Positions 1 to 64,000 of a stretch of DNA of 64,000 nt are shown here, one piece after another. Origin of the DNA: Prolixibacteraceae bacterium (GTDB taxonomy: Bacteria; Bacteroidota; Bacteroidia; Bacteroidales; Prolixibacteraceae); NCBI GenBank assembly GCA_947475715.1, contig CANJNY010000011.1, positions 1 to 64,000 on the forward strand. The letters are read 5' to 3'. The position numbers and the translations under genes are program-made. The notes under the pieces were generated by a model. The model searched no databases and was not told the origin of the DNA. It saw only the letters and a list, made by a program, of their open reading frames with translations. Numbering within the stretch: position 1 is the stretch's first letter; each line of letters starts with the position of its first letter.

Positions 1-426
1 CCGATAATCGAAGAGGCTGCCATTTCGTGGGCAATAGGAAGCTATACCAATCTTGAAATAGATGAAGTCAATATCCTTAATGCCTCAATTTTTTCAATGC
101 ACCGGGCTCTTTATCAACTTAATATACGTCCTGATCATATTATTATCGACGGGAATCGGTTTAAACCGTATGAAAATATTCCGTTTACCACAGTGATAAA
201 AGGAGATGGAAAATATCTCTCTATCGCTGCTGCCTCCGTTCTGGCCAAAACCTACCGTGATGATTATATGCTTGCCATTGATGAACAATATCCCCAGTAT
301 AAGTGGTGTCAAAACAAAGGGTATCCAACACCCTTTCACAGAGCTGCAATTGTTAAATATGGAATAACACCGTTCCATCGGAAAAGCTTTAAACTATGCG
401 ATTCCCAACTTTTGATTAACTTTTAA
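1..426 (+). CDS. rnhB: Ribonuclease HII, C-terminal part (5' end outside window)
   Basis: RNase HII removes RNA from RNA/DNA hybrids, including single ribonucleotides misincorporated into DNA. The frame is open from base 1, so the N-terminus with the first catalytic Asp/Glu pair lies outside the window; the first internal Met is at 97. The visible part carries family hallmarks: an EIDxxNIL segment, then IIIDGN with an acidic active-site Asp, then SVLAKTYRD (matching the SIIAKVxRD motif), and a C-terminal YPTPFHR...ITPFHRKSF block. The stop at 424-426 is followed by a short AT-rich gap before the sphingolipid pair. Identification from these motifs is firm; only completeness is uncertain. Confidence 0.93.
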   Translation, partial: PIIEEAAISWAIGSYTNLEIDEVNILNASIFSMHRALYQLNIRPDHIIIDGNRFKPYENIPFTTVIKGDGKYLSIAAASVLAKTYRDDYMLAIDEQYPQYKWCQNKGYPTPFHRAAIVKYGITPFHRKSFKLCDSQLLINF

Positions 427-481
427 CAGGATTATGAAACAAACCAATCTGAACTAGTTAATTAAGAATAATATTTTTTAT

Positions 482-489
482 TACTTTTG
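482..489 (+). promoter_or_regulatory. Putative Bacteroidota -7 box (TACTTTTG)
   Basis: The sequence matches the Bacteroidota housekeeping -7 consensus TAnnTTTG and lies 28 bases before the serine palmitoyltransferase start codon. I see no clear -33 TTG/TTTG at the usual spacing, so this is a moderate call. Confidence 0.4.
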
Positions 490-516
490 AAACAATTATA
501 ATTAACTATCTTAACA

Positions 517-1734
517 ATGGGAATTCTTCATACTAAGCTATCGCATTACCATTTACCACAAAAACTCATATCTGCCGGCCTTTACCCATACTTTAGGGTT
601 ATTGAATCCGATCAGGACACCGAGGTGGTGATAAACGATAAAAAAGTGTTGATGTTTGGTTCAAACAGTTATCTTGGCCTTACCTGTCATCCCAAAGTAA
701 AGGAAGCGGCAAAAAATGCCATTGATAAATATGGAACGGGTTGTGCCGGTTCAAGGTTTCTTAATGGAAATCTGGATATCCATATGCAACTGGAGGAAAG
801 ACTTGCCCGACTGGTAAATAAAGAAGCAGCATTATGTTATAGTACAGGATTTCAGGTGAATCAAGGAGTGATCTCGTGTGTCGCCGGCCGAAATGATTAT
901 GTTATTCTTGACGAACTTGATCATGCATCAATCATAGATGGGAGCAGGCTAACCTTTGCAAAGGTGCTAAAGTTTGCCCATAACGACATGAAAGATCTGG
1001 AACGCAAACTAAAACTATGTGAACCCGATAAAGTAAAATTAATTGTGGTAGATGGCATCTTTTCAATGGAAGGCGACATTACCAACCTTCCTGAAATTGT
1101 CCGTCTTTCTGAAAAATACGGTGGATCCATTATGGTGGATGATGCACATGCTCTGGGTGTAATTGGGAAAAATGGTTCAGGCACCGCTTCCCATTTTGGT
1201 CTTACCGATAAGGTGGATCTAATCATGGGAACCTTCTCAAAATCGATGGCATCCATTGGCGGGTTTATCGCAGCAGACAAAACTGCAATAAATTTTATTA
1301 AGCATAATTCCCGGTCACTGATGTTCAGTGCAAGCATGACCCCCTCCTCCGCTGCCAGTGTTCTGGCTGCCATAGAAATCATGGTAAATGAACCCGAACG
1401 AATTCAACACCTGATGGTTCTCACCAAATATGCCCGTGATCGTTTCAACGAGCTTGGTTTCGATACAGGCAAATCTGAATCACCAATTATTCCACTATTC
1501 ATCCGCGATGATATCAAAGCATTGCAGATGGCACAACGGCTGCTAGAAAAGGGGGTCTTTATTAACCCGGTTGTTTCGCCTGCTGTCCCGAAAGAAGATT
1601 GTATTATCCGCTTTTCATTGATGGCAACCCACACGTTTGAGCAGGTAGATCGGGCTATTGAAAAAATAACTGCTGTCGCAAAGGAGCTTGATGTGTTAGG
1701 TTGCGAAGTTGCCCTGAACAAAAACTATTTATAA
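517..1734 (+). CDS. spt: Serine palmitoyltransferase-like alpha-oxoamine synthase
   Basis: A 405-residue PLP-dependent alpha-oxoamine synthase. It probably condenses serine with a fatty acyl-CoA (or acyl-ACP) to 3-ketosphinganine, the first step of sphingolipid synthesis. The N-terminus (LPQKLISAGLYPYFR), LMFGSNSYLGLT, GCAGSRFLNG and LDELDHASIIDG segments resemble Bacteroides-type SPT more than BioF or Kbl. VDDAHALG carries the PLP-pyridine Asp and TFSKS carries the Schiff-base lysine, Lys242. Length is normal for the family. The SDR gene 23 bp downstream on the same strand fits a 3-ketosphinganine reductase. BioF-like activity cannot be excluded from sequence alone, but a second family member (kbl, 34.5 kb) is clearly different. 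Confidence 0.85.
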   Translation: MGILHTKLSHYHLPQKLISAGLYPYFRVIESDQDTEVVINDKKVLMFGSNSYLGLTCHPKVKEAAKNAIDKYGTGCAGSRFLNGNLDIHMQLEERLARLVNKEAALCYSTGFQVNQGVISCVAGRNDYVILDELDHASIIDGSRLTFAKVLKFAHNDMKDLERKLKLCEPDKVKLIVVDGIFSMEGDITNLPEIVRLSEKYGGSIMVDDAHALGVIGKNGSGTASHFGLTDKVDLIMGTFSKSMASIGGFIAADKTAINFIKHNSRSLMFSASMTPSSAASVLAAIEIMVNEPERIQHLMVLTKYARDRFNELGFDTGKSESPIIPLFIRDDIKALQMAQRLLEKGVFINPVVSPAVPKEDCIIRFSLMATHTFEQVDRAIEKITAVAKELDVLGCEVALNKNYL

Positions 1735-1757
1735 CAGATTTAACTAACTTTAAACGA

Positions 1758-2567
1758 ATGGCAAAGGTTGTATTGATTACGGGGATCTCCTCCGGATTTG
1801 GAAAAGCCATTTCGGAGCTCCTCTCCTCTGAAGGATACGCGGTTTATGGAATAAACCGCAGCCAGAATGAAGATTTAGATGGAAAGATTAAAGTACTTCA
1901 GGCAGATGTAACCGATGTAATTTCAATACAGCAGGCGATTGCCACGTTGCTGACCAGAGAAGATCGTATAGACATTCTGATAAATAATGCAGGGATGGGT
2001 ATAACCGGCTCAATCGAAGATTCGTCGCACGACGATATTCACCTTCAAATGAGTACGAATTTCATGGGTTATGTCAATATGATACAGGCAGTACTTCCGG
2101 CAATGCGCGCACAGCGTGGAGCCACAATTGTCAATATTAGTTCTATTGGAGGTTTGATGGGATTACCTTACCAGGGATTCTATGCCGCCAGTAAATTTGC
2201 AGTTGAGGGATTAAGTGAATCCCTTCGAATGGAACTTCTTCCTTACAAAATTAAGATCGTTGTAATACAGCCTGGCGACTTCCATACCAGCTTTACAGCT
2301 AATCGCAAACCAGCGCTGTCTCAGAACGGCGGAAGTGTTTATGCAAGTCAGTTTGAAAAAACGTTATCACTGATCGAGAAGGACGAAAAGGGTGGATTAA
2401 AACCTGAATTTTTAGCACGGAAACTTTCAAAAATTCTGAAGAAGAAAAATCCATGTCACAGCTACATAATTGCAACGCTTGAGCAAAAATTTGCAGTCGT
2501 TCTTAAACGTATTCTGCCGGGATCAATGTTCTCCTCGATCCTTTCCTCACATTACGGAATAAAATAA
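1758..2567 (+). CDS. Short-chain dehydrogenase/reductase, possible 3-ketosphinganine reductase
   Basis: A 269-residue classical SDR. The NAD(P)-binding motif TGISSGFG is at residues 8-15, NNAG follows the central strand, and the catalytic Ser (NISSIGG, about residue 129) and YxxxK (Tyr142, Lys146) are all present. I place the start at the ATG at 1758 because it puts the Rossmann strand at the N-terminus; an in-frame extension back to 1701 would overlap the preceding gene. Spacing of 23 bp from the serine palmitoyltransferase gene indicates co-transcription, and reduction of 3-ketosphinganine is the natural partner step. That substrate is inferred from context; SDR sequence alone does not fix it. 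Confidence 0.8.
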   Translation: MAKVVLITGISSGFGKAISELLSSEGYAVYGINRSQNEDLDGKIKVLQADVTDVISIQQAIATLLTREDRIDILINNAGMGITGSIEDSSHDDIHLQMSTNFMGYVNMIQAVLPAMRAQRGATIVNISSIGGLMGLPYQGFYAASKFAVEGLSESLRMELLPYKIKIVVIQPGDFHTSFTANRKPALSQNGGSVYASQFEKTLSLIEKDEKGGLKPEFLARKLSKILKKKNPCHSYIIATLEQKFAVVLKRILPGSMFSSILSSHYGIK

Positions 2568-2603
2568 TCAACGGTTATAAAATACCAAACCCTCAAAAAA
2601 TAG

Positions 2604-2641
2604 AAGACCCTCAAGGTTTTGGAAACCTTGAGGGTCTTTTT
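2604..2641. terminator. Bidirectional rho-independent terminator
   Basis: Perfect 16-bp inverted repeat (AAGACCCTCAAGGTTT, 3-base loop) with T residues after it and an A-rich run before it. It can therefore serve both the SDR gene (plus) and the converging ribonucleotide reductase gene (minus). Confidence 0.85.
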
Positions 2642-2662
2642 ATATCAAATGGATTAATATCA

Positions 2663-5209
2663 TCATCCACATTTTGAAGAGCCACAATCCTGACAGATCA
2701 GGCACCCTTCCTGGTAGATAACATTGGCAGAACTGCATGCTTCGCATTTAGCATCTTCTGCAGCTGTACCATTTGGAATATATTTCTTTAAAGCACGCGC
2801 TACTCCATTTTTCCAGGTATTGATCGACTCAACATCAAACTGAAGGCTGGTAACCAATTCAACAACCTTTTGAATCGGCATTCCGTGACGCAAGACACTG
2901 GAAATTAATTTTGCATAATTCCAAAATATCGGATTGAATTTGAAAGATAACCCTTCAATGGTTGTTTTATAACCTCTCGAATTCCGATATTGAAAATCAT
3001 AACGTGAGGCACCCGTTTCATCACGACTTTTGATTATCCAACCTTCGGTGACAGAGCGGGGCAATAGTATACCATCTTCGTCATCAGCCAATCCGGTAAA
3101 GATTTCATAGGGCTTCCCATCAATGAGGCCGATAAAGGCGATCCATTTCTCCTTGTTATTCTGAAGTCTTACGATATCAGCGTCAAGGATCTCCGGACGT
3201 TTGGTAGGGAAAACGCCTTCGACGTTTTTCTCTTTTGTTGAGATTAATACCCCTGTGCGTGAACCTTCACGATAAACGGTAACCCCTTTACAACCACTCT
3301 CCCACGCTGCAAAATATAACTTGTTAACCAATTCTTCAGTGGCCTCTTCAGGAAGGTTAATTGTAACTGAAATAGAATGATCGACCCATTTTTGGATTTG
3401 TCCCTGCATTCTAACTTTTGCCAGCCAATCGATATCGTTCGATGAAGCCTTGTGATAAGGTGATTTGGCAATCAGTTCATCCAGCTCATCATTTGAATAA
3501 TTCCGTTTAAGTTCAAATCCATTAACCTCCATCCAGGTTCTAAACTTATGGTGAAATACCATATACTCTTCCCAGCTGTCACCCATCTCATCAACAAAAT
3601 CAATACGGGCATCCTTGTCATTGGGATTAACTTTTCTGCGTCGTTTATATACGGGCATGAAAACAGGCTCAATACCCGATGTGGTCTGAGTCATAAGACT
3701 CGTTGTTCCTGTTGGGGCAATGGTCAGCAAGGCAATATTCCGGCGACCATACCTGGTCATATCCTTGTAAAGTTGAGGATCAGCCTCTGCTAATCGCTGG
3801 ATAAACGGATTATTTTTTTCACGCTTGGCATCATACACCGGAAAAGCTCCACGCTCTTTGGCAAGAATAACCGAACCACGATAAGCCTCAAGAGCAACAA
3901 TTTTATGTACCTCAACCGAGAACTCAACTGCAGTTTCAGATCCATAACGTAATCCCAGGGCGGCAAGCATATCACCTTCGGCAGTGATCCCAATGCCAGT
4001 ACGACGACCATTGACTGCCATCTCTTTAATTTTCTCCCAAAGGTTAACTTCCACTCTCTTTATTTCTGCATCTTCGGGATCGGCGATAATCTTATTGTAA
4101 ATGGCATCGATCTTCTCAAGCTCCAGATCGATGATATCATCCATGATTTGCTGTGTCTGCCTGACATGTTTCCGGAATAGGTCAAAGTCAAATTTTGCAT
4201 GCTGTGTAAACGGCTGATCAACATAGGAATATAAATTCAGTGCAATTAACCGGCAACTATCATAAGGGCATAGCGGGATCTCGCCGCACGGATTTGTCGA
4301 AATAGTTTTATAACCCAGATCTGCATAACAATCAGGAACCGATTCCTTAATAATGGTATCCCAGAAAAGAATTCCCGGTTCGGCAGATTTCCATGCATTA
4401 AAAACGATCTTATCCCATAAACCCGCAGCATCGATATCCTTGGTATAGGCAGGATTCTGACTCTCAATCGGATATTTCTGATGATAGGTCGTTTTATCAC
4501 GAACGGCCTGCATAAATTCATCATCAATTTTAACAGATACGTTAGCTCCGGTAACTTTACCTTCATCCATCTTCGCATCTATAAAATCTTCGGAATCGGG
4601 ATGCCGGATCGAAACCGACAACATCAGGGCCCCGCGTCTTCCGTCCTGAGCAACTTCGCGTGTTGAGTTCGAGAAACGCTCCATAAACGGAACAATTCCC
4701 GTTGATGTAAGTGCTGAATTCTTCACAGGGGATCCTTTGGGACGGATGTGAGATAAATCGTGGCCAACCCCTCCGCGTCTTTTCATCAGTTGAACCTGCT
4801 CCTGATCGATCATGATTATTCCGCCATACGAATCGGCACCATTGCCAACAACGAAACAATTTGATAAAGAACCAACCTGAAAATCATTTCCAATTCCGGT
4901 CATTGGCCCACCCTGGGGTACTATATATTTAAAATCCTTGAAAAGATCAAATAATTCATCTTCCGAAAGGGGATTGGGATACAATTTTTCAATCCTTGCA
5001 ATCTCTTTTGCAAGCCGACGGTGAAGGTCATCCGGGGTTAATTCAAAAATATTGCCGTAAGAATCTTTTAGCGCATATTTATTAACCCATACACGGGCCG
5101 CCAGATCGTCACCCTTAAAATATTTAACTGAGGCAAGGAATGCCTGGTCGGGAGTGTAGGTTGTGGGAACCTCATCTTTTTGCTGGGGGGTGATCTCTTT
5201 TAATTCCAT
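2663..5209 (-). CDS. nrdJ: Vitamin B12-dependent (class II) ribonucleoside-diphosphate reductase
   Basis: An 848-residue adenosylcobalamin-dependent ribonucleotide reductase, making deoxyribonucleotides without an oxygen-activated radical subunit. Seen: the SLSNCFVV substrate-site cysteine, the GRRGALMLS segment, the radical-loop motif NPCGEIPL at 306-313 (Cys308, Glu310), and TIAPTGTTSLM followed by TSGIEPVF. The C-terminal tail has CEAC...CLICQDCGSSKCG, combining a zinc-ribbon-like cluster with the reducing cysteines seen in long NrdJ proteins. Length and motifs point to NrdJ rather than class I NrdA. It converges on the SDR gene across a shared terminator. No cobalamin riboswitch consensus is evident upstream. 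Confidence 0.95.
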   Translation of the reverse strand: MELKEITPQQKDEVPTTYTPDQAFLASVKYFKGDDLAARVWVNKYALKDSYGNIFELTPDDLHRRLAKEIARIEKLYPNPLSEDELFDLFKDFKYIVPQGGPMTGIGNDFQVGSLSNCFVVGNGADSYGGIIMIDQEQVQLMKRRGGVGHDLSHIRPKGSPVKNSALTSTGIVPFMERFSNSTREVAQDGRRGALMLSVSIRHPDSEDFIDAKMDEGKVTGANVSVKIDDEFMQAVRDKTTYHQKYPIESQNPAYTKDIDAAGLWDKIVFNAWKSAEPGILFWDTIIKESVPDCYADLGYKTISTNPCGEIPLCPYDSCRLIALNLYSYVDQPFTQHAKFDFDLFRKHVRQTQQIMDDIIDLELEKIDAIYNKIIADPEDAEIKRVEVNLWEKIKEMAVNGRRTGIGITAEGDMLAALGLRYGSETAVEFSVEVHKIVALEAYRGSVILAKERGAFPVYDAKREKNNPFIQRLAEADPQLYKDMTRYGRRNIALLTIAPTGTTSLMTQTTSGIEPVFMPVYKRRRKVNPNDKDARIDFVDEMGDSWEEYMVFHHKFRTWMEVNGFELKRNYSNDELDELIAKSPYHKASSNDIDWLAKVRMQGQIQKWVDHSISVTINLPEEATEELVNKLYFAAWESGCKGVTVYREGSRTGVLISTKEKNVEGVFPTKRPEILDADIVRLQNNKEKWIAFIGLIDGKPYEIFTGLADDEDGILLPRSVTEGWIIKSRDETGASRYDFQYRNSRGYKTTIEGLSFKFNPIFWNYAKLISSVLRHGMPIQKVVELVTSLQFDVESINTWKNGVARALKKYIPNGTAAEDAKCEACSSANVIYQEGCLICQDCGSSKCG

Positions 5210-5568
5210 TAATTTAATTATTTGGTTGATTTAATTGGGGTTATTAATTCCCCAAAGCCTTCATTTGTATAAATGCAATATATAGGATATTTACTATTTT
5301 CGAATATAAATTTATTATAAAAAATAAAAAGTTATCAACTTTATCCTGTTAAGTAATTTAAATTGAGCTAGTTAAATTTTAAATACCTGTTGAATGTTTA
5401 CAAAAAAAATAATCTCTGTAAACATTATTTTATTGAAAGTACTTATTTCAAAGCAAATAGCTCCTCAATGAAAGAAGCGGAAAAAATATCCGGAAAAGGG
5501 AGATAAACGGATTGTTAATAACTAAGATTTAGGATTAAAAGCTCAATTTTATCTGGTTGTAAAACATC
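5210..5568. other. Intergenic region upstream of nrdJ
   Basis: AT-rich and without a plausible gene. It contains a hairpin TTGGGG/CCCCAA at 5235-5255, which would lie in the nrdJ 5' leader, and a larger inverted repeat at 5393-5426. I looked for B12-box-like sequence (GCCACTG on the minus strand) and saw none. No canonical TAnnTTTG box was found for nrdJ. Confidence 0.5.
5393..5426. repeat. 10-bp inverted repeat upstream of nrdJ
   Basis: AATGTTTACA and TGTAAACATT form perfect arms with a 14-base spacer, about 185-215 bases upstream of the nrdJ start. There is no flanking GC-rich stem, so it looks more like an operator than a terminator. It does not resemble the NrdR box. Function is inferred only from position and symmetry. 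Confidence 0.4.
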
Positions 5569-5919
5569 TCAACGTTCAAGTGTCACACTGACTTTACCAA
5601 TCTCCCCTCCCATAGGTGGATTTAATTTGGATATTTTTACTTTAACATTTTCAACTGACCGATACTCGCTATAAAAGCGGTTCAATATTCTTCCGGCAAC
5701 ATTTTCAAGCAGGCGCGACTTAATCTGCATCTCTTCCTGAACAATCCGGTAGGCAATCTGATAGTCAAATGCATCGGAAAGCTGATCACTTTCTGCTGCT
5801 TTTGAACATTGCGTCCTGAGCGTCAGATCGACTATGAAATGATTACCTACAATCTGTTCTGCTTCAAAATGACCATGATAGGCATAAAATTTCATCCCTT
5901 CAATTTCAATGATTCCCAT
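5569..5919 (-). CDS. folB: Dihydroneopterin aldolase
   Basis: A 116-residue FolB that cleaves 7,8-dihydroneopterin to 6-hydroxymethyl-dihydropterin and glycolaldehyde in folate synthesis. Diagnostic residues are seen: the N-terminal FYAYHGHFEAE block with conserved Glu21, Tyr53 in FDY, and Lys98 in ISKLNPPMGG, the usual catalytic Lys followed by proline. Length is typical. It is divergent from glnS, with 137 bp between the starts. Confidence 0.93.
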   Translation of the reverse strand: MGIIEIEGMKFYAYHGHFEAEQIVGNHFIVDLTLRTQCSKAAESDQLSDAFDYQIAYRIVQEEMQIKSRLLENVAGRILNRFYSEYRSVENVKVKISKLNPPMGGEIGKVSVTLER

Positions 5920-6056
5920 CCTTAAACTCGTTTGTTAATGAGCGTAAAATTAATCTAATTTTAAATCTGCATTTAACCGCACGAATTTTATCTCTATTCG
6001 TTCAACTCTTATTACTTTTACACAAATTTTTCAGATGCAAAGAAAATTAAAATATT

Positions 6057-7751
6057 ATGGCAGAAAGTGACAATAGTAGCTTGGAGCAGGAGCAGATTAT
6101 TGCTAAGAATTTTATTCAGCAACAAATAATCGATGATCTTGCTGAAGGGAAAAACGGAGGCAGAATTCACACTCGTTTTCCTCCTGAACCTAATGGTTAT
6201 CTGCATATTGGACATGCAAAGTCGATCTGCCTTAATTTCGGCACAGCCCGCAAATTCGGGGGATTAACCAATCTTCGGTTTGATGACACCAATCCGACCA
6301 AAGAGGAGACCGAATATGTTGATTCCATTATGGAGGATGTCCGCTGGCTGGGTTTCGACTGGGATGAGAGGTTATTTTATGCTTCCGACTATTTCGATAA
6401 ACTATACGAATTTGCAGTAAAACTTATAATTGAAGGAAAAGCATACGTCGATTTTCAACCTCAGGAGGTGATCAGCGAACAAAAAGGGGTTCCTACCCGC
6501 CCTGGAATTGATAGTCCCTACCGAAATAGTTTGCCGCAAGAGAATGTCGAACTATTTGCAAAAATGAAAAACGGGTTCTATAATGAGGGAGATTGTGTCT
6601 TAAGGGGCAAGATTGATATGTCATCTCCTAATATGCACATGCGTGACCCACTAATGTACCGCATATTAAAACAGCCACATCACAGAACAGGTGACAAATG
6701 GTGCATCTACCCGATGTATGATTATGCACATGGACAGTGCGACTATTGGGAAGGAATTACCCATTCGATTTGTACCCTTGAATTTGAAGTACACCGCCCG
6801 CTTTACGACTGGTTTATCGATCAGCTAAAAGATAGCGACTACAGACCCAGGCAAATTGAGTTTTCAAGATTGAATATAACCTATACCGTGATGTCCAAAC
6901 GACGGTTATTGCAATTAGTCAAAGAAAATTATGTAAACGGATGGGATGATCCGCGGATGCCAACCATTTGCGGTTTACGCCGCCGCGGCTACACTCCTGA
7001 ATCAATGCGCTCCTTTTCCGATATGGTTGGAATCACAAAAGTCGATGGCATTACCGATGTCGCCGTACTCGAATATTGCATCCGTGAAGATCTTAACAAA
7101 AGGGCACAACGGGTGATGGGTGTGATCGATCCAATTAAGGTGGTTATAACAAATTACCCTGAAGGTTTGGTTGAAGAACTTGATGCCGTTAATAACCCCG
7201 AAGACGAAAGTATGGGAAAACGTAAAGTTCCATTTTCGCGTGAACTATACCTCGAACGGGAAGATTTCATGGAAAATCCAACCAATAAATTCTACCGGCT
7301 ATCAGTAGGCCGCGAAGTCCGACTGCGTTATTCCTACTTTATAAAGTGTACCGATATTATCAGGAACGGTGAGGGTGATATTATTGAACTTCATTGCACC
7401 TATGATCCGGAAACCAAAGGGGGTAATGCACCTGACGGCAGGAAGGTGAAAGCAACCCTTCATTGGGTCGCAGTCGCTCAGGCAGTTAAAGCTGAAGTGC
7501 GCCTGTACGACCGGCTGTTTACCGATCCCGATCCTGCAGGACACAAGGACAAGGACCTGCTCGAATTTCTAAATCCCGATTCATTAAAAGTATTGAGCGA
7601 ATGTTACATTGAACCGTTTGTTAAAAATGGAAAGCCATTGGATAGCTTTCAGTTCGAAAGACTCGGATATTTCAATATTGATCCCGATTCCACCTCAAAC
7701 CAAATGGTTTTTAACCGGATTGTGTCACTAAAAGATGGATTTAAGAAATAA
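6057..7751 (+). CDS. glnS: Glutaminyl-tRNA synthetase
   Basis: A 564-residue class I aminoacyl-tRNA synthetase that charges tRNA-Gln directly with glutamine. The [15 protein letters not shown] signature places HIGH at 50-53 and the second ATP motif reads MSKR at 279-282. [11 protein letters not shown] and [14 protein letters not shown] are GlnRS-type rather than GluRS-type. The C-terminal half is the beta-barrel anticodon-binding region. A separate gltX at 36.7 kb confirms that this is the Gln enzyme. A strong terminator follows. Confidence 0.96.
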
Positions 7752-7790
7752 GAATTAATGGTGAATTGTTAATTTGGCAATTCAATAATT

Positions 7791-7839
7791 AGTGCGCGGG
7801 TGAGTGTTCAGGACGTGAACACTCACCCGCGCACTTTTA
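7791..7839 (+). terminator. Rho-independent terminator after glnS
   Basis: Perfect 20-bp GC-rich stem (7791-7810 with 7816-7835) around the loop GGACG, followed by TTTT. The stem is unusually long and perfect for a terminator. Confidence 0.85.
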
Positions 7840-8098
7840 GAATTACAATTGTATCCATATATTTAACCGAGATCTCAATGTCATTTTCGGTCGCTCCCAG
7901 GACCCCGAAAAGGGAAGGGGCAGCAAACCAAACACGGAATCATCAGAAAAAGAGAGTTAATTATGTAAATTAATCTTCTATTACAACAGCTTATCACTTC
8001 CAAAGGTTTAACTTTGTAATTAAGAACTTTCTAATTATATTTTGGTTTTTACACCAGTTCATAAAAGTAGTCATTACAGACTTCAGAAAGGAGAAACT
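7840..8098. other. Intergenic region between glnS and the glucanotransferase gene
   Basis: No coding capacity seen. It holds a -7-like box at 8009-8016 and, just before the ATG at 8099, a strong AGGAG ribosome-binding site (bases 8090-8094), unusual in this mostly Shine-Dalgarno-poor window. Confidence 0.5.
8009..8016 (+). promoter_or_regulatory. Putative -7 box (TAACTTTG)
   Basis: Matches TAnnTTTG and lies 83 bases before the glucanotransferase ATG. No convincing -33 element at the usual distance. Confidence 0.4.
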
Positions 8099-10822
8099 AT
8101 GAAAACATCTTTTAAAATTGATTACCAGACCTTATGGGGTCAGGTTCTTTATGTTTCCGGTTCAACTTCCGAATTTGGTGAGTGGGATCCCGCCCGGGCA
8201 TTACCTATGAATACCTGTAAATCGGGTGAATGGGAAGTGGATTGTCAATTTCGATCCGGACCAAGGCTTGAATATAAATATCTGCTCAAAGATTCTGAAG
8301 GAAATTTCGTCTGGGAAGGGGGGAAGAACCGTTTTATCGCCATTGGCAATAGTGCTCTGGACGAGCTTAGATGCCGTGATTTCTGGAGAACAAGCCATGA
8401 ATCTGATGTTGCTTTATCCTCCTCTGCTTTTACCAAAGTGTTGTTTTCCCGCAAGAGTACGGACGAACCGCTTACCGAAGATCTCACCTTTCGAAGAACA
8501 CTGAGAATACAAATTCATGTTCCCCGCGTATCTTCCGATTGTTGCGTTGCAATTCTGGGGGACCAGCCCTTACTAGGAAACTGGATGGAACAGGATATCC
8601 TGTTAATGAATGATACTCAATTTCCACTATGGAGTATAAACCTTGATGCCGATAAACTTAAGTTGCCACTGCAATTTAAATATGTAATTTACAATAAAAT
8701 AAATAAGCATATTGTCATCTGGGAACAGGGGAGTAACCGCATGATCCGCGATTATGTCTGTAAAGAGCCCCTTAGCTTAAAGATCCATACCGATGAGGGA
8801 TTTCGATTTCCTGCCACACACTGGAGAGGTGCAGGGGTAGCTGTACCCGTTTTCTCGCTGCGAACTGAGAATAGCGGAGGAATTGGCGAATTCCCGGATA
8901 TTAACAAATTGGTAGACTGGGCCAGGCAAACAGGAATAAAACTGGTTCAATTACTGCCTCTGAATGAAACTGTTGCAACACATACCTGGATTGATACCTA
9001 TCCCTATAAATCGATCTCAACAGTGGCACTTCATCCTGTCTATATCAATATAAACAAAATCGGTGTTCTGGATGATGAAAATCTGGAGATCGGATTTGCC
9101 CAGACTCTGGCAGGATTTAACGCACTTGAAACAGTCCGTTACGACGATATACATAAGGTAAAATCAAAATTCTTCAAGCTTATTTTTGATCAGCAAAAAG
9201 ATCTTTTCCTCGAATATCCCCCTTTTATCCGGTTCTTTGAAGAGAATAAAGATTGGTTGATTCCGTATGCAGCATTTTGCTTCCTGCGCGATAAAAATAA
9301 ATCGGCCAATTTCAGAACATGGACCGAGTATTCAGACTTTAACATTAAAGAGATCAAAATATTATGTGACAGTACGCAACCCTGGTATTCTGATATTGCT
9401 GTTCATTACTTCATTCAATTTCATGCTTCCAAACAGCTTCTTGAGGCTGCCCAATATGCCCGAAATAACGGGGTAGTACTAAAAGGGGATATCCCCATTG
9501 GAATTAGTCCCGACAGTGTTGAAGCGTGGACCCATCCCGACCTGTTTAATCTTGATCAGCAGGCAGGAGCTCCGCCTGATGAATTTGCAGATCTGGGTCA
9601 AAACTGGGGATTCCCAACCTACAACTGGGAGAAGATGGCAGAAGATAACTTCGCATGGTGGGATCAGCGACTTAAACAGATGTCCCGCTATTTCGACGCA
9701 ACCCGTATCGATCACATCCTTGGATTTTTCAGAATCTGGGAAATTCCTGTGAATCAGGTGCAGGGAATCATGGGCCATTTCAGACCTGCCCTCCCTTTTA
9801 CACGCGATGAAATCATCGACAGGGGAGTTATTTTTAATGAGGAAAGATTTACAAAACCTTACATCCGCGAATATTTCCTATGGGAACTGTTTGGGGAGGA
9901 GGTTCATGAGGTAAAATCAACTTATCTTATTGAATATGAACCTGGTAAATACAACATAAAATCACAGTTTAACACCCAGCGTAGAGTGTGGGATCATTTT
10001 GATGCCAATAAAAAAGGGGAGGAACTAACCGGTATAGAAACACGTATCCGTGACGGACTCTGCTCCTTAATTTCGGAGGTGCTCTTCCTTCGTGACCCTT
10101 ACCATCCCAACCTGTTTCACCCCAGAGTGGCATTTCACAATACCAACTCCTACCTAAATCTCAGAGCCGAAGAACGGTGGACACTTGACGAACTTTATAT
10201 CGATTTCTTTTACCGCAGGCACGAGGAGTACTGGAAAAAACAAGCTCTTTGGATTCTTCCAGCCTTAATGAAATCAACAGAAATGCTTATTTGCGGCGAA
10301 GATCTGGGAATGGTTCCCGAAAGTGTTCCGGGAGTTATGCGCAATCTGGGGATTTTAAGTCTCGAAATCCAGCGGATGCCGAAAGATCCGAACGTTGAGT
10401 TTGCACACCCTGCCGATGCCCCATATCTGTCCGTCTGTTCAACCTCAACACACGATATGTCAACACTGCGCGGATGGTGGGAAGAGGATAGGATCCACAG
10501 CGAGCGGTTCTTCAGATTGGTGATGGGTCACAAAGGAGAATTCCCTCACTTTATGGAGCCATGGGTTGCCCGCGAGATTCTGAATATGCACCTTTACTCA
10601 CCTGCAATGTGGGCCATTTTCCCAATACAGGATTTATTGGCTATGGATGGCCGTTTACGATGGGATAATACCCATGGAGAGCGAATAAATGTGCCTGCAA
10701 TTGCACAACACTACTGGCGCTATAGAATGCACCTTACAATGGAAGAATTAATCGGGGAGAAGAAACTAAACGATGAATTAAAACTTATGATTATTACCTC
10801 CGGCAGAGGTTCTGAAAGTTAA
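8099..10822 (+). CDS. malQ: 4-alpha-glucanotransferase, DPE2-type (two CBM20 modules plus interrupted GH77)
   Basis: A 907-residue cytosolic glucanotransferase that moves alpha-1,4-glucan units between maltose/maltodextrins and glycans. Residues 1-100 and about 130-240 are two starch-binding CBM20-like modules (SGSTSEFGEWDP; LGDQPLLGNWM). The GH77 barrel starts near residue 270. Catalytic residues: Asp538 in ATRIDHILGF (nucleophile), Glu734 in ICGEDLGMVP (acid/base) and Asp786 in STHDMSTLRGWW. About 195 residues separate nucleophile and acid/base, far more than in compact bacterial MalQ; this insertion and the two CBM20s are features of DPE2-type enzymes. The start at 8099 is supported by AGGAG; a TTG start at 8042 would add a non-homologous tail. 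Confidence 0.92.
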   Translation: MKTSFKIDYQTLWGQVLYVSGSTSEFGEWDPARALPMNTCKSGEWEVDCQFRSGPRLEYKYLLKDSEGNFVWEGGKNRFIAIGNSALDELRCRDFWRTSHESDVALSSSAFTKVLFSRKSTDEPLTEDLTFRRTLRIQIHVPRVSSDCCVAILGDQPLLGNWMEQDILLMNDTQFPLWSINLDADKLKLPLQFKYVIYNKINKHIVIWEQGSNRMIRDYVCKEPLSLKIHTDEGFRFPATHWRGAGVAVPVFSLRTENSGGIGEFPDINKLVDWARQTGIKLVQLLPLNETVATHTWIDTYPYKSISTVALHPVYININKIGVLDDENLEIGFAQTLAGFNALETVRYDDIHKVKSKFFKLIFDQQKDLFLEYPPFIRFFEENKDWLIPYAAFCFLRDKNKSANFRTWTEYSDFNIKEIKILCDSTQPWYSDIAVHYFIQFHASKQLLEAAQYARNNGVVLKGDIPIGISPDSVEAWTHPDLFNLDQQAGAPPDEFADLGQNWGFPTYNWEKMAEDNFAWWDQRLKQMSRYFDATRIDHILGFFRIWEIPVNQVQGIMGHFRPALPFTRDEIIDRGVIFNEERFTKPYIREYFLWELFGEEVHEVKSTYLIEYEPGKYNIKSQFNTQRRVWDHFDANKKGEELTGIETRIRDGLCSLISEVLFLRDPYHPNLFHPRVAFHNTNSYLNLRAEERWTLDELYIDFFYRRHEEYWKKQALWILPALMKSTEMLICGEDLGMVPESVPGVMRNLGILSLEIQRMPKDPNVEFAHPADAPYLSVCSTSTHDMSTLRGWWEEDRIHSERFFRLVMGHKGEFPHFMEPWVAREILNMHLYSPAMWAIFPIQDLLAMDGRLRWDNTHGERINVPAIAQHYWRYRMHLTMEELIGEKKLNDELKLMIITSGRGSES

Positions 10823-10827
10823 ATCCG

Positions 10828-10846
10828 ACCGTTTACCGGTTTTTTA
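10828..10846 (+). terminator. Weak hairpin plus T-run after the glucanotransferase gene
   Basis: ACCG/CGGT four-base stem with loop TTTAC followed by six Ts, six bases after the stop codon. The stem is short, so confidence is low. Confidence 0.35.
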
Positions 10847-10890
10847 CCTCCATTCACCGATTACTGCTTCTTTCAGGTATTGGCAGTAAT

Positions 10891-10898
10891 TAGTTTTG
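10891..10898 (+). promoter_or_regulatory. Putative -7 box (TAGTTTTG)
   Basis: TAnnTTTG match, 45 bases before the start of the LiaF-like gene. No good -33 element seen. Confidence 0.4.
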
Positions 10899-10942
10899 TG
10901 TGAGTTTAAAACCCATTTTAGTAAACCATTAAAAAACACACA

Positions 10943-11713
10943 ATGATTAAGTACGACGAAACCCCGGGAAAAAATGAAAATGCATTTGACCGGAGAGGAA
11001 ACAGAAGTGGTGATTCAAGATCACTGTTGGGAATTCTTTTAGTAGCTATTGGTGGCTTGATGATTGCAAGACATTCAGGATGGCTCGATGGTGAACTCTA
11101 CGACCACTTATTTAGTTGGCCGGTATTATTAATCGTGATAGGTATTTTTAATCTTGCAAGAAAAGCATTTACCCCTGCCATTATTTTAATCTCAATTGGT
11201 ATTTTTTTCTTTCTTGACAGGTTTAGTTTTATGCCCGAAAATTTCCATGAGAATTTCTGGCCTGCATTAATTGTTTTAGTTGGCATCTCATTTATCCTTC
11301 GAAGAGGGGGTGCCCCTCGCGGTCATAAAAATCCATTTAATGATTTGGATTCTGTTTCAAATAAATCGACCGATTTTATCGATGAGACAGCCATATTTGG
11401 AGGCCGAAATATCTCTGTGGTAACCGAAAACTTCCAGGGAGGTAAAATCACCTCTATTTTTGGGGGTTCCAAAATTAACCTGCGCTATGCCAAACCTGTA
11501 GAAGGGTGTACAATCGATATAGCTACCATCTTCGGAGGAACCAAAATCATTGTTCCCGAAGAGTGGAACGTCAAAATTGAGGTTGTTTCCATATTCGGAG
11601 GATTCGAGGATAAGCGCGGATACTCGGTAATTTCAAGAACAGGAACAGGAAAGATTGTTGTAATCAAAGGAACCTGTCTCTTCGGTGGAGGAGAACTGAA
11701 TTCGATGCCATAA
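10943..11713 (+). CDS. LiaF-like membrane protein (LiaI/LiaF-type TM region plus IFGG repeats)
   Basis: A 256-residue membrane protein. About four hydrophobic helices lie between residues 30 and 115. The C-terminal domain repeats an IFGG motif (AIFGGRNI, SIFGGSKI, TIFGGTKI, SIFGGFED, LFGGGEL), the signature of the LiaF C-terminal beta-solenoid-like family. In Firmicutes LiaF holds a cell-envelope-stress kinase inactive. Here a LytS-type kinase and LytTR regulator follow on the same strand, so a similar sensing or inhibitor role is plausible. That role is inference; the membrane topology and repeats are seen directly. Confidence 0.8.
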   Translation: MIKYDETPGKNENAFDRRGNRSGDSRSLLGILLVAIGGLMIARHSGWLDGELYDHLFSWPVLLIVIGIFNLARKAFTPAIILISIGIFFFLDRFSFMPENFHENFWPALIVLVGISFILRRGGAPRGHKNPFNDLDSVSNKSTDFIDETAIFGGRNISVVTENFQGGKITSIFGGSKINLRYAKPVEGCTIDIATIFGGTKIIVPEEWNVKIEVVSIFGGFEDKRGYSVISRTGTGKIVVIKGTCLFGGGELNSMP

Positions 11714-11746
11714 TCAGTTAGCTGTAAAATTCCAGTTGCAAAATTT

Positions 11747-11824
11747 AAAGTGCAAAGTTAAATACAAATTGGCTTAAGAAGGACTCCGGGCTCCTTTCAA
11801 GAGTTATTTTGAATTTTGCACTTT
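11747..11824. repeat. Imperfect inverted repeat between LiaF-like and kinase genes
   Basis: AAAGTGCAAAGTT at 11747-11759 pairs with AATTTTGCACTTT at 11812-11824 (12 of 13 positions plus one G-T). The intervening 52 bases include a short AAGGA...TCCTT pairing. It could be a weak terminator/processing hairpin or a decayed interspersed repeat. Confidence 0.35.
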
Positions 11825-11849
11825 GTACTTTCTCAATTTTAATTATCCG

Positions 11850-12905
11850 ATGGACCATCCAGTAACAACAAATCGAATTTCGGCCCTGATATACTGGGTA
11901 TTTCCCCTGATTTTAGCTCTTATTCAGACAGGATATAATAGCTATTTTCATATTCTGTCTCTCCCTGTTGCCTTTTTTGACGGTCTGATTTTTGGAATTA
12001 TACTCGGAATTTTAGGCATTGCAGTATGGTATGTTGTGAGGTATAATGACCCCGAAAAAAGTTCATCGGGACAGATGGTCATTAGCCATATTGCCGCTTC
12101 ACTGGTTTTTACCGGTCTCTGGATTCTCAGCTCCGGAATACTGGTCAAGACCATGATTAACAATTCAAAGTATAACAACTACCTTTACGGAGAGCTTACA
12201 AACCGAATATTGGCAGGATTATTATTTTACGCCTTGGTGGTCAGTATTTATTATATCTATGTATACAGTCAACATAACCGTGAGAAGGAAGTTAGGGAGG
12301 CGGAGTTGCAACAACAGATTCGCGAGGCCCAGTTAAATGCTTTGAAATCTCAGATTAACCCTCATTTTTTATTTAACAGCCTTAATTCCATCGCATCACT
12401 TACCCTGACAAATCCGGAAAAGGCACACGCGATGGTCATCGCATTATCCGATTTTATGCGCTTCTCGCTGCGAAAAAAGCAGGATGAAATGGTTCCTCTG
12501 GAAATTGAATTAAAGAATATCGCCCTATATCTACAGATCGAGAAGATCAGATTCGGAAATAACCTGGAATACCGGTTTGATATCGAAGAGTCATGCAAGA
12601 ACCATCTCATTCCTAATCTTATCCTCCAGCCTATCTTTGAAAATGCAATCAAATATGGTCTCTATGAAACTTCAACACCTGTTGAAATTCTCCTTGAAGC
12701 CAGAAAAATACCAGGTTTCATGGAAATATGTGTTACCAATGATTTTGATCCGAAATCTGTTCCCCTAAAGGGTGAAGGGATCGGATTGGTCAATATTAAC
12801 GACCGGCTTACCCTTGTGTATGGTAGTTCAAGATTATTGAAAGCTGAGCTGGGTGATAACCACTTTAAACTAAAGATGGTTATCCCGGATCCTCAATTAA
12901 GATAG
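11850..12905 (+). CDS. LytS/YehU-type sensor histidine kinase
   Basis: A 351-residue membrane histidine kinase of the His_kinase family (PF06580). There are four to five predicted N-terminal membrane helices (residues about 10-145) and a short coiled linker rich in Glu/Gln. The phospho-acceptor block is LKSQINPHFLFNSLNSI with His172. The ATPase part has LILQPIFENAIKYG (N-box) and GEGIGLVNINDRL (G-box). The ATG at 11850 begins MDHPVTT; the TTG further upstream lacks support. It lies just before a LytTR response regulator, its obvious phosphotransfer partner, and after the LiaF-like gene. Confidence 0.93.
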   Translation: MDHPVTTNRISALIYWVFPLILALIQTGYNSYFHILSLPVAFFDGLIFGIILGILGIAVWYVVRYNDPEKSSSGQMVISHIAASLVFTGLWILSSGILVKTMINNSKYNNYLYGELTNRILAGLLFYALVVSIYYIYVYSQHNREKEVREAELQQQIREAQLNALKSQINPHFLFNSLNSIASLTLTNPEKAHAMVIALSDFMRFSLRKKQDEMVPLEIELKNIALYLQIEKIRFGNNLEYRFDIEESCKNHLIPNLILQPIFENAIKYGLYETSTPVEILLEARKIPGFMEICVTNDFDPKSVPLKGEGIGLVNINDRLTLVYGSSRLLKAELGDNHFKLKMVIPDPQLR

Positions 12906-12955
12906 CCATCAATCAATTGCCATTGAATAAAATAATGACAAATACACTTTTTGCA

Positions 12956-13705
12956 ATGAATAGAATAAAAATCTTAATTATTGATGATGAAGTTCTTGCA
13001 CGGGATTTACTGCGCCATTACCTGTCGAAGGACGAACGTGTCGAAGTAGTGGGTGAGTGTACTAATGGGTTCGAAGGAGTTCTGGCCATTCAGGAATTAA
13101 AACCTGATCTGGTATTTCTTGACATTCAGATGCCTAAAATCAACGGGTTCGAAATGCTTGAGTTGATCCCAGACCCTCCGATCATTATTTTTTCAACCGC
13201 ATTCGACAATTTTGCCATTCGTGCCTTTGAAGCCAATGCCATAGACTACCTCCTAAAACCATATCCCTCTGAGCGGGTTACCGTTGCCTTAACTAAAGCC
13301 ATTGAGTATATAAAGGGAAAAATATCAAATCCAGGAATAACCCAATTAATCGAATCACACGATCAGGAAATAGGTATTTTAAACCGAATTGTTGTAAAGT
13401 CGGGTAGAACAATTCAGGTTATTCCTGCCGAATCAATCTACTATATCGAATCACAGGATGATTTTGTTATGATTTATTGTAAGGACGGTCATTTTATGAA
13501 GCAAAGGACCATGAAGTTTTTCGAAGAACACCTTAATAAAGAACTGTTTGTGAGGATTCACCGTTCATATTTGCTAAATCTGGAATGTATCGCAGAAATT
13601 CAGCAGTACGAAAAAGATTCATGGCTTGTTGTAACCCGTCAAGGGGCCAAACTTAAGATAAGTAAAGGGGGGTATAATAATTTAAGGGAGAAATTAAAGA
13701 TCTGA
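12956..13705 (+). CDS. LytTR-family response regulator
   Basis: A 249-residue DNA-binding response regulator. The receiver domain (1-120) shows IDDE, phospho-acceptor Asp56 in FLDIQMP, the conserved Thr in FSTAF, and Lys in YLLKPY. The LytTR domain (about 145-249) has VKSGRTIQVIPAESIYYIES and FVRIHRSYLLNL. I chose the ATG at 12956 because IKILIIDDE follows directly; an in-frame ATG at 12935 would add seven residues. It is paired with the LytS-type kinase upstream and ends four bases from the converging waaA. Confidence 0.93.
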   Translation: MNRIKILIIDDEVLARDLLRHYLSKDERVEVVGECTNGFEGVLAIQELKPDLVFLDIQMPKINGFEMLELIPDPPIIIFSTAFDNFAIRAFEANAIDYLLKPYPSERVTVALTKAIEYIKGKISNPGITQLIESHDQEIGILNRIVVKSGRTIQVIPAESIYYIESQDDFVMIYCKDGHFMKQRTMKFFEEHLNKELFVRIHRSYLLNLECIAEIQQYEKDSWLVVTRQGAKLKISKGGYNNLREKLKI

Positions 13706-13709
13706 ATTG

Positions 13710-14945
13710 CTATTTCTGAGTAAAAAGATAATTCACAATCTCCCTCGAGGCACCCCGGTTCTTATCCACATAGCCCCGGGCTAGATTTGAAGCTATATGC
13801 AGCTTTTCAGGATTAAGCCGTAAATTTTCAATCTGATCTTCAAGCTCTGCAGAATCACTGACGCAGCAGGCGGCTCCAATATTCAACATATCATAAGCCT
13901 CCTGAAATTTATGATAATCAGGGCCAAAAATCACAGGAAGCCCAAAAACTGCCGGTTCCAGTATACTATGAATACCCGAGGTAAAACCCCCTCCCACATA
14001 GGCAAGAATACCATAACGGTAAATGGAATTCAGATATCCGTATCCATCTGCAATCAGCACATCAGCCTGGGTTAACTCCTGCGGAGTAGCCGTCGAATAA
14101 AAGGCATAGGGTTTTTCAAGTGCGTTGCAGATCCTTTCAAGTGACTGAGGGTTTACTTCATGAGGGGCAATAACAAATTTTAAACCTGAAGGTGATTTGT
14201 TCACATAAGGAATAAACAGCTCTTCATCTTCCTTCCACGTACTTCCTGCAATAATAATTTTTTGACCATCCCCAAAAATCTCAAGTTTTTCAAGTTTAGG
14301 ACTCGCATCGGCAATTTGCCCTACACGGTCCAGTCGGGTATCACCTGACAGGGAGACATTTTTAAACCCATATTGATGCAGGAGATCAAACGATTCCTGA
14401 TTTTGTACGAAGATATGTTCATAGGTTCCAATTGCCTTGAGATACCACTTACCCCATGGCTTAAAAAAGATTTGTGTTGGACGAAATAGTGCTGAAAAGA
14501 TATAGGTAGGGATCCCCTCTTCCTTTAGCTGAATCAGGAAATGATACCAAAATTCATATTTAATAAAGAAAACCTTAGTCGGTCGCACAATTTCAATGAA
14601 CCGAATGGCATTTATTTTAGTGTCAAGGGGAAGATAAAATATATAATCAGCATAAGGATAATTTTTTCGCAACTCATATCCTGACGGGGAAAAAAATGTG
14701 AGCAGTATTTTGTATTCCGGCCATCGGCTTCGAATAGCCTCAATAACGGGTCTTCCCTGCTCAAACTCTCCGAGCGAAGAGGCATGAAACCATAAAATAG
14801 GTTCACCAGGTTTAATCGTTTGGCGCAACCGCACAAAGATATCCTTTCTCCCCTCAAGCCATTTACGGGCTTTCTCATTTCGTAACGAAACGATCCTAAC
14901 CAACAGGTAATATCCAAATATTCCTAAGTTATAAAGCCAACTCAT
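13710..14945 (-). CDS. waaA: 3-deoxy-D-manno-octulosonic acid (Kdo) transferase
   Basis: A 411-residue GT-B glycosyltransferase that adds Kdo from CMP-Kdo to lipid A precursor at the inner membrane. An N-terminal membrane helix (LGIFGYYLLVRIVSL) is followed by the WFHASSLGEFEQGRPVI block containing the family's conserved Glu. VFFIKYEFWYHFL and, in the C-terminal half, YVGGGFTSGIHSILEPAVFGLPVIFGP are diagnostic. The ATG at 14945 is preferred over a TTG at 14969 because the latter would overlap a canonical -7 promoter box. The protein implies lipopolysaccharide and a Gram-negative envelope. Confidence 0.95.
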   Translation of the reverse strand: MSWLYNLGIFGYYLLVRIVSLRNEKARKWLEGRKDIFVRLRQTIKPGEPILWFHASSLGEFEQGRPVIEAIRSRWPEYKILLTFFSPSGYELRKNYPYADYIFYLPLDTKINAIRFIEIVRPTKVFFIKYEFWYHFLIQLKEEGIPTYIFSALFRPTQIFFKPWGKWYLKAIGTYEHIFVQNQESFDLLHQYGFKNVSLSGDTRLDRVGQIADASPKLEKLEIFGDGQKIIIAGSTWKEDEELFIPYVNKSPSGLKFVIAPHEVNPQSLERICNALEKPYAFYSTATPQELTQADVLIADGYGYLNSIYRYGILAYVGGGFTSGIHSILEPAVFGLPVIFGPDYHKFQEAYDMLNIGAACCVSDSAELEDQIENLRLNPEKLHIASNLARGYVDKNRGASREIVNYLFTQK

Positions 14946-14966
14946 TAGTTTATCGATTTTGCCTGA

Positions 14967-14974
14967 CAAATGTA
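14967..14974 (-). promoter_or_regulatory. Putative -7 box for waaA (TACATTTG)
   Basis: Minus-strand TACATTTG matches TAnnTTTG, 22 bases before the waaA ATG, giving a very short leader. Supports the chosen start. Confidence 0.45.
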
Positions 14975-15009
14975 TTTCATTTCAAGTAATAATTAAAATG
15001 GAATGTGTT

Positions 15010-15483
15010 TTATTTATCTGGCTGATAACCAAAGTCTACCGGTAATACAGGCCGAAATGATGCCTCAACGGCTAACTGATCGCATCGTTCATTTTCCGGA
15101 ATACTGGCATGACCTTTAACCCATACGAATTTAATACGATGTTTGGCATGCACTTCGAGAAATCGTTTCCAGAGATCACTGTTCTTTTTACCTTTAAAAC
15201 CAGTTTTCACCCAGTTAAATACCCATCTTTTTTCTACTGAATCGGCAACATATTTCGAATCTGTATAAATAGTTACATTACAAGGCATTACCTTAAGCGC
15301 CTCGAGACCCACAATAGCAGCCATCAATTCCATCCGGTTATTGGTGGTAAGTTTAAATCCCTGGGATAGCTCCTTGCGGTGAGATCCCGATATCAGAACA
15401 ACGCCATATCCCCCGGGACCGGGATTGCCACGAGCTGCCCCATCGGTAAAAATAATAATCTCGGAATTCGACTGCTGCTCCAT
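15010..15483 (-). CDS. rnhA: Ribonuclease HI
   Basis: A 157-residue RNase HI that degrades the RNA strand of RNA/DNA hybrids. All metal-binding acids are present: Asp14 (FTDGAARGNPGPGG), Glu52 (NRMELMAA), Asp75 (YTDSKYV) and Asp135, with the catalytic His125 in VKGHASIPENERCD. The start is taken at the ATG at 15483; an upstream GTG at 15492 is possible. Together with rnhB at the window start, both RNase H types are encoded here. Confidence 0.95.
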   Translation of the reverse strand: MEQQSNSEIIIFTDGAARGNPGPGGYGVVLISGSHRKELSQGFKLTTNNRMELMAAIVGLEALKVMPCNVTIYTDSKYVADSVEKRWVFNWVKTGFKGKKNSDLWKRFLEVHAKHRIKFVWVKGHASIPENERCDQLAVEASFRPVLPVDFGYQPDK

Positions 15484-15501
15484 ACCTTCCACTGAAAATT
15501 T

Positions 15502-15527
15502 AAAAGACCGGATGTTAACCGGCCTTT
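15502..15527 (-). terminator. Terminator after the S46 peptidase gene
   Basis: On the minus strand GGCCGG-TTAACAT-CCGGTC forms a short stem (one A-C mismatch) followed by TTTTAAATTTT, 80 bases past the peptidase stop codon. Confidence 0.5.
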
Positions 15528-15607
15528 ATAATATTTTAAATTATATCTGAAATTCTAACAGCTAATTTGAGCGGTACAAAAATCATTGACCATACCATAT
15601 AAATCAG

Positions 15608-17758
15608 TTACCTGATCAGTTTCATCTCATTAACCAGATTGCCGGCACCTGCAAACTTATCGATAGTCCATAAAACAAAGCGGATATCGACACAGATACA
15701 TTTTTGTAATTCAGGCTCAAAAGCGATATCACCGCTCATTGCTTCCCAATTTCCGTCAAACGCAATACCGATCAATTCACCATCACCATTCAATACTGGG
15801 CTGCCGGAATTTCCTCCGGTGATATCATTATTTGAAGTGAAACAGGTATGTAAGGTGCCATCTTTATCCCCATATTGCCCGAAATCTTTTGAATTATACA
15901 TATCTACCAACCGTTGAGGAAAATCAAAATCTGCATCTCCGCGGATCCCTTTCTCCGAATACCCTTTGAGGGTGGTGAAATAATCAAAATAAGTAGCATC
16001 GTGTGCGGTGTAACCATCAACAACACCATAGGTAAGTCTCATGGTTGAATTGGCATCAGGATAAAATGATTTTCCATTCCCCATCTCCATTAAACCAGCA
16101 ACATATAACCTCCTGGCTTTATCCAGATTGGCTTTTGAATTGCCAAGATCATGCATGATTGCATATTGTGTTTCAAAAATCGAGCGCATTGCAATAAAAG
16201 CCATATCCTTTTCGATCACCTTACGTGATGGGTTATTCAGAAAAGCCTCCATCCTGGCCTGATCAGCAAAAATCGTCTTATCAAATAATTTCTTCGCATA
16301 GGCCTCAAAATCCCCCTTGAATTTTGATTGAATCACCTGAAAAAAGGCAGGAATATATTTTGGATTTACTTTTGAGGAATAAATTTTCAATAAGCTGGCT
16401 ACAATTTTCTGGTCTGTATTGGCATCGTAGTCTTTAAAATAATTGTCAAGCGAAGACCTTAATTCGGTAGTAGCCTCCGAAATTTTTCCGGCATCAGCAG
16501 TTTTAAGAGCAGAAAAGAGGGTGGCTGACTTTGCCGCAAAAGAGAAGATTTCAGCCCCCCTAAGCAATGATTCCCGGGAATACTCATCGGCAATTTTCTC
16601 ATCCCTGCTATAAAAGGCAGCACTAATTGTATCGAGCGCCCCCCCATATTTGGCTTTTCGTTCAGGTGTTGAGTTTGCCCATTTCTGAAACTGCTTCTCC
16701 TCATCAAGTTTTCGGGCAATTACATTAAGGTCGGTAAGCCCCTTATTCTGCCCGATTGAATATTTATAATAGTTTGAACTTCTGGCAAATTTTGAAGCAT
16801 ATTGGATTCGTGCTTTCTGGCTTGTAGCCATATAATCTCTGATGATATTCAATTTTGCCTCCCGGGCCGTGATTCTGATATCATTGACAATATCCATTGT
16901 GTTTTTTACTTCTGTAGAAGTGCGGTAACGGGTCGTAGATCCCGGATATCCCATTACCATGGCAAAATCATTTTTTCCAACACCTTTTAAGGAAACAGGA
17001 AAAAAATGTTTCGGGTGATATGGAACATTTAGTTTGGAATATTCAGCAGGTTTCCCGTCAGGTGCACAGTAAACCCTGAAGATCGAAAAATCACCGGTAT
17101 GACGAGGCCACATCCAGTTATCGGTTTCTCCGCCAAATTTACCGATCGATTGGGGAGGAGTTCCCACAAGTCTGACATCTTTAAACGTCTGTGTAACAAA
17201 AAGATAATATTTATTTGCTTCAAATAAACTTCTGACTCGTGTTTCAAAATCAGCGGTTCCTTTTGCCTCCTTCTCAATTTTAGACATCTCCTCGCGAACT
17301 TTTGATGACCGGGTCTGATCATCCATATCCTCAGTGACATTCTTTAATACCTGCCCGGTAACATCCTCCATGCTTACCAAAAAGGTTACCGTCTTTCCGG
17401 GATTTGCAAGCTCATCCTCCCGTTTCTGCGCCCAAAAACCATCCTTCAGGTAATCATGTTCAACTGAACTGTGTGCCTGAATCTGGTCAAAACCACAGTG
17501 GTGGTTGGTCAGTAACAAGCCATCGTTCGAAACAATTTCAGCAGTGCATGAACCGCGATCAAGTGCCACAACGGCATCTTTTAAACTTGAATGATTAATG
17601 CTGTAAATTTGCTCATCGGTAAGTTTACACCCGATAGAACTCATCTTTTGGATATTTAACTTTCCAACAAGCGAAGGGAGCCACATCCCCTCATCGGCTT
17701 TAACATTAAAATTAAGCAGAAGGGTAAAAACAAGTAAGGTCAGGAAGTTGTTTTTCAT
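15608..17758 (-). CDS. S46 family dipeptidyl-peptidase, DPP7-like
   Basis: A 716-residue secreted serine exopeptidase that releases dipeptides from protein N-termini in the periplasm. A signal peptide (residues 1-20, ending NVKA-DEG) is present. The chymotrypsin-like triad is His87 (LLTNHHCG), Asp223 (RHTGDFSIFRVY) and Ser651 (TGGNSGSPV). Eighteen residues after the serine is a Gly (FDGNWEAMSGD), the residue that gives DPP7 its preference for hydrophobic P1; DPP11 has Arg there for Asp/Glu. Length matches the roughly 700-residue family. This supports growth on peptides, typical of asaccharolytic or marine Bacteroidota. Confidence 0.94.
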   Translation of the reverse strand: MKNNFLTLLVFTLLLNFNVKADEGMWLPSLVGKLNIQKMSSIGCKLTDEQIYSINHSSLKDAVVALDRGSCTAEIVSNDGLLLTNHHCGFDQIQAHSSVEHDYLKDGFWAQKREDELANPGKTVTFLVSMEDVTGQVLKNVTEDMDDQTRSSKVREEMSKIEKEAKGTADFETRVRSLFEANKYYLFVTQTFKDVRLVGTPPQSIGKFGGETDNWMWPRHTGDFSIFRVYCAPDGKPAEYSKLNVPYHPKHFFPVSLKGVGKNDFAMVMGYPGSTTRYRTSTEVKNTMDIVNDIRITAREAKLNIIRDYMATSQKARIQYASKFARSSNYYKYSIGQNKGLTDLNVIARKLDEEKQFQKWANSTPERKAKYGGALDTISAAFYSRDEKIADEYSRESLLRGAEIFSFAAKSATLFSALKTADAGKISEATTELRSSLDNYFKDYDANTDQKIVASLLKIYSSKVNPKYIPAFFQVIQSKFKGDFEAYAKKLFDKTIFADQARMEAFLNNPSRKVIEKDMAFIAMRSIFETQYAIMHDLGNSKANLDKARRLYVAGLMEMGNGKSFYPDANSTMRLTYGVVDGYTAHDATYFDYFTTLKGYSEKGIRGDADFDFPQRLVDMYNSKDFGQYGDKDGTLHTCFTSNNDITGGNSGSPVLNGDGELIGIAFDGNWEAMSGDIAFEPELQKCICVDIRFVLWTIDKFAGAGNLVNEMKLIR

Positions 17759-17853
17759 TTGTAAATAATTTGTTTTTTAGCAGCAAATTGGAATCCGTCA
17801 ACTGAGGGATGATGAAATCTTCATTTCAGTTTGTGATATTTCACTTTTTGCGG

Positions 17854-17861
17854 CAAATGTA
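17854..17861 (-). promoter_or_regulatory. Putative -7 box for the S46 peptidase (TACATTTG)
   Basis: TAnnTTTG match on the minus strand, 96 bases before the peptidase start. No -33 element at the standard spacing. Confidence 0.35.
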
Positions 17862-17894
17862 ATCTTATTTACAAAACTACATCATGCATCAATC

Positions 17895-18683
17895 TCATAT
17901 TATACTTGTTTTAAGAAACTTTAGCATAAAGGCGTTTACTTTATGCTCAATTGGCATTTCTCCCGCCAACGCTGTTACAAATGCACTCCCGATTATCGCC
18001 CCACTCGCATATTGGGCAGCCCTTTCAAAGGAGGCTTTATCAGAAATTCCAAACCCAATGAGCTGCTTCGACCGGAGATTCATGCTCCTGATTCGTTCAA
18101 AATATGCAATCTGCTCATTATCGCCCGATTCCTTAACACCGGTAGTGGATGAGGAGGAGACCATATAAATAAATCCGTTGGAGAGCAAATCAATCATTCT
18201 GATCCGCTGTTCAGGTGTTTGAGGAGTAATCAAAAAGATATTACTTAACGAATATTTCTCAAAAATCTCCTTATATTCCTCCTGGTAAACCTCCAAAGGG
18301 AGATCAGGAATGATTGTTCCGTCAATACCGGTTTCCTTACATTTAAGGCAGAATTCTTCAATTCCAAATTGCATCACCGGATTAAGATATCCCATTAATA
18401 TTAAAGGAACAGAAACGGTTTTTCGAATCTCCTTTAATTGCTCAAACAAGAGATTGATCGTCATTCCGTTGCTCAGGGCCACCTCTGAACTGTGCTGAAT
18501 AACCGGACCATCCGCAACGGGATCAGAAAAAGGCATCCCGATTTCAATCAAATCTGCCCCACATCGCTCCAATTCTTCAATGATTCTCTTTGTGTCATTT
18601 AATTCGGGATATCCTGCCGTGAAATAAATGGATAATATATTCTCCCCCTTTTGATGAAGAAGGGATGTGATTCGATTTTCCAT
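17895..18683 (-). CDS. trpA: Tryptophan synthase alpha chain
   Basis: A 262-residue TIM-barrel lyase converting indole-3-glycerol phosphate to indole and glyceraldehyde 3-phosphate, channelling indole to TrpB. Catalytic acids Glu47 (DLIEIGMPFSDP) and Asp58 (VADGPVIQ) are present, with the phosphate-binding GFGISDKASF segment near residue 205. The ATG at 18683 (MENRIT) is chosen over an upstream TTG. It is the last gene of the trp operon, 53 bp after trpB. Confidence 0.97.
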   Translation of the reverse strand: MENRITSLLHQKGENILSIYFTAGYPELNDTKRIIEELERCGADLIEIGMPFSDPVADGPVIQHSSEVALSNGMTINLLFEQLKEIRKTVSVPLILMGYLNPVMQFGIEEFCLKCKETGIDGTIIPDLPLEVYQEEYKEIFEKYSLSNIFLITPQTPEQRIRMIDLLSNGFIYMVSSSSTTGVKESGDNEQIAYFERIRSMNLRSKQLIGFGISDKASFERAAQYASGAIIGSAFVTALAGEMPIEHKVNAFMLKFLKTSII

Positions 18684-18736
18684 AATGGTTAATTTTATCA
18701 ATTTTATACTTAATAAAAACTTATAATAATAAATAC

Positions 18737-19924
18737 TTATTTAACCGATTGAAAATATTTCAGGAAAGTCTCCATATCCTTATCTCCGCGGCCGGAAACA
18801 TTTACAACCACAACATCATCGGGTTTGAACTCAATCATCTCGAGTGCAGCCAGTGCATGTGCAGATTCAAGAGCCGGAATGATTCCCTCTTTTTGGGAAA
18901 GATACAAAGCCGCCTTTAGTGCCTGATCATCGGTAGCACTGAGGAACTGTGCCCTGTGAGTCTTAAACAGGTTGGCATGCATCGGTCCGATTCCCGGATA
19001 ATCGAGTCCTGCCGAAATCGAATAAGGTTCAATAACCTGTCCATCGGCAGTCTGCATAAGCAGGCTCCGACTGCCATGCAGAATTCCGGGACGACCAAGC
19101 TGGGTAGTTGCTGCCGATTCCCCGGTATCAACCCCTTTTCCGCCCGCCTCAACTGCGATAAGCTTCACCTCTGGATTATTCAGAAAATGGTAAAAAGATC
19201 CTGCCGCATTACTTCCTCCTCCCACGCAGGCGATTACGTAATCGGGTGTTTCACGACCTGTTTTCTCCTTAAGCTGGATTCGGATCTCTTCGCTGATTAC
19301 CGACTGAAAACGGGCAACCATATCGGGATATGGATGAGGACCCACTACCGAACCGATAATATAATGTGTGTCAACCGGGTTATTAATCCAGTCGCGAATT
19401 GCCTCATTGGTTGCATCCTTAAGGGTTTTGCTCCCACTTTGAACAGGCCGCACCTCGGCTCCAAGCATTTTCATCTTCTCAACATTGGGCGATTGTCGCG
19501 CAACATCTACTGCACCCATATAAACAATACACTCCAGTCCGGCTCTGGCACAAACAGTGGCTGTGGCAACACCGTGTTGCCCGGCTCCGGTTTCGGCAAT
19601 AATCCGGGTCTTCCCAAGTCTTTTTGCAAGCAAAATCTGCCCAATGGTATTGTTAATCTTGTGCGATCCGGTATGATTCAGGTCTTCCCGTTTCAAATAG
19701 ATATGAGCCTTGTAATGATCAGAAAGCCGGTCTGAATAATAGAGTGGTGAAGGCCTTCCGGCATAATCAGAAAGTAATGTTTTAAATTCCTCCTTAAATG
19801 AATCACTTTCGATAATCTCTATATAACAGCTTTGTAACTGGCTAATATTCTGTTGCATCATTTCGGGAATGAAAGCTCCCCCGAATGTTCCGTAATATCC
19901 TTTCTCGTCAGACTGATAATTCAT
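18737..19924 (-). CDS. trpB: Tryptophan synthase beta chain
   Basis: A 395-residue PLP enzyme that joins indole and serine to make tryptophan. The [13 protein letters not shown]-terminus, Lys89 in [10 protein letters not shown] (Schiff base), Glu in AETGAGQHG, and [10 protein letters not shown] (PLP phosphate loop) are all seen. This is the standard TrpB1 length and sequence type rather than the TrpB2 form. A 148-bp gap separates it from trpF, the largest internal gap in the operon; I see no terminator in it. Confidence 0.97.
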
Positions 19925-20072
19925 ATTCTTAGTTTTTAATTATTCTCGCTTTTTATTAGCATTAATTATTTTTAAGTATAGAAGTTGCTTTACTTAACTT
20001 TTATTCTGCCAGATAATTCAACTTCCAATGACCTCTTTACCGGTCACAAAATTAATTCAAAATCCCCATCCG

Positions 20073-20705
20073 TTAATATTCCCTCAACCGATCGATAAAT
20101 GGTGCCAGTTTAGAAATATCTTTAAGGCCGGGCTCAATCTCAAAACCACTATTGACATCAACAGCGTACAATTTATCATGAAGTAAATTCCCGATCTCCC
20201 CGAGGTCTGTCAATTGAATCCCTCCACTCAGGAAAAAAGGTTGACTTCCGGTGTATTGATTCAGAATATCCCAATCGAATTTTAACCCTGATCCCCCTCT
20301 TAATTCAGTTGCAGTATCAAAAAGGAAATAATCACAAAACTCATTATAGGGGTTTACTGTCAAAAAATCGAAATCCGGGGTAATACTAAAAGCCTTAATA
20401 ACCGGAATATTTAGTTCTTTCACCCTTTTACAATAATCGGGTGATTCTATGCCATGGAATTGAACCATATTCAGGTTACTTTGGTAGAATTTTTCAATCA
20501 GGCTCTCAAATGGCTCATCCACAAAAACCCCAACTTTCCGGATTAAATCGGGAATAAGTAACTGAATCTCATTAGGAATAATCTCTCCAATAAACCGTTT
20601 TGATTTGGAATAAAAGATAAAGCCAATAAAATCAGGAGTGAGTTTAACCAGCTCTCCAATATTGGAGGATTGACGCATTCCACAAACTTTTACTTTTATG
20701 GCCAT
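20073..20705 (-). CDS. trpF: Phosphoribosylanthranilate isomerase
   Basis: A 210-residue TIM-barrel isomerase of the tryptophan pathway. Catalytic Cys (VKVCGMRQ, Cys8) and Asp in the LFDTATELRGGSGLKFDW block are present, followed by FFLSGGIQ and VDVNSGFEIEPGLKD phosphate-binding loops. It starts 13 bp after trpC and is part of the trpEGDCFBA operon. TrpF is a separate gene here, not fused to TrpC as in enterics. Confidence 0.96.
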   Translation of the reverse strand: MAIKVKVCGMRQSSNIGELVKLTPDFIGFIFYSKSKRFIGEIIPNEIQLLIPDLIRKVGVFVDEPFESLIEKFYQSNLNMVQFHGIESPDYCKRVKELNIPVIKAFSITPDFDFLTVNPYNEFCDYFLFDTATELRGGSGLKFDWDILNQYTGSQPFFLSGGIQLTDLGEIGNLLHDKLYAVDVNSGFEIEPGLKDISKLAPFIDRLREY

Positions 20706-20718
20706 AATTTTATTTTTT

Positions 20719-21510
20719 TTAATGCTTTAATCGTGAGATAAAATCATCACACGCCAAAGCCGGATTTTCTGTTTTCATGAAATTTTCACCCATGAGAAAG
20801 CCTTGAAAACCCTCTCTGCGCAAAAAATCAACCGTTTCAGGATCACTCAATCCACTTTCTGATATTTTTATCGCTTGGGCGGGGAGTTGATTTAACAATT
20901 TAATTGACCTCTCCATATCAACCTTAAAATCTTTTAAATTGCGATTATTAATGCCGATCATATCAACGGAAGAATCAATTTTCCCGATTTCACTTTCATC
21001 GTGCAGTTCGAGCAGAACTTCCATCCCCAGTTCGTGAGCGATAGCGGTAAAACGAGAGATTTCTTCTTTATCCAAAACGGCTGCAATTAAAAGAATCACA
21101 TCTGCATTTAACATTCGTGATTCAAAAAGCTGGTATTCATCGACCATAAAATCCTTCCGAAGCAACGGGGTAAGGGGATTCGAGTTCCGGGCTGAAATAA
21201 AATCAGCAACTGTGCCTCCAAAATAGCGGCCATCAGTAAGTACCGATAAGCCGGAAACTCCGGCATCAGCATACCCCTTTGTCACAATTTCAGGTTCAAC
21301 CCGATCATTGATCACCCCTTTTGATGGCGACCTTCTTTTAAATTCTGCAATTATTCCACTACTGCCTGAAGCGGTCAATTTACGAACTAATGAGTTCCTT
21401 GGGGTGTTAAAATCGGTTGCTGACTTTAGTTGGGACAATGAAACTAACTCTTTCTGCTGATTCACTTCCAACCGCCGGTTAATTACGATCTCATCCAGTA
21501 TAGTGCTCAT
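20719..21510 (-). CDS. trpC: Indole-3-glycerol-phosphate synthase
   Basis: A 263-residue TIM-barrel enzyme closing the indole ring. Characteristic segments: IIAEFKRRSPSKG (catalytic Glu/Lys), LSVLTDGRYFGG, LLRKDFMVDEYQ, GINNRNLKDFKVD and KISESGLSDPE. The start overlaps the trpD stop by four bases (ATGA), implying translational coupling. Confidence 0.97.
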   Translation of the reverse strand: MSTILDEIVINRRLEVNQQKELVSLSQLKSATDFNTPRNSLVRKLTASGSSGIIAEFKRRSPSKGVINDRVEPEIVTKGYADAGVSGLSVLTDGRYFGGTVADFISARNSNPLTPLLRKDFMVDEYQLFESRMLNADVILLIAAVLDKEEISRFTAIAHELGMEVLLELHDESEIGKIDSSVDMIGINNRNLKDFKVDMERSIKLLNQLPAQAIKISESGLSDPETVDFLRREGFQGFLMGENFMKTENPALACDDFISRLKH

Positions 21511-22499
21511 TGCATTGAGATTAATTTTGTAAAAACATTCAACGCTTTACCACCTAAAAGGGACGATTTGGCCTGCTCGACAGCCTGTTCCAGACTCATA
21601 CCCGGGAAATAGGTTTTAATAGCCATCGCAGCATTAGATATCACCACTGAATTTTGAGCAGCAGTTCCCCGCCCTTCCAGAACGTTTGTGAAAATAGCAG
21701 CGGTTCCGGGAACATCTCCTGATCCGGCTAACTCCACTGCCTTAAAGGTATCCATTCCAAGGCTTAATGGTGACAAAATCTGATCCGTTTTATAACCAAG
21801 AACTTTAAAATCGCCTGTAAGAGAGATTTCATCGTATCCATCAAGACTATGAATAATGCAATAATTTACATCACTCTTTTGGTACAGATAATTATACATT
21901 CTGGCCAGCTCGAGACTGAACACACCAACAACCTGGTTTTGTGGTCTTCCAGGATTTACCATAGGTCCCAGCATATTAAAGAAGGTCTTAATCCTCAATG
22001 CCCGTCGTACATGCGCAACATTTTTCATTGCCGGATTGAACAACGGAGCATGCAAAAATGTGATCCCACATCGATCCAATTCTGTACGCAACCTATCATG
22101 ATCATTCGAAAATTTGTACCCGTGATATTCCATAACGTTTGATGATCCGCATCCGGACGAAGCTGCATAGTTTCCGTGTTTGGCCACAGTTGCACCCGCA
22201 CCGGCGACTACAAAAGCCGACAACGTAGAGATATTAAAAGTATCCTTACCATCGCCCCCTGTCCCACATAAATCAATGGTATTAAACCCTGATAAATCAA
22301 CGCGAATAGCGGTTTTTAGCAGCGCATTACGGAATCCTTCCAATTCATTAATGCTGATTGTACGCATATTGAAAACCGTAATAAAGGCGGCAATCTCGGA
22401 ATCGGAGAGTTTACCTGCGGTAATTTCAGTCAGGATATCTTCAGCTTCCTGTCTGGATAACCTTTTGTGCTCGAAAAGATAGTTAAGAATCTCTCTCAT
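21507..22499 (-). CDS. trpD: Anthranilate phosphoribosyltransferase
   Basis: A 330-residue transferase attaching phosphoribose from PRPP to anthranilate. The PRPP loop DLCGTGGDGKDTFNIS, KHGNYAASSGCGSSNVME and NMLGPMVNPGRPQNQVVG are diagnostic. It is a stand-alone gene, not fused to trpG. Overlaps trpC by four bases; about 100 bp separate it from trpG. Confidence 0.97.
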   Translation of the reverse strand: MREILNYLFEHKRLSRQEAEDILTEITAGKLSDSEIAAFITVFNMRTISINELEGFRNALLKTAIRVDLSGFNTIDLCGTGGDGKDTFNISTLSAFVVAGAGATVAKHGNYAASSGCGSSNVMEYHGYKFSNDHDRLRTELDRCGITFLHAPLFNPAMKNVAHVRRALRIKTFFNMLGPMVNPGRPQNQVVGVFSLELARMYNYLYQKSDVNYCIIHSLDGYDEISLTGDFKVLGYKTDQILSPLSLGMDTFKAVELAGSGDVPGTAAIFTNVLEGRGTAAQNSVVISNAAMAIKTYFPGMSLEQAVEQAKSSLLGGKALNVFTKLISMQ

Positions 22500-22598
22500 A
22501 TTTTAAAGTATTGGAAATATAGTAGAAATAAATGGATATTAATTGAAATAAACAGAGATTAGCATTTTTCGTAATTCTTTGATTTCCTTAATTTTCTA

Positions 22599-23165
22599 TT
22601 AATGCTTTACCCAGTTTTCGAGTATTTTCTCACCGATGGGTGTCAAAATTGATTCAGGATGGAACTGGACCCCCTGAATATCGAATTCCCTGTGCTGAAA
22701 TGACATGACTCTCCCCTGCTGGTCTAAACTGGTAATCTCAAGTACATCAGGAAACGATTCACGCTCCACGATCCAGGAGTGGTAACGTCCGGCCTCAAAT
22801 GTTTCAGGTATCGAATCGAAAAGGTATGATTTTGCCACCACCGTGATTGGAGTAGCAATTCCATGTAACACGTCATTCATATTTTCTAAAGTCCCTCCAA
22901 AGGCTTCACCAATTGCCTGGTGTCCTAAACAAACACCAAGCATTGGTTTTTTGCCGGCATAGTCACGAATGACAGCCGGCATTTGTCCTGCCTCTTCAGG
23001 AATTCCAGGACCTGGCGAGAAGACGAGCTTATCATAGAGGTGAGGTTCTCCCGGGGCAAGTTCATCATTTCGCCTCACCACTACTGTTACACCTTCAAAC
23101 TTCTTTAATGCATGAACCAGGTTATAGGTGAATGAGTCATAATTGTCAATTACTAATATTTTCAT
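22599..23165 (-). CDS. trpG: Anthranilate synthase component II (glutamine amidotransferase)
   Basis: A 188-residue class I glutamine amidotransferase supplying ammonia to TrpE. IDNYDSFTYNL at the N-terminus, SPGPGIPEEAG, the nucleophile Cys79 in GVCLGHQAIGE, and His/Glu in QFHPES near 167-172 complete the triad. Similar subunits serve PabB, and in some bacteria TrpG serves both; its place directly after trpE makes the tryptophan role primary. Confidence 0.95.
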   Translation of the reverse strand: MKILVIDNYDSFTYNLVHALKKFEGVTVVVRRNDELAPGEPHLYDKLVFSPGPGIPEEAGQMPAVIRDYAGKKPMLGVCLGHQAIGEAFGGTLENMNDVLHGIATPITVVAKSYLFDSIPETFEAGRYHSWIVERESFPDVLEITSLDQQGRVMSFQHREFDIQGVQFHPESILTPIGEKILENWVKH

Positions 23166-23207
23166 GGATGATTTGTTTGTTTAAAATAATTTAAGTTACC
23201 CTGTTCC

Positions 23208-24617
23208 CTAGATAATTCCATTTGCCATAACGATCGCTTTTTTAAGGGCTGCAAGTTTATTCACAACCTCCTGTAGTTCATTCTCTTCATTCGAGGCAGC
23301 TACAACACCTGCACCAGCCTGATAGAAGAGGGTATTATTCTTGCTAAGAAACGAACGGATCATTATAGCATGGTTAAATGAGTTGTCGAAGCCGATCAAT
23401 CCGATGCAACCGCCATAATATCCGCGATTCTGATTTTCGAATTTATCAATCAGTTCCATGGCCTTAAACTTTGGAGCTCCCGAAAGGGTTCCTGCAGGAA
23501 ATGAGTCGCCCATTACACTTACCGGATTAGCTCCTTCGGGAAGTATTCCTGTTACCTTCGACACCAGGTGAATTACATGCGAAAAAAACTGAACTTCACG
23601 GAACAGTTCTACCTTTACATCGGTTGCATTACGGCTCAGATCATTACGGGCCAGATCAACAAGCATCACGTGTTCTGCATTTTCCTTAGGATCGTTGGAC
23701 AGTTTTTCGGCCAGAAAGCGATCCTGTTCATCGTTCCCTGTACGGCGAAAAGTCCCGGCAATAGGATGGATTGATACTTTTTGTTGATTAATCTGCAGTT
23801 GTGCCTCAGGAGAGGATCCGAATATTTTATAACTCCCGTAATCAAAATAAAAAAGATAGGGAGAAGGATTGATCGACCGTAAAGCGCGATATACATTGAA
23901 ATCATCCCCTAAGAATTGTTGTGAATACTGCCTCGACAAAACAATCTGAAAAACATCACCCCTAAAACAGTGTTCCTTACCCTTTGAAACCATCGACTTA
24001 AATTCATCATCGGTGATATTGGAGCTCTCCACGTCTAAAGATTCAAATGTGAAGGTGGCAAAATTGCGGCTGGATAATAAATCGTGGATGTGATTCAGGG
24101 AGGAGAGTTCTCCTTCAAAAAGATTTTCAATCAGTTGAATGCGATTCTGGAAATGATTAATTGCAATAATGTACCGATAAAAGGCGTAATGAACCTCAGG
24201 AATTTGATAATCAGGATTTACAGGATGATTAAACTTAATCGTTTCAAAGTATTGTACCCCATCGTAACTGACATAGCCAAAGAATCCATTGGCAGGAAGC
24301 TCCGGCATTGAATGATCAGATTTAAAACATCCAAAAAAGGAACTCATCTCCTCGGCCAGTTGTCCACCTTTAGTGATCATGCCCGTTTCAGTTGTTCCAT
24401 CGGGAAATTTCCTGGTGGTTTTGAATTGCGCCACCTCAAGTGAGGCTTCAGGCTTAAGACATATAAATGAATAGCTGTTTTCAAGACTGTGATGATCGGA
24501 ACTCTCGAGCAACAGGGCGTTCGGAAAAATATCCCGCATTGTAAGATAAACACTAACCGGAGTTACCGTATCGGCAATGAATTCCCTAACATTGGTTGTA
24601 AAGTTATACTGCTTCAT
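23208..24617 (-). CDS. trpE: Anthranilate synthase component I
   Basis: A 469-residue chorismate-using enzyme making anthranilate with TrpG. The N-terminal LLESS segment (about residues 35-39) matches the feedback tryptophan-binding motif. The C-terminal catalytic part has IFGSSPEAQL, HPIAGTFRRTGNDEQD, EHVMLVDLARNDLSR and FPAGTLSGAPKFKAMELI. First structural gene of the operon; its start lies 34 bases after the second leader hairpin, so transcription into it must pass both predicted attenuators. Confidence 0.96.
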   Translation of the reverse strand: MKQYNFTTNVREFIADTVTPVSVYLTMRDIFPNALLLESSDHHSLENSYSFICLKPEASLEVAQFKTTRKFPDGTTETGMITKGGQLAEEMSSFFGCFKSDHSMPELPANGFFGYVSYDGVQYFETIKFNHPVNPDYQIPEVHYAFYRYIIAINHFQNRIQLIENLFEGELSSLNHIHDLLSSRNFATFTFESLDVESSNITDDEFKSMVSKGKEHCFRGDVFQIVLSRQYSQQFLGDDFNVYRALRSINPSPYLFYFDYGSYKIFGSSPEAQLQINQQKVSIHPIAGTFRRTGNDEQDRFLAEKLSNDPKENAEHVMLVDLARNDLSRNATDVKVELFREVQFFSHVIHLVSKVTGILPEGANPVSVMGDSFPAGTLSGAPKFKAMELIDKFENQNRGYYGGCIGLIGFDNSFNHAIMIRSFLSKNNTLFYQAGAGVVAASNEENELQEVVNKLAALKKAIVMANGII

Positions 24618-24640
24618 AGTTATAATAAATTGAAATTTTT

Positions 24641-24711
24641 AAAACAAAAAACGGTTTATCGTGATCCGATAAACCGTAATCCCAAAAAAATGGGGTACAA
24701 GATGGTTATCC
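24641..24711 (-). promoter_or_regulatory. trp attenuator 2 (terminator/antiterminator)
   Basis: On the minus strand a perfect 11-bp stem ACGGTTTATCG/CGATAAACCGT (24677-24667 with 24661-24651) is followed by TTTTTGTTTT, a rho-independent terminator immediately before trpE. Upstream, GGATAACC (24711-24704) can pair with GGTTTATC of the first terminator arm with one bulged U, a possible antiterminator. GGATAACC also sits in a small ATGG/CCAT hairpin. The leader peptide of this unit stops at 24714, so a ribosome at its stop codon would cover the antiterminator strand. Confidence 0.7.
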
Positions 24712-24713
24712 AT

Positions 24714-24776
24714 TCACGTTTGTAAAAAGTAATCCTGCCAACGCCAGGTAAAATTATGCTGAGAACTATTTTTCAT
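24714..24776 (-). CDS. Putative trp leader peptide 2 (Trp-Arg-Trp)
   Basis: A 20-codon ORF reading MKNSSQHNFTWRWQDYFLQT, with Trp codons at positions 11 and 13. It lies between the two leader terminators and ends three bases before the antiterminator strand of the second hairpin. The Trp-codon region CCTGGCGTTGGCAGG can itself form a small stem (CCTG/CAGG). Two Trp codons in 20 are far above the normal rate, but this ORF is less striking than leader 1, and translation is inferred from its position only. Confidence 0.6.
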   Translation of the reverse strand: MKNSSQHNFTWRWQDYFLQT

Positions 24777-24830
24777 CAAGTTAATATTTGATTTTTAGTT
24801 TGTCAATTTAATATTTCTGATACAACCCCT

Positions 24831-24941
24831 TAAAAAAAAATCCGGCTTACCTGTAAAAGGTAAGCCGGATGTATATTTTAAAAAATACAATATGGCTTCA
24901 CCTCTAACAGAGGAAAGTGTTGCCCCACCAAAGCCATATTG
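24831..24941 (-). promoter_or_regulatory. trp attenuator 1 (terminator/antiterminator)
   Basis: Four strands can be drawn on the minus strand. Strand 1 (24941-24931, inside the leader ORF and covering the first Trp codon) and strand 2 (24898-24888) pair perfectly over 11 bp, CAATATGGCTT/AAGCCATATTG. Strand 2 with flanking AGGTGAAGCC can instead pair with GGCTTACCT in strand 3, with one bulged G. Strands 3 and 4 (24870-24858 and 24852-24840) form a perfect 13-bp ATCCGGCTTACCT stem followed by nine or so Us. This is the textbook arrangement of a ribosome-mediated transcription attenuator. Confidence 0.88.
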
Positions 24942-24957
24942 ATTTAAATGTTTTCAT
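24904..24957 (-). CDS. trpL: trp operon leader peptide 1 (Trp-Leu-Trp-Trp)
   Basis: A 17-codon ORF reading MKTFKSIWLWWGNTFLC with Trp codons at positions 8, 10 and 11. It lies about 290 bases upstream of trpE, and its Trp codons overlap or adjoin strand 1 of the attenuator. Ribosome stalling there when charged tRNA-Trp is scarce would free strand 2 to form the antiterminator. Three Trp codons in 17 beside a matching set of alternative hairpins is strong evidence for a genuine leader peptide. Confidence 0.88.
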   Translation of the reverse strand: MKTFKSIWLWWGNTFLC

Positions 24958-24976
24958 CTTACTTAATTTTGAATAG

Positions 24977-25008
24977 CAAAGAAAAAGAAAAAAAATCATT
25001 TAAGCAAA
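24977..25008 (-). promoter_or_regulatory. Putative trp operon promoter
   Basis: On the minus strand TTTG (25008-25005), a 20-base spacer and TTTCTTTG (24984-24977) match the Bacteroidota -33/-7 pattern with one mismatch (TT for TA). A start near 24970 would leave a leader of about a dozen bases before the leader-peptide ATG. Confidence 0.5.
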
Positions 25009-25030
25009 GAATTATCAATTTTTGCTTAAA
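24999..25030. repeat. 10-bp inverted repeat overlapping the trp -33 region
   Basis: TTTAAGCAAA (24999-25008) and TTTGCTTAAA (25021-25030) are perfect arms around a 12-base spacer. The proximal arm contains the putative -33 TTTG of the trp promoter, so a protein bound here would block or contact RNA polymerase. Function is inferred. Confidence 0.5.
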
Positions 25031-25343
25031 AAATAAGTTTTTTAAAAATAGTCATGGAAATCGGGTAACAATTTTGAAGTGATATTAATTAAGGAGATAA
25101 AAGGATGTAGACTGAATAATAGTTTGTTGGAATGAGGTTCAGGAGAAGTTCTTCGACAATGGTTATGCAGTTTAGGTCCTGAATTTTATCAGTTCGTTCT
25201 TTGAATAATGAATTTAATTTTTTAATTTGACCGGAAGGCTTTAATTTATTTTTGAGCTTACCCTGATTCGATCTGATTTAACTTAGTTAAATGGTGAATT
25301 TATAACCAAATTTTAAAGTTTTGCATATATTTACACGCTGTTT
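25031..25343. other. Divergent intergenic region between the trp leader and the sigma gene
   Basis: AT-rich with no supportable gene. A good-looking AAGGAGAT ribosome-binding sequence near 25093 leads only to ATG-TAG. A 17-bp palindrome (ATTTAAC-TTA-GTTAAAT) lies at 25276-25292. No RNA gene recognised. Confidence 0.4.
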
Positions 25344-25373
25344 CGACTAACTAATTATTACACTATTTAGTCG
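25344..25373. repeat. Inverted repeat with ACACTATTT motif upstream of the sigma gene
   Basis: CGACTAA (25344-25350) and TTAGTCG (25367-25373) are perfect 7-bp arms. Between and into the second arm lies TTACACTATTT (25358-25368), an 11-mer found identically at 30612-30622 upstream of the exporter gene. It lies about 20 bases upstream of the -7 box, a usual operator position. Confidence 0.4.
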
Positions 25374-25393
25374 TAATTGTATAAATTGACTCT

Positions 25394-25401
25394 TATCTTT
25401 G
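25394..25401 (+). promoter_or_regulatory. -7 box of the ECF sigma gene (TATCTTTG)
   Basis: Exact match to TAnnTTTG in the most common Bacteroidota form, 53 bases before the sigma-factor ATG. An ATTG lies at 25376-25379, closer than the normal -33 spacing. Confidence 0.5.
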
Positions 25402-25453
25402 TGCTTATCGTGCAAGATAGTTGTCAGGCAAAAACTCTGAATATTTGTTATAA

Positions 25454-26056
25454 ATGAAAAAATATACCGATCAGGAAATTATTCAAGGCTTAAAATCGGG
25501 TGAATCATTCGCTGTTAAATATCTGGTTAGGGATTTCCTGCCAGTGATCCGTTATTACATATCGAAAAATAATGGCAATACCGAAGATGCAAAAGATATT
25601 TTTCAGGACGCATTGTATATTATAATTGAAAAAATTTACGCAAACGATTTAGTCCTTCACGGGACATTATCAACCTATTTGTTTGCTATTTGCAAAAATC
25701 TCTGGTTGATGGCTCTGGATAAACAAAAAGCGGCAAAGAATTATGAACTGCGTCGTTCTTCCGGACATCAGGATCATGATTTTACTGAAACGACAGATCG
25801 TGCATTTTATGAAAATATTTTCAGACAGTGCTTCGATGAAATGGACCAGGTGTCACAGAAAATTCTAAAAATGTACTGGATGGAGATTTCACCCTCAGAC
25901 ATCGCAACGAAACTGGGATACACCTACGGATACGTCCGAAAAAAGAAAAGTGAATGTATGAAGGAGTTAAAAACCCGGATTACAAACCATAAAGATTATA
26001 AAGAACTTGAACGAAACCTAAATATAAAACAACCTGTTACTAAATTATATGAATAA
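25454..26056 (+). CDS. ECF-type RNA polymerase sigma factor
   Basis: A 200-residue extracytoplasmic-function sigma factor. Region 2 covers about residues 10-85 (AVKYLVRDFLPVIRYYI; NTEDAKDIFQDALYIII; YLFAICKNLWLMALDK), and region 4 about 120-180 with the helix-turn-helix SPSDIATKLGYTYGYVRKKKSECMKEL. The basic C-terminal tail (about 20 residues) extends past region 4. The next gene overlaps by eight bases and encodes a membrane TPR protein, the place an anti-sigma factor would occupy. Target promoters cannot be read from the protein. Confidence 0.92.
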   Translation: MKKYTDQEIIQGLKSGESFAVKYLVRDFLPVIRYYISKNNGNTEDAKDIFQDALYIIIEKIYANDLVLHGTLSTYLFAICKNLWLMALDKQKAAKNYELRRSSGHQDHDFTETTDRAFYENIFRQCFDEMDQVSQKILKMYWMEISPSDIATKLGYTYGYVRKKKSECMKELKTRITNHKDYKELERNLNIKQPVTKLYE

Positions 26057-27059
26057 TTATAATGACCAAATAATCAAATACCAGTCGGGGGAGATGACTC
26101 TTTCTGAAAGGAAGAAGTTCAACCGTGATTTTTTTCACTCTGAAGAGTTAAGAAGGGAATTTATATTTCAGGAGAAACTCGATAAGGTTATGAAAAAAAA
26201 TTTGTTCCTCGAAGGTATTGAAAGTGATTCGCATCTTGTAAAAACAGAAATTCTAGCTCTTCAGGATATTGACAAATATCTCGATAAGAGCAATACAACA
26301 GGTCGGATAAAAGCAAAAAATACCATGAATATCGATCGTGAAGTTGAAATCAGAAAAAGAATTTCAAAACTAGAAGTTGAGATTGCACTATCGGGAGTTG
26401 ATGTTATCGCCCGGAAATGGGTAAGAGACTTTGAACTTCGTAAACCTGCTCTTCAAAACGATGTTTCTGCTCAGCAAATTTTTGAATATATCACCATTAA
26501 CGAGCCATCTCACGAGGCAGTTATCCCAATGCCTGCTTTGAGTCACCAAATATCACGGAAAATTATATTCCAGGCTGTAGCCGCAGTTTTTATTCTTTCA
26601 CTCTTAATTTTCAAATCACTTACGCCAGGATTTTCACCAGATAACCTGTATAGCAGTTATTACGAACCTTTGGAATCCAATTCATTTCAGTTCAGAGGAA
26701 ATGCCCCCGATGCCGTCAGTAAATTACAGCAAGGGGTAGACTTTTATCTTATAAAAGAGTATGATAAGGCTGAGACAACCTTTGATAATTTACGTCAGAC
26801 TGATTCAAACCGACCTGAACTACTCCTGTATTCAGGGTTAAATAAGATGGGCCAAAATAATTTTAAATCTGCAATACCTTATTTCAGTAATCTGTTAAAT
26901 CTTGAAAATCAATTTGTTCCAGAGGCACAGTGGTACCTGGCATTGTGTTATATGAAAACAGGAGAATTGCCCAAAGCGCGGGCACTAATGGTTGTTGTTT
27001 CTGAAAATGAAGGAATTTACAAGAACAAGGCTTTGAAAATTCTTAAAAGCCTTAATTGA
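26049..27059 (+). CDS. Membrane TPR protein, possible anti-sigma factor
   Basis: A 336-residue single-pass protein. The N-terminus (ISKYQSGEMTLSERKKF-like, residues 7-25) resembles the anti-sigma N-terminal helix region of Bacteroidota, without zinc-binding Cys/His. Residues about 172-193 form a membrane helix (FQAVAAVFILSLLIF), and the C-terminus (about 225-335) carries TPR-like repeats (VDFYLIKEYDKAETTFDNL; EAQWYLALCYMKTGELPKA) that would face the periplasm. The gene overlaps the sigma gene by eight bases, implying coupled translation. The last 43 bases are antisense to the end of the CHAT gene. Anti-sigma function is inference from architecture and position. Confidence 0.75.
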   Translation: MNNYNDQIIKYQSGEMTLSERKKFNRDFFHSEELRREFIFQEKLDKVMKKNLFLEGIESDSHLVKTEILALQDIDKYLDKSNTTGRIKAKNTMNIDREVEIRKRISKLEVEIALSGVDVIARKWVRDFELRKPALQNDVSAQQIFEYITINEPSHEAVIPMPALSHQISRKIIFQAVAAVFILSLLIFKSLTPGFSPDNLYSSYYEPLESNSFQFRGNAPDAVSKLQQGVDFYLIKEYDKAETTFDNLRQTDSNRPELLLYSGLNKMGQNNFKSAIPYFSNLLNLENQFVPEAQWYLALCYMKTGELPKARALMVVVSENEGIYKNKALKILKSLN

Positions 27060-29815
27060 AAGACAATCACCAAGGCTGCTAAAACTAAAATAGAAAGGGT
27101 TAACCCGGAGATTAGCCAGGGATCTTTCCACCAAATCTTTTTAATTGGAGTAATATCGCCCATAAGTGTGTAGGTTGCCCAGTATCTGGGATTTACAAAT
27201 GAAGGTGATGTAGTTTCGATGTATTCAAGCTTGGCTAATCTCATTGCGATATTGCGGGGTTTTCCATCTGCCAGATATTTATAAAAACTCCCCATAATCT
27301 TTGATCCAGCAATATCTTCCACAGGCCAAAGGGTTTCAACCACAGCTGGAACCCCGGCAAGAATAAAACTTCGTGAGAGACTCATCACCCCTTCTCCAGT
27401 ATAAAGCTTTCCATTTCCCGTATTACATGCACTGAGCACAACCAACGGAGAGTTTATATTCATTTGACCGATTTCGTAATTATACAAGCGATAATTTGCA
27501 GGATTACTATTATTCGGGGTAAATACCAAACTTGAGGATCCGGCCATGGTGGTATCCAATTCGGCATGCATTGCCAGGTGTAAAACTGCTCCACTCCTCA
27601 AATTGGCATTAAAATTAGAGATCGACGCCTGATCAGCCTGAAAATATTTGCCGCCAAAATATTTTAAAATACTTTTAATCTCCTTACTATTATTTTTTAT
27701 CGGGTTATATCCCTGGCCATTTTCACTGTTGGAATATTCGGGTGCATACCCGATAATTTTAGGCCGGTAAACTGCTTTTATCTGATTATTCCATAGTGTG
27801 TTAGTCGAATACCCGAACGAAATGGAGTAATCCCGAATCAAATAATCCAGCCCCGCATAATTTATTTTTACTTTACTGCTCCACGATGTTAGAAATGCAT
27901 CAAATGGCAAATAAGAGAGCTCCTCATCAGGGATGATGATCAGTTGCTTTCCACCAAAATATTTCTCCAAAGGTTTTATTAAAATTGAATATGCACTATA
28001 AAGCCGCTTGTTCAGCCGGTTAAAATCTTCGACGCCAATATTTTCATCGGAGTGGTCAAAAAACTGACCTTTAAGTCCTGAAAATTCAGCTGATAAAGTA
28101 CTATCGATAAGTTCGGTATGGCAGATCAGCTCATTGGGAGTAATTACAAATGCATTCAACTTCCGATCCCCCTTACTATCCCGGGCAGAAATGTTGTATT
28201 CAATTAAGGTTCCATAGGGTTTTAAATTCGCCTGTATCGTTTCAATACCTACAATATTGCCTTTTTTAAGTTTATCCGTGAACCGTGGAAAATCATGTTC
28301 AATGGTCTCAATATTTTTTTCGAGTGCACGGTTTAATGTAAATTGCTGATCTTTCCAGTATTCAATCTTGAGCGTATCCGGAGCCGCAGATGAAGATTCG
28401 GTACGAATAAGAGCGCCGTATGCAGAGAGGCTATTCTGAATTTCTCTCTCCATGGTTTGCAGAGAATCGGGAATTTCATTATTCGAAAACCCCTTGTTTC
28501 TTGCAATTTCATATTTAAGTTCATTTGCCTTGGACTGCTGGCAGCTTTGATAGGCCAGATATAAATATTGCTTTTCAGAAGTCAGATTATAAAGTTGTAG
28601 AGCAGCCTCTACTGAGCGGTCAAAAACATTTTTTTGTTTTTCATTAAAAATCATCCGCGTTTCTCCATTCTGGTAATCCACACGGATCTGATTTATTATA
28701 TCCATCACCAGATTATTCGTGTTGAAGCACAGCTTAAGATAGTCGATTTTTTTAATTTTATCCGTTTCCGCATCAGCCAGCATTTCCAAAGCTTCAGCTT
28801 TCCCTTGAAAAACACGTAATTGCCAAAGATTAATCGTAATCTCTTCAAACGGTGGATTTGACTGATAGTTTGAATCTTTAAAATATTTAGATCCCGAAAT
28901 AAAGGATTTTTGGTAGTAAATTAATGATTGCTCATACTCTTTAAGTTTTCGGTAATAATCCCCCAATAGCTGATAACAATTTGAAGTCTCATGACTATGT
29001 TCTCCCATAGTCTCTTGGCTGATTTTCAATGCATTATTAGTAAAAATCAATGCCTTTTCATTTTCTTTAACCGATAACAGAAAATGGCCGTATTCCAGAT
29101 AAATATTAATCAGATTGATTACATTCGTATTTTTCTCCCCCTCCGATTGGCTAATACTCAGTTTAAAGTATTTATCAGCCATCGCATTATTCCCCAATTT
29201 CGCAGTAGTATTTGCTAATTGCTCGTATAGGATATCTTTCCCTGGCAGGTTATTCTTCTCCTTTATGAGAAAACTGAGCTTAAAGGCCGATAAAGCCAGA
29301 TCAAATTTATTTAACTGATAATATATAATTCCCGAATTAAAATATAAATCAGATCTGAACTTCTGTTTCTGGAGCTCATTCCAGTCAGTTTCGGATATTG
29401 ACCGATTTGCCTTTTCACAATAATCCAGCGCCTTACCGAGATCTCCCCTGATCGTGTAAATATTCGATATGTTGCCATAAATACTCACCAGGACAGCGTG
29501 ATTTGGAATACTCTCCTTAACAGCGACCGACTCAGCAACATTATAACATCTAAGGGCAGCTTCATATTCTCCAAGGTTTTTGTGCAGAATTCCCAGATTA
29601 TTATTTAAAACCAGCTTTTCTTTAGGAGATAACTGGAGTTTGGAATTCAAAATTGCATCTAAGCAGCTTACCGCTTCTTTAAACCGACCGGTTTTGACTA
29701 ATTTATCATGTTTGGCCATGGCTGATTTAGGAGTCTCACCTGTAGCTTCCTGAGCAGTACAGATGAATCCCATAAAACAGAAAAGCAACAAATAAATAAA
29801 TCTTAATCCTATCAT
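27017..29815 (-). CDS. TPR-CHAT protease with signal peptide and C-terminal membrane anchor
   Basis: A 932-residue protein. A signal peptide (residues 1-21, LLLFCFMGFICTAQ) is followed by about eight TPR-like repeats (45-330), a linker (350-560) and a CHAT caspase-like peptidase domain (about 610-880). The catalytic pair is visible as His750 (LHLAMHAE) and Cys797 (VVLSACNTG), followed by the usual GEGVMSLSRSFILAGVPAVV. A membrane helix sits at about 900-924. Signal peptide plus C-terminal helix place the protease domain in the periplasm, unlike the cytoplasmic TPR-CHAT proteases. The target is unknown; neighbours are the sigma/TPR pair and the peptide-export genes. Confidence 0.9.
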   Translation of the reverse strand: MIGLRFIYLLLFCFMGFICTAQEATGETPKSAMAKHDKLVKTGRFKEAVSCLDAILNSKLQLSPKEKLVLNNNLGILHKNLGEYEAALRCYNVAESVAVKESIPNHAVLVSIYGNISNIYTIRGDLGKALDYCEKANRSISETDWNELQKQKFRSDLYFNSGIIYYQLNKFDLALSAFKLSFLIKEKNNLPGKDILYEQLANTTAKLGNNAMADKYFKLSISQSEGEKNTNVINLINIYLEYGHFLLSVKENEKALIFTNNALKISQETMGEHSHETSNCYQLLGDYYRKLKEYEQSLIYYQKSFISGSKYFKDSNYQSNPPFEEITINLWQLRVFQGKAEALEMLADAETDKIKKIDYLKLCFNTNNLVMDIINQIRVDYQNGETRMIFNEKQKNVFDRSVEAALQLYNLTSEKQYLYLAYQSCQQSKANELKYEIARNKGFSNNEIPDSLQTMEREIQNSLSAYGALIRTESSSAAPDTLKIEYWKDQQFTLNRALEKNIETIEHDFPRFTDKLKKGNIVGIETIQANLKPYGTLIEYNISARDSKGDRKLNAFVITPNELICHTELIDSTLSAEFSGLKGQFFDHSDENIGVEDFNRLNKRLYSAYSILIKPLEKYFGGKQLIIIPDEELSYLPFDAFLTSWSSKVKINYAGLDYLIRDYSISFGYSTNTLWNNQIKAVYRPKIIGYAPEYSNSENGQGYNPIKNNSKEIKSILKYFGGKYFQADQASISNFNANLRSGAVLHLAMHAELDTTMAGSSSLVFTPNNSNPANYRLYNYEIGQMNINSPLVVLSACNTGNGKLYTGEGVMSLSRSFILAGVPAVVETLWPVEDIAGSKIMGSFYKYLADGKPRNIAMRLAKLEYIETTSPSFVNPRYWATYTLMGDITPIKKIWWKDPWLISGLTLSILVLAALVIVFQLRLLRIFKALFL

Positions 29816-30051
29816 TTACAGAGATAAATTTTTCTCCAGTTAACTCCGGCAAGATAATAATTTGTTGAATGAATTATAGATCGATCTTAAATGTATTTTT
29901 ATTGACTATTTAACTATCTATAATTAAAGTATTTACAGAATAATTGGCCGGGTAGGTAAAGCCAAAAACAAGCGCATTAAATTTACCGCAAAGTATTTAT
30001 CGAGATGAGGCAGCTGCCAAAACCTCTTAATTTATCATAGAAAAACAGATA
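29816..30051. other. Intergenic region between CHAT gene and small peptide gene
   Basis: AT-rich, no ORF that I can support and no canonical promoter box for the CHAT gene. It contains a GGCAGCTGCC palindrome near 30009-30018 inside a longer GAGG...CCTC pairing, of unknown meaning. Confidence 0.4.
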
Positions 30052-30081
30052 AAGGATGTATCTTTTTACAGATACATCCTT
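30052..30081 (-). terminator. Hairpin after the small peptide gene
   Basis: Perfect 12-bp stem AAGGATGTATCT/AGATACATCCTT with a six-base loop, starting 27 bases past the peptide stop. On the minus strand it is followed by a moderately T-rich run, so it is a probable terminator. Confidence 0.6.
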
Positions 30082-30107
30082 GAACATTATATAATTTCTA
30101 TTCCTTA

Positions 30108-30359
30108 TTACACAAATGCCACCGCTGCATTCGAAGCAGCATCAGGCATATCATGTTTAAGGTCAATTACCAATACCGGGATCGGTTCAACAGGCCTCAA
30201 GGTAAGGGGAAAATCAACACCACCGTTTGAGGGAAGGGGAGGAATGGGATCTGCAGGTTTTTTTCCACCTTTTAGGTTATTCATTTCGAAATTATCGAGA
30301 CTCTTAAACTGACCTCCAAGGTCATTGTTTTTTGAGGAAACTGAGATTTTACTTTTCAT
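30108..30359 (-). CDS. Double-glycine-leader peptide, putative cargo of the C39 exporter
   Basis: An 83-residue small protein. The N-terminal part ends in a clear GG leader: Leu at -12, Glu at -8, Met at -7, Leu at -4 and Gly-Gly at -2/-1 (LDNFEMNNLKGG, Gly31-Gly32). Cleavage would release a 51-residue peptide rich in proline (DPIPPLPS; RPVEPIPV) and acidic residues, with no cysteine and a hydrophobic end (NAAVAFV). A second Gly-Gly occurs at 46-47. No lanthipeptide, radical-SAM or ATP-grasp enzyme is nearby, so it may be secreted unmodified. The divergent C39 ABC transporter is the obvious exporter. Role (bacteriocin, signal or other) unknown. Confidence 0.75.
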   Translation of the reverse strand: MKSKISVSSKNNDLGGQFKSLDNFEMNNLKGGKKPADPIPPLPSNGGVDFPLTLRPVEPIPVLVIDLKHDMPDAASNAAVAFV

Positions 30360-30458
30360 ATTAGTTTGTTCTTTAGATTTAATGTTATATTAATAGGATA
30401 AGAGTTAAAAATGTTACCTATAAAAATAAAATAATTTAACTGTGTTCCAAAAACTAAA

Positions 30459-30466
30459 CAAAACTA
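30459..30466 (-). promoter_or_regulatory. Putative -7 box of the small peptide gene (TAGTTTTG)
   Basis: Minus-strand match to TAnnTTTG, 99 bases before the peptide ATG. The -33 position is AT-rich without TTTG. Confidence 0.4.
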
Positions 30467-30611
30467 AATAATTATTTTACACTAAATGATTTAAAATGAA
30501 AATTTAATTACATTAATATCCCATTTAAAAATAACATTCGCTAAATATTTTTTATAAAGATATTAATTTTTTCTATATATCGGCAAAGGGTAACGGTTCA
30601 CAAAGCGTAAT

Positions 30612-30670
30612 TTACACTATTTTTACACCAACGGTTTTGAATGAATTGATTTGCGGCTACAAATAGTGTA
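30612..30670. repeat. Inverted ACACTATTT boxes upstream of the exporter gene
   Basis: TACACTATTT (30613-30622) and its perfect reverse complement AAATAGTGTA (30661-30670) flank 38 bases. The first copy, extended to TTACACTATTT, is identical to a site upstream of the ECF sigma gene. Position 48-105 bases before the exporter ATG suits a regulator-binding region. Confidence 0.45.
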
Positions 30671-30717
30671 GCGTTTCACGACCCCAAATTAATCGAATAA
30701 TAAATAACGGGATAACT

Positions 30718-32934
30718 ATGCAATTCCCTTTTTTCAAACAACTTGACGCGATGGATTGCGGGGCTTCCTGCATTCGGATGATTGCAAAGTTTTTTGGGCG
30801 CACCTATTCGTTGCACCAGGTTAAAAATATTTTGCACGTGTCTCGCGAAGGGGTATCCATGCTTGGTTTAAGTGATGCCGCCGAAAAACTGGGGTTCAGA
30901 ACACGGGGAGTTCGACTAACCTGGAACCAACTAAGTGAGGAGGTGCAACTCCCTTGTATTATACACTGGAATCAGAATCATTTTGTGATAGTTACAGCGA
31001 TCACAAAAAAAAGGAACTTCACACTGTTTACAGGAACGAAAAAAAAGGAACCGATCGTACACATCGCAGATCCGGCCCATGGCCTTCTTAAATATGATAA
31101 ATCTGAATTCATTAAATACTGGTCTGCACAAGGCAACGAGGGTATAGCCTTGTTAATCGAACCCACTGCTCAATTCTACAACGAGGAGACTGAAGATCAA
31201 CATACAAGGAAATACAGTTATTTGCTCAATTACCTGCGCCCTTATCGTAAATTCATCGTTCAACTGCTTCTGGGGATGTTAACAGGGAGCTTTATCAGTA
31301 TGATTTTCCCCTTTCTTACCCAATCGATTGTAGATTACGGAATAGGAAACAGTGACCTGAGTTTTATAGGGATGGTACTGATCGCACAGCTGGTGCTCAC
31401 ATTTGGTCAGACAGCAAACGAATTGATCCGAAACTGGATCATGCTGCACGTAACAACAAGGGTAAGTATTTCGCTGCTTTCCGATTTTTTGATCAAATTG
31501 ATGCGATTACCCATTTCATTCTTTGATTCCCGGATGGTTGGAGATATTATGCAACGACTTGGTGATCATCACCGTATTCAAAATTTTCTGACTACATCGC
31601 TGGTAAATATTTTGTTTGCCACCATCACGCTGGTTATTTACACCTTTATCATGGCCGCTTACAATCCCGGCATTTTATTGGTCTTTTTCACAGGTAGTAT
31701 TCTGTATATTGGGTGGGTTTTGCTTTTTCTCAATAAAAGAAGAGAGATTGATTATAAACGGTTTCAACAGGCTTCGGCCAATCAAAGCAATATCGTTCAG
31801 TTGATTACCGGCATGCAGGATATTAAAATAAATAATTGTGAAAAACAAAAACGGTGGGAATGGGAACGAATTCAGGCAAGATTATATAAAATCAATATAA
31901 AAGGACTTCTGCTGAATCAAAATCAACTTGTGGGTGGAACCTTTATCAATCAGACCAAAGATATTCTTATCTCATTTATGACTGCAAGGGCAGTTGTTAC
32001 TGGCGAAATGACACTGGGAATGATGATGGCAGTACAGTATATTATTGGTCAGTTAAATGCTCCAATTCAGTTGTTTATCGGATTTATTCAGTCTGCCCAG
32101 GATGCAAAAATCTCTCTGGAAAGATTGGGGGAGATCAATGAACAGGATGATGAAGAGAGAGCTGAAGATCATAGAATAGATGAAATACCGGCAGGAAAAG
32201 ATATCGTATTGAAAAACCTAACCTTTCAATATGAGGGTCCGGGATCACCAAAGGTATTAAAGGAGATCAGCCTGCGGGTTCCGGCGAATAAAATAACAGC
32301 CATTGTCGGCTCCAGTGGAAGCGGAAAGAGTACCCTGCTAAAACTGATACTTGGATTTTATAAACCTGTCACGGGGGAGATCTCACTTGACACTGTTTCA
32401 CTCTCCCGATATAGTCAGCAACAATGGCGTAACCGATGCGGTGTTGTATTACAGGATGGATTTATTTTCTCGGATTCCATTGCGGGAAACATTGCAATAG
32501 TTGACGAAATTCCTGATTCTGAAAAAATTGAACATGCAGTCAAAACAGCAAATATTCAGTCATTTATCGAATCACTTCCCCTGGGGTATGCCACCCGGAT
32601 CGGAAGCGATGGACATGGTTTAAGCACCGGCCAGAAACAGCGTATTCTTATTGCAAGATCAATATACAAAAACCCTGATTATCTGTTTTTTGACGAGGCT
32701 ACCAATGCCCTTGATGCCCGAAATGAGCTGGTAATCATGGACAATCTGAACCGGTTTTTTAAAGAGCGGACAGTAATAATCGTGGCCCACCGGTTGAGCA
32801 CGGTAAAAAATGCGGACCAGATTATTGTTCTGGAAGAGGGCGAAATTGTCGAAGTTGGAACACATAATGAGCTGGTTGAAAGAAAATCGGTCTATTATCA
32901 TCTTGTAAAAGACCAGCTCGAACTTGGAAATTAA
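30718..32934 (+). CDS. Peptidase-containing ABC exporter (C39, bacteriocin/GG-peptide type)
   Basis: A 738-residue inner-membrane exporter that cleaves double-glycine leaders and transports the product. The C39 peptidase domain (1-140) has the catalytic Cys14 (QLDAMDCGASC), His88 (HWNQNHFVIV) and Asp118 (IADPAHG), so it is expected to be active. Six membrane helices span about 165-460. The nucleotide-binding domain shows Walker A GSSGSGKS at 531-538, signature LSTGQ at 635-639, Walker B YLFFDEA (Asp659-Glu660) and the H-loop VAHRLST. It is followed 73 bp later by an HlyD adaptor, completing the inner part of a type I secretion system; the outer channel (TolC) is not in the window. Confidence 0.95.
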   Translation: MQFPFFKQLDAMDCGASCIRMIAKFFGRTYSLHQVKNILHVSREGVSMLGLSDAAEKLGFRTRGVRLTWNQLSEEVQLPCIIHWNQNHFVIVTAITKKRNFTLFTGTKKKEPIVHIADPAHGLLKYDKSEFIKYWSAQGNEGIALLIEPTAQFYNEETEDQHTRKYSYLLNYLRPYRKFIVQLLLGMLTGSFISMIFPFLTQSIVDYGIGNSDLSFIGMVLIAQLVLTFGQTANELIRNWIMLHVTTRVSISLLSDFLIKLMRLPISFFDSRMVGDIMQRLGDHHRIQNFLTTSLVNILFATITLVIYTFIMAAYNPGILLVFFTGSILYIGWVLLFLNKRREIDYKRFQQASANQSNIVQLITGMQDIKINNCEKQKRWEWERIQARLYKINIKGLLLNQNQLVGGTFINQTKDILISFMTARAVVTGEMTLGMMMAVQYIIGQLNAPIQLFIGFIQSAQDAKISLERLGEINEQDDEERAEDHRIDEIPAGKDIVLKNLTFQYEGPGSPKVLKEISLRVPANKITAIVGSSGSGKSTLLKLILGFYKPVTGEISLDTVSLSRYSQQQWRNRCGVVLQDGFIFSDSIAGNIAIVDEIPDSEKIEHAVKTANIQSFIESLPLGYATRIGSDGHGLSTGQKQRILIARSIYKNPDYLFFDEATNALDARNELVIMDNLNRFFKERTVIIVAHRLSTVKNADQIIVLEEGEIVEVGTHNELVERKSVYYHLVKDQLELGN

Positions 32935-33007
32935 TAACTTCTATCCATTGTTTTTTTCCAAGTGATTCAGTAAAAGTCGAAATTTGAATCTTAAGTTTAG
33001 ATATACT

Positions 33008-34309
33008 ATGCCTGAAAAAATAAATTTACAGCCACACAGTGAAGAGGTGCAGGATATTATGTCTTTCATTCCAAACCGTGTTATTCAATATGGGCTGACA
33101 ATGATCTTCACTGTTTTTGCAATTCTGGTTATTGGAAGCTATTATTATAAATCTCCGGAGATAATTAGAGCCCCAATGGTCTTGACGACTAAAAACCCAC
33201 CCGTTTCATTAATCAGTAAATCTACCGGAAAGATTGACCGTTTATTTGCCGGTGATGGTCAGATTATTGCGGAGAAAGAAAATATTGCACTGATTAACAA
33301 TCCTACAGATTACTCGCATTATCTGATTCTAAAAAAAGAATTAGCCGATTGCTTCCGGATTACAGTTTGGGATAAGCAGGTCTTTGAGGTTGAACTATCC
33401 GAACATCTTACCCTGGGTGAATTACAGAACAGTTTCGGCCCCTTTCTTAAAAGCCGGAATAATTTCAAACAATATCTGACACAAAATTTTCTTCCCCAAA
33501 AGATTGAATTAATCAATAAACAGATTATCAAGCATGAAGAGTATTACCGAACGCTAATGCGACAGATTGAGATTCAGCGGAATGACCTTTTATTATCGGA
33601 AAAAAGCTTTATGCGTGATTCCTCGCTTTTCCTGAAAAGGACAACCAGCGAGGCGGAATATGATAAATCGAGACAACTTTTCCTGTCAAAAAAGTCAGCT
33701 TATATAGGTTTTGAAGCGGCACTTAGGGAAACTGAATCAACAATTTTACAAATGCAGTCAACCAAAGTTGAACTGGAGATGCAGCACGAAAAGGAACTTT
33801 CTGATTTCCGGCTGGCTCTTGATGAATCGAAGCAGAATCTGGAGAATGCGATCCACCAGTGGGAGGAAAAATATCTCGTAGCAAGTCCAACGAAAGGGAA
33901 AGTAACTTTTACTTCAATCTGGAGTATTAACCAGGAGGTAAAAACCGGTGAACTAATCGCAACTATTATTCCATTGGAAGCCTCCGCGATCATTGCCAAG
34001 GCGGTGATTCCACCTTCCGGCTTTGGGAAAGTTGAAATTGGGCAGCGGGTAAATATTAAACTCAGCGGATTTCCCTATATGGAGTTTGGGATGCTAAGAG
34101 GAATCATAAAATCGATATCGCTGGTTCCCGATTCGAGGGGTTATATTGCTGAAATTGAGCTGTCTAAAGGGATGTCTTCGTCTTACCACAGCGTAAATCT
34201 GAAGTTTATCCAGCAGATGGATGGAACGGCAGAAATTATCACAAGGGATATGCGTCTGATAACTCGTCTGATCAATCCTTTAAAGGCCTTTTTCGACAAT
34301 GGAAAATAG
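33008..34309 (+). CDS. HlyD-family periplasmic adaptor (membrane fusion protein)
   Basis: A 433-residue adaptor linking the C39 exporter to an outer-membrane channel. One N-terminal membrane helix (GLTMIFTVFAILVIGSYYY, about 27-46) is followed by the first lipoyl half (PPVSLISKSTGKIDRLF), a long coiled coil (about 140-280) and the second lipoyl half (VASPTKGKVTF), then a beta-barrel domain. The ATG at 33008 is preferred to a TTG eight codons upstream. Placement after the transporter is standard for GG-peptide export systems in Bacteroidota. Confidence 0.92.
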   Translation: MPEKINLQPHSEEVQDIMSFIPNRVIQYGLTMIFTVFAILVIGSYYYKSPEIIRAPMVLTTKNPPVSLISKSTGKIDRLFAGDGQIIAEKENIALINNPTDYSHYLILKKELADCFRITVWDKQVFEVELSEHLTLGELQNSFGPFLKSRNNFKQYLTQNFLPQKIELINKQIIKHEEYYRTLMRQIEIQRNDLLLSEKSFMRDSSLFLKRTTSEAEYDKSRQLFLSKKSAYIGFEAALRETESTILQMQSTKVELEMQHEKELSDFRLALDESKQNLENAIHQWEEKYLVASPTKGKVTFTSIWSINQEVKTGELIATIIPLEASAIIAKAVIPPSGFGKVEIGQRVNIKLSGFPYMEFGMLRGIIKSISLVPDSRGYIAEIELSKGMSSSYHSVNLKFIQQMDGTAEIITRDMRLITRLINPLKAFFDNGK

Positions 34310-34439
34310 GTGCAGATGACAGTGGTAACAATTGGTGAATCTTTCCTATTAACCTTTGATTTCCATTCAGATTATAAGCGATTGAAAATTAAGTACCGTG
34401 AGAGGATGCTTAGTAAAGTTAGTTAGAAATGTTAGATTT

Positions 34440-34470
34440 AAAAAGGGAAGCATTGCATGCTTCCCCTTTG
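34440..34470. terminator. Bidirectional terminator between HlyD and kbl
   Basis: GGGAAGCAT (34445-34453) and ATGCTTCCC (34457-34465) pair with a three-base loop. A run of As precedes and CTTTGTTTTT follows, so it can act for both converging genes. Confidence 0.7.
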
Positions 34471-34484
34471 TTTTTCAGAATGGG

Positions 34485-35675
34485 TTATTTCAATACTCCC
34501 AAGGCCTTACCCACTTTTGTGAATGCCATAACTGCCTGATCAAGATGTTGCTGATGATGAGCGGCTGAAAGTTGGACCCTGATCCGGGCCTCTCCATTGG
34601 GTACTACGGGATAATAGAATCCGATTACATAAATCCCCTCGTTGAGTAAACGGGCGGCAAACTCCTGCGATAATTTTGCATCATAGAGCATTACCGCACA
34701 AATAGCTGACTTTGTGGGTTTAATATCAAAACCTGCCTCCTTGATTTTGGTTACAAAATAGTCGGTGTTACGATGTAACCGGTTTTGAAGTTCTTTCGTT
34801 TCTGTCATCATCTCAAACATTCGGATCCCTGCCCCCACAACCGATGGTGGAATAGCATTTGAAAACAAATAGGGGCGTGAACGTTGCCGTAATAATTCGA
34901 TGATCTCTTTTTTACCGGTTGTAAAACCTCCGATAGCGCCACCAAATGCTTTTCCAAGGGTGCCGGTAATAATATCCACTTCGCCCCTGACATTAAATCT
35001 CTCCGTCACACCTCGTCCCGTATCCCCTACAACGCCGGCTGAATGGCATTCATCAACCATAACCAAGGCATTATATTTTCGGGCAAGCCCGACAATTTCA
35101 TCTAATGGTGCCACATTTCCGTCCATCGAGAAAACACCATCGGTGACGATAATCCGAAAACGGGAATCCTGGGCTGCCTGAAGCTGAAGTTCAAGATCTT
35201 TCATATCGGCATTTTTATACCGAAACCGGCGTGCTTTTGACAATCTTACCCCGTCAATAATTGAGGCATGGTTCAGCGAATCAGAGATAATTGCATCTTC
35301 CTCCTGAAATAATGGTTCAAAGAGACCTCCGTTTGCATCAAAACAGGCAGCATACAGAATCGAATCTTCAGTTCCAAAGAATTCTGCAATCTTTGCCTCA
35401 AGCACCTTATGAAGATCGGTGGTGCCACAAATAAACCGAACAGAGGACATCCCAAAACCATGAGAATCGAGTGCCGATTTGGCTGCCTTAATCAATTCGG
35501 GATGGTTGGAAAGACCCAGATAATTATTTGCACAAAAATTGAGTACCTCCTCCCCGGAATTAAGCCTGATCACTGCATCCTGAGCGGAGGTAATGATACG
35601 TTCTGTTTTGTATAATCCGGCTTCCCTGATCTGTGAAAGCTGATCTTGTAAATGTTCCTTTATTTTTCCGTACAT
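34485..35675 (-). CDS. kbl: 2-amino-3-ketobutyrate CoA ligase (glycine C-acetyltransferase)
   Basis: A 396-residue PLP enzyme of the alpha-oxoamine synthase family that cleaves 2-amino-3-ketobutyrate with CoA to glycine and acetyl-CoA (threonine breakdown). LNFCANNYLGLSNHP, FGMSSVRFICGTTDLHKVLE, VDECHSAGVVG and the Schiff-base Lys242 in TGTLGKAFGGAIGG match Kbl closely. No threonine dehydrogenase (tdh) is beside it. It shares only the fold with the SPT at the left of the window. Confidence 0.95.
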   Translation of the reverse strand: MYGKIKEHLQDQLSQIREAGLYKTERIITSAQDAVIRLNSGEEVLNFCANNYLGLSNHPELIKAAKSALDSHGFGMSSVRFICGTTDLHKVLEAKIAEFFGTEDSILYAACFDANGGLFEPLFQEEDAIISDSLNHASIIDGVRLSKARRFRYKNADMKDLELQLQAAQDSRFRIIVTDGVFSMDGNVAPLDEIVGLARKYNALVMVDECHSAGVVGDTGRGVTERFNVRGEVDIITGTLGKAFGGAIGGFTTGKKEIIELLRQRSRPYLFSNAIPPSVVGAGIRMFEMMTETKELQNRLHRNTDYFVTKIKEAGFDIKPTKSAICAVMLYDAKLSQEFAARLLNEGIYVIGFYYPVVPNGEARIRVQLSAAHHQQHLDQAVMAFTKVGKALGVLK

Positions 35676-35756
35676 ACCTAAATATCCATTTAAATTAAGC
35701 GACTAAAACTAAAAAAAAGAGTTTATCCGAACAAGGACTTATCGCATGGTTAATTT

Positions 35757-35764
35757 CAAAGATA
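35757..35764 (-). promoter_or_regulatory. Putative -7 box of kbl (TATCTTTG)
   Basis: Exact TATCTTTG on the minus strand, 82 bases before the kbl start, in the divergent gap shared with the superoxide dismutase gene. Confidence 0.45.
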
Positions 35765-35824
35765 GCTTAAACTTTTATGGCTTATGATTGTTTGATTATT
35801 AACCGTTTTAAAACAATAGCTATT

Positions 35825-36610
35825 ATGACAACCGAGCAAAATTCACGCAGAGATTTTTTCAAAAAAGCTTCCCTTTCAGGAATTGCATTATTTGTTTCCT
35901 CCAAGTTCTCCTTTGCTGCAAAGCCTTCCACACCGGGTACCCCATCACTGGATCTGGCAATTTCTAAATTAGCTGATTATCAGCTGACCGGGCAATCGAA
36001 GCAAAATCCTTTACCCTACGGTTATGCTGAGCTGGAACCATGTATCGATGCCAAAACAATGGAAATCCACTATTCAAAACATCATGCTGCCTATACCAAG
36101 AATATGAATGAGATGTCGGCAAGTGCCAACACTGGTTCCAAACCATTATTTCAGCTCTTTGCAGAAATTGATAAATATCCTGTTCCATTAAAGAACAACG
36201 CAGGAGGATTTTATAACCATCTGTTGTTCTGGACGGTATTAGCTCCTGCGACTGGTCAGGCACCCGAAGGAAAGCTCCTTGCAGCGATTAATGAAACATT
36301 TGGTGGTTTCGATAAATTCAAGGAAATCTTCAGCAATGCCGGGAAGAAACAGTTTGGAAGTGGGTGGGCATGGCTCTCTGTTGATGAACACGGAAAACTG
36401 GTTGTTAGCGCAACCGCCAATCAGGATAATCCACTGATGAGTACAACAGAATCGAAAGGAATTCCGGTTCTTGCCCTTGATGTTTGGGAACATGCGTACT
36501 ATCTTCAATATCAGAACCGCAGACCTGATTATGTGGAGGCTTTCTGGAAAATTGTCAATTGGAAAGAGGTGAACCGTCGTTATGAGGAAGCGCTTTTGGC
36601 AGTAAAATAA
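35825..36610 (+). CDS. Tat-exported Fe/Mn superoxide dismutase
   Basis: A 261-residue enzyme that disproportionates superoxide. The N-terminus has a twin-arginine signal (NSRRDFFKKASLSGIALFVSS), so the folded metalloenzyme is predicted to be exported. The SOD part starts near residue 55 (PLPYGYAELEPCIDAKTMEIHYSKHHAAY) with metal ligands His in EIHYSKHH, His in FYNHLLFW, and Asp/His in LDVWEHAYY; the GSGWAWL core is present. I chose the ATG at 35825 because it gives a short basic n-region; the ATG at 35777 adds 16 residues. A tatA gene lies at 43.9 kb. Iron versus manganese cannot be decided from this alone. Confidence 0.92.
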   Translation: MTTEQNSRRDFFKKASLSGIALFVSSKFSFAAKPSTPGTPSLDLAISKLADYQLTGQSKQNPLPYGYAELEPCIDAKTMEIHYSKHHAAYTKNMNEMSASANTGSKPLFQLFAEIDKYPVPLKNNAGGFYNHLLFWTVLAPATGQAPEGKLLAAINETFGGFDKFKEIFSNAGKKQFGSGWAWLSVDEHGKLVVSATANQDNPLMSTTESKGIPVLALDVWEHAYYLQYQNRRPDYVEAFWKIVNWKEVNRRYEEALLAVK

Positions 36611-36651
36611 CCTTCGTAAGATTAATTAAACCAGCGATTGGATTTAAATTA

Positions 36652-36695
36652 AATCCCCAAAAATCAGGAAGGTTACCTGATTTTTGGGGATTTTT
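36652..36695. terminator. Bidirectional terminator between the SOD gene and gltX
   Basis: Perfect 17-bp stem AATCCCCAAAAATCAGG/CCTGATTTTTGGGGATT with a seven-base loop, followed by TTT and preceded by AT-rich sequence. Located in the convergent gap. Confidence 0.85.
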
Positions 36696-36732
36696 ATCGT
36701 ACCGATTTTTCAATCAGAGGCAAATAGACCCA

Positions 36733-38262
36733 TTAAATTTTAATCGTATCAACAGCTTTGCGAATACGTAAAACCGTTTCGGACTGACCAATTATTTCGC
36801 AAATTTCGAAGATATCGGGACCAAAACTGCCGCCAACCAGGCAGAGGCGCAATGAATTCATCACTGTACCAAAATTCCAACCTTTAGCGGTTACAAAAGC
36901 AGAAAATGGTTCCTTAATTTCAGGTGCATGCCACACTTTCAGCGTTTCAAAGAAGTGGGAGATTTCACTCATTATCGCAGGAACATCATCCTTCCATCGT
37001 TTGCTGACAATCTTTTCATCATAGGCATCAGGGGCACGAAATAAGAAGTGACTCTGATCCCATATTTCGGATACAAAGTTACACCGCTCCTTGACCATTC
37101 CGCTAACTTTAACCGCCATATCCAGGTCGGCCGTAACACCTTTAATATGAAGCAATGGGAGTAATAACTCTCCCAGTTCCTGATCCGACTTTTTTATAAA
37201 ATACTGATGATTAAACCATTTAGTTTTTTCAGGATCGAATCTGGCGCCTGATTTACCAACACGTTCGAGCGTAAAGGCCTGGCAAAGCTCCTCCATGGAG
37301 AAGATCTCCTGCTCTGTTCCCGGATTCCAACCCAAAAGAGCAAGCATATTTATAAAGGCATCAGGAAAATAACCATCTTCACGGTAGCCGCGCGACGGTT
37401 CACCGGTCACCTTATCTTTCCAGAGGAGCGGAAAAACCGGAAATCCCAGTTTATCGCCATCGCGTTTACTTAACTTCCCTTTCCCCTCGGGTTTTAAAAT
37501 TAATGGAAGGTGAGTAAAACGGGGCATGGTATCTTCCCAACCAAAGGCACGGTATAATAATACGTGCAACGGCATCGAAGGAAGCCACTCCTCCCCCCGT
37601 ATCACATGCGAAATCTCCATCAAATGATCGTCAACCACATTGGCAAGATGGTAGGTAGGCATTCCGTCACTCTTAAACAAAACCTTGTCGTCGAGTAATG
37701 AAGTATTAAAAGTTACCCTTCCCCTGATCAGATCGACCTCCGTTACATCCAGATTATCAGGCATCCTGAACCGAATAACGTAATGAGTTGATGATAAAAG
37801 CAAAGCGTTACTTTGCTCCTCCGGTAGAGAAATCGAATTTTTCATCTGCCCTCTTGACAGAGCATTATAGGTGAAGGTTTCCCCTTTGGATTCAGCGGAT
37901 GTGCGTGCCTGATCGAGTTCCTCCGGGGTATCGAAAGCGTAATAGGCATCACCGCTCACTAGAAGTTGCTCTGCATATTGACGGTACAGCTCTTTTCGTT
38001 CGCTTTGCCGGTATGGAGCAAACGCTCCTCCCTGTTTAGGCCCTTCATCAATGGTGATCCCGCACCATTCAAGCGCCTCCTGAATATACGCTTCAGCTCC
38101 GGGGACATAGCGTGCCTGATCGGTGTCTTCAATCCGAAGAAGAAAATCGCCGCCATGTTTTTTGGCAAACAGATAATTAAATAATGCGGTACGTACACCT
38201 CCGATGTGAAGCGGTCCGGTTGGACTTGGGGCAAAACGAACCCTGACTTTTCTTTCGCTCAT
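36733..38262 (-). CDS. gltX: Glutamyl-tRNA synthetase
   Basis: A 509-residue class I synthetase charging tRNA-Glu. RFAPSPTGPLHIGG (HIGH-like motif at 19-22), LLRIEDTDQAR and KLSKR at 263-267 are diagnostic of bacterial GluRS. Length is standard. The non-overlapping glnS at 6 kb means glutaminylation does not need misacylation of tRNA-Gln by this enzyme. Confidence 0.97.
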   Translation of the reverse strand: MSERKVRVRFAPSPTGPLHIGGVRTALFNYLFAKKHGGDFLLRIEDTDQARYVPGAEAYIQEALEWCGITIDEGPKQGGAFAPYRQSERKELYRQYAEQLLVSGDAYYAFDTPEELDQARTSAESKGETFTYNALSRGQMKNSISLPEEQSNALLLSSTHYVIRFRMPDNLDVTEVDLIRGRVTFNTSLLDDKVLFKSDGMPTYHLANVVDDHLMEISHVIRGEEWLPSMPLHVLLYRAFGWEDTMPRFTHLPLILKPEGKGKLSKRDGDKLGFPVFPLLWKDKVTGEPSRGYREDGYFPDAFINMLALLGWNPGTEQEIFSMEELCQAFTLERVGKSGARFDPEKTKWFNHQYFIKKSDQELGELLLPLLHIKGVTADLDMAVKVSGMVKERCNFVSEIWDQSHFLFRAPDAYDEKIVSKRWKDDVPAIMSEISHFFETLKVWHAPEIKEPFSAFVTAKGWNFGTVMNSLRLCLVGGSFGPDIFEICEIIGQSETVLRIRKAVDTIKI

Positions 38263-38297
38263 GACAATCTTTTTTGGGGAATTCCCTGATTTTTTTA

Positions 38298-38305
38298 CAA
38301 AGATA
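38298..38305 (-). promoter_or_regulatory. Putative -7 box of gltX (TATCTTTG)
   Basis: Exact TATCTTTG on the minus strand, 36 bases before the gltX start. No T-box-like leader is seen. Confidence 0.5.
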
Positions 38306-38450
38306 AGGATTTAGGGGAAAAAGGTACGAATGGAGACAGCTCATGGGAAGAGCGACAATGAAAATCATAATCAAACAGCATAGCAGGATTCAAAGAAAGC
38401 AGATTATTTTTCACGGATCACCTAAGGAAAGTAAAACCCGAATGATTCGT

Positions 38451-39305
38451 CTATTCGTGCGGTTCGGGATGGATGTAAACTTCACTCCTGGCAATAACCC
38501 TCCCGAGTTCATGTTCAATATCGTCGCAAAGCTCATGGACCTGACGCAGCGTAAGATCAGGATCGAGGTGAATATTGAATTTGATGAATGTATCAGCACC
38601 GGCAGTCCTGATTTTCATACTATGGAAATGTTTAACTTCCGAATAATTAAGCAAGGTTTGTTCAACTATTTTAAGTGTATTTGCCGGAGCTTTATCGAGC
38701 AGCACGTCAATCGCTCTTTTACCCAGGCGATATGAAACCGACAATACGATTATGGCAACTCCCAATGCTGCAGCTGCATCAGCAAAATACCATCCAAAAT
38801 TAGCACAGATTAAGCCAAACAATACAACTGCAGAACTCCATATATCTGTCGAGAAGTGAAGTGCATCAGCTTCAAGCGCCTGACTGTTGTGTTTTTTGGC
38901 TACTCTTGAGAGCATTCGGGAGCGGTTAATATCAATAATGATAGAAGTAATTATAACGATATAACTCCAGTACGTAACTTCAATATGGGTTTGGCCTGAA
39001 ATAAGCCGGCTTACTGCTTCGTAGATGATCCAGGCACAGGTGATCAATAAAAGTATGGTCTCCACAAGGGCAGAAAGGTTCTCAATTTTACCATGACCGA
39101 AATGGTGGTGTTCGTCGGCCGGTTTATCGGATACCCGGACAGAGAAATAGGTGATTACTGCTGCCACCAGGTCAAGACCGGAATGTAAGGCTTCAGACAA
39201 AATACCAAGACTGCCGGTTAGAATACCAATAACTAATTTAGAACCGGTCAGGAAAATAGCGGCAAAAACAGAAATAAGGGCAACTCTTTTTTTCTCACCA
39301 ACCAT
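38451..39305 (-). CDS. Cation diffusion facilitator (CDF) metal exporter
   Basis: A 284-residue CDF-family antiporter moving divalent metals (Zn, Fe, Mn or Co) out of the cytoplasm. Six membrane helices span residues 8-200. The metal site is HxxxD in helix 2 (His41, Asp45) and HxxxD in helix 5 (His150, Asp154). HD-HD would be Zn-type, but metal selectivity should be treated as unknown. A His-rich loop (DEHHHFGHG, about 64-72) and a cytoplasmic ferredoxin-like domain (from about 205) ending HIHLDPDLTL complete it. It stands alone between gltX and dapF. Confidence 0.93.
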   Translation of the reverse strand: MVGEKKRVALISVFAAIFLTGSKLVIGILTGSLGILSEALHSGLDLVAAVITYFSVRVSDKPADEHHHFGHGKIENLSALVETILLLITCAWIIYEAVSRLISGQTHIEVTYWSYIVIITSIIIDINRSRMLSRVAKKHNSQALEADALHFSTDIWSSAVVLFGLICANFGWYFADAAAALGVAIIVLSVSYRLGKRAIDVLLDKAPANTLKIVEQTLLNYSEVKHFHSMKIRTAGADTFIKFNIHLDPDLTLRQVHELCDDIEHELGRVIARSEVYIHPEPHE

Positions 39306-39386
39306 AATTTAAGGATATAAAGTAATTGCAATTTAATAGATTCTTTCCGGATTTAACGCAAAAAGGGGGTAATTTCCTCGTTGCTT

Positions 39387-40232
39387 TCATGTAAGTTCAA
39401 AGGAATCCGGCTTGAGCCATCCTTCAAAAACATGATTTGCCGTTCCCGTCATATAAACCGAATTATCGATCCACTCGATAAGCAAATTACCTAACGTGAG
39501 ATGGACGGTCACTTCCTTTCCGGTTAATCCATTCAGAGAAGCCGCCACAGCCGAAGCACAACTTCCGGTTCCACAGGCCAGTGTACTTCCGGCTCCCCGT
39601 TCCCAGGTTCTTACTTTAATCTCCTTGTCATTTATCACCTCTACAAAGTTAACATTGGTCTTTTGCGGAAAAGTGGGGTGCTGTTCAATCTCCTTTCCGG
39701 TTGAAACAATATCCATATTATCAAGATGTTCCACAAAAACCATCGTATGGGGAACCCCCATCAGCATACTGCTGATTTTAAGCTCTTTACCTGAAACAAG
39801 AAGCGGTTCGTTGATTACCATTCCGGCAGAGCCAGTCATCGGAATTTGAGAACGCTCGAAAAGCGGAGCACCCATATTTACTTTAACAAATAAAACCTTC
39901 CCATCTTCAACAATCAGTTCAGGAATCATTATTCCAGCTCTGGTTTCGATCGTAAATGAGAGAGCTGTATTAATTTGATTATCATAGATATATTTAGCAA
40001 AACAGCGTATTCCATTACCGCACATGTTAGCTTCGCTGCCATCCGAATTGATAATCCTCATTTTTACATCAGCAATTTCGGATGGAAGAATTAAAATTAT
40101 CCCATCGGCCCCAATTCCCTGCCTCCGGTCGCACAACCTGATTGCAAGAGCGGGCAAATCAAACTTTAACGGATCGAGTTCATCGAATAAAATAAAATCG
40201 TTTCCCAACCCGTGCATCTTTTGAAATTTCAT
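39387..40232 (-). CDS. dapF: Diaminopimelate epimerase
   Basis: A 281-residue PLP-independent racemase converting LL- to meso-diaminopimelate for lysine and peptidoglycan. The two catalytic cysteines are visible: Cys71 in ANMCGNGIRC and Cys220 in LACGTGSCA. The N-terminal KMHGLGNDFILFD is diagnostic. Length is typical. Expected of a Gram-negative with DAP-type peptidoglycan. Confidence 0.96.
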   Translation of the reverse strand: MKFQKMHGLGNDFILFDELDPLKFDLPALAIRLCDRRQGIGADGIILILPSEIADVKMRIINSDGSEANMCGNGIRCFAKYIYDNQINTALSFTIETRAGIMIPELIVEDGKVLFVKVNMGAPLFERSQIPMTGSAGMVINEPLLVSGKELKISSMLMGVPHTMVFVEHLDNMDIVSTGKEIEQHPTFPQKTNVNFVEVINDKEIKVRTWERGAGSTLACGTGSCASAVAASLNGLTGKEVTVHLTLGNLLIEWIDNSVYMTGTANHVFEGWLKPDSFELT

Positions 40233-40256
40233 TGTTCAGGATTTTGATTCTACAGA

Positions 40257-40264
40257 CAAAGATA
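40257..40264 (-). promoter_or_regulatory. Putative -7 box of dapF (TATCTTTG)
   Basis: Exact TATCTTTG on the minus strand, 25 bases before the dapF start. Confidence 0.45.
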
Positions 40265-40326
40265 CTAAAATTGAGTGTTGAACGAAAAAATTGTTACCGT
40301 TGATTCGCACTTAATCGTGCACTATT

Positions 40327-40358
40327 TTTGGGTATCTGTTTATTTTCATGTAAGTTTG
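40327..40358 (+). promoter_or_regulatory. Promoter of the M23 peptidase-dxr-rseP run
   Basis: TTTG (40327-40330), a 20-base spacer and TAAGTTTG (40351-40358) match both halves of the Bacteroidota promoter at normal spacing, 22 bases before the peptidase ATG. This is the best complete promoter match I found in the window. Confidence 0.65.
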
Positions 40359-40380
40359 ACACTCTTGAAAAATTATAGGA

Positions 40381-41244
40381 ATGGAGAAAGAAAGAAAACG
40401 GGATAAAATAAAAAAGATATTTCAGAATCCGTACCGGATTGTTGTCTTTAACGACATCAATCTTCATATTATCAGACAAGTAAGATTTAATGCACGAACG
40501 GCATTGGGCACTTTGGTTCTTACTGTTATCGCCATTATCACAGGAGTAACAATTCTTATTGCCTTCACTCCTTTGCGGGAATATATTCCCGGATATCCTA
40601 CCGGAAAAATGAGGCGAATGTTAATTCGCAACGTGCTAATCGTTGATTCACTCGAACAGGAGGCACAAAGGCGGGATCTTTATTTTAAGGATTTCAGGGC
40701 AATGCTTGCCGGAGAGTCTCCTTCTGATACTGCAGCTAAACATGTTACGCCATTAAAGCCGGAACAGTTGCAATTTAAGAGTTACAATCATGACTCTCTT
40801 TTCATGGAGGAAATTGCGCAGGAGCAGGTTAATCTTGGAATTAATTCAACCCCTGTCAGTAAGGGGGGGGTTGCCGGGTTACTTTTTTTTCCTCCATTAA
40901 GTGGCATGATCACCGGGAGGCATGATTTAAGTACGCGCCATTTTGGTGTAGATATTGTAGGAAAACTCAATTCGCGTATTTCGGCGGCTCTGGATGGGAC
41001 AGTAATATTTGCGGGATGGACCATTGATACCGGATACGTTATTTATCTTCAACACGAACAGAACCTAATCACAGTTTATCGCCATAATTCTGAGCTTCTT
41101 AAAATTCAAGGAGATAAAGTCAGAGCAGGCGAGGCAATTGCCATTATGGGGAATTCAGGAAAAGAGACCACCGGTCCACATTTGCATTTCGAAATGTGGC
41201 TTAACGGCGTTTCAGTGAACCCCGAAGAGTACGTCAAGTTCTAA
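40381..41244 (+). CDS. M23 family metallopeptidase, membrane-anchored
   Basis: A 287-residue cell-wall peptidase-like protein. A basic N-terminus and one membrane helix (TALGTLVLTVIAIITGVTILIAF, about 40-62) anchor it; a short helical stalk follows. The LytM/M23 domain (about 165-285) keeps the zinc residues His187 and Asp191 (HFGVD) and the HLH motif at 267-269, so it should be catalytically competent. Nine bases separate it from dxr, suggesting one transcript. Confidence 0.9.
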   Translation: MEKERKRDKIKKIFQNPYRIVVFNDINLHIIRQVRFNARTALGTLVLTVIAIITGVTILIAFTPLREYIPGYPTGKMRRMLIRNVLIVDSLEQEAQRRDLYFKDFRAMLAGESPSDTAAKHVTPLKPEQLQFKSYNHDSLFMEEIAQEQVNLGINSTPVSKGGVAGLLFFPPLSGMITGRHDLSTRHFGVDIVGKLNSRISAALDGTVIFAGWTIDTGYVIYLQHEQNLITVYRHNSELLKIQGDKVRAGEAIAIMGNSGKETTGPHLHFEMWLNGVSVNPEEYVKF

Positions 41245-41253
41245 AACAGAAAG

Positions 41254-42420
41254 ATGAGAAATATTGCAATACTTGGTTCCACAGGTTCCATTGGAAAGCA
41301 GGCTCTTGAGGTAATCGGGGATAATCCCGATAGATTCTCGGTGGAAGTTTTAACGGCTTACAATAATTTTGAATTACTCATTAAACAGGCCCGAAAATTT
41401 CAGCCCAATGTGGTTGTCATTGGGAATGAAGAAAAATACGACCTTGTCCGTGAGGCCCTGGCCAATGATGATATAAAAGTATATGCCGGGTCAGATGCAT
41501 TGAATCAGGTGGTTGAAATGGGTAGTATAGATCTGGTGCTTACAGCAATGGTCGGGTTTGCAGGTCTGATCCCAACATTAAACGCCATAAAAGCGGGGAA
41601 ACAAATTGCCCTCGCCAATAAGGAGACCCTTGTTGTTGCCGGAGAGTTGGTCCACAGACTGGCCATCGAGAACAAAGTTGATCTGTTACCGGTTGATTCG
41701 GAGCACTCTGCCATTTTTCAATGTCTGGCAGGCGAATATATGAATCCTGTTGAGAAAATCATCCTTACCTGTTCAGGTGGTCCTTTTTATGGGATGGGGG
41801 AGAAATTAATCGCAGGGATAACTCCCGAGCAGGCGCTGAAACACCCCAGCTGGGAGATGGGTACCAAAATAACCATTGACTCGGCTACCTTAATGAACAA
41901 GGGATTTGAAGTGATTGAGGCCAAATGGTTATTTGGGCTGAAACCTGAGCAAATTGAGGTGCTGGTGCATGGCCAAAGCATCGTACACTCCATGGTGCAA
42001 TTTTGCGATGGATCGATTAAAGCACAACTTGGACCACCGGATATGCGATTACCTATCCAATACGCTTTTAGCTTTCCTGAAAGGATCAGTAATTCATATC
42101 CAAGATTGAATTTTTCAGATTTTCCCTCGATAACATTTTCGGCTCCTGAACCAAAAATTTTTCGTAATCTTGCACTCGCTTACGAGGCTTTACAAAAAGG
42201 GGGTAATCTGGCATGTATTTTAAATGCAGCCAATGAAATTGCAGTGGAGGCATTTTTGAAAAAGAAGATCTCATTTCCCAATATCTGGGAAGTTAATGAA
42301 CGGTTAATGCAACATTCACCGTTCATTCTGAATCCGACCCTTGATGATTATATCGCAACAGATCGGGAAGCCCGCATCCATGCGGTTGAAATCGTGGATG
42401 AATTAGAAAAGAAACATTGA
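41254..42420 (+). CDS. dxr: 1-deoxy-D-xylulose-5-phosphate reductoisomerase
   Basis: A 388-residue enzyme of the non-mevalonate isoprenoid pathway, forming 2-C-methyl-D-erythritol 4-phosphate with NADPH. ILGSTGSIGKQALEVI (NADPH loop), ALANKETLVVAGE, LPVDSEHSAIFQCL (metal-binding Asp/Glu) and PSWEMGTKITIDSATLMNKGFEVIEA are diagnostic. It is in a tight run with the M23 peptidase before it and rseP after it (13 bp), the usual dxr-rseP order. Confidence 0.97.
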   Translation: MRNIAILGSTGSIGKQALEVIGDNPDRFSVEVLTAYNNFELLIKQARKFQPNVVVIGNEEKYDLVREALANDDIKVYAGSDALNQVVEMGSIDLVLTAMVGFAGLIPTLNAIKAGKQIALANKETLVVAGELVHRLAIENKVDLLPVDSEHSAIFQCLAGEYMNPVEKIILTCSGGPFYGMGEKLIAGITPEQALKHPSWEMGTKITIDSATLMNKGFEVIEAKWLFGLKPEQIEVLVHGQSIVHSMVQFCDGSIKAQLGPPDMRLPIQYAFSFPERISNSYPRLNFSDFPSITFSAPEPKIFRNLALAYEALQKGGNLACILNAANEIAVEAFLKKKISFPNIWEVNERLMQHSPFILNPTLDDYIATDREARIHAVEIVDELEKKH

Positions 42421-42433
42421 TATCGTTATAAAC

Positions 42434-43768
42434 ATGGTTATTCTTATTAAAGCTGCACAGTTAATCCTTAGCCTTTCAATATTAGTTATTATTCATGAAT
42501 TTGGTCATTTCATCTTTTCAAAGGCCTTTAAATGCCGTGTTGAGAAGTTTTACCTCTTCTTTGATCCCTGGTTCTCCCTGTTCAAATTTAAAAGGGGAGA
42601 TACCGAATATGGAATAGGGTGGCTGCCGCTGGGTGGATATGTGAAAATATCGGGTATGATCGATGAATCGATGGATAAGGAGGCGATGAAATTACCTGCC
42701 GAACCATGGGAATTTCGATCAAAATCGACCTGGCAAAGATTGATCATCATGATTGGTGGTGTTTTATTCAATCTTATTCTTGCCGTAATTCTTTACTCAG
42801 CTGTACTCTTTACATGGGGAGAACAATACCTTCCTGTCAAAAATGTAAAATATGGAGTTGCGGTTAGTGAAACCGGTAAGGAGATGGGGCTTCTAAATGG
42901 GGATAAAATAATCTCCGTTGATGGTAAAGCGGTTGAAGACTTTAACAAAATAGTCGCTACCATTGTTCTTAACGGAGCCAAAACTATCGAGGTAGAGCGA
43001 AACGAGCAGGCCCTTACTATTCCTGTTCAAGCTGAAATTATTCCTAAAATACTTAAGGACAAATATGTGATTGGTTTAAGGGTTCCTTTTGCATGTAAGG
43101 TAATTGGATTTGCAAAAGAATCACCAGCCCGGGATGCCGGTCTTCAAATAGGAGATCAAATACTTTCAATCAACGGATCCTCATTCAAATATTACGATCA
43201 GTTTTCGGATACACTATTTCACTCCAAAGAGAAAAAAATTCAATTGCAGATCAAACGCAGTGACGTTGAACAGACTGTGGAAGTGTCAATTGGTAAAATC
43301 GGGATGCTTGGAATACAGCGTGAAAATAATCTTGCAGGAATATTTGAGTTCAAAACGATTAACTACGGTTTCTTCGAATCTATGCCTGCAGGTGTAATTA
43401 AAGGATATCATGCCGTAGGGAATTATTTAAAGCAATTCAAACTACTATTTGCCCCCGAAACAAAAGCCTATGAATCTTTGGGTGGATTTATCGCTATCGG
43501 AAATATTTTTCCAAGTATCTGGGACTGGGAATCATTTTGGAATCTTACCGCATTTTTATCGATTATTCTGGCAGTTATGAATATCCTGCCTATCCCGGCG
43601 CTTGATGGCGGCCACGTACTATTTCTCCTGTTTGAAATGATTACAGGACGCAAACCGAGTGATAAATTTCTGGAATATGCACAAATTGTAGGCATGGTTA
43701 TTCTATTCTCTCTGCTTCTTTATGCAAATGGAAATGATTTCGTCAAATGGTACCAGGGTAAGTTCTAG
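42434..43768 (+). CDS. rseP: Site-2 intramembrane metalloprotease RseP
   Basis: A 444-residue S2P-family protease. The zinc motif HEFGH is at residues 21-25 in the first membrane helix, and the second motif NILPIPALDGGH lies near the C-terminus. Two PDZ regions are visible (about 125-205 and 210-290; GLLNGDKIISVDGKAV and GLQIGDQILSINGSSF). It typically clips membrane anti-sigma factors after a first cut; this window also encodes an ECF sigma factor with a membrane TPR partner, a possible substrate. Confidence 0.95.
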   Translation: MVILIKAAQLILSLSILVIIHEFGHFIFSKAFKCRVEKFYLFFDPWFSLFKFKRGDTEYGIGWLPLGGYVKISGMIDESMDKEAMKLPAEPWEFRSKSTWQRLIIMIGGVLFNLILAVILYSAVLFTWGEQYLPVKNVKYGVAVSETGKEMGLLNGDKIISVDGKAVEDFNKIVATIVLNGAKTIEVERNEQALTIPVQAEIIPKILKDKYVIGLRVPFACKVIGFAKESPARDAGLQIGDQILSINGSSFKYYDQFSDTLFHSKEKKIQLQIKRSDVEQTVEVSIGKIGMLGIQRENNLAGIFEFKTINYGFFESMPAGVIKGYHAVGNYLKQFKLLFAPETKAYESLGGFIAIGNIFPSIWDWESFWNLTAFLSIILAVMNILPIPALDGGHVLFLLFEMITGRKPSDKFLEYAQIVGMVILFSLLLYANGNDFVKWYQGKF

Positions 43769-43874
43769 AATTTGATTTTGCAACTTATCTAAAGGAACAT
43801 TGTTTTAAAGAAATAAACTTCAGTTAAGAGTCATAAATTTAACCTGAAGCAGAATAATTTATCAGTGGAAATAC

Positions 43875-43882
43875 TATTTTTG
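43875..43882 (+). promoter_or_regulatory. Putative -7 box of tatA (TATTTTTG)
   Basis: TAnnTTTG match 28 bases before the tatA ATG; AT-rich context makes a chance match possible. Confidence 0.35.
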
Positions 43883-43909
43883 TAATTAAACAAATTTAAA
43901 ATTGAAATA

Positions 43910-44125
43910 ATGGTATTACTGGCACTTTCAGCAGCACATGTTATCATAGTGGTAGTAGCTTTATTACTGCTGTTCGGCGGCAAAAAGATTCCTGAACTCA
44001 TGAGTGGAATTGGGAAAGGGATGAAAGATTTTAAAAAGGCTATTAAAGATGATGACGACCCCTCTGCAGATCCTCCAAAGGAGGTTCCTAAAGCAGATAG
44101 TAAAAAAGAGCCCTTAAAAGAGTAG
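43910..44125 (+). CDS. tatA: Sec-independent (Tat) translocase subunit TatA/E
   Basis: A 71-residue protein with one N-terminal membrane helix ([21 protein letters not shown]), the FGGKKIPEL hinge, an amphipathic helix ([16 protein letters not shown]) and an acidic/lysine tail. This is the standard TatA layout forming the pore for folded proteins. It matches the Tat signal on the superoxide dismutase encoded 7 kb away. tatC is not in the window. Confidence 0.92.
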
Positions 44126-44144
44126 GCGAAAAGTCTTCCTTTAT

Positions 44145-44181
44145 AAAAGCCCCGAGCATAAATTGCTTAGGGCTTTTTTAT
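44145..44181 (+). terminator. Terminator after tatA
   Basis: AAAAGCCC...GGGCTTTT with an inner AGCA/TGCT stem around TAAAT, followed by a T-run, 20 bases past the stop. Confidence 0.75.
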
Positions 44182-44306
44182 TTAGTCCGGGCGCCACTTC
44201 GAGTGGCACAGGGACTAAATAAATTAAATGTAACCATCGGGAGATGATTTACGTCTAATAGTACATAGTCAGGATTATTATTTTAATAACTCTAATATTT
44301 TTCACC

Positions 44307-45017
44307 ATGAAGAAAATTATTATCCCTCTGTTTGCAGCAGCATTAACTCTTAGCATGTTGTTCACTTCCTGCCTTTACGGTATAAAAGGGAACAGAAAAG
44401 TTGTAAAGAGCGAACGACAGGTTGCTGCTTTTGATGCCATTTCGTCAAGTGCAGGTATCGAAGTAATCCTTTTGCAGGATTCGATTGTAAAAGTTCTTGT
44501 AGAGGCGGATAGCAATCTTCAGGAGATTATTAAAACTGAAGTATCCAATGGTGAATTGAAAATATATCCTCAAAAAAGGATCAGCTCGTGTGAGTCGAAG
44601 AAGGTCTTCGTCACCTTTAAAAATATTCATTCACTGGAGGCAAGCTCGGGTTCAGAGTCAAAATCCAATACTGTGTTGAAATTAGAGACCCTGCATATTT
44701 CTGTCTCGAGCGGTGCATCGGTAAACCTGGAACTTGCAGCCATTCAATTAACTATTGATGGAAGCAGCGGTGGGAATATTAAACTCAAGGGAAATACTGA
44801 ATCTTTGGATGTAGATGGTTCAAGCGGAGCGAACATAAAAGCCCAGGAGCTGCAGAGTAAAACATGCAATGCAGGTGCCTCAAGCGGTGCCAATGTGAAA
44901 ATTAACGTTATTGAGAAAATAAATGCCAAGGCCAGTAGTGGAGGTAACATAAAAGTCGTGGGAAACCCGAAGGAAAAGAATGTTGAGAAATCAAGCGGAG
45001 GAGATGTTGAATTTTGA
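44307..45017 (+). CDS. GIN-domain (DUF2807) lipoprotein
   Basis: A 236-residue predicted lipoprotein. The lipobox LFTSC places the lipidated Cys at residue 22. The rest is the head GIN / DUF2807 fold: FDAISSSAGIEVIL opening, then repeated Ser-Ser-Gly turns (ASSGSESKS, SSGASVNLE, GSSGGNIKL, GSSGANIKA, ASSGANVKI, ASSGGNIKV) typical of a right-handed beta-solenoid. Such proteins are widespread surface or periplasmic proteins of Bacteroidota with unknown function. No obvious operon partner. Confidence 0.88.
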   Translation: MKKIIIPLFAAALTLSMLFTSCLYGIKGNRKVVKSERQVAAFDAISSSAGIEVILLQDSIVKVLVEADSNLQEIIKTEVSNGELKIYPQKRISSCESKKVFVTFKNIHSLEASSGSESKSNTVLKLETLHISVSSGASVNLELAAIQLTIDGSSGGNIKLKGNTESLDVDGSSGANIKAQELQSKTCNAGASSGANVKINVIEKINAKASSGGNIKVVGNPKEKNVEKSSGGDVEF

Positions 45018-45135
45018 TGTTATAATTCATTCGGATTGCTCCACATTCTGCGAGACCGGAAGCTGCCAACCATTCACTAAATATATAATACAATAAGAAG
45101 TTTTATCCCTCTATAATTGGCTATAAAAACTAGAT

Positions 45136-45738
45136 TTACTCCCTTTTCATAATTCCGTAGCAAATGATCTTGACGATAGAATCGACACTTTTCCCAAGAT
45201 CAGTTGAGCGGTAAGGTCCTGCTGAGAGCGGCATCTCAAGCCCGCGGATTGCAGTCGTAATACCAATGGCTACCAGCGTAAAATCCTTTACGATAAATTT
45301 TCGCTGGCGGGCTCCTTCAAGCAAAATTCGTTTCATCATTCGAATCTCTTCCTGATAATATTGTGATTTTATTTTATCGATAAACTCCACGGCCGCGGTA
45401 TCATTCTCAATTGCATTATAAAAGTTAGCCAACTGCCTGTAAGTAGTGATTTTAGTCATCACATAATCTCTCAGTTTTTCAGCCGGGTCTATATCCTTTT
45501 GAAGAACTTTTGAAAGCTCTTCCCGAAGAATATCAGCTTCTTTCTGAATAACCTCCTGAAAAAGATCCTCCTTGCTGCTAAAATAGTAGTATAAAGAGCT
45601 CTTACCTTTTCGTACAGCGTTGGCTATATCATCCAGTGTGGTTTTCTTGTAGCCATACTTGCTGAAAATCTCCTGCGCAATCTTGAGTATATTCTCTCTA
45701 ACAGCGTCCTTTTTAGTAATATTATTATCGATACTCAT
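45136..45738 (-). CDS. TetR/AcrR-family transcriptional regulator
   Basis: A 200-residue regulator. The N-terminal helix-turn-helix (residues about 12-58) reads ILKIAQEIFSKYGYKKTTLDDIANAVRKGKSSLYYYFSSKEDLFQEVI, a strong TetR signature. The C-terminal ligand domain resembles no family I can name. No efflux pump is adjacent, so its target could be itself or a distant gene. Confidence 0.93.
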   Translation of the reverse strand: MSIDNNITKKDAVRENILKIAQEIFSKYGYKKTTLDDIANAVRKGKSSLYYYFSSKEDLFQEVIQKEADILREELSKVLQKDIDPAEKLRDYVMTKITTYRQLANFYNAIENDTAAVEFIDKIKSQYYQEEIRMMKRILLEGARQRKFIVKDFTLVAIGITTAIRGLEMPLSAGPYRSTDLGKSVDSIVKIICYGIMKRE

Positions 45739-45762
45739 ATCAAAATTTTAAAACCAGCGGGT

Positions 45763-45770
45763 CAAATATA
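45763..45770 (-). promoter_or_regulatory. Putative -7 box of the TetR-type gene (TATATTTG)
   Basis: TAnnTTTG match on the minus strand, 25 bases before the start codon. AT-rich context. Confidence 0.4.
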
Positions 45771-45960
45771 TACATTTTAGTTAGAAAAAATAATAAAATG
45801 TAACCGGCTAATGGTAAAGATAACATTTCTGTTTAATTTTCTGATAACAAAACAAACAAATTATCAAATAAATTAATGTCCCTATTAAAAAAGAATAAAG
45901 GTAATCCATGTTTAATGATCCCAGAAGTATTAATTCAGTATTCTCCAGTAAAAATTAAAA

Positions 45961-45989
45961 CTCTGACAGAACCCGATGGTCTGCCAGAG
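45961..45989 (-). terminator. Possible distal terminator hairpin
   Basis: 10-bp arms with one mismatch and a nine-base loop, followed on the minus strand by a T-rich run. Far from the gene it would serve. Confidence 0.35.
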
Positions 45990-46281
45990 CATGAAAATAT
46001 ATAAAATGATTAGGGTCACAACTAAGAAATATCAGCTGTAAGAATAAGGAGATATTTACTTTACTAACTGAATTTTAAAATTTAATGGCGAGCAGAAAAA
46101 TAGTTGATCAGGAATCCATATCCTTTTAACGCGGTACAAAATTGGTTAAAAATCACAGAAAAGATACTCTTTTATCCACGTTTATAGGAATGACTTGGCA
46201 GATGTACCCTTTATCAGAATAAGTGTAGGAATTTTACGAATAAGCGTAAAATAAATTTAAAATTGTTCGGGTATGAAAACC

Positions 46282-47034
46282 TCACCCATTCTTAAGGAAG
46301 TCAATAAAGGCAAGATATTTTCTCTCAGAAATCTTCAGATGAGTCTTACCTTTTGAAGTGTTGTGATTAACCACGCAAATTCGTTTCTGGTATTTAATAT
46401 GGTCGATAAAATTAGTATTCACGATATGGGCATCATGAATCCTGAAAAAATGGTCTTTCGGAAGGACCAGTTCTATCTTTTTCAAATGCATAGTTACGAC
46501 TTTATATTCGCTCGCATTATCCTCAAGGTAGACTTTAGTGTAAGCCCCATCTGCTTCACAAAAGATAATCCCCTCGGGAGAGATAAAGTGAAGTTCATCG
46601 TTGCTTTTAATTAGTATTTTACCGCTTTTCTGAACAGTATATGACCCTGCTAATGCATGCAACTGATCTTTGCCTGAAATGTGCTCCAAGGCTCTGTTTA
46701 CCGCTCTTTTAAGATCCTCAGGAAGGATCGGCTTAAGCAGGTAGTCGATGGCATCTAATTTAAAGGCATGAATTGCAAATTCATCATGGGCCGTGGTAAA
46801 AATAATATGCTGATGGATCAGATCCAATTGCTCAAACAGGGAAAAGGCGTCCATATCGCCAAGCTGAATATCTGAGAAAACGAGGTCGTAGGTTAACAAT
46901 GGTAAGAGATCAAGACCCATTTTACCTGAATCAATCAAAGCAATAACTTTGATTTCGGGACAATGCTCAGCGATTAACATCGTGAGATGTTTCCCCAATA
47001 AAGGATCATCTTCGATGACTACTGCATTAATCAT
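46282..47034 (-). CDS. LytTR-family response regulator (orphan)
   Basis: A 250-residue response regulator: receiver domain with EDD (residues 8-10), phospho-acceptor Asp55 (VFSDIQLGD), the Thr of FTTAHDEF and Lys in YLLKPI, then a LytTR DNA-binding domain (about 145-250; EGIIFCEADGAYTKVYL; FFRIHDAHIVNTNFIDHIKY). No histidine kinase is adjacent, unlike the pair at 11.8-13.7 kb. It lies 234 bases beyond the 3' end of the giant gene on the same strand, with a terminator between them, so it is probably transcribed separately. Confidence 0.93.
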   Translation of the reverse strand: MINAVVIEDDPLLGKHLTMLIAEHCPEIKVIALIDSGKMGLDLLPLLTYDLVFSDIQLGDMDAFSLFEQLDLIHQHIIFTTAHDEFAIHAFKLDAIDYLLKPILPEDLKRAVNRALEHISGKDQLHALAGSYTVQKSGKILIKSNDELHFISPEGIIFCEADGAYTKVYLEDNASEYKVVTMHLKKIELVLPKDHFFRIHDAHIVNTNFIDHIKYQKRICVVNHNTSKGKTHLKISERKYLAFIDFLKNG

Positions 47035-47152
47035 TCCATTAAGAATTAGTTCAATTAAACAAGTTGTAAACCCGAATAAGGAATAGTCGATCTGATAAGA
47101 TGAACAGAAAATTCTTTAATTAAGTTCTGCTAAGTTAAGTAATTCTTTAATT

Positions 47153-47202
47153 AAAAAAAAGAAGAACTTAAGGAACCTGTTAAGTTCTTCTTAAGTTCTT
47201 CT
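47153..47202 (-). terminator. Terminator of the giant gene
   Basis: On the minus strand GAAGAACTTAA-CAGGTTCC-TTAAGTTCTTC forms a perfect 11-bp stem followed by eight Ts, about 65 bases past the giant gene's stop. The first arm is tandemly duplicated (AGAAGAACTTA twice). Confidence 0.85.
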
Positions 47203-47267
47203 AAAAATAGTATAATTGGCCGGATCAAAAGGAAAAATGACGGTTTTTTCCAGCCTGCAAATTTTGA

Positions 47268-47515
47268 TTATTTATGAATAAAGATCTTATGTGATTTCTT
47301 AAAATTATCATTATAGAAAAGCAAGGTATAAAGCCCGGTAGAAACAGAACCCAGATTTAGTTCCTGACTAAAGACACCTTGTGATGTTTTCACGTCAAGA
47401 ATTTCCAAAATAATATTTCCTAACGGATCAGCGACCATGATATTGAAGGTTGTCTCCTCAGGGAAAGATATCCTGGCCGTGAAAATACCACTATTTGGTA
47501 CAGGATAAATAATTG
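47268..47515 (-). other. T9SS C-terminal sorting domain of the giant protein
   Basis: About 82 residues: YPVPNSGIFTARI, then VADPLGNIILEI, LNLGSVSTGLYTLLF and the basic end KKSHKIFIHK. This is the normal beta-sandwich signal recognised by the Por secretion system. The Por machinery itself is not in the window. Confidence 0.9.
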
Positions 47516-50500
47516 ATGATTTTGTAGGAACAGTCAGGGCGATCAAAGGGGACTGAGGTCCGCTTGAACAATCATTCTTTCCAACAACATAAATATTTCC
47601 TGCAACAGCGGTAGGTCCGAAATTAAGCGTGACATGATTATGGTTTAACCCGATGTTATCTGCAGTAACTACGGTAACCCCGGATGGAACTGTCCACACA
47701 TAGTCTGTTGCAAACTCGATAGGTTCTACCGAATAGGCACCGGAGCTGTTAAGGACAAAATTTGATTCCCCCGTAATTATACCTGCTGCCAATGGTTTTT
47801 GAGTCAGATCAAAAGTTAAACTATCCGAAGCTCCTGACCTGCAATCATTCTTCCCGTAGACATAGATCTTACCCGTAGTTGCAGTACCATCAAAATCAAC
47901 GGTGATACTTGCTGAACCCTGACCTGAGATGTTTGCACCCGTGGATGGAACAATGGTCCAAACATAGGTAATACCGGCGGTGGGAGTAACCGAATATACA
48001 TTTCCGTTTGAAGGGGCACAGATTGTTTTGGAGCCGGTAATATCTCCTGATTTACCAGGTGCCGGACTAATCGAAAGATTTGACTCTCCGGGTAGATCGG
48101 CGACAGCACAATTCGCACCATTGGAATAATTTACGGTTACCTTTTGATCTCCTTCAACATTCCATTTGATTGTAATCGTATTATCTGTTACCGAACCACC
48201 GGCTATTTTTGTACCACCCGACCAGGTCCATGCATAACCGAACTTACCACTCTCAGTGGTATAAACCACTTCATTATTTAAACAAACAGAAGCTGACAAT
48301 GGTGATGCGATGATAGCAGGAGTAGGCTTAGGAATAACATTGACCAGAACACCATCCGTAGCAGTACATGAACCAGCCTTGGTAACGGTCAGTTTATAAA
48401 ATTCTGATCCCTTCGGGGTGATTGTAGGATTGGCCAGATTAGAAACTACTGTCCCATCACCAAGCGTCCAGGTATAGGTGTTTCCAACTATTCCAGGTGT
48501 ACCGATTACAACGGTTCCTCCGGCGCAGATCTCCTGAGCCACTCCGGCATCTGCTGTTAATTGTGGTTGAACAGTTACAACTGTCGAATTATGAGCAGTG
48601 CAACCAGTCGCCTTAATAGTCTCCACCAGATTATAAGTTGTGGTAACCAAAGGAGCAACGGATGGGTTTGACTGGTTAGGTATTGCCACACCAGCTGGAA
48701 CTGAAGTCCAGGCATACGTTCGTGTACCCACACCAGGGGCTGCACCGATAGTAACCATGGTTCCGGCACAAATTCCCTGACTGGCCGCTACCGTAGCCAA
48801 CGGCAATTCATTGATTGATAGTTTTCCATCCACGAACTTAACGGTATACTTAGGATTATTTAAACCGGAAATGGTAATCGGATAATCACCCGGGGATGTT
48901 GCCGTAGTACCAGGACCGCCGGTTCCACCATAAACAGCTGTTCCGCTCAGAACTTCTCCCGCAGCAAGACCGCTAACTGTATAAGAATAGCCACCATTAT
49001 AAACTGCCCCATCAACACACTTATTCTTGGAATCAACAGTAACTGTAACTGAACCCTCACCAATAGTAAGATCACCAGCTATAGCCGTAATTTCATAGTT
49101 ACTTGCTTTGAACGGAGAAGGTCCGGATGGAATTGCCGGAATAACAGCATGACTAAACACATGTCCTGTGGTATCCGCACTTGCAGATGAACCAGCCCGG
49201 TAGGTTACATACAGCGAGGTAATAGTCTCACCTGGCAACAACTGACTGCTATTGTAGGAAAAGTCGGAAAGACCAACAGTACGAGCCGAAAGGGTTGTTC
49301 CATAAGGCTTACTAACACCTTTGGTTGTAATAGTCAGCGGTAATGGTGTTACTTTAATACTACCCGGGTTCAACGTGATCTTATAGTTTTTAGGATCAAA
49401 TGTCGGATTGCCAACAAGTGCGGAGAGTGTAATAGATCCGGAATAGGTTCCGGCAACATCCGTAGCAGCAGCACCTGCACCATAGGTAACCGTGGCTGAA
49501 TTAATAGTCTGACCATTTGCAATACCAGAAACAGCGAATGCAGTAGACCCTGCTCCCGGTGAGGTCCTGGCCTGACCATAAGGATGCTCTATGTTATTGG
49601 CAGTAATGGTAAGTGTTTTTGGTACAACTGTTAAGTCACCATTAACAAGAGTAACTTTTGAATATGGAGCGGTAAAGCCCTTAGGATCGGAAATAACAAC
49701 ACCCTTAGGATATAATCCAACTGTATCGGTTGGTAATCCGCCAGCGGGGTAGGTAACCGTCACAGTAACTTTTTCCCCATTTGAACCCACTACGGTAACA
49801 CCGGCATAACCTGCGAGCGAACCTTGAGTTAAAGACCCCCCGTAATTTTTTGTAACCGGATTAGCAATAACCGTTACGGCACCGGCTTCTCCAACAAAGA
49901 TAGTTCCTCCCTTATATGTAATCGCATAATTGCTGGCACTGAAGGTTGCACCTCCAAGGGGCAATGATGGCATAACCTGATCAAAATATGCACCGGCTAT
50001 TGCACCGGGTAATCCGGCAGAACCATAAGTAATAGTAACCGTATTGATGGTCTCACTATTAACCAAACCAGAGGTTGTGAATCTTTTCGAGCCAGCACCT
50101 CCAAGAAGGGTTGTAGAAGAGATCTTAGCCGTGTCAATACCCGCTATTGTCAACGGTGCAGGATCAATGATTAAATCACCTGCAGTGAAGACGATGTAAT
50201 AATTTTGTGGATCGAAGGATGCATTTCCAAGCGGAGTACGAAGATCTACAGCGGCTTTATAGGTCCCCACTTTAGCATTGGCACCCTTTCCACTTAAATA
50301 AGCAACATCAATCGAATTGATCACATCCCCACCAATGAGCCCTGAGATAGTAACATTACTCAGATTAAAGGAACCATCTGACAAAGCAACACCATAAGTT
50401 TTATGGACTGTACCAGCCGTGATTCTAAGTGTTCCTCCAACCGCATTCACAGTGATTATCTGAGTAACAGCATTCGTACAACCATTGACATTGGCAGAAG

Positions 50501-53500
50501 TATACGTAATAGTTGCAGTACCTGTCGCAAGGGCAGTGACCAGACCAGTATTACTTATTGAAGCGATATTGGTTGCGCTGCTTGACCATGAACCACCTGT
50601 TGCAGTTTCTGATAATTGAGTGGTCCCACCAGCAATAACATCAAATATTCCGGTGATAGCTCCTAAGACTGGAAGTGGATTTACCGTCACCGTTGTTGTT
50701 ATGCTACAACCTGTATTATTGGTATAGGTAATAACCGCTGTTCCTGCAGATGCGCCAGTTACCAAACCGGTATTGCTTACAGTTGCCACACTCGTGTTGC
50801 CCGAAGACCATGGAGTAGCAGCAGAAGCTGTACCAGACCCGGTTAATTGTGTAGTAGAAACCACACAAACACTAAGAGTCCCAGTAATAAACGGCAATTG
50901 ATTAATCGTTAAAGTAATAGCTGTCCGCGTTGTACTTAAACAACCGGATGTTGAATTACGTGCCTCTGCATAGAAAGTGCCGGCGGCAGCCGGTGCGTAG
51001 CTCGTATTGCCACTTAGTAACGGAGTTCCACCTGCAGCACCTGCAAACCAGTCAATAGTAATTCCTGCTGGTACCGATGCTGTAAGTGCCGGAATAGTTC
51101 CCCCAGTACAATATTGCTGATTACCTCCGCTTATTGGGGCTGTAATCACAGGGCAGTTACAATTTGGTGCAGTCACATTTAATGTATTAGGACAAGTGTT
51201 GGTTCCGGTAACCGTGATCACAATATTAACCCCGGCAGGTACAGCACTTACAGTCCATACATTTCCAACATTGGATACTGTACCGGCTGTAGATGTTACG
51301 GTACCGTTACTTACGGTTACTCCAACCGAATAGGTCAATAAATTAGTCGCACAGGCGGCAGGTGTTGTGACCGTGATTGTAGGTAATGCATTAACAGTTA
51401 CAGTTGCTGAAATGGTACAACCCGAGCTATTGGTATAGGTAATCAAAGAGGTTCCAGCGGCAATAGTGGTAACTAAACCGGTATTGCTTACTGTTGCAAC
51501 AGCCGTGTTGCCTGAAGTCCATGGAGAAACAGCTGCAGCAGTTCCGGACCCGGTTAGTTGCGTGGTCAATCCAACACAAACAGTTAACGTTCCGGTAATA
51601 GTAGCTGCAGGGTTAACAGTAACCGTTGAGGTAACCGTACATCCTGAACTATTCGTATAGGTAATTATTGAAGTACCCACAGTTACACCTGTTACCAAAC
51701 CTGTGCCACTTACAGGTGCGACACCAGGAGTTCCAGAAAACCATGGCGAAACAGCAGCTGCGGTTCCTGAACCGGTTAATTGAGTGGTCGCTCCGATACA
51801 AACGGCGGCAGTTCCCGTAATTATTGCAGAAGGATTAACCGTAACCGTTACCGAATTAGTACACCCTGTACTATTGGTGTAGGTAATTAAAGTAGTTCCT
51901 GCCAACACCGAAGTAACCAAACCGGTAGCACTTACCGTAGCCACCGCCTGGTTAGATGAAACCCATGGTGTTACACCTGCTGCATTTCCGCCACCGGTTA
52001 ACTGAGTTGTTGATCCCAGACAGACGCTAAGCGTACCGGTAATTGTTGCCGCAACGTTAACCGTTACTGTAACCGTTGCTGTACATCCGCTGCTATTGGT
52101 ATAAGTGATCACGCTTGTTCCGGCTAAGACTCCGGTAACCACACCAGTATTGCTAACCGTAGCAACAGCAGGAGATGCAGAGATCCATGGTAAAATAGCT
52201 GCAGGAGCTCCTGAACCCGTCAATTGAAGGGTAGATCCTGAACAAACAATTGATGTTCCAGTGATTGTTGGCGTTGGATTAACCGTAATTGTCACACTAT
52301 TACTGCTGGTACAACCTGTAGAAGTTACAGTTTCAACAAGGGTATACGTAGTAGTTACCGTCGGGGAAACTGTAGGATTAGCCAACGTAGAAGTAAAGAT
52401 TCCGGGAGAAGCGGTCCAACTGAAAGTGTTTCCAACAACAGCTGCAGCGCCAAGCTGAGTAGTTCCACCGGCACAAATACCAACATTGGCACCAACGATA
52501 GCGGCAGGTAGCGGCTCCATAATAACATTTATAGCTGTCCGTGTAGTGCTTTTACAATTTGAAGTGAGGTTACGTGCCTCGGCATAATAGGTTCCGCCAC
52601 CGGAAGGTCTGAAACTTGTGTTTCCACTTAATAAAGCAATTCCACCGGATGGACCTGAATACCAATCCACCGTTTCGCCGATACCAACAGTGGCAGTGAT
52701 TACCGCAACCGGACTTCCGGTGCAATATTCCATATCGCCACCGCTCACGGGAGCTGGCATTACAGGACAAGTACAATCAGGTGCAGTAACATCCAATAAT
52801 CCGGAACAGCCATTAGCGTCGGTCGCCGTTAAGGTAATAGGTACGCCACTCAAGACTCCTGAAATAGTCCACAAATTACCTGAAGTATTGACAACCGTTC
52901 CGGATGTACTGGTCACACTAACAGCACTTACCGTAACCTGCAGGGAATAAGTAAGCAGATTTACTGCACATTGTGCAGGGGTAGTAATTGTAAATGCAGG
53001 CAATGGATTAACCACAACCACTGTGGAATCGGTAGCCACACAACCATTACCGTTTGAAACAGTCAAAAAATAGGTGCCAGCTTCTGTAACATTTACAGGG
53101 CTGATAGATGGACTCTGTAATGCTGAAATATATCCTTCAGGACCAGCCCAGGCATAAGAAGACATTCCATCCGGACCTCCGGTGAGATTAAGGGATCCTG
53201 TATCACAAACCGGACTATTACTGGATGCCGTTACAACCGGAGTTCCGTTCACAACTACCGTAACGGTTGTCCCTGTTCCGATACATCCATTGGCATTGCC
53301 AACAGTTAATGTACCGGTATAAGTACCCACTGCAGTATTGGCCGGAACATCGATTGAGATAGATCCTGGAGTCAAAGCTGCACCACTAACAGATGAAAAG
53401 GTATTTACAGGAGTACTATTCCATACTATATTATAAATAGTCGGAGTTCCAGTTGTTGAACTATAAGTTAATAAACTGCTTTGCGCACTAGTGCTAACAC

Positions 53501-56500
53501 AAACCATCGCAGAAGCAGCCGTAGTTATCGTCGGTAACGGATTCACAGTAATCGTGAAAGGCGTTCCTACACTGGCACAACCATTTCCGTTGGTTACGGA
53601 AAGGGTCCCGGTATAATTTCCTGCAGCAGTATTCGCCGGAACAGCTATGGTGATCGGGCTTGCCGGCAAGGTGCTATTGGTTACAGCCGCAAAACTGTTG
53701 GCAGGTGTCCCCGTCCAAACAATGCTATATAAGGTTGGTACATCTGTTGTTGCACTGTACGCCAATGATGAACTCTGAGCAACCGTACTGAAACATACAG
53801 CCGTCGCAGCAGCATCTGCCGTAATCGTCGGTGCAGGATTAACAGTAACCGTGAAGGTCTTTCCTACACTAACACAACCATTGGCATTGGTTACGGTAAC
53901 TGTGCCGGTATATGTACCGGGAGTCGTGTTCGCCGGAACCGTAATAGTGATCGGCGTGGCAGGAAGTATAACATTTGTAATATTTGCGAAGCTGTTTGTT
54001 GGGAATACATTCCAAACAATACTATAAGTGGTCGGAGTACCTACAGGTGCAGCATAAGCTAACGATGTAGTTTGTGAATTAAGACTAAAACATATATCGG
54101 TAGCAGCGGCTGATGAGCTGATTGAAGGCAAATCATTAACCACAACAGTAAAGGTGGTTTCTGTACTCACACAACCATTGGCATTCTTAACGGTAATCGT
54201 ACCGGTATAGGTTCCTACGGCCGAGGCGGCCGGAACATTAATCGTTATTGGAGTACCGGTAAGTGATGCATCGGTAACATCCACAAAAGAATTAATTGGA
54301 GAATTACTCCAAACAATACTATAGGTAGAAGGTGAACCGGTAGTGGCACTGTAGGCTAAAGTTGTTTGTTGTGCCAGATTATTTATACACACTCCCGCAG
54401 CTGTCGCCGAGGTTGTGATTGTTGGTAATGCATTCACCGATAAGGTGAATGTATTGCCCGTACTGACACAGCCAGTGACATCCTTGACGGTGATAGTTCC
54501 AATATAATCCCCGGCTAAAGTAGCTGCAGGAACTGCAATACTAATCGGAGAAGAACCCAGTGTAACATCTGTTACATTCGCAAAGGAATTCGAAGGTGAA
54601 CTATTCCAGGTAATACTGTATGTTAATGGTGAACCTGTCGTTCCACTAAAGGTTAGCTCACTGGTTTGTGCGTTGACATCAAAACATACGCCTGTAGCAG
54701 TTGCTGCAGCCGCGATTGTCGGTGATGGCTTGACTGTCAATGTAAATGAGCTTCCCGAACTTACACAACCTGTTGCGTTTTTTGTAGTCAGTGTTCCTGT
54801 ATAGGTTCCTGCGACAGTGTTTGCAGGAATATTAATAGTCAACGGACTGCTTGTGAGTGTACCATCGGTTACGGCCACAAAAGTATTGGTCGGTGAAGAA
54901 TTCCACGCTATGCTGTAGGTTGTTGGTGTACCCACCACCGCACTGTAGCCTAACGAAGTTGTCTGAGCAGCTAAACTGAAGCAAACTTCAGCTGCAGTTG
55001 CATCGGCAGTTATCGATGGAGGAGAAACCACTGTTACGGTAAAAGTAGATCCCGCGCTGACACAACCGGTTGCATTCTTCACGGTAATCGTTCCGGTATA
55101 AGTACCTGCGGCAGTATTGGCCGGAACAGTAATATTTATTGGACTCGAGCCAAGCGTAGCATCGGTTACTGCTGCAAAACTGTTGGCAGGTGAACCACTC
55201 CACGAAATACTATATGAAACCGGAGAACCGCTGGTCGCACTAAAGGTTAAGGGAGTAGTCTGTGCTGCCGCACCAATACAAACATCAGCTGCAGTAGGTG
55301 CAGTAGTGATCGTTGGTGGCGCCTCCACGGTGAGTGCAAACGCACTTCCGGTACTGACACACCCATTTGCATTTTTAACAGTTAAAGTACCCGCATAAGT
55401 TCCTGCTAAAGTATTTGCAGGAACAGTAATAGTTATCGGACTTGCCGGTAAGCTCGCATTCGAAACTCCAACAAAATTATTGGCAGGAATAGCATTCCAA
55501 ACAATACTATAAAGTGTAGGCGAACCGGTGGTGGCACTATAAGCCAATGTTGCACTTTGCGATCCAGAACTTAAACATTCACTGCTTGCCGTAGGATCCA
55601 ACGTAATTGTTGGTGGGGCGGAAACAATTAATGTAAAGGTGGTACCTGTACTCACACAACCTCCGGCATTCTTAACCGTTATCGTTCCTGTATAAGTTCC
55701 TGGCTGAGTATTTTCCGGAACAGTGATCTGCACAATATTTCCTCCCAGGCTTGCATTGGTTATCGCTGCCAAAGTATTTGAAGGGCTGGAGTTCCATGCA
55801 ATACTGTAAGTAGTTGGAGATCCCGTAGTGGCTGAGTAGGCCAGATTTGTAATCTGTGCATTCGCTGCATCAAAACAAACAGCATCCGTCGTAGAACTAG
55901 TTGTAATGGTTGGAAGCGGTTGTATGGTTAACGTAACTGCTGTACGGCTAAAACTTGTACATCCTGTTAAGATACTATCCGATTCAGCATAGTACGTAAT
56001 CGTGCCTACTGTATTCAGTGTTGGATTAGTACGAACCGATCCGTTTGTCGCAGCATCATACCAAACAAGCTTAGTACCTGGCGCCGGAGTAGCCGTGGCA
56101 GTAAGGGTCTGTATCGGAGAGGTCACACATTGCGTAATATCACCTCCCGATGTAGGAGCAGCGATATCAGGACAAGTACAATCCCGAACAGGTAAATCCA
56201 AAGTGCCGGGACAGGCATTACCATCCGCTGAGGTTAACGTTATAGCGTTATTAGAGGGTATATTGGCAATTGTCCACTCATCACCGACATGGGTCGGAGT
56301 GTTACCTGCTGTACATGTTAACGATACGGTTCCGGCTGATGCAGTAACCGTTAAGGTATAAGTCGTTTCATCAACAGAACAAACCGCTGATTTTACTGTA
56401 ATCGTTGGAGCCGGATTCACAGTTACTGTCACCGCAGTACGTGTGAGACTTGTACAAAGACTCGAATTTATCGCGGAGGCAGCCCAGAATGTTGATGACC

Positions 56501-59500
56501 CTACTAAAGTCTGTGAAGGAGTGAAAATTACTGAACCTCCGGGAGCATCTGCATCATACCATACAATGGATGATCCGGCAGGCGCTGTAGCTACAGGTTC
56601 ATGCGCAGTGCCGTCCAAACAAAATACCTGAGTGCTGCTTGCTGTCGGAGCAGCAGGGTACGCACTCACCGTAACGGTATCTGTTGTTGCATTACAGCCA
56701 TAGACATTGGTAAAAGTAAAGACTGCCTTTCCAAGAGAGACTGCTGTTACAATTCCACCATTAGTTACCGTCGCAATTGCAGGATTACTACTAACCCACG
56801 TCCCTCCTAATATCGGAGTTAAAGTTGTACCGGAATTCAAACAAATTGTACTGCTACCGGAAATAGTTACCACAAGACTTGTATTAACCGTTACAGTAGC
56901 CGAATTACTACAACCTAAATTATTGGTGTAAGTAATCAAACTAGTGCCAACTGCCAATGGAGATACCAAACCTGTATTACTAATTGTAGCCACAGAAGGG
57001 GTAGCGGATACCCATGGATTAAGGGTTGCCGGAGTTCCGGTACCGGATAACTGAGTTGGAGACCCGATACAAGCTGCCAGATTGCCTGAAATTACAGGTA
57101 ATTGATTCGCAGGACAAATACAACTAGGCGCTGTAACAACTAAACTGTTTATACAGCCTGCATCATTGACAGTTAGCGTCATATCCTGGCCTTTGCTAGC
57201 CCCTGCAATCGTCCAGACATTTCCTACATTGGTAGGTGTCCCCAATGTACTGGTAACTGTACCCGAACTAACCGTTACAATAGTAGCGTAAGTTGTATTA
57301 TTCGCATCACAAGTAGCCGAATTAAGCGTGATTGTCGGTTGCCCGATCGTCAGTTTTACCGCTGTGCGCGTTGAACTGCCACATCCGCCTGTAATTTGGG
57401 ATGATGCATAATAGGTTACAGTACCCACATGATTTAAAGTTGGATTCGCAACTATATTTCCTCCAACAGCTACATCGGCATCGTACCAAACAAGTGTCGT
57501 TCCCGAAGCGGGCGTAGCCGTTGCAGTTAAAGTCTGAACCGGAGAGGCAAGACATTGTTTAATATCTCCCCCGCTCACAGGTGCTGCCGGAGAACCATTA
57601 ATCGTAAAGCTTCCGGTATTTCCTGTGAAGACATTCGTACACCCGATACCGGTTACGATAACATTAGTCGTACCTGTATTTGGCAGTGCCATGGTTGCAA
57701 ATGTTCCTGTTCCACCGCTAAATATCAGAGAAGAAGTTATATAATTATGAGGCGTTGTATTGGAGCCACTCAATCCGTAATAAACCGTGTAAGTACCGTT
57801 TGGTATTGTTGATGAGTTAATCCGTATGGTTGCAGGCCAGCCGGAACAGCTGGATACTGTAGCGACACTGAAATTACTAACATTCACAACCTGACATGGC
57901 GTGGAGATATAAACCTGCCCTGCCGCTCCGGTGCCGGAGAGCTGACCTAAGCTTCCTTTTCCACCGCCGCCACCACCGGGACGTTGCCCTGTAACACCAA
58001 TATTGCCAGATGTTCCGCCATTTCCACCCGCAGCACCTGCATAGAGTGCGCCAGAATAAGTTCCGGCAGTACCTGCCGTGACAGTAGTACCAACACCTCC
58101 ATTTCCACCTACGCTGCCAGAACCTGCAGATCCGCCGCCGCCACCACCACTGGTACTGACATTACCACCGCCATTACCACCGCCAAAAGCATTGGCAACC
58201 GGAATACAATTAGCCGCTAGACCACCTATTCCGCCAGCCGTACTTCCTCCGGTACCAAACCCTCCGGCAGGAGCATATACTTTACTTCCGGCAGATCCAC
58301 CGGCATAAACCGTATTTCCAAAATAACTCGCATCGGCAGCTGTTGGTGCTGTCGTCAGCGTAGCACCTGGGGTTCCCCCGGCGCCAACATGATAATTTAT
58401 CGTGTCACCAGGATTAACTAAAATGTCACTCCAGGCAGAAGCGCCACCGCCGCCACCTGCTCTTGCCGCATCAACTGTGCCTCCTGAACCACCGGCGCCA
58501 CCGCCGCCCCAAACCTGAACCGTCAAATTATAAACACCTGCCGGAACAACAAACCTATAATCGCCAGGAACACCATTACTTGAATAATTAACCTTAATAT
58601 AGGAAGAGCGCGTTATTGAATCTGTACCACATCCATTGACCGTGGTAAGCGTAACGGAATAATTCCCGGGACTGTCATAAACTACCGCAGGATTCTGCAA
58701 TGTGCTCGAACCAATACTGCCACCCGGGAAACGCCATTTCCAGCTTGTTGGTGCAAATTTGGTTGTATCTGTAAACTGAACTGTTGTACCTGCATTTAAG
58801 GAGATTGGATTGGCCGAAAAACCGGCAATCGGAAGTCTGCCAACTGTAATAAGATAGTCAGCTGAATAAACCCCATTCCCGCAACCATTCTTGCCACGTA
58901 CAGAAAGATTACCTCCGGTGGCATTTGCCGCGAAGGTTAAGGTCGGATTAACAATTGTAGTATCTGAAATAGTAACACCCGTACCCGAATAACGCCAGCC
59001 GTAACTGGTTGCAGCCGCTATTGCAGGAACACTGTATTGAACACCGCTAAGTCCTGCAGCAGTGATACAAATAGTCTGGTTTCCCGTAATTGAGCCTCCG
59101 GCACCCGGCAAGACACTGAAGTTTATCGGATAGTTTGGAGAAATAGTACCGTTACTGCAATTATTGACTCCGTAAACCGTTAGATTACCAGCGGTTGCAT
59201 TGCTGGCGAAATTAATTGTACAACTATCAGCAGCAGCCGAGGTAGTCGTAATCGTTGCACCTGCACCCGAATAAGCCCATACATAAGTCAATGCATTTCC
59301 GATAGCAGGTACTTTATATTTAACATTATTGGTACCCTGACAAATAGTAGCCGTTCCAGTAATTGTACCAGCCGCATCGGGTGGAAGATAAACTGCGGTT
59401 CCGGCTTTGGCAGGAGCAATGGCATTACAGGTATTTGCCGATGAGTTATAATTCACGCGAACCGTATCCAGACCGGATATCAGCCATTGTAAGGTTAACG

Positions 59501-62500
59501 AATTATCTGTTGAAGACCCGCCACTTACAACGGTGTAATCAGTTCCGGCAAGTCCCGGAATTGTCCAGACATAAGCTGATTGACCGGATTGTGTGGTATA
59601 AATAACATTGGTATTCGGACAAACTGCTGCAGGAGGAGCAGTGGTAAATGTTGGAACCGGAGCCGGATTTACAATGATATTGGCAGTAATTCCGGTATTT
59701 GTAGTCGAACAGGCTACCTTGGCAATAGTCAGGGTAGTAGATCCCACAAAAGGTATCGCTACCGTACTAAAATGGCCTGTCCCCACTCCGTTTGCATTAT
59801 CAATAATCAGCGGTACCACATTGGTATTGGTGGTAACTCCGTCAGTTATCGAATAAGTTATTGTATAGTTTCCGGTAGTTAAAATTGAGCTGATCCCAAC
59901 TGTTGCAGGGTCGCCTGAACATACCGTTAAAGAAGGTGTTGTAATTGCAAGGCCGGTAACATCAGCAGTTGTACAATCCCATACAATAGCAATCTGACCA
60001 TCGCCTCCGGTACCTCCGTTTTGCGAATAAGCATACAAAATATCGCTCACACCGCCACCGCCGCCACCGGGAGTCGTACCCGATCCTCCGGGAGTTGTAC
60101 CGTTAAGCGATCCAGATCCACCGCCACCGGCATATCCAACAATGGTTCCTGCACCACCACCGCCTCCGGTAGGGACAGCACCACCTAATCCGGCGCCACC
60201 ATCTCCGGCATCTCCGGCGCCACCGCCACCACCGGCGCCATGACCCTGACCGGTGGCCGTACCACGACCATCATGTGTTGCAGGAGGTGTTGGAGTTAAA
60301 TCCTGCCCGCCCAAGCCACCTGTATGGGGAATTGGCAGCGTTACAGCTCCCGTGTAAGATCCTGTACCACCGGCTCCACCTTTTCCTGTTTTTGTTGGTA
60401 TGGTACCCAAACCTCCCCCTTTACCGGCAGAAGCCTTAACCGTAATACCATACCCTGAAAATATTGTACTGTCTCCGGCGATACCAGCCCTTGTCGAATT
60501 TCCGGCACCACCTTTCCCTACGTAGTAATTATATACCTGACCTCCTGTAACTGCAATGGTCGCCTTTTGGAAGCCACCGCCTCCGCCACCACCACCGGCG
60601 TAGAAATTATTGGCAAGACGTCCACCACCGGCACCACCGCCACCCCATAAATAAACATCCATCGTGTTTATTCCCTGAGGAACTGTAAATGTACCAGGTC
60701 CTAATACAGTAATAATACCACTGCCTTGAGAACCTGTAATTTCGCCAACAGCAAAACTTCCAAAAGTGGTTATACTTTGAGCATCAATGGAGGTTGCAAG
60801 CCGGTTATTAATACCCGGAGCTGTCCACGCAGTCCCAACATATTCAGCTACATTGAATTTAGCTGTATTTGCTCCACTGGTAACATCACCAGCCAGCCAG
60901 CTCAGATTAATTGTCGCACTGCTAGGACTCGCCACAAGTCCGTTAGCCGTAAATACCCAGGAACGATTGACATAATGAATTAGATCCAGACCTGAACCTA
61001 AATAGTTTGCCATCTTGCCTGCTGAAGTTGCGGCAGATAACGTTCCTGAAGTGGTAACACCGGTACCCGTAAAGGTGACCGTTTGAGGAATATAGTTGGT
61101 AGCATCTCCGATAGCGAATGTTTTTGTTGATGCACCCGTAGGGAACGTAAGTGCCAATGCACCATAAACCCATCCTGTACCACGGGTTATTGCACCATTT
61201 GCGGTAATCGAGAAGGCTGATGTGCTTAAAATACCGGCAGTTAAAGCCAATGGACCCGTAACCACTTTATTTGGAGTGGTCAACGTGACACCAAAGCTAT
61301 TGTTAATGATAACCCCGCCTGAACCACCGAAGGTTGCAGGGAACTCAGCACCCGTAGTCTGGGCTGCAGATCCCTGGTATTGAAGCGTTGCTGCAGAACC
61401 ATAAGCCAGAGTAGTGCCGGTTGTGGTTGCAGTACCTTCCATCGAAAGGATACCGTTGACCGTAGAGGCTGCACTAAAGGTCTTCACCGCTGCGGTTCCG
61501 GTTAAGGTCAAATTATTAAAGGTCGAACCCACGGTAAGCGTTTGCGCCAATCCGCTAAGAACCACCGTTCCCGTTCCACAGGTAAAGTTTGAACCCGTTC
61601 CGGCCCAGACAGATCCGGCTCCGGTTAGATTAAGCGTAGTCAGCGTTCCGCCGTTCAGTGTTCCACCGGTAAGGGTGACCGCTCCGGTAAAGGTATGCGA
61701 AAGTGAAGCGCCCAGATTCAGCGTGCCACCGGTTCCCGCAATGGTAAGACCAGCACCCGAAACAGCGCCTAAGAGAGTCGCTGTTCCACCCGTCTTGGTC
61801 ATCGACACCAATCCGGTGGTTGTAAACCCGGCAATATTTTGTGCGGCCGTAGTTCCTGCAATGGTTATCGCAGAAGCACCACCGGTGAATGTACCTGCAT
61901 TGGTGAAATCACCATGGAATGTAAGCGGGTTACCTGCTGTGATCAGCGTCGCACCCGAAACAATGCTCAACGGAACATTCGTGTTATTTCCCAATGTCTT
62001 GGTGCCATTAAGTGTCAGCGTTCCACCCTGAATAGCCACCCCACCCGTTCCTGTAAAACTTGCAGGCCACTCGGTGGAAGCTGTTCTGGTAGCCGTATAT
62101 TGAAGCTTTCCGGCTGCACCATAAGTTATTACACCATTGTATGTATTTGAAACGGTGTTCTCAACCGAAAGCGTTCCATTAATAGTTGTGGCCGGGAATG
62201 TTACTGCCCCGGTGCCCCTCAACGTAAGATTATTAAATACATTGGCCCCGGTAATAGTTTGTGCTGCACCGTTTAAAATAATAGTCCCTGTTCCCGATGT
62301 AAACGTACCATTGTTAATCCAGTTGCCGCTAACGGTTAACGTGAAAGCCCCGCTGACCGCTAATGTCGCACCCGAATTAATGGTAATACTGTTGCATACC
62401 ATTCCAGTTGTACCAATAATCGGCTGGTTTCCGCCGGAATTGATCGTTACATTCGTCGAAGCAGTAGGTATCGTATTATTACACCAGTTACCTGCAGTAT

Positions 62501-64000
62501 TCCAATCGGTATTTATTGCACCGGTCCATGCACCCGGAATACAACCACCCGAACTAACTGTCAGATATCCTGAATTTGCCGCGAAATGGGCATCAACCGT
62601 CGCTCCGCCTCCTGCACCTGTTCCGCCATAAATCCCAGTTGTGATTGGCGTTCCATTATCAAGAACTAAATTTGTAGTAACATGCTGATTTACTCCCAGG
62701 TCGGCAACAACACTATTTATCGCCAGTGTGTTTCCAACAGTTGTACCGCCGGCAAAAGTCTTTATGCTGGCAGCTGTTCCCGAAAGGGTAAGATTATAAT
62801 AAGTTAAGACTGATACTGCTTGTGCTGCTCCCGAATAATTAACCGTTCCTGAACTTGCAGTAAAGGTCCCCCCAGTTCCGCTAACAGGTGTTGCACCGGT
62901 GAAGTTTAAAGTACTGGTTGCACCATCAAGAGTTCCATTAGTACGGGTATAAACACCACTAATTGTATGGGAACGTCCAACTCCAAGGTTGAGTGTTCCG
63001 CCGGTTCCATTAATTGTCAGATTGGCAGCATTCAGATTTCCCGCTAAGGTTGCAATACCCGCAGTCTTGCTCATCGTTACTGTACCCGTGGTTGTGAAAC
63101 CTGCGATGCTGTTTGCAGTTGTAATACCCGAAAGGGTTATCGGAGCGCTTCCTGCGGTAAAGGTACCAGTTGCATCAATAGTTAAATCACCGGTGAAGGT
63201 CACCGCATTATTGGCCGTGGCAAGGTTAGCAAGGGGGAAAATATGCAACGGAACATTTGTACTGTTTCCGGCATTCCCGATTACACGGGCGCCATCGAGG
63301 GTGATCGTTCCTGTCCCTTTAATCATTACTCCGCCTGAACTGGTGAAAGTTCCCGGCCATTCCAATGAAGATGTTCGCGGTGAGGTTGTGTTGTACTGAA
63401 TCATCGCATTTGCTCCGTAAATTATCGATCCGGTGATTGTATTTGCGATTCCGTTTTCTATCGAAAGAATACCATTGATCGTGGTAATTCCGGCACCAAA
63501 GGTAACCGCACCGGTTCCAGTCAGGGTAAGATTATTATAGGCTGTGGGTGCGCTAATGGTTTGTGCTACACCATTTAAAATTACAGATCCTGTTCCCGCT
63601 GCGAAGGTTCCCGAATTGGTCAGATTACCTTTTAAAGAGAGTGTACCGTTATTGGCAAGGAAGGTACTACTTGCATTGTTAAGTACATTACCGTTTACAG
63701 TTAGCAATCCCGAATTTGCAGTAAAGGTCCCGCTATTTGTCCAGTTACCACTAACGGTTAAACTATTGGTTGTATTTATAGTAAGCGAAGCGCTTGCGGC
63801 AATTGTAATGTTGTTACAAGCTGCTGCAGAACCGATTGCCGGATAGAATCCTGATACTACAATCGGAATAGATACATCAACCGATGCATTAGGGACTGTT
63901 CCACATGACCAGTTGGCCGTATTGTCCCAGTTGGTATCAACACCCAGCCAGGTATTTGTGATACATGAATTTCCCACATTTAAAACACCGGTGGCCGCTG
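47268..64000 (-). CDS. Giant T9SS-secreted repeat adhesin-like protein (5' end beyond window)
   Basis: The frame is open from the right edge to 47268: more than 5570 residues and still incomplete at the N-terminus. The GTG at 63977 is only an internal codon, since upstream codons stay open. Order from N to C: two WxGxxxxxWxxxxNW-headed beta-rich stretches (62.4-64 kb); two Gly-rich domains; a PKD domain (FSANPISLNAGTTVQF, near 58.8 kb); Ig-like modules with conserved Cys pairs; nine roughly 100-residue repeats; BIG2-like repeats; MBG/YDG-type domains; and a C-terminal T9SS type A sorting domain (YPVPNSGIF...GLYTLLFYNDNFKKSHKIFIHK). The protein is presumably exported, then released or anchored on the cell surface. 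No enzymatic domain is recognised. A role in adhesion or matrix is inference. Confidence 0.9.
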   Translation of the reverse strand, partial: AATGVLNVGNSCITNTWLGVDTNWDNTANWSCGTVPNASVDVSIPIVVSGFYPAIGSAAACNNITIAASASLTINTTNSLTVSGNWTNSGTFTANSGLLTVNGNVLNNASSTFLANNGTLSLKGNLTNSGTFAAGTGSVILNGVAQTISAPTAYNNLTLTGTGAVTFGAGITTINGILSIENGIANTITGSIIYGANAMIQYNTTSPRTSSLEWPGTFTSSGGVMIKGTGTITLDGARVIGNAGNSTNVPLHIFPLANLATANNAVTFTGDLTIDATGTFTAGSAPITLSGITTANSIAGFTTTGTVTMSKTAGIATLAGNLNAANLTINGTGGTLNLGVGRSHTISGVYTRTNGTLDGATSTLNFTGATPVSGTGGTFTASSGTVNYSGAAQAVSVLTYYNLTLSGTAASIKTFAGGTTVGNTLAINSVVADLGVNQHVTTNLVLDNGTPITTGIYGGTGAGGGATVDAHFAANSGYLTVSSGGCIPGAWTGAINTDWNTAGNWCNNTIPTASTNVTINSGGNQPIIGTTGMVCNSITINSGATLAVSGAFTLTVSGNWINNGTFTSGTGTIILNGAAQTITGANVFNNLTLRGTGAVTFPATTINGTLSVENTVSNTYNGVITYGAAGKLQYTATRTASTEWPASFTGTGGVAIQGGTLTLNGTKTLGNNTNVPLSIVSGATLITAGNPLTFHGDFTNAGTFTGGASAITIAGTTAAQNIAGFTTTGLVSMTKTGGTATLLGAVSGAGLTIAGTGGTLNLGASLSHTFTGAVTLTGGTLNGGTLTTLNLTGAGSVWAGTGSNFTCGTGTVVLSGLAQTLTVGSTFNNLTLTGTAAVKTFSAASTVNGILSMEGTATTTGTTLAYGSAATLQYQGSAAQTTGAEFPATFGGSGGVIINNSFGVTLTTPNKVVTGPLALTAGILSTSAFSITANGAITRGTGWVYGALALTFPTGASTKTFAIGDATNYIPQTVTFTGTGVTTSGTLSAATSAGKMANYLGSGLDLIHYVNRSWVFTANGLVASPSSATINLSWLAGDVTSGANTAKFNVAEYVGTAWTAPGINNRLATSIDAQSITTFGSFAVGEITGSQGSGIITVLGPGTFTVPQGINTMDVYLWGGGGAGGGRLANNFYAGGGGGGGGFQKATIAVTGGQVYNYYVGKGGAGNSTRAGIAGDSTIFSGYGITVKASAGKGGGLGTIPTKTGKGGAGGTGSYTGAVTLPIPHTGGLGGQDLTPTPPATHDGRGTATGQGHGAGGGGGAGDAGDGGAGLGGAVPTGGGGGAGTIVGYAGGGGSGSLNGTTPGGSGTTPGGGGGGVSDILYAYSQNGGTGGDGQIAIVWDCTTADVTGLAITTPSLTVCSGDPATVGISSILTTGNYTITYSITDGVTTNTNVVPLIIDNANGVGTGHFSTVAIPFVGSTTLTIAKVACSTTNTGITANIIVNPAPVPTFTTAPPAAVCPNTNVIYTTQSGQSAYVWTIPGLAGTDYTVVSGGSSTDNSLTLQWLISGLDTVRVNYNSSANTCNAIAPAKAGTAVYLPPDAAGTITGTATICQGTNNVKYKVPAIGNALTYVWAYSGAGATITTTSAAADSCTINFASNATAGNLTVYGVNNCSNGTISPNYPINFSVLPGAGGSITGNQTICITAAGLSGVQYSVPAIAAATSYGWRYSGTGVTISDTTIVNPTLTFAANATGGNLSVRGKNGCGNGVYSADYLITVGRLPIAGFSANPISLNAGTTVQFTDTTKFAPTSWKWRFPGGSIGSSTLQNPAVVYDSPGNYSVTLTTVNGCGTDSITRSSYIKVNYSSNGVPGDYRFVVPAGVYNLTVQVWGGGGAGGSGGTVDAARAGGGGGASAWSDILVNPGDTINYHVGAGGTPGATLTTAPTAADASYFGNTVYAGGSAGSKVYAPAGGFGTGGSTAGGIGGLAANCIPVANAFGGGNGGGNVSTSGGGGGGSAGSGSVGGNGGVGTTVTAGTAGTYSGALYAGAAGGNGGTSGNIGVTGQRPGGGGGGKGSLGQLSGTGAAGQVYISTPCQVVNVSNFSVATVSSCSGWPATIRINSSTIPNGTYTVYYGLSGSNTTPHNYITSSLIFSGGTGTFATMALPNTGTTNVIVTGIGCTNVFTGNTGSFTINGSPAAPVSGGDIKQCLASPVQTLTATATPASGTTLVWYDADVAVGGNIVANPTLNHVGTVTYYASSQITGGCGSSTRTAVKLTIGQPTITLNSATCDANNTTYATIVTVSSGTVTSTLGTPTNVGNVWTIAGASKGQDMTLTVNDAGCINSLVVTAPSCICPANQLPVISGNLAACIGSPTQLSGTGTPATLNPWVSATPSVATISNTGLVSPLAVGTSLITYTNNLGCSNSATVTVNTSLVVTISGSSTICLNSGTTLTPILGGTWVSSNPAIATVTNGGIVTAVSLGKAVFTFTNVYGCNATTDTVTVSAYPAAPTASSTQVFCLDGTAHEPVATAPAGSSIVWYDADAPGGSVIFTPSQTLVGSSTFWAASAINSSLCTSLTRTAVTVTVNPAPTITVKSAVCSVDETTYTLTVTASAGTVSLTCTAGNTPTHVGDEWTIANIPSNNAITLTSADGNACPGTLDLPVRDCTCPDIAAPTSGGDITQCVTSPIQTLTATATPAPGTKLVWYDAATNGSVRTNPTLNTVGTITYYAESDSILTGCTSFSRTAVTLTIQPLPTITTSSTTDAVCFDAANAQITNLAYSATTGSPTTYSIAWNSSPSNTLAAITNASLGGNIVQITVPENTQPGTYTGTITVKNAGGCVSTGTTFTLIVSAPPTITLDPTASSECLSSGSQSATLAYSATTGSPTLYSIVWNAIPANNFVGVSNASLPASPITITVPANTLAGTYAGTLTVKNANGCVSTGSAFALTVEAPPTITTAPTAADVCIGAAAQTTPLTFSATSGSPVSYSISWSGSPANSFAAVTDATLGSSPINITVPANTAAGTYTGTITVKNATGCVSAGSTFTVTVVSPPSITADATAAEVCFSLAAQTTSLGYSAVVGTPTTYSIAWNSSPTNTFVAVTDGTLTSSPLTINIPANTVAGTYTGTLTTKNATGCVSSGSSFTLTVKPSPTIAAAATATGVCFDVNAQTSELTFSGTTGSPLTYSITWNSSPSNSFANVTDVTLGSSPISIAVPAATLAGDYIGTITVKDVTGCVSTGNTFTLSVNALPTITTSATAAGVCINNLAQQTTLAYSATTGSPSTYSIVWSNSPINSFVDVTDASLTGTPITINVPAASAVGTYTGTITVKNANGCVSTETTFTVVVNDLPSISSSAAATDICFSLNSQTTSLAYAAPVGTPTTYSIVWNVFPTNSFANITNVILPATPITITVPANTTPGTYTGTVTVTNANGCVSVGKTFTVTVNPAPTITADAAATAVCFSTVAQSSSLAYSATTDVPTLYSIVWTGTPANSFAAVTNSTLPASPITIAVPANTAAGNYTGTLSVTNGNGCASVGTPFTITVNPLPTITTAASAMVCVSTSAQSSLLTYSSTTGTPTIYNIVWNSTPVNTFSSVSGAALTPGSISIDVPANTAVGTYTGTLTVGNANGCIGTGTTVTVVVNGTPVVTASSNSPVCDTGSLNLTGGPDGMSSYAWAGPEGYISALQSPSISPVNVTEAGTYFLTVSNGNGCVATDSTVVVVNPLPAFTITTPAQCAVNLLTYSLQVTVSAVSVTSTSGTVVNTSGNLWTISGVLSGVPITLTATDANGCSGLLDVTAPDCTCPVMPAPVSGGDMEYCTGSPVAVITATVGIGETVDWYSGPSGGIALLSGNTSFRPSGGGTYYAEARNLTSNCKSTTRTAINVIMEPLPAAIVGANVGICAGGTTQLGAAAVVGNTFSWTASPGIFTSTLANPTVSPTVTTTYTLVETVTSTGCTSSNSVTITVNPTPTITGTSIVCSGSTLQLTGSGAPAAILPWISASPAVATVSNTGVVTGVLAGTSVITYTNSSGCTATVTVTVNVAATITGTLSVCLGSTTQLTGGGNAAGVTPWVSSNQAVATVSATGLVTSVLAGTTLITYTNSTGCTNSVTVTVNPSAIITGTAAVCIGATTQLTGSGTAAAVSPWFSGTPGVAPVSGTGLVTGVTVGTSIITYTNSSGCTVTSTVTVNPAATITGTLTVCVGLTTQLTGSGTAAAVSPWTSGNTAVATVSNTGLVTTIAAGTSLITYTNSSGCTISATVTVNALPTITVTTPAACATNLLTYSVGVTVSNGTVTSTAGTVSNVGNVWTVSAVPAGVNIVITVTGTNTCPNTLNVTAPNCNCPVITAPISGGNQQYCTGGTIPALTASVPAGITIDWFAGAAGGTPLLSGNTSYAPAAAGTFYAEARNSTSGCLSTTRTAITLTINQLPFITGTLSVCVVSTTQLTGSGTASAATPWSSGNTSVATVSNTGLVTGASAGTAVITYTNNTGCSITTTVTVNPLPVLGAITGIFDVIAGGTTQLSETATGGSWSSSATNIASISNTGLVTALATGTATITYTSANVNGCTNAVTQIITVNAVGGTLRITAGTVHKTYGVALSDGSFNLSNVTISGLIGGDVINSIDVAYLSGKGANAKVGTYKAAVDLRTPLGNASFDPQNYYIVFTAGDLIIDPAPLTIAGIDTAKISSTTLLGGAGSKRFTTSGLVNSETINTVTITYGSAGLPGAIAGAYFDQVMPSLPLGGATFSASNYAITYKGGTIFVGEAGAVTVIANPVTKNYGGSLTQGSLAGYAGVTVVGSNGEKVTVTVTYPAGGLPTDTVGLYPKGVVISDPKGFTAPYSKVTLVNGDLTVVPKTLTITANNIEHPYGQARTSPGAGSTAFAVSGIANGQTINSATVTYGAGAAATDVAGTYSGSITLSALVGNPTFDPKNYKITLNPGSIKVTPLPLTITTKGVSKPYGTTLSARTVGLSDFSYNSSQLLPGETITSLYVTYRAGSSASADTTGHVFSHAVIPAIPSGPSPFKASNYEITAIAGDLTIGEGSVTVTVDSKNKCVDGAVYNGGYSYTVSGLAAGEVLSGTAVYGGTGGPGTTATSPGDYPITISGLNNPKYTVKFVDGKLSINELPLATVAASQGICAGTMVTIGAAPGVGTRTYAWTSVPAGVAIPNQSNPSVAPLVTTTYNLVETIKATGCTAHNSTVVTVQPQLTADAGVAQEICAGGTVVIGTPGIVGNTYTWTLGDGTVVSNLANPTITPKGSEFYKLTVTKAGSCTATDGVLVNVIPKPTPAIIASPLSASVCLNNEVVYTTESGKFGYAWTWSGGTKIAGGSVTDNTITIKWNVEGDQKVTVNYSNGANCAVADLPGESNLSISPAPGKSGDITGSKTICAPSNGNVYSVTPTAGITYVWTIVPSTGANISGQGSASITVDFDGTATTGKIYVYGKNDCRSGASDSLTFDLTQKPLAAGIITGESNFVLNSSGAYSVEPIEFATDYVWTVPSGVTVVTADNIGLNHNHVTLNFGPTAVAGNIYVVGKNDCSSGPQSPLIALTVPTKSSIIYPVPNSGIFTARISFPEETTFNIMVADPLGNIILEILDVKTSQGVFSQELNLGSVSTGLYTLLFYNDNFKKSHKIFIHK
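48800..50445 (-). repeat. MBG/YDG-like domain series in the giant gene
   Basis: Five or more modules with a K-x-Y-G opening (HKTYGVALSDGS, TKNYGGSLTQGS, EHPYGQARTSPG, SKPYGTTLSART), an internal GE/GQ-T-I-x-S segment and a closing NYxIT...GxLxI. These match the MBG domain class found in large Bacteroidota and Lactobacillales surface proteins. Confidence 0.75.
51385..52285 (-). repeat. Four tandem BIG2-like repeats (about 72 aa each)
   Basis: Repeats share ITGTxxVCxGxTTQLTGSG, then AVATVSNTGLVTxVxAGTSxITYTNSSGC and TVTVN. Further single copies lie near 50.7-50.9 kb and 56.7-57.1 kb. Copies differ at many positions, so the array is not a recent expansion. Confidence 0.8.
53240..55917 (-). repeat. 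Nine tandem 100-residue repeats in the giant gene
   Basis: Each unit runs PTIT...A..VC, then TTSLAYSATTGSPTTYSI, W.SSP.NSFA.VTDA.L, PITITVPANTAAGTYTGTITVKNANGCVSTG and FTVTV. There are nine copies of about 300 bases, each with one Cys near the start and one in NGCVS, a spacing that suggests an intradomain disulfide. The units are related but diverged throughout. Confidence 0.85.
57895..58570 (-). repeat. Glycine-rich domain 2 of the giant protein
   Basis: Opens with FVVPAGVYNLTVQVWGGGGAGG and continues with many GGGG, AGG and GNGG runs, ending PGGGGGGKGSLGQLSG. Same layout as the Gly-rich domain about 2 kb upstream, so probably a duplication. Confidence 0.8.
59990..60715 (-). repeat. Glycine-rich domain 1 of the giant protein
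   Basis: Opens with GTFTVPQGINTMDVYLWGGGGAGG and ends GGDGQIAIVWDC. Contains YYVGKGGAGNS, matching NYHVGAGGTPG in domain 2. The pattern (VxLWGGGGAGG core) resembles glycine-rich domains of phage tail-fibre and bacterial surface proteins. Confidence 0.8.

Follow-up and report, generated by a model that had tools for sequence, protein, structure and literature searches.

The trp operon of the analysed DNA (a stretch of 64,000 nucleotides from a Prolixibacteraceae bacterium, here called the window) is very likely controlled by two ribosome-mediated transcription attenuators in series. The sequence supports this reading through the presence of two leader ORFs and two terminators, through their conservation, and through a lineage-matched antiterminator (2:3) pairing in the module farther from trpE, module 1.

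Two leader modules precede trpE

The leader of trpEGDCFBA lies on the minus strand and contains, in series, two leader ORFs with Trp codons and, behind each of them, an intrinsic-terminator hairpin (Table 1); the first gene, trpE, is followed by trpG, trpD, trpC, trpF, trpB and trpA, each with a fitting Pfam match. To count modules, we used a rule demanding an ATG-initiated ORF of 8-40 amino acids with two close Trp codons, and then a terminator. By this rule, the 400-nt leader contains two modules, while among 1000 dinucleotide shuffles 998 contained none, two contained one and none contained two. Moreover, the fold z-scores were -7.54 for positions 24839-24950 and -3.41 for positions 24650-24779. 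The first-pass annotation had described two complete leader modules before trpE, with alternative 1:2, 2:3 and 3:4 pairings in module 1; both ORFs and both terminators were located, and all three pairings are possible. Of the features expected of an attenuator, both modules have a short ORF containing codons for the amino acid under control (ORF1 and ORF2) and an intrinsic terminator between that ORF and the structural genes, and module 1 has an antiterminator pairing in competition with its terminator.

Table 1. Features of the trp leader and their positions in the window
Feature	Position	Strand	Remarks
ORF1, leader peptide MKTFKSIWLWWGNTFLC	24904-24957	minus	module 1; Trp-codon ORF
Core hairpin, module 1	24888-24941	minus	model R1, folds, conservation
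Core P1 arms, CAATATGGCTT with AAGCCATATTG	24931-24941 with 24888-24898	minus	pairing 1:2
Core loop segment TGGTGGGG	24923-24930	minus	
Core P2, CCTCT/AGAGG	24901-24913	minus	
U-rich stretch TATTTTTT	24880-24887	minus	adjoins P1 3' side
Segment 2, module 1, AGGTGAAGCC	24894-24903	minus	can pair with GGCTTACCT 24858-24866 (pairing 2:3)
Terminator 1	24840-24870	minus	segments 3:4; 13 pairs, 7 GC; then eight T, 24832-24839
ORF2, leader peptide MKNSSQHNFTWRWQDYFLQT	24714-24776	minus	module 2; Trp-codon ORF
Candidate segment 2, module 2, GATAACC	24704-24710	minus	can pair with GGTTTATC 24668-24675, one bulge; duplex -8.5 kcal/mol
Terminator 2	24651-24677	minus	11 pairs, 5 GC; T-tract TTTTT 24646-24650
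trpE, first gene of the operon	23208-24617	minus	Pfam PF00425 and PF04715

Both modules are conserved in close relatives

We examined 17 named loci from the genus of the window and from Prolixibacter (L033-L049), grouped by TrpE identity and title, of which 15 were readable because L037 and L049 lack upstream sequence. Two modules were found by the rule in 14 of these 15 relatives. Thus, the second ORF and its Trp codons are kept in relatives, and the serial double attenuator put forward in the first-pass annotation withstood this comparison. The remaining locus, L045, scored one module, its module 2 having kept neither its Trp codons nor a clear terminator. In L045/L017 (G015), module 1 is retained while module 2 has decayed, and P1 shows a compensatory change from A-U to G-C.

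In an alignment of the 16 leaders (the window and the 15 relatives), in which T1 is out of register for the two Prolixibacter rows, 95.9% of cells in the P1, T1 and T2 stems were paired, and only 22-44% of cells paired when the partners were slid by 1-3 columns. Both sides had changed in five P1, T1 or T2 pairs (mean of 2.5 in shuffles; five reached in 2 of 500) and in 15 cells compared to 5.8 in shuffles. The spacer between the modules was not conserved.

Module 1 has a structured core found in part of one family

A model of the module 1 core (R1), built from 29 sequences with 10 base pairs supplied by hand, matched 102 of the 140 family genomes, in one place each barring weaker echoes on the opposite strand. 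The core finder, which demanded GGTGGG and few P1 mismatches, dropped only the match in G038, which was discarded as not being a core, and 101 cores were read. These comprise 84 long forms and 17 short forms, labels that were assigned once in-frame ATG, terminator 1 and ORF2 distance were all known; an automatic label count agreed for 78 long and 17 short forms, found no ORF2 in reach in G015, G026, G121, G134 and G146, and misjudged G143 owing to a chance ATG at terminator 1. The cores of genus g11 are partly known through counts alone.

An in-frame ATG precedes the core in all 84 long forms, with the first UGG 7-10 codons downstream among the matches listed, and terminator 1 is present in 83, the exception (G121) lying at a contig edge. 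Prolixibacter bellariivorans and P. denitrificans (L046, L048) are cultured relatives with a long-form module 1. A Trp-run ORF2 was found in 79 long forms, in 67 together with a terminator detected by the script and in 12 with no terminator 2 detected by it. Thus, with long-form module 1 in 84 of the 140 family genomes, the tandem is not confined to the genome in which the first-pass annotation had noted it.

When R1 was run on 393 genomes of the order, four matches were obtained, three of them from this family; the fourth, in G462, was rejected as a core, being an AT-rich hairpin without GGTGGG. The exact core pattern also matched G033 and G083, away from trpE. Within what was searched, the P1-TGGTGGG-P2 RNA was seen in some members of a single family and nowhere else.

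The 59 distinct cores had a mean fold z-score of -3.35, and P1 was absent from the predicted fold in three of them (G050, G108 and G109), all long forms. P2 is paired in differing sequences, including CTTCTTG/CAAGAAG, TCCCG/CGGGA, TCCTTC/GAAGGA and ACTCT/AGAGT, and P1 is followed by a U-rich stretch (at least five U in one of two 8-nt windows) in 96 of 101 cores. We rejected a DNA operator, because the spacing of the P1 arms varies (the cores span 51-61 nt) and P2 differs in sequence yet stays paired, as well as a mini-hairpin around GUGGUG, which is inconsistent between lineages.

The antiterminator pairing of module 1 is lineage-matched

For module 1, we compared duplexes between segment 2 and the 5' arm of a terminator 1 from the same genus with permuted pairs, using 68 distinct sequences from 83 genomes and 10 genera. 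The matched energy was -14.76 kcal/mol compared to -12.43 (sd 0.60) for permuted pairs, and 2 of 20,000 permutations were as low; several pairs from different genera were equally strong and the genera share descent. Because the antiterminator pairing is lineage-matched, module 1 is predicted to work like a classical ribosome-mediated attenuator. In the same test across genera, module 2 gave -9.20 for matched and -8.88 for permuted pairs, with 3339 of 20,000 permutations as low, so that its matched pairs did not stand out.

The motif T[AT]nnTTTG, which we take to be a promoter-like form, precedes 62 of the 101 cores, compared to 33.7 in shuffles, and in 40 of these 62 it lies 35-39 nt from P1. 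Between the modules it was not enriched (13/84 compared to 20.7 in shuffles). The strict form TAnnTTTG was enriched neither upstream of the core (5/101 compared to 8.8) nor between the modules (3/84 compared to 8.3). We therefore rejected an internal promoter between the modules, promoter-like elements being unenriched there.

Short forms keep the core without its start codon and terminator

The 17 short forms come from genera g12 (4), g15 (4), g21 (6), g23 and g19 and from G115 of g18. All 17 lack the in-frame ATG and terminator 1, carry ORF2 17-25 nt past the core, and have both ORF2 and terminator 2. CAATATGGC and TGGTGGG are identical in all 17 and GCCATATTG in 16, compared to average flank identities of 46% over 20 nt upstream and 68% over 14 nt downstream; part of this invariance arises by construction, since the finder needed GGTGGG and few P1 mismatches. 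In a gene tree of TrpE, which has 44 rows and 12 open forks and covers nine of the 17 short forms, three changes are needed to explain the short label, and these may be losses or gains of terminator 1.

In G028 and G035, the former Trp frame is broken and an AUG inside P1 (CAATATGG) starts a reading frame containing two neighbouring Trp codons; because of this Trp-containing frame, these two genomes are weaker as proof of a codon-free role. The frame from the P1 AUG continues into ORF2 in 5 of the 17 short forms. In L142 (G035, a genome of 1.9 Mb), the P1 arms are perfect, the loop is re-spaced and the P1-AUG Trp frame is fused to ORF2.

Since 17 genomes hold the core without in-frame start and terminator, a pure codon sensor would be insufficient to account for module 1, and the core probably has a further role beyond codon reading. 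In total, something besides the reading of Trp codons seems to preserve the core RNA, which may act as a pause or terminator hairpin, as a binding site or as a released small RNA.

Alternative explanations for the core

We tentatively entertain that the P1-TGGTGGG-P2 core is itself a structured regulatory RNA acting independently of Trp-codon reading, either through a bound protein or ligand or as a small RNA terminated at its own U-tract; most genera would combine the core with a codon-reading attenuator, and some would use it without one. The near-identity of the short-form core next to a diverged upstream flank, the P2 pairing maintained in differing sequences and the U-rich stretch after P1 would all fit such an RNA; however, no ligand, protein or target was found, the complement of the loop is not conserved in the operon, the finder accounts for part of the invariance, and the core also serves the attenuator in the 84 long forms. 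Specifically, the small-RNA seed targets CCCCACC and CCCACCA are absent from the operon in the window, and among 14 relatives, searched from the trpE start to the end of the locus, only L046 and L048 have one. A T-box-like reading of UGGUGGGG was set aside because the genome's own tRNA-Trp ends CTCCTCCCGTGCCA, a poor partner when compared by eye; none of the 29 matches to E 10 in an Rfam scan of the window was a T-box. The short-form core could instead still be translated from the P1 AUG, so that codon reading would explain its conservation, as the paired Trp codons of G028 and G035 and the five frames reaching ORF2 suggest; we regard this as unlikely, since that frame lacks an adjacent Trp pair in the core in 15 of the 17 short forms and stops short of ORF2 in 12.

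Without their in-frame start and terminator, the short-form cores could also be relics that are being lost. This is improbable, because across genera, and along the long G035 branch, P1 and TGGTGGG are near-invariant against diverged flanks and P2 loops. Finally, module 1 might serve a second promoter, with the two modules on different transcripts and not in series, and the genes found between the modules in some relatives are in line with this; the unconserved spacer and the lack of promoter-like enrichment within it argue against it, and we consider it very unlikely. Altogether, two attenuators acting in series remain our preferred reading of the leader.

Other genes can follow terminator 1

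In G026, terminator 1 and ORF2 are separated by a nucleotidyltransferase gene and an intact HepT-like HEPN gene (L184 770-1099 and 1068-1394, minus strand). In G134, terminator 1 is followed by a nucleotidyltransferase gene (L235 228-554, minus strand) and behind it by a HEPN reading that looks broken; further on, trpE is preceded by a WWW leader and a terminator. In G146, the contig ends after a nucleotidyltransferase gene (L243 40-366, minus strand) that follows terminator 1. The genes in G026 and G134 resemble a toxin-antitoxin pair and would be placed under a Trp leader. Because other genes adjoin terminator 1 in three genomes, module 1 looks autonomous. Between terminator 2 and trpE, some g9 and g10 genomes contain C/T-rich repeated stretches, perhaps small mobile repeats (the last 200 nt before trpE in L026 (G045); L184 530-640).

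A single Trp leader is the usual state

Among 63 other named loci (L050-L112), 60 contain one module, two contain none and one (L068) scores two; among 19 loci from other families of the order, 11 contain one, six contain none and two (G066 and G089) score two, the phylum being sampled unevenly in these counts. The two-module scores of L068 and G089 were rejected because the second module rests on an ORF, MPLRARAWW, that was judged to be a chance occurrence. The first-pass annotation had called the tandem unusual, particularly in Bacteroidota. Trp leaders as such are usual in Bacteroidota, where they take the form of single modules (Rfam RF01692).

Judged by sequence, one Trp leader is the usual state, to which module 1 was added in this family. 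By eye, module 2 is like the ordinary single leaders in its place, in its terminator and in the WWW peptide that it carries in other Prolixibacteraceae genera. L119 (G066) has a serial pair of ordinary Trp leaders, WWW then WWW, both with a terminator and lacking the conserved core, and L113 (G040, Prolixibacteraceae family) has another ordinary pair, WSWW then WWW, likewise with terminators and without the core. From these pairs without the core, the tandem of Trp leaders seems to have arisen more than once.

Discussion

In the mechanism that we propose, scarcity of Trp-tRNA would stall the ribosome at the UGG codons that ORF1 carries within the 5' portion of the core hairpin; segment 2 would then sequester the 5' arm of terminator 1 by base pairing, letting the polymerase go on. 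Module 2 would impose a second round of the same test, with its own ORF and terminator and presumably its own antiterminator, on a transcript that we infer to start at one upstream promoter. With plentiful Trp-tRNA, transcription could stop at either terminator, and read-through would for this reason be approximately the product of two probabilities. Such a multiplicative scheme may give the steeper or two-level response to tRNA-Trp charging suggested in the first-pass annotation.

On the evidence of these comparisons of DNA, the serial Trp attenuator is real and conserved, a known mechanism in a little-described arrangement. Serial attenuators for the same amino acid offer a natural experiment in deepening or sharpening bacterial control, for which this family provides leaders with two modules, with module 1 lacking start and terminator, with a decayed module 2 (G015), with single modules and with other genes after terminator 1. 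Moreover, a core that outlives its codons raises a testable question, i.e. what besides ribosome stalling is selected in trp leaders.

In E. coli trpL, stalling at Trp codons picks the antiterminator or the terminator in one module. The same choice upon Trp-codon stalling is proposed here, but with two modules. Like Bacteroid-trp (RF01692), a cis-regulatory candidate in the available text of PMC2864571, the leader in the window combines a Trp-codon ORF and a 1:2 stem upstream of Bacteroidota trp genes; unlike Bacteroid-trp, which is known as one leader, it has two in series. Module 1 scored 22.9 bits against RF01692, below the gathering threshold of 49, and module 2 gave no match to E 10; the single-leader loci L054 and L052 scored 43.8 and 39.8 bits, also below the threshold. 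Thus, module 1 resembles RF01692 but is not assigned as a member. In searches of open-licence PMC papers, we found neither same-amino-acid serial attenuators nor the core, and the available portions of PMC1262725 and PMC4833913 contain no tandem attenuators. In Sinorhizobium, the trp leader RNA rnTrpL and its peptide peTrpL, according to the accessible part of PMC7298713, give a single-module leader a second role in trans, whereas here there are two modules and no target was found. Finally, PMC3641672, which in its available part also describes the E. coli trpL attenuator, reports tandem attenuators in Salmonella mgtCBR. As in the leader described here, two leader ORFs lie serially in one mgtCBR leader; by contrast, those sense ATP and proline without typical intrinsic terminators, while both modules in the window carry Trp codons and intrinsic terminators.
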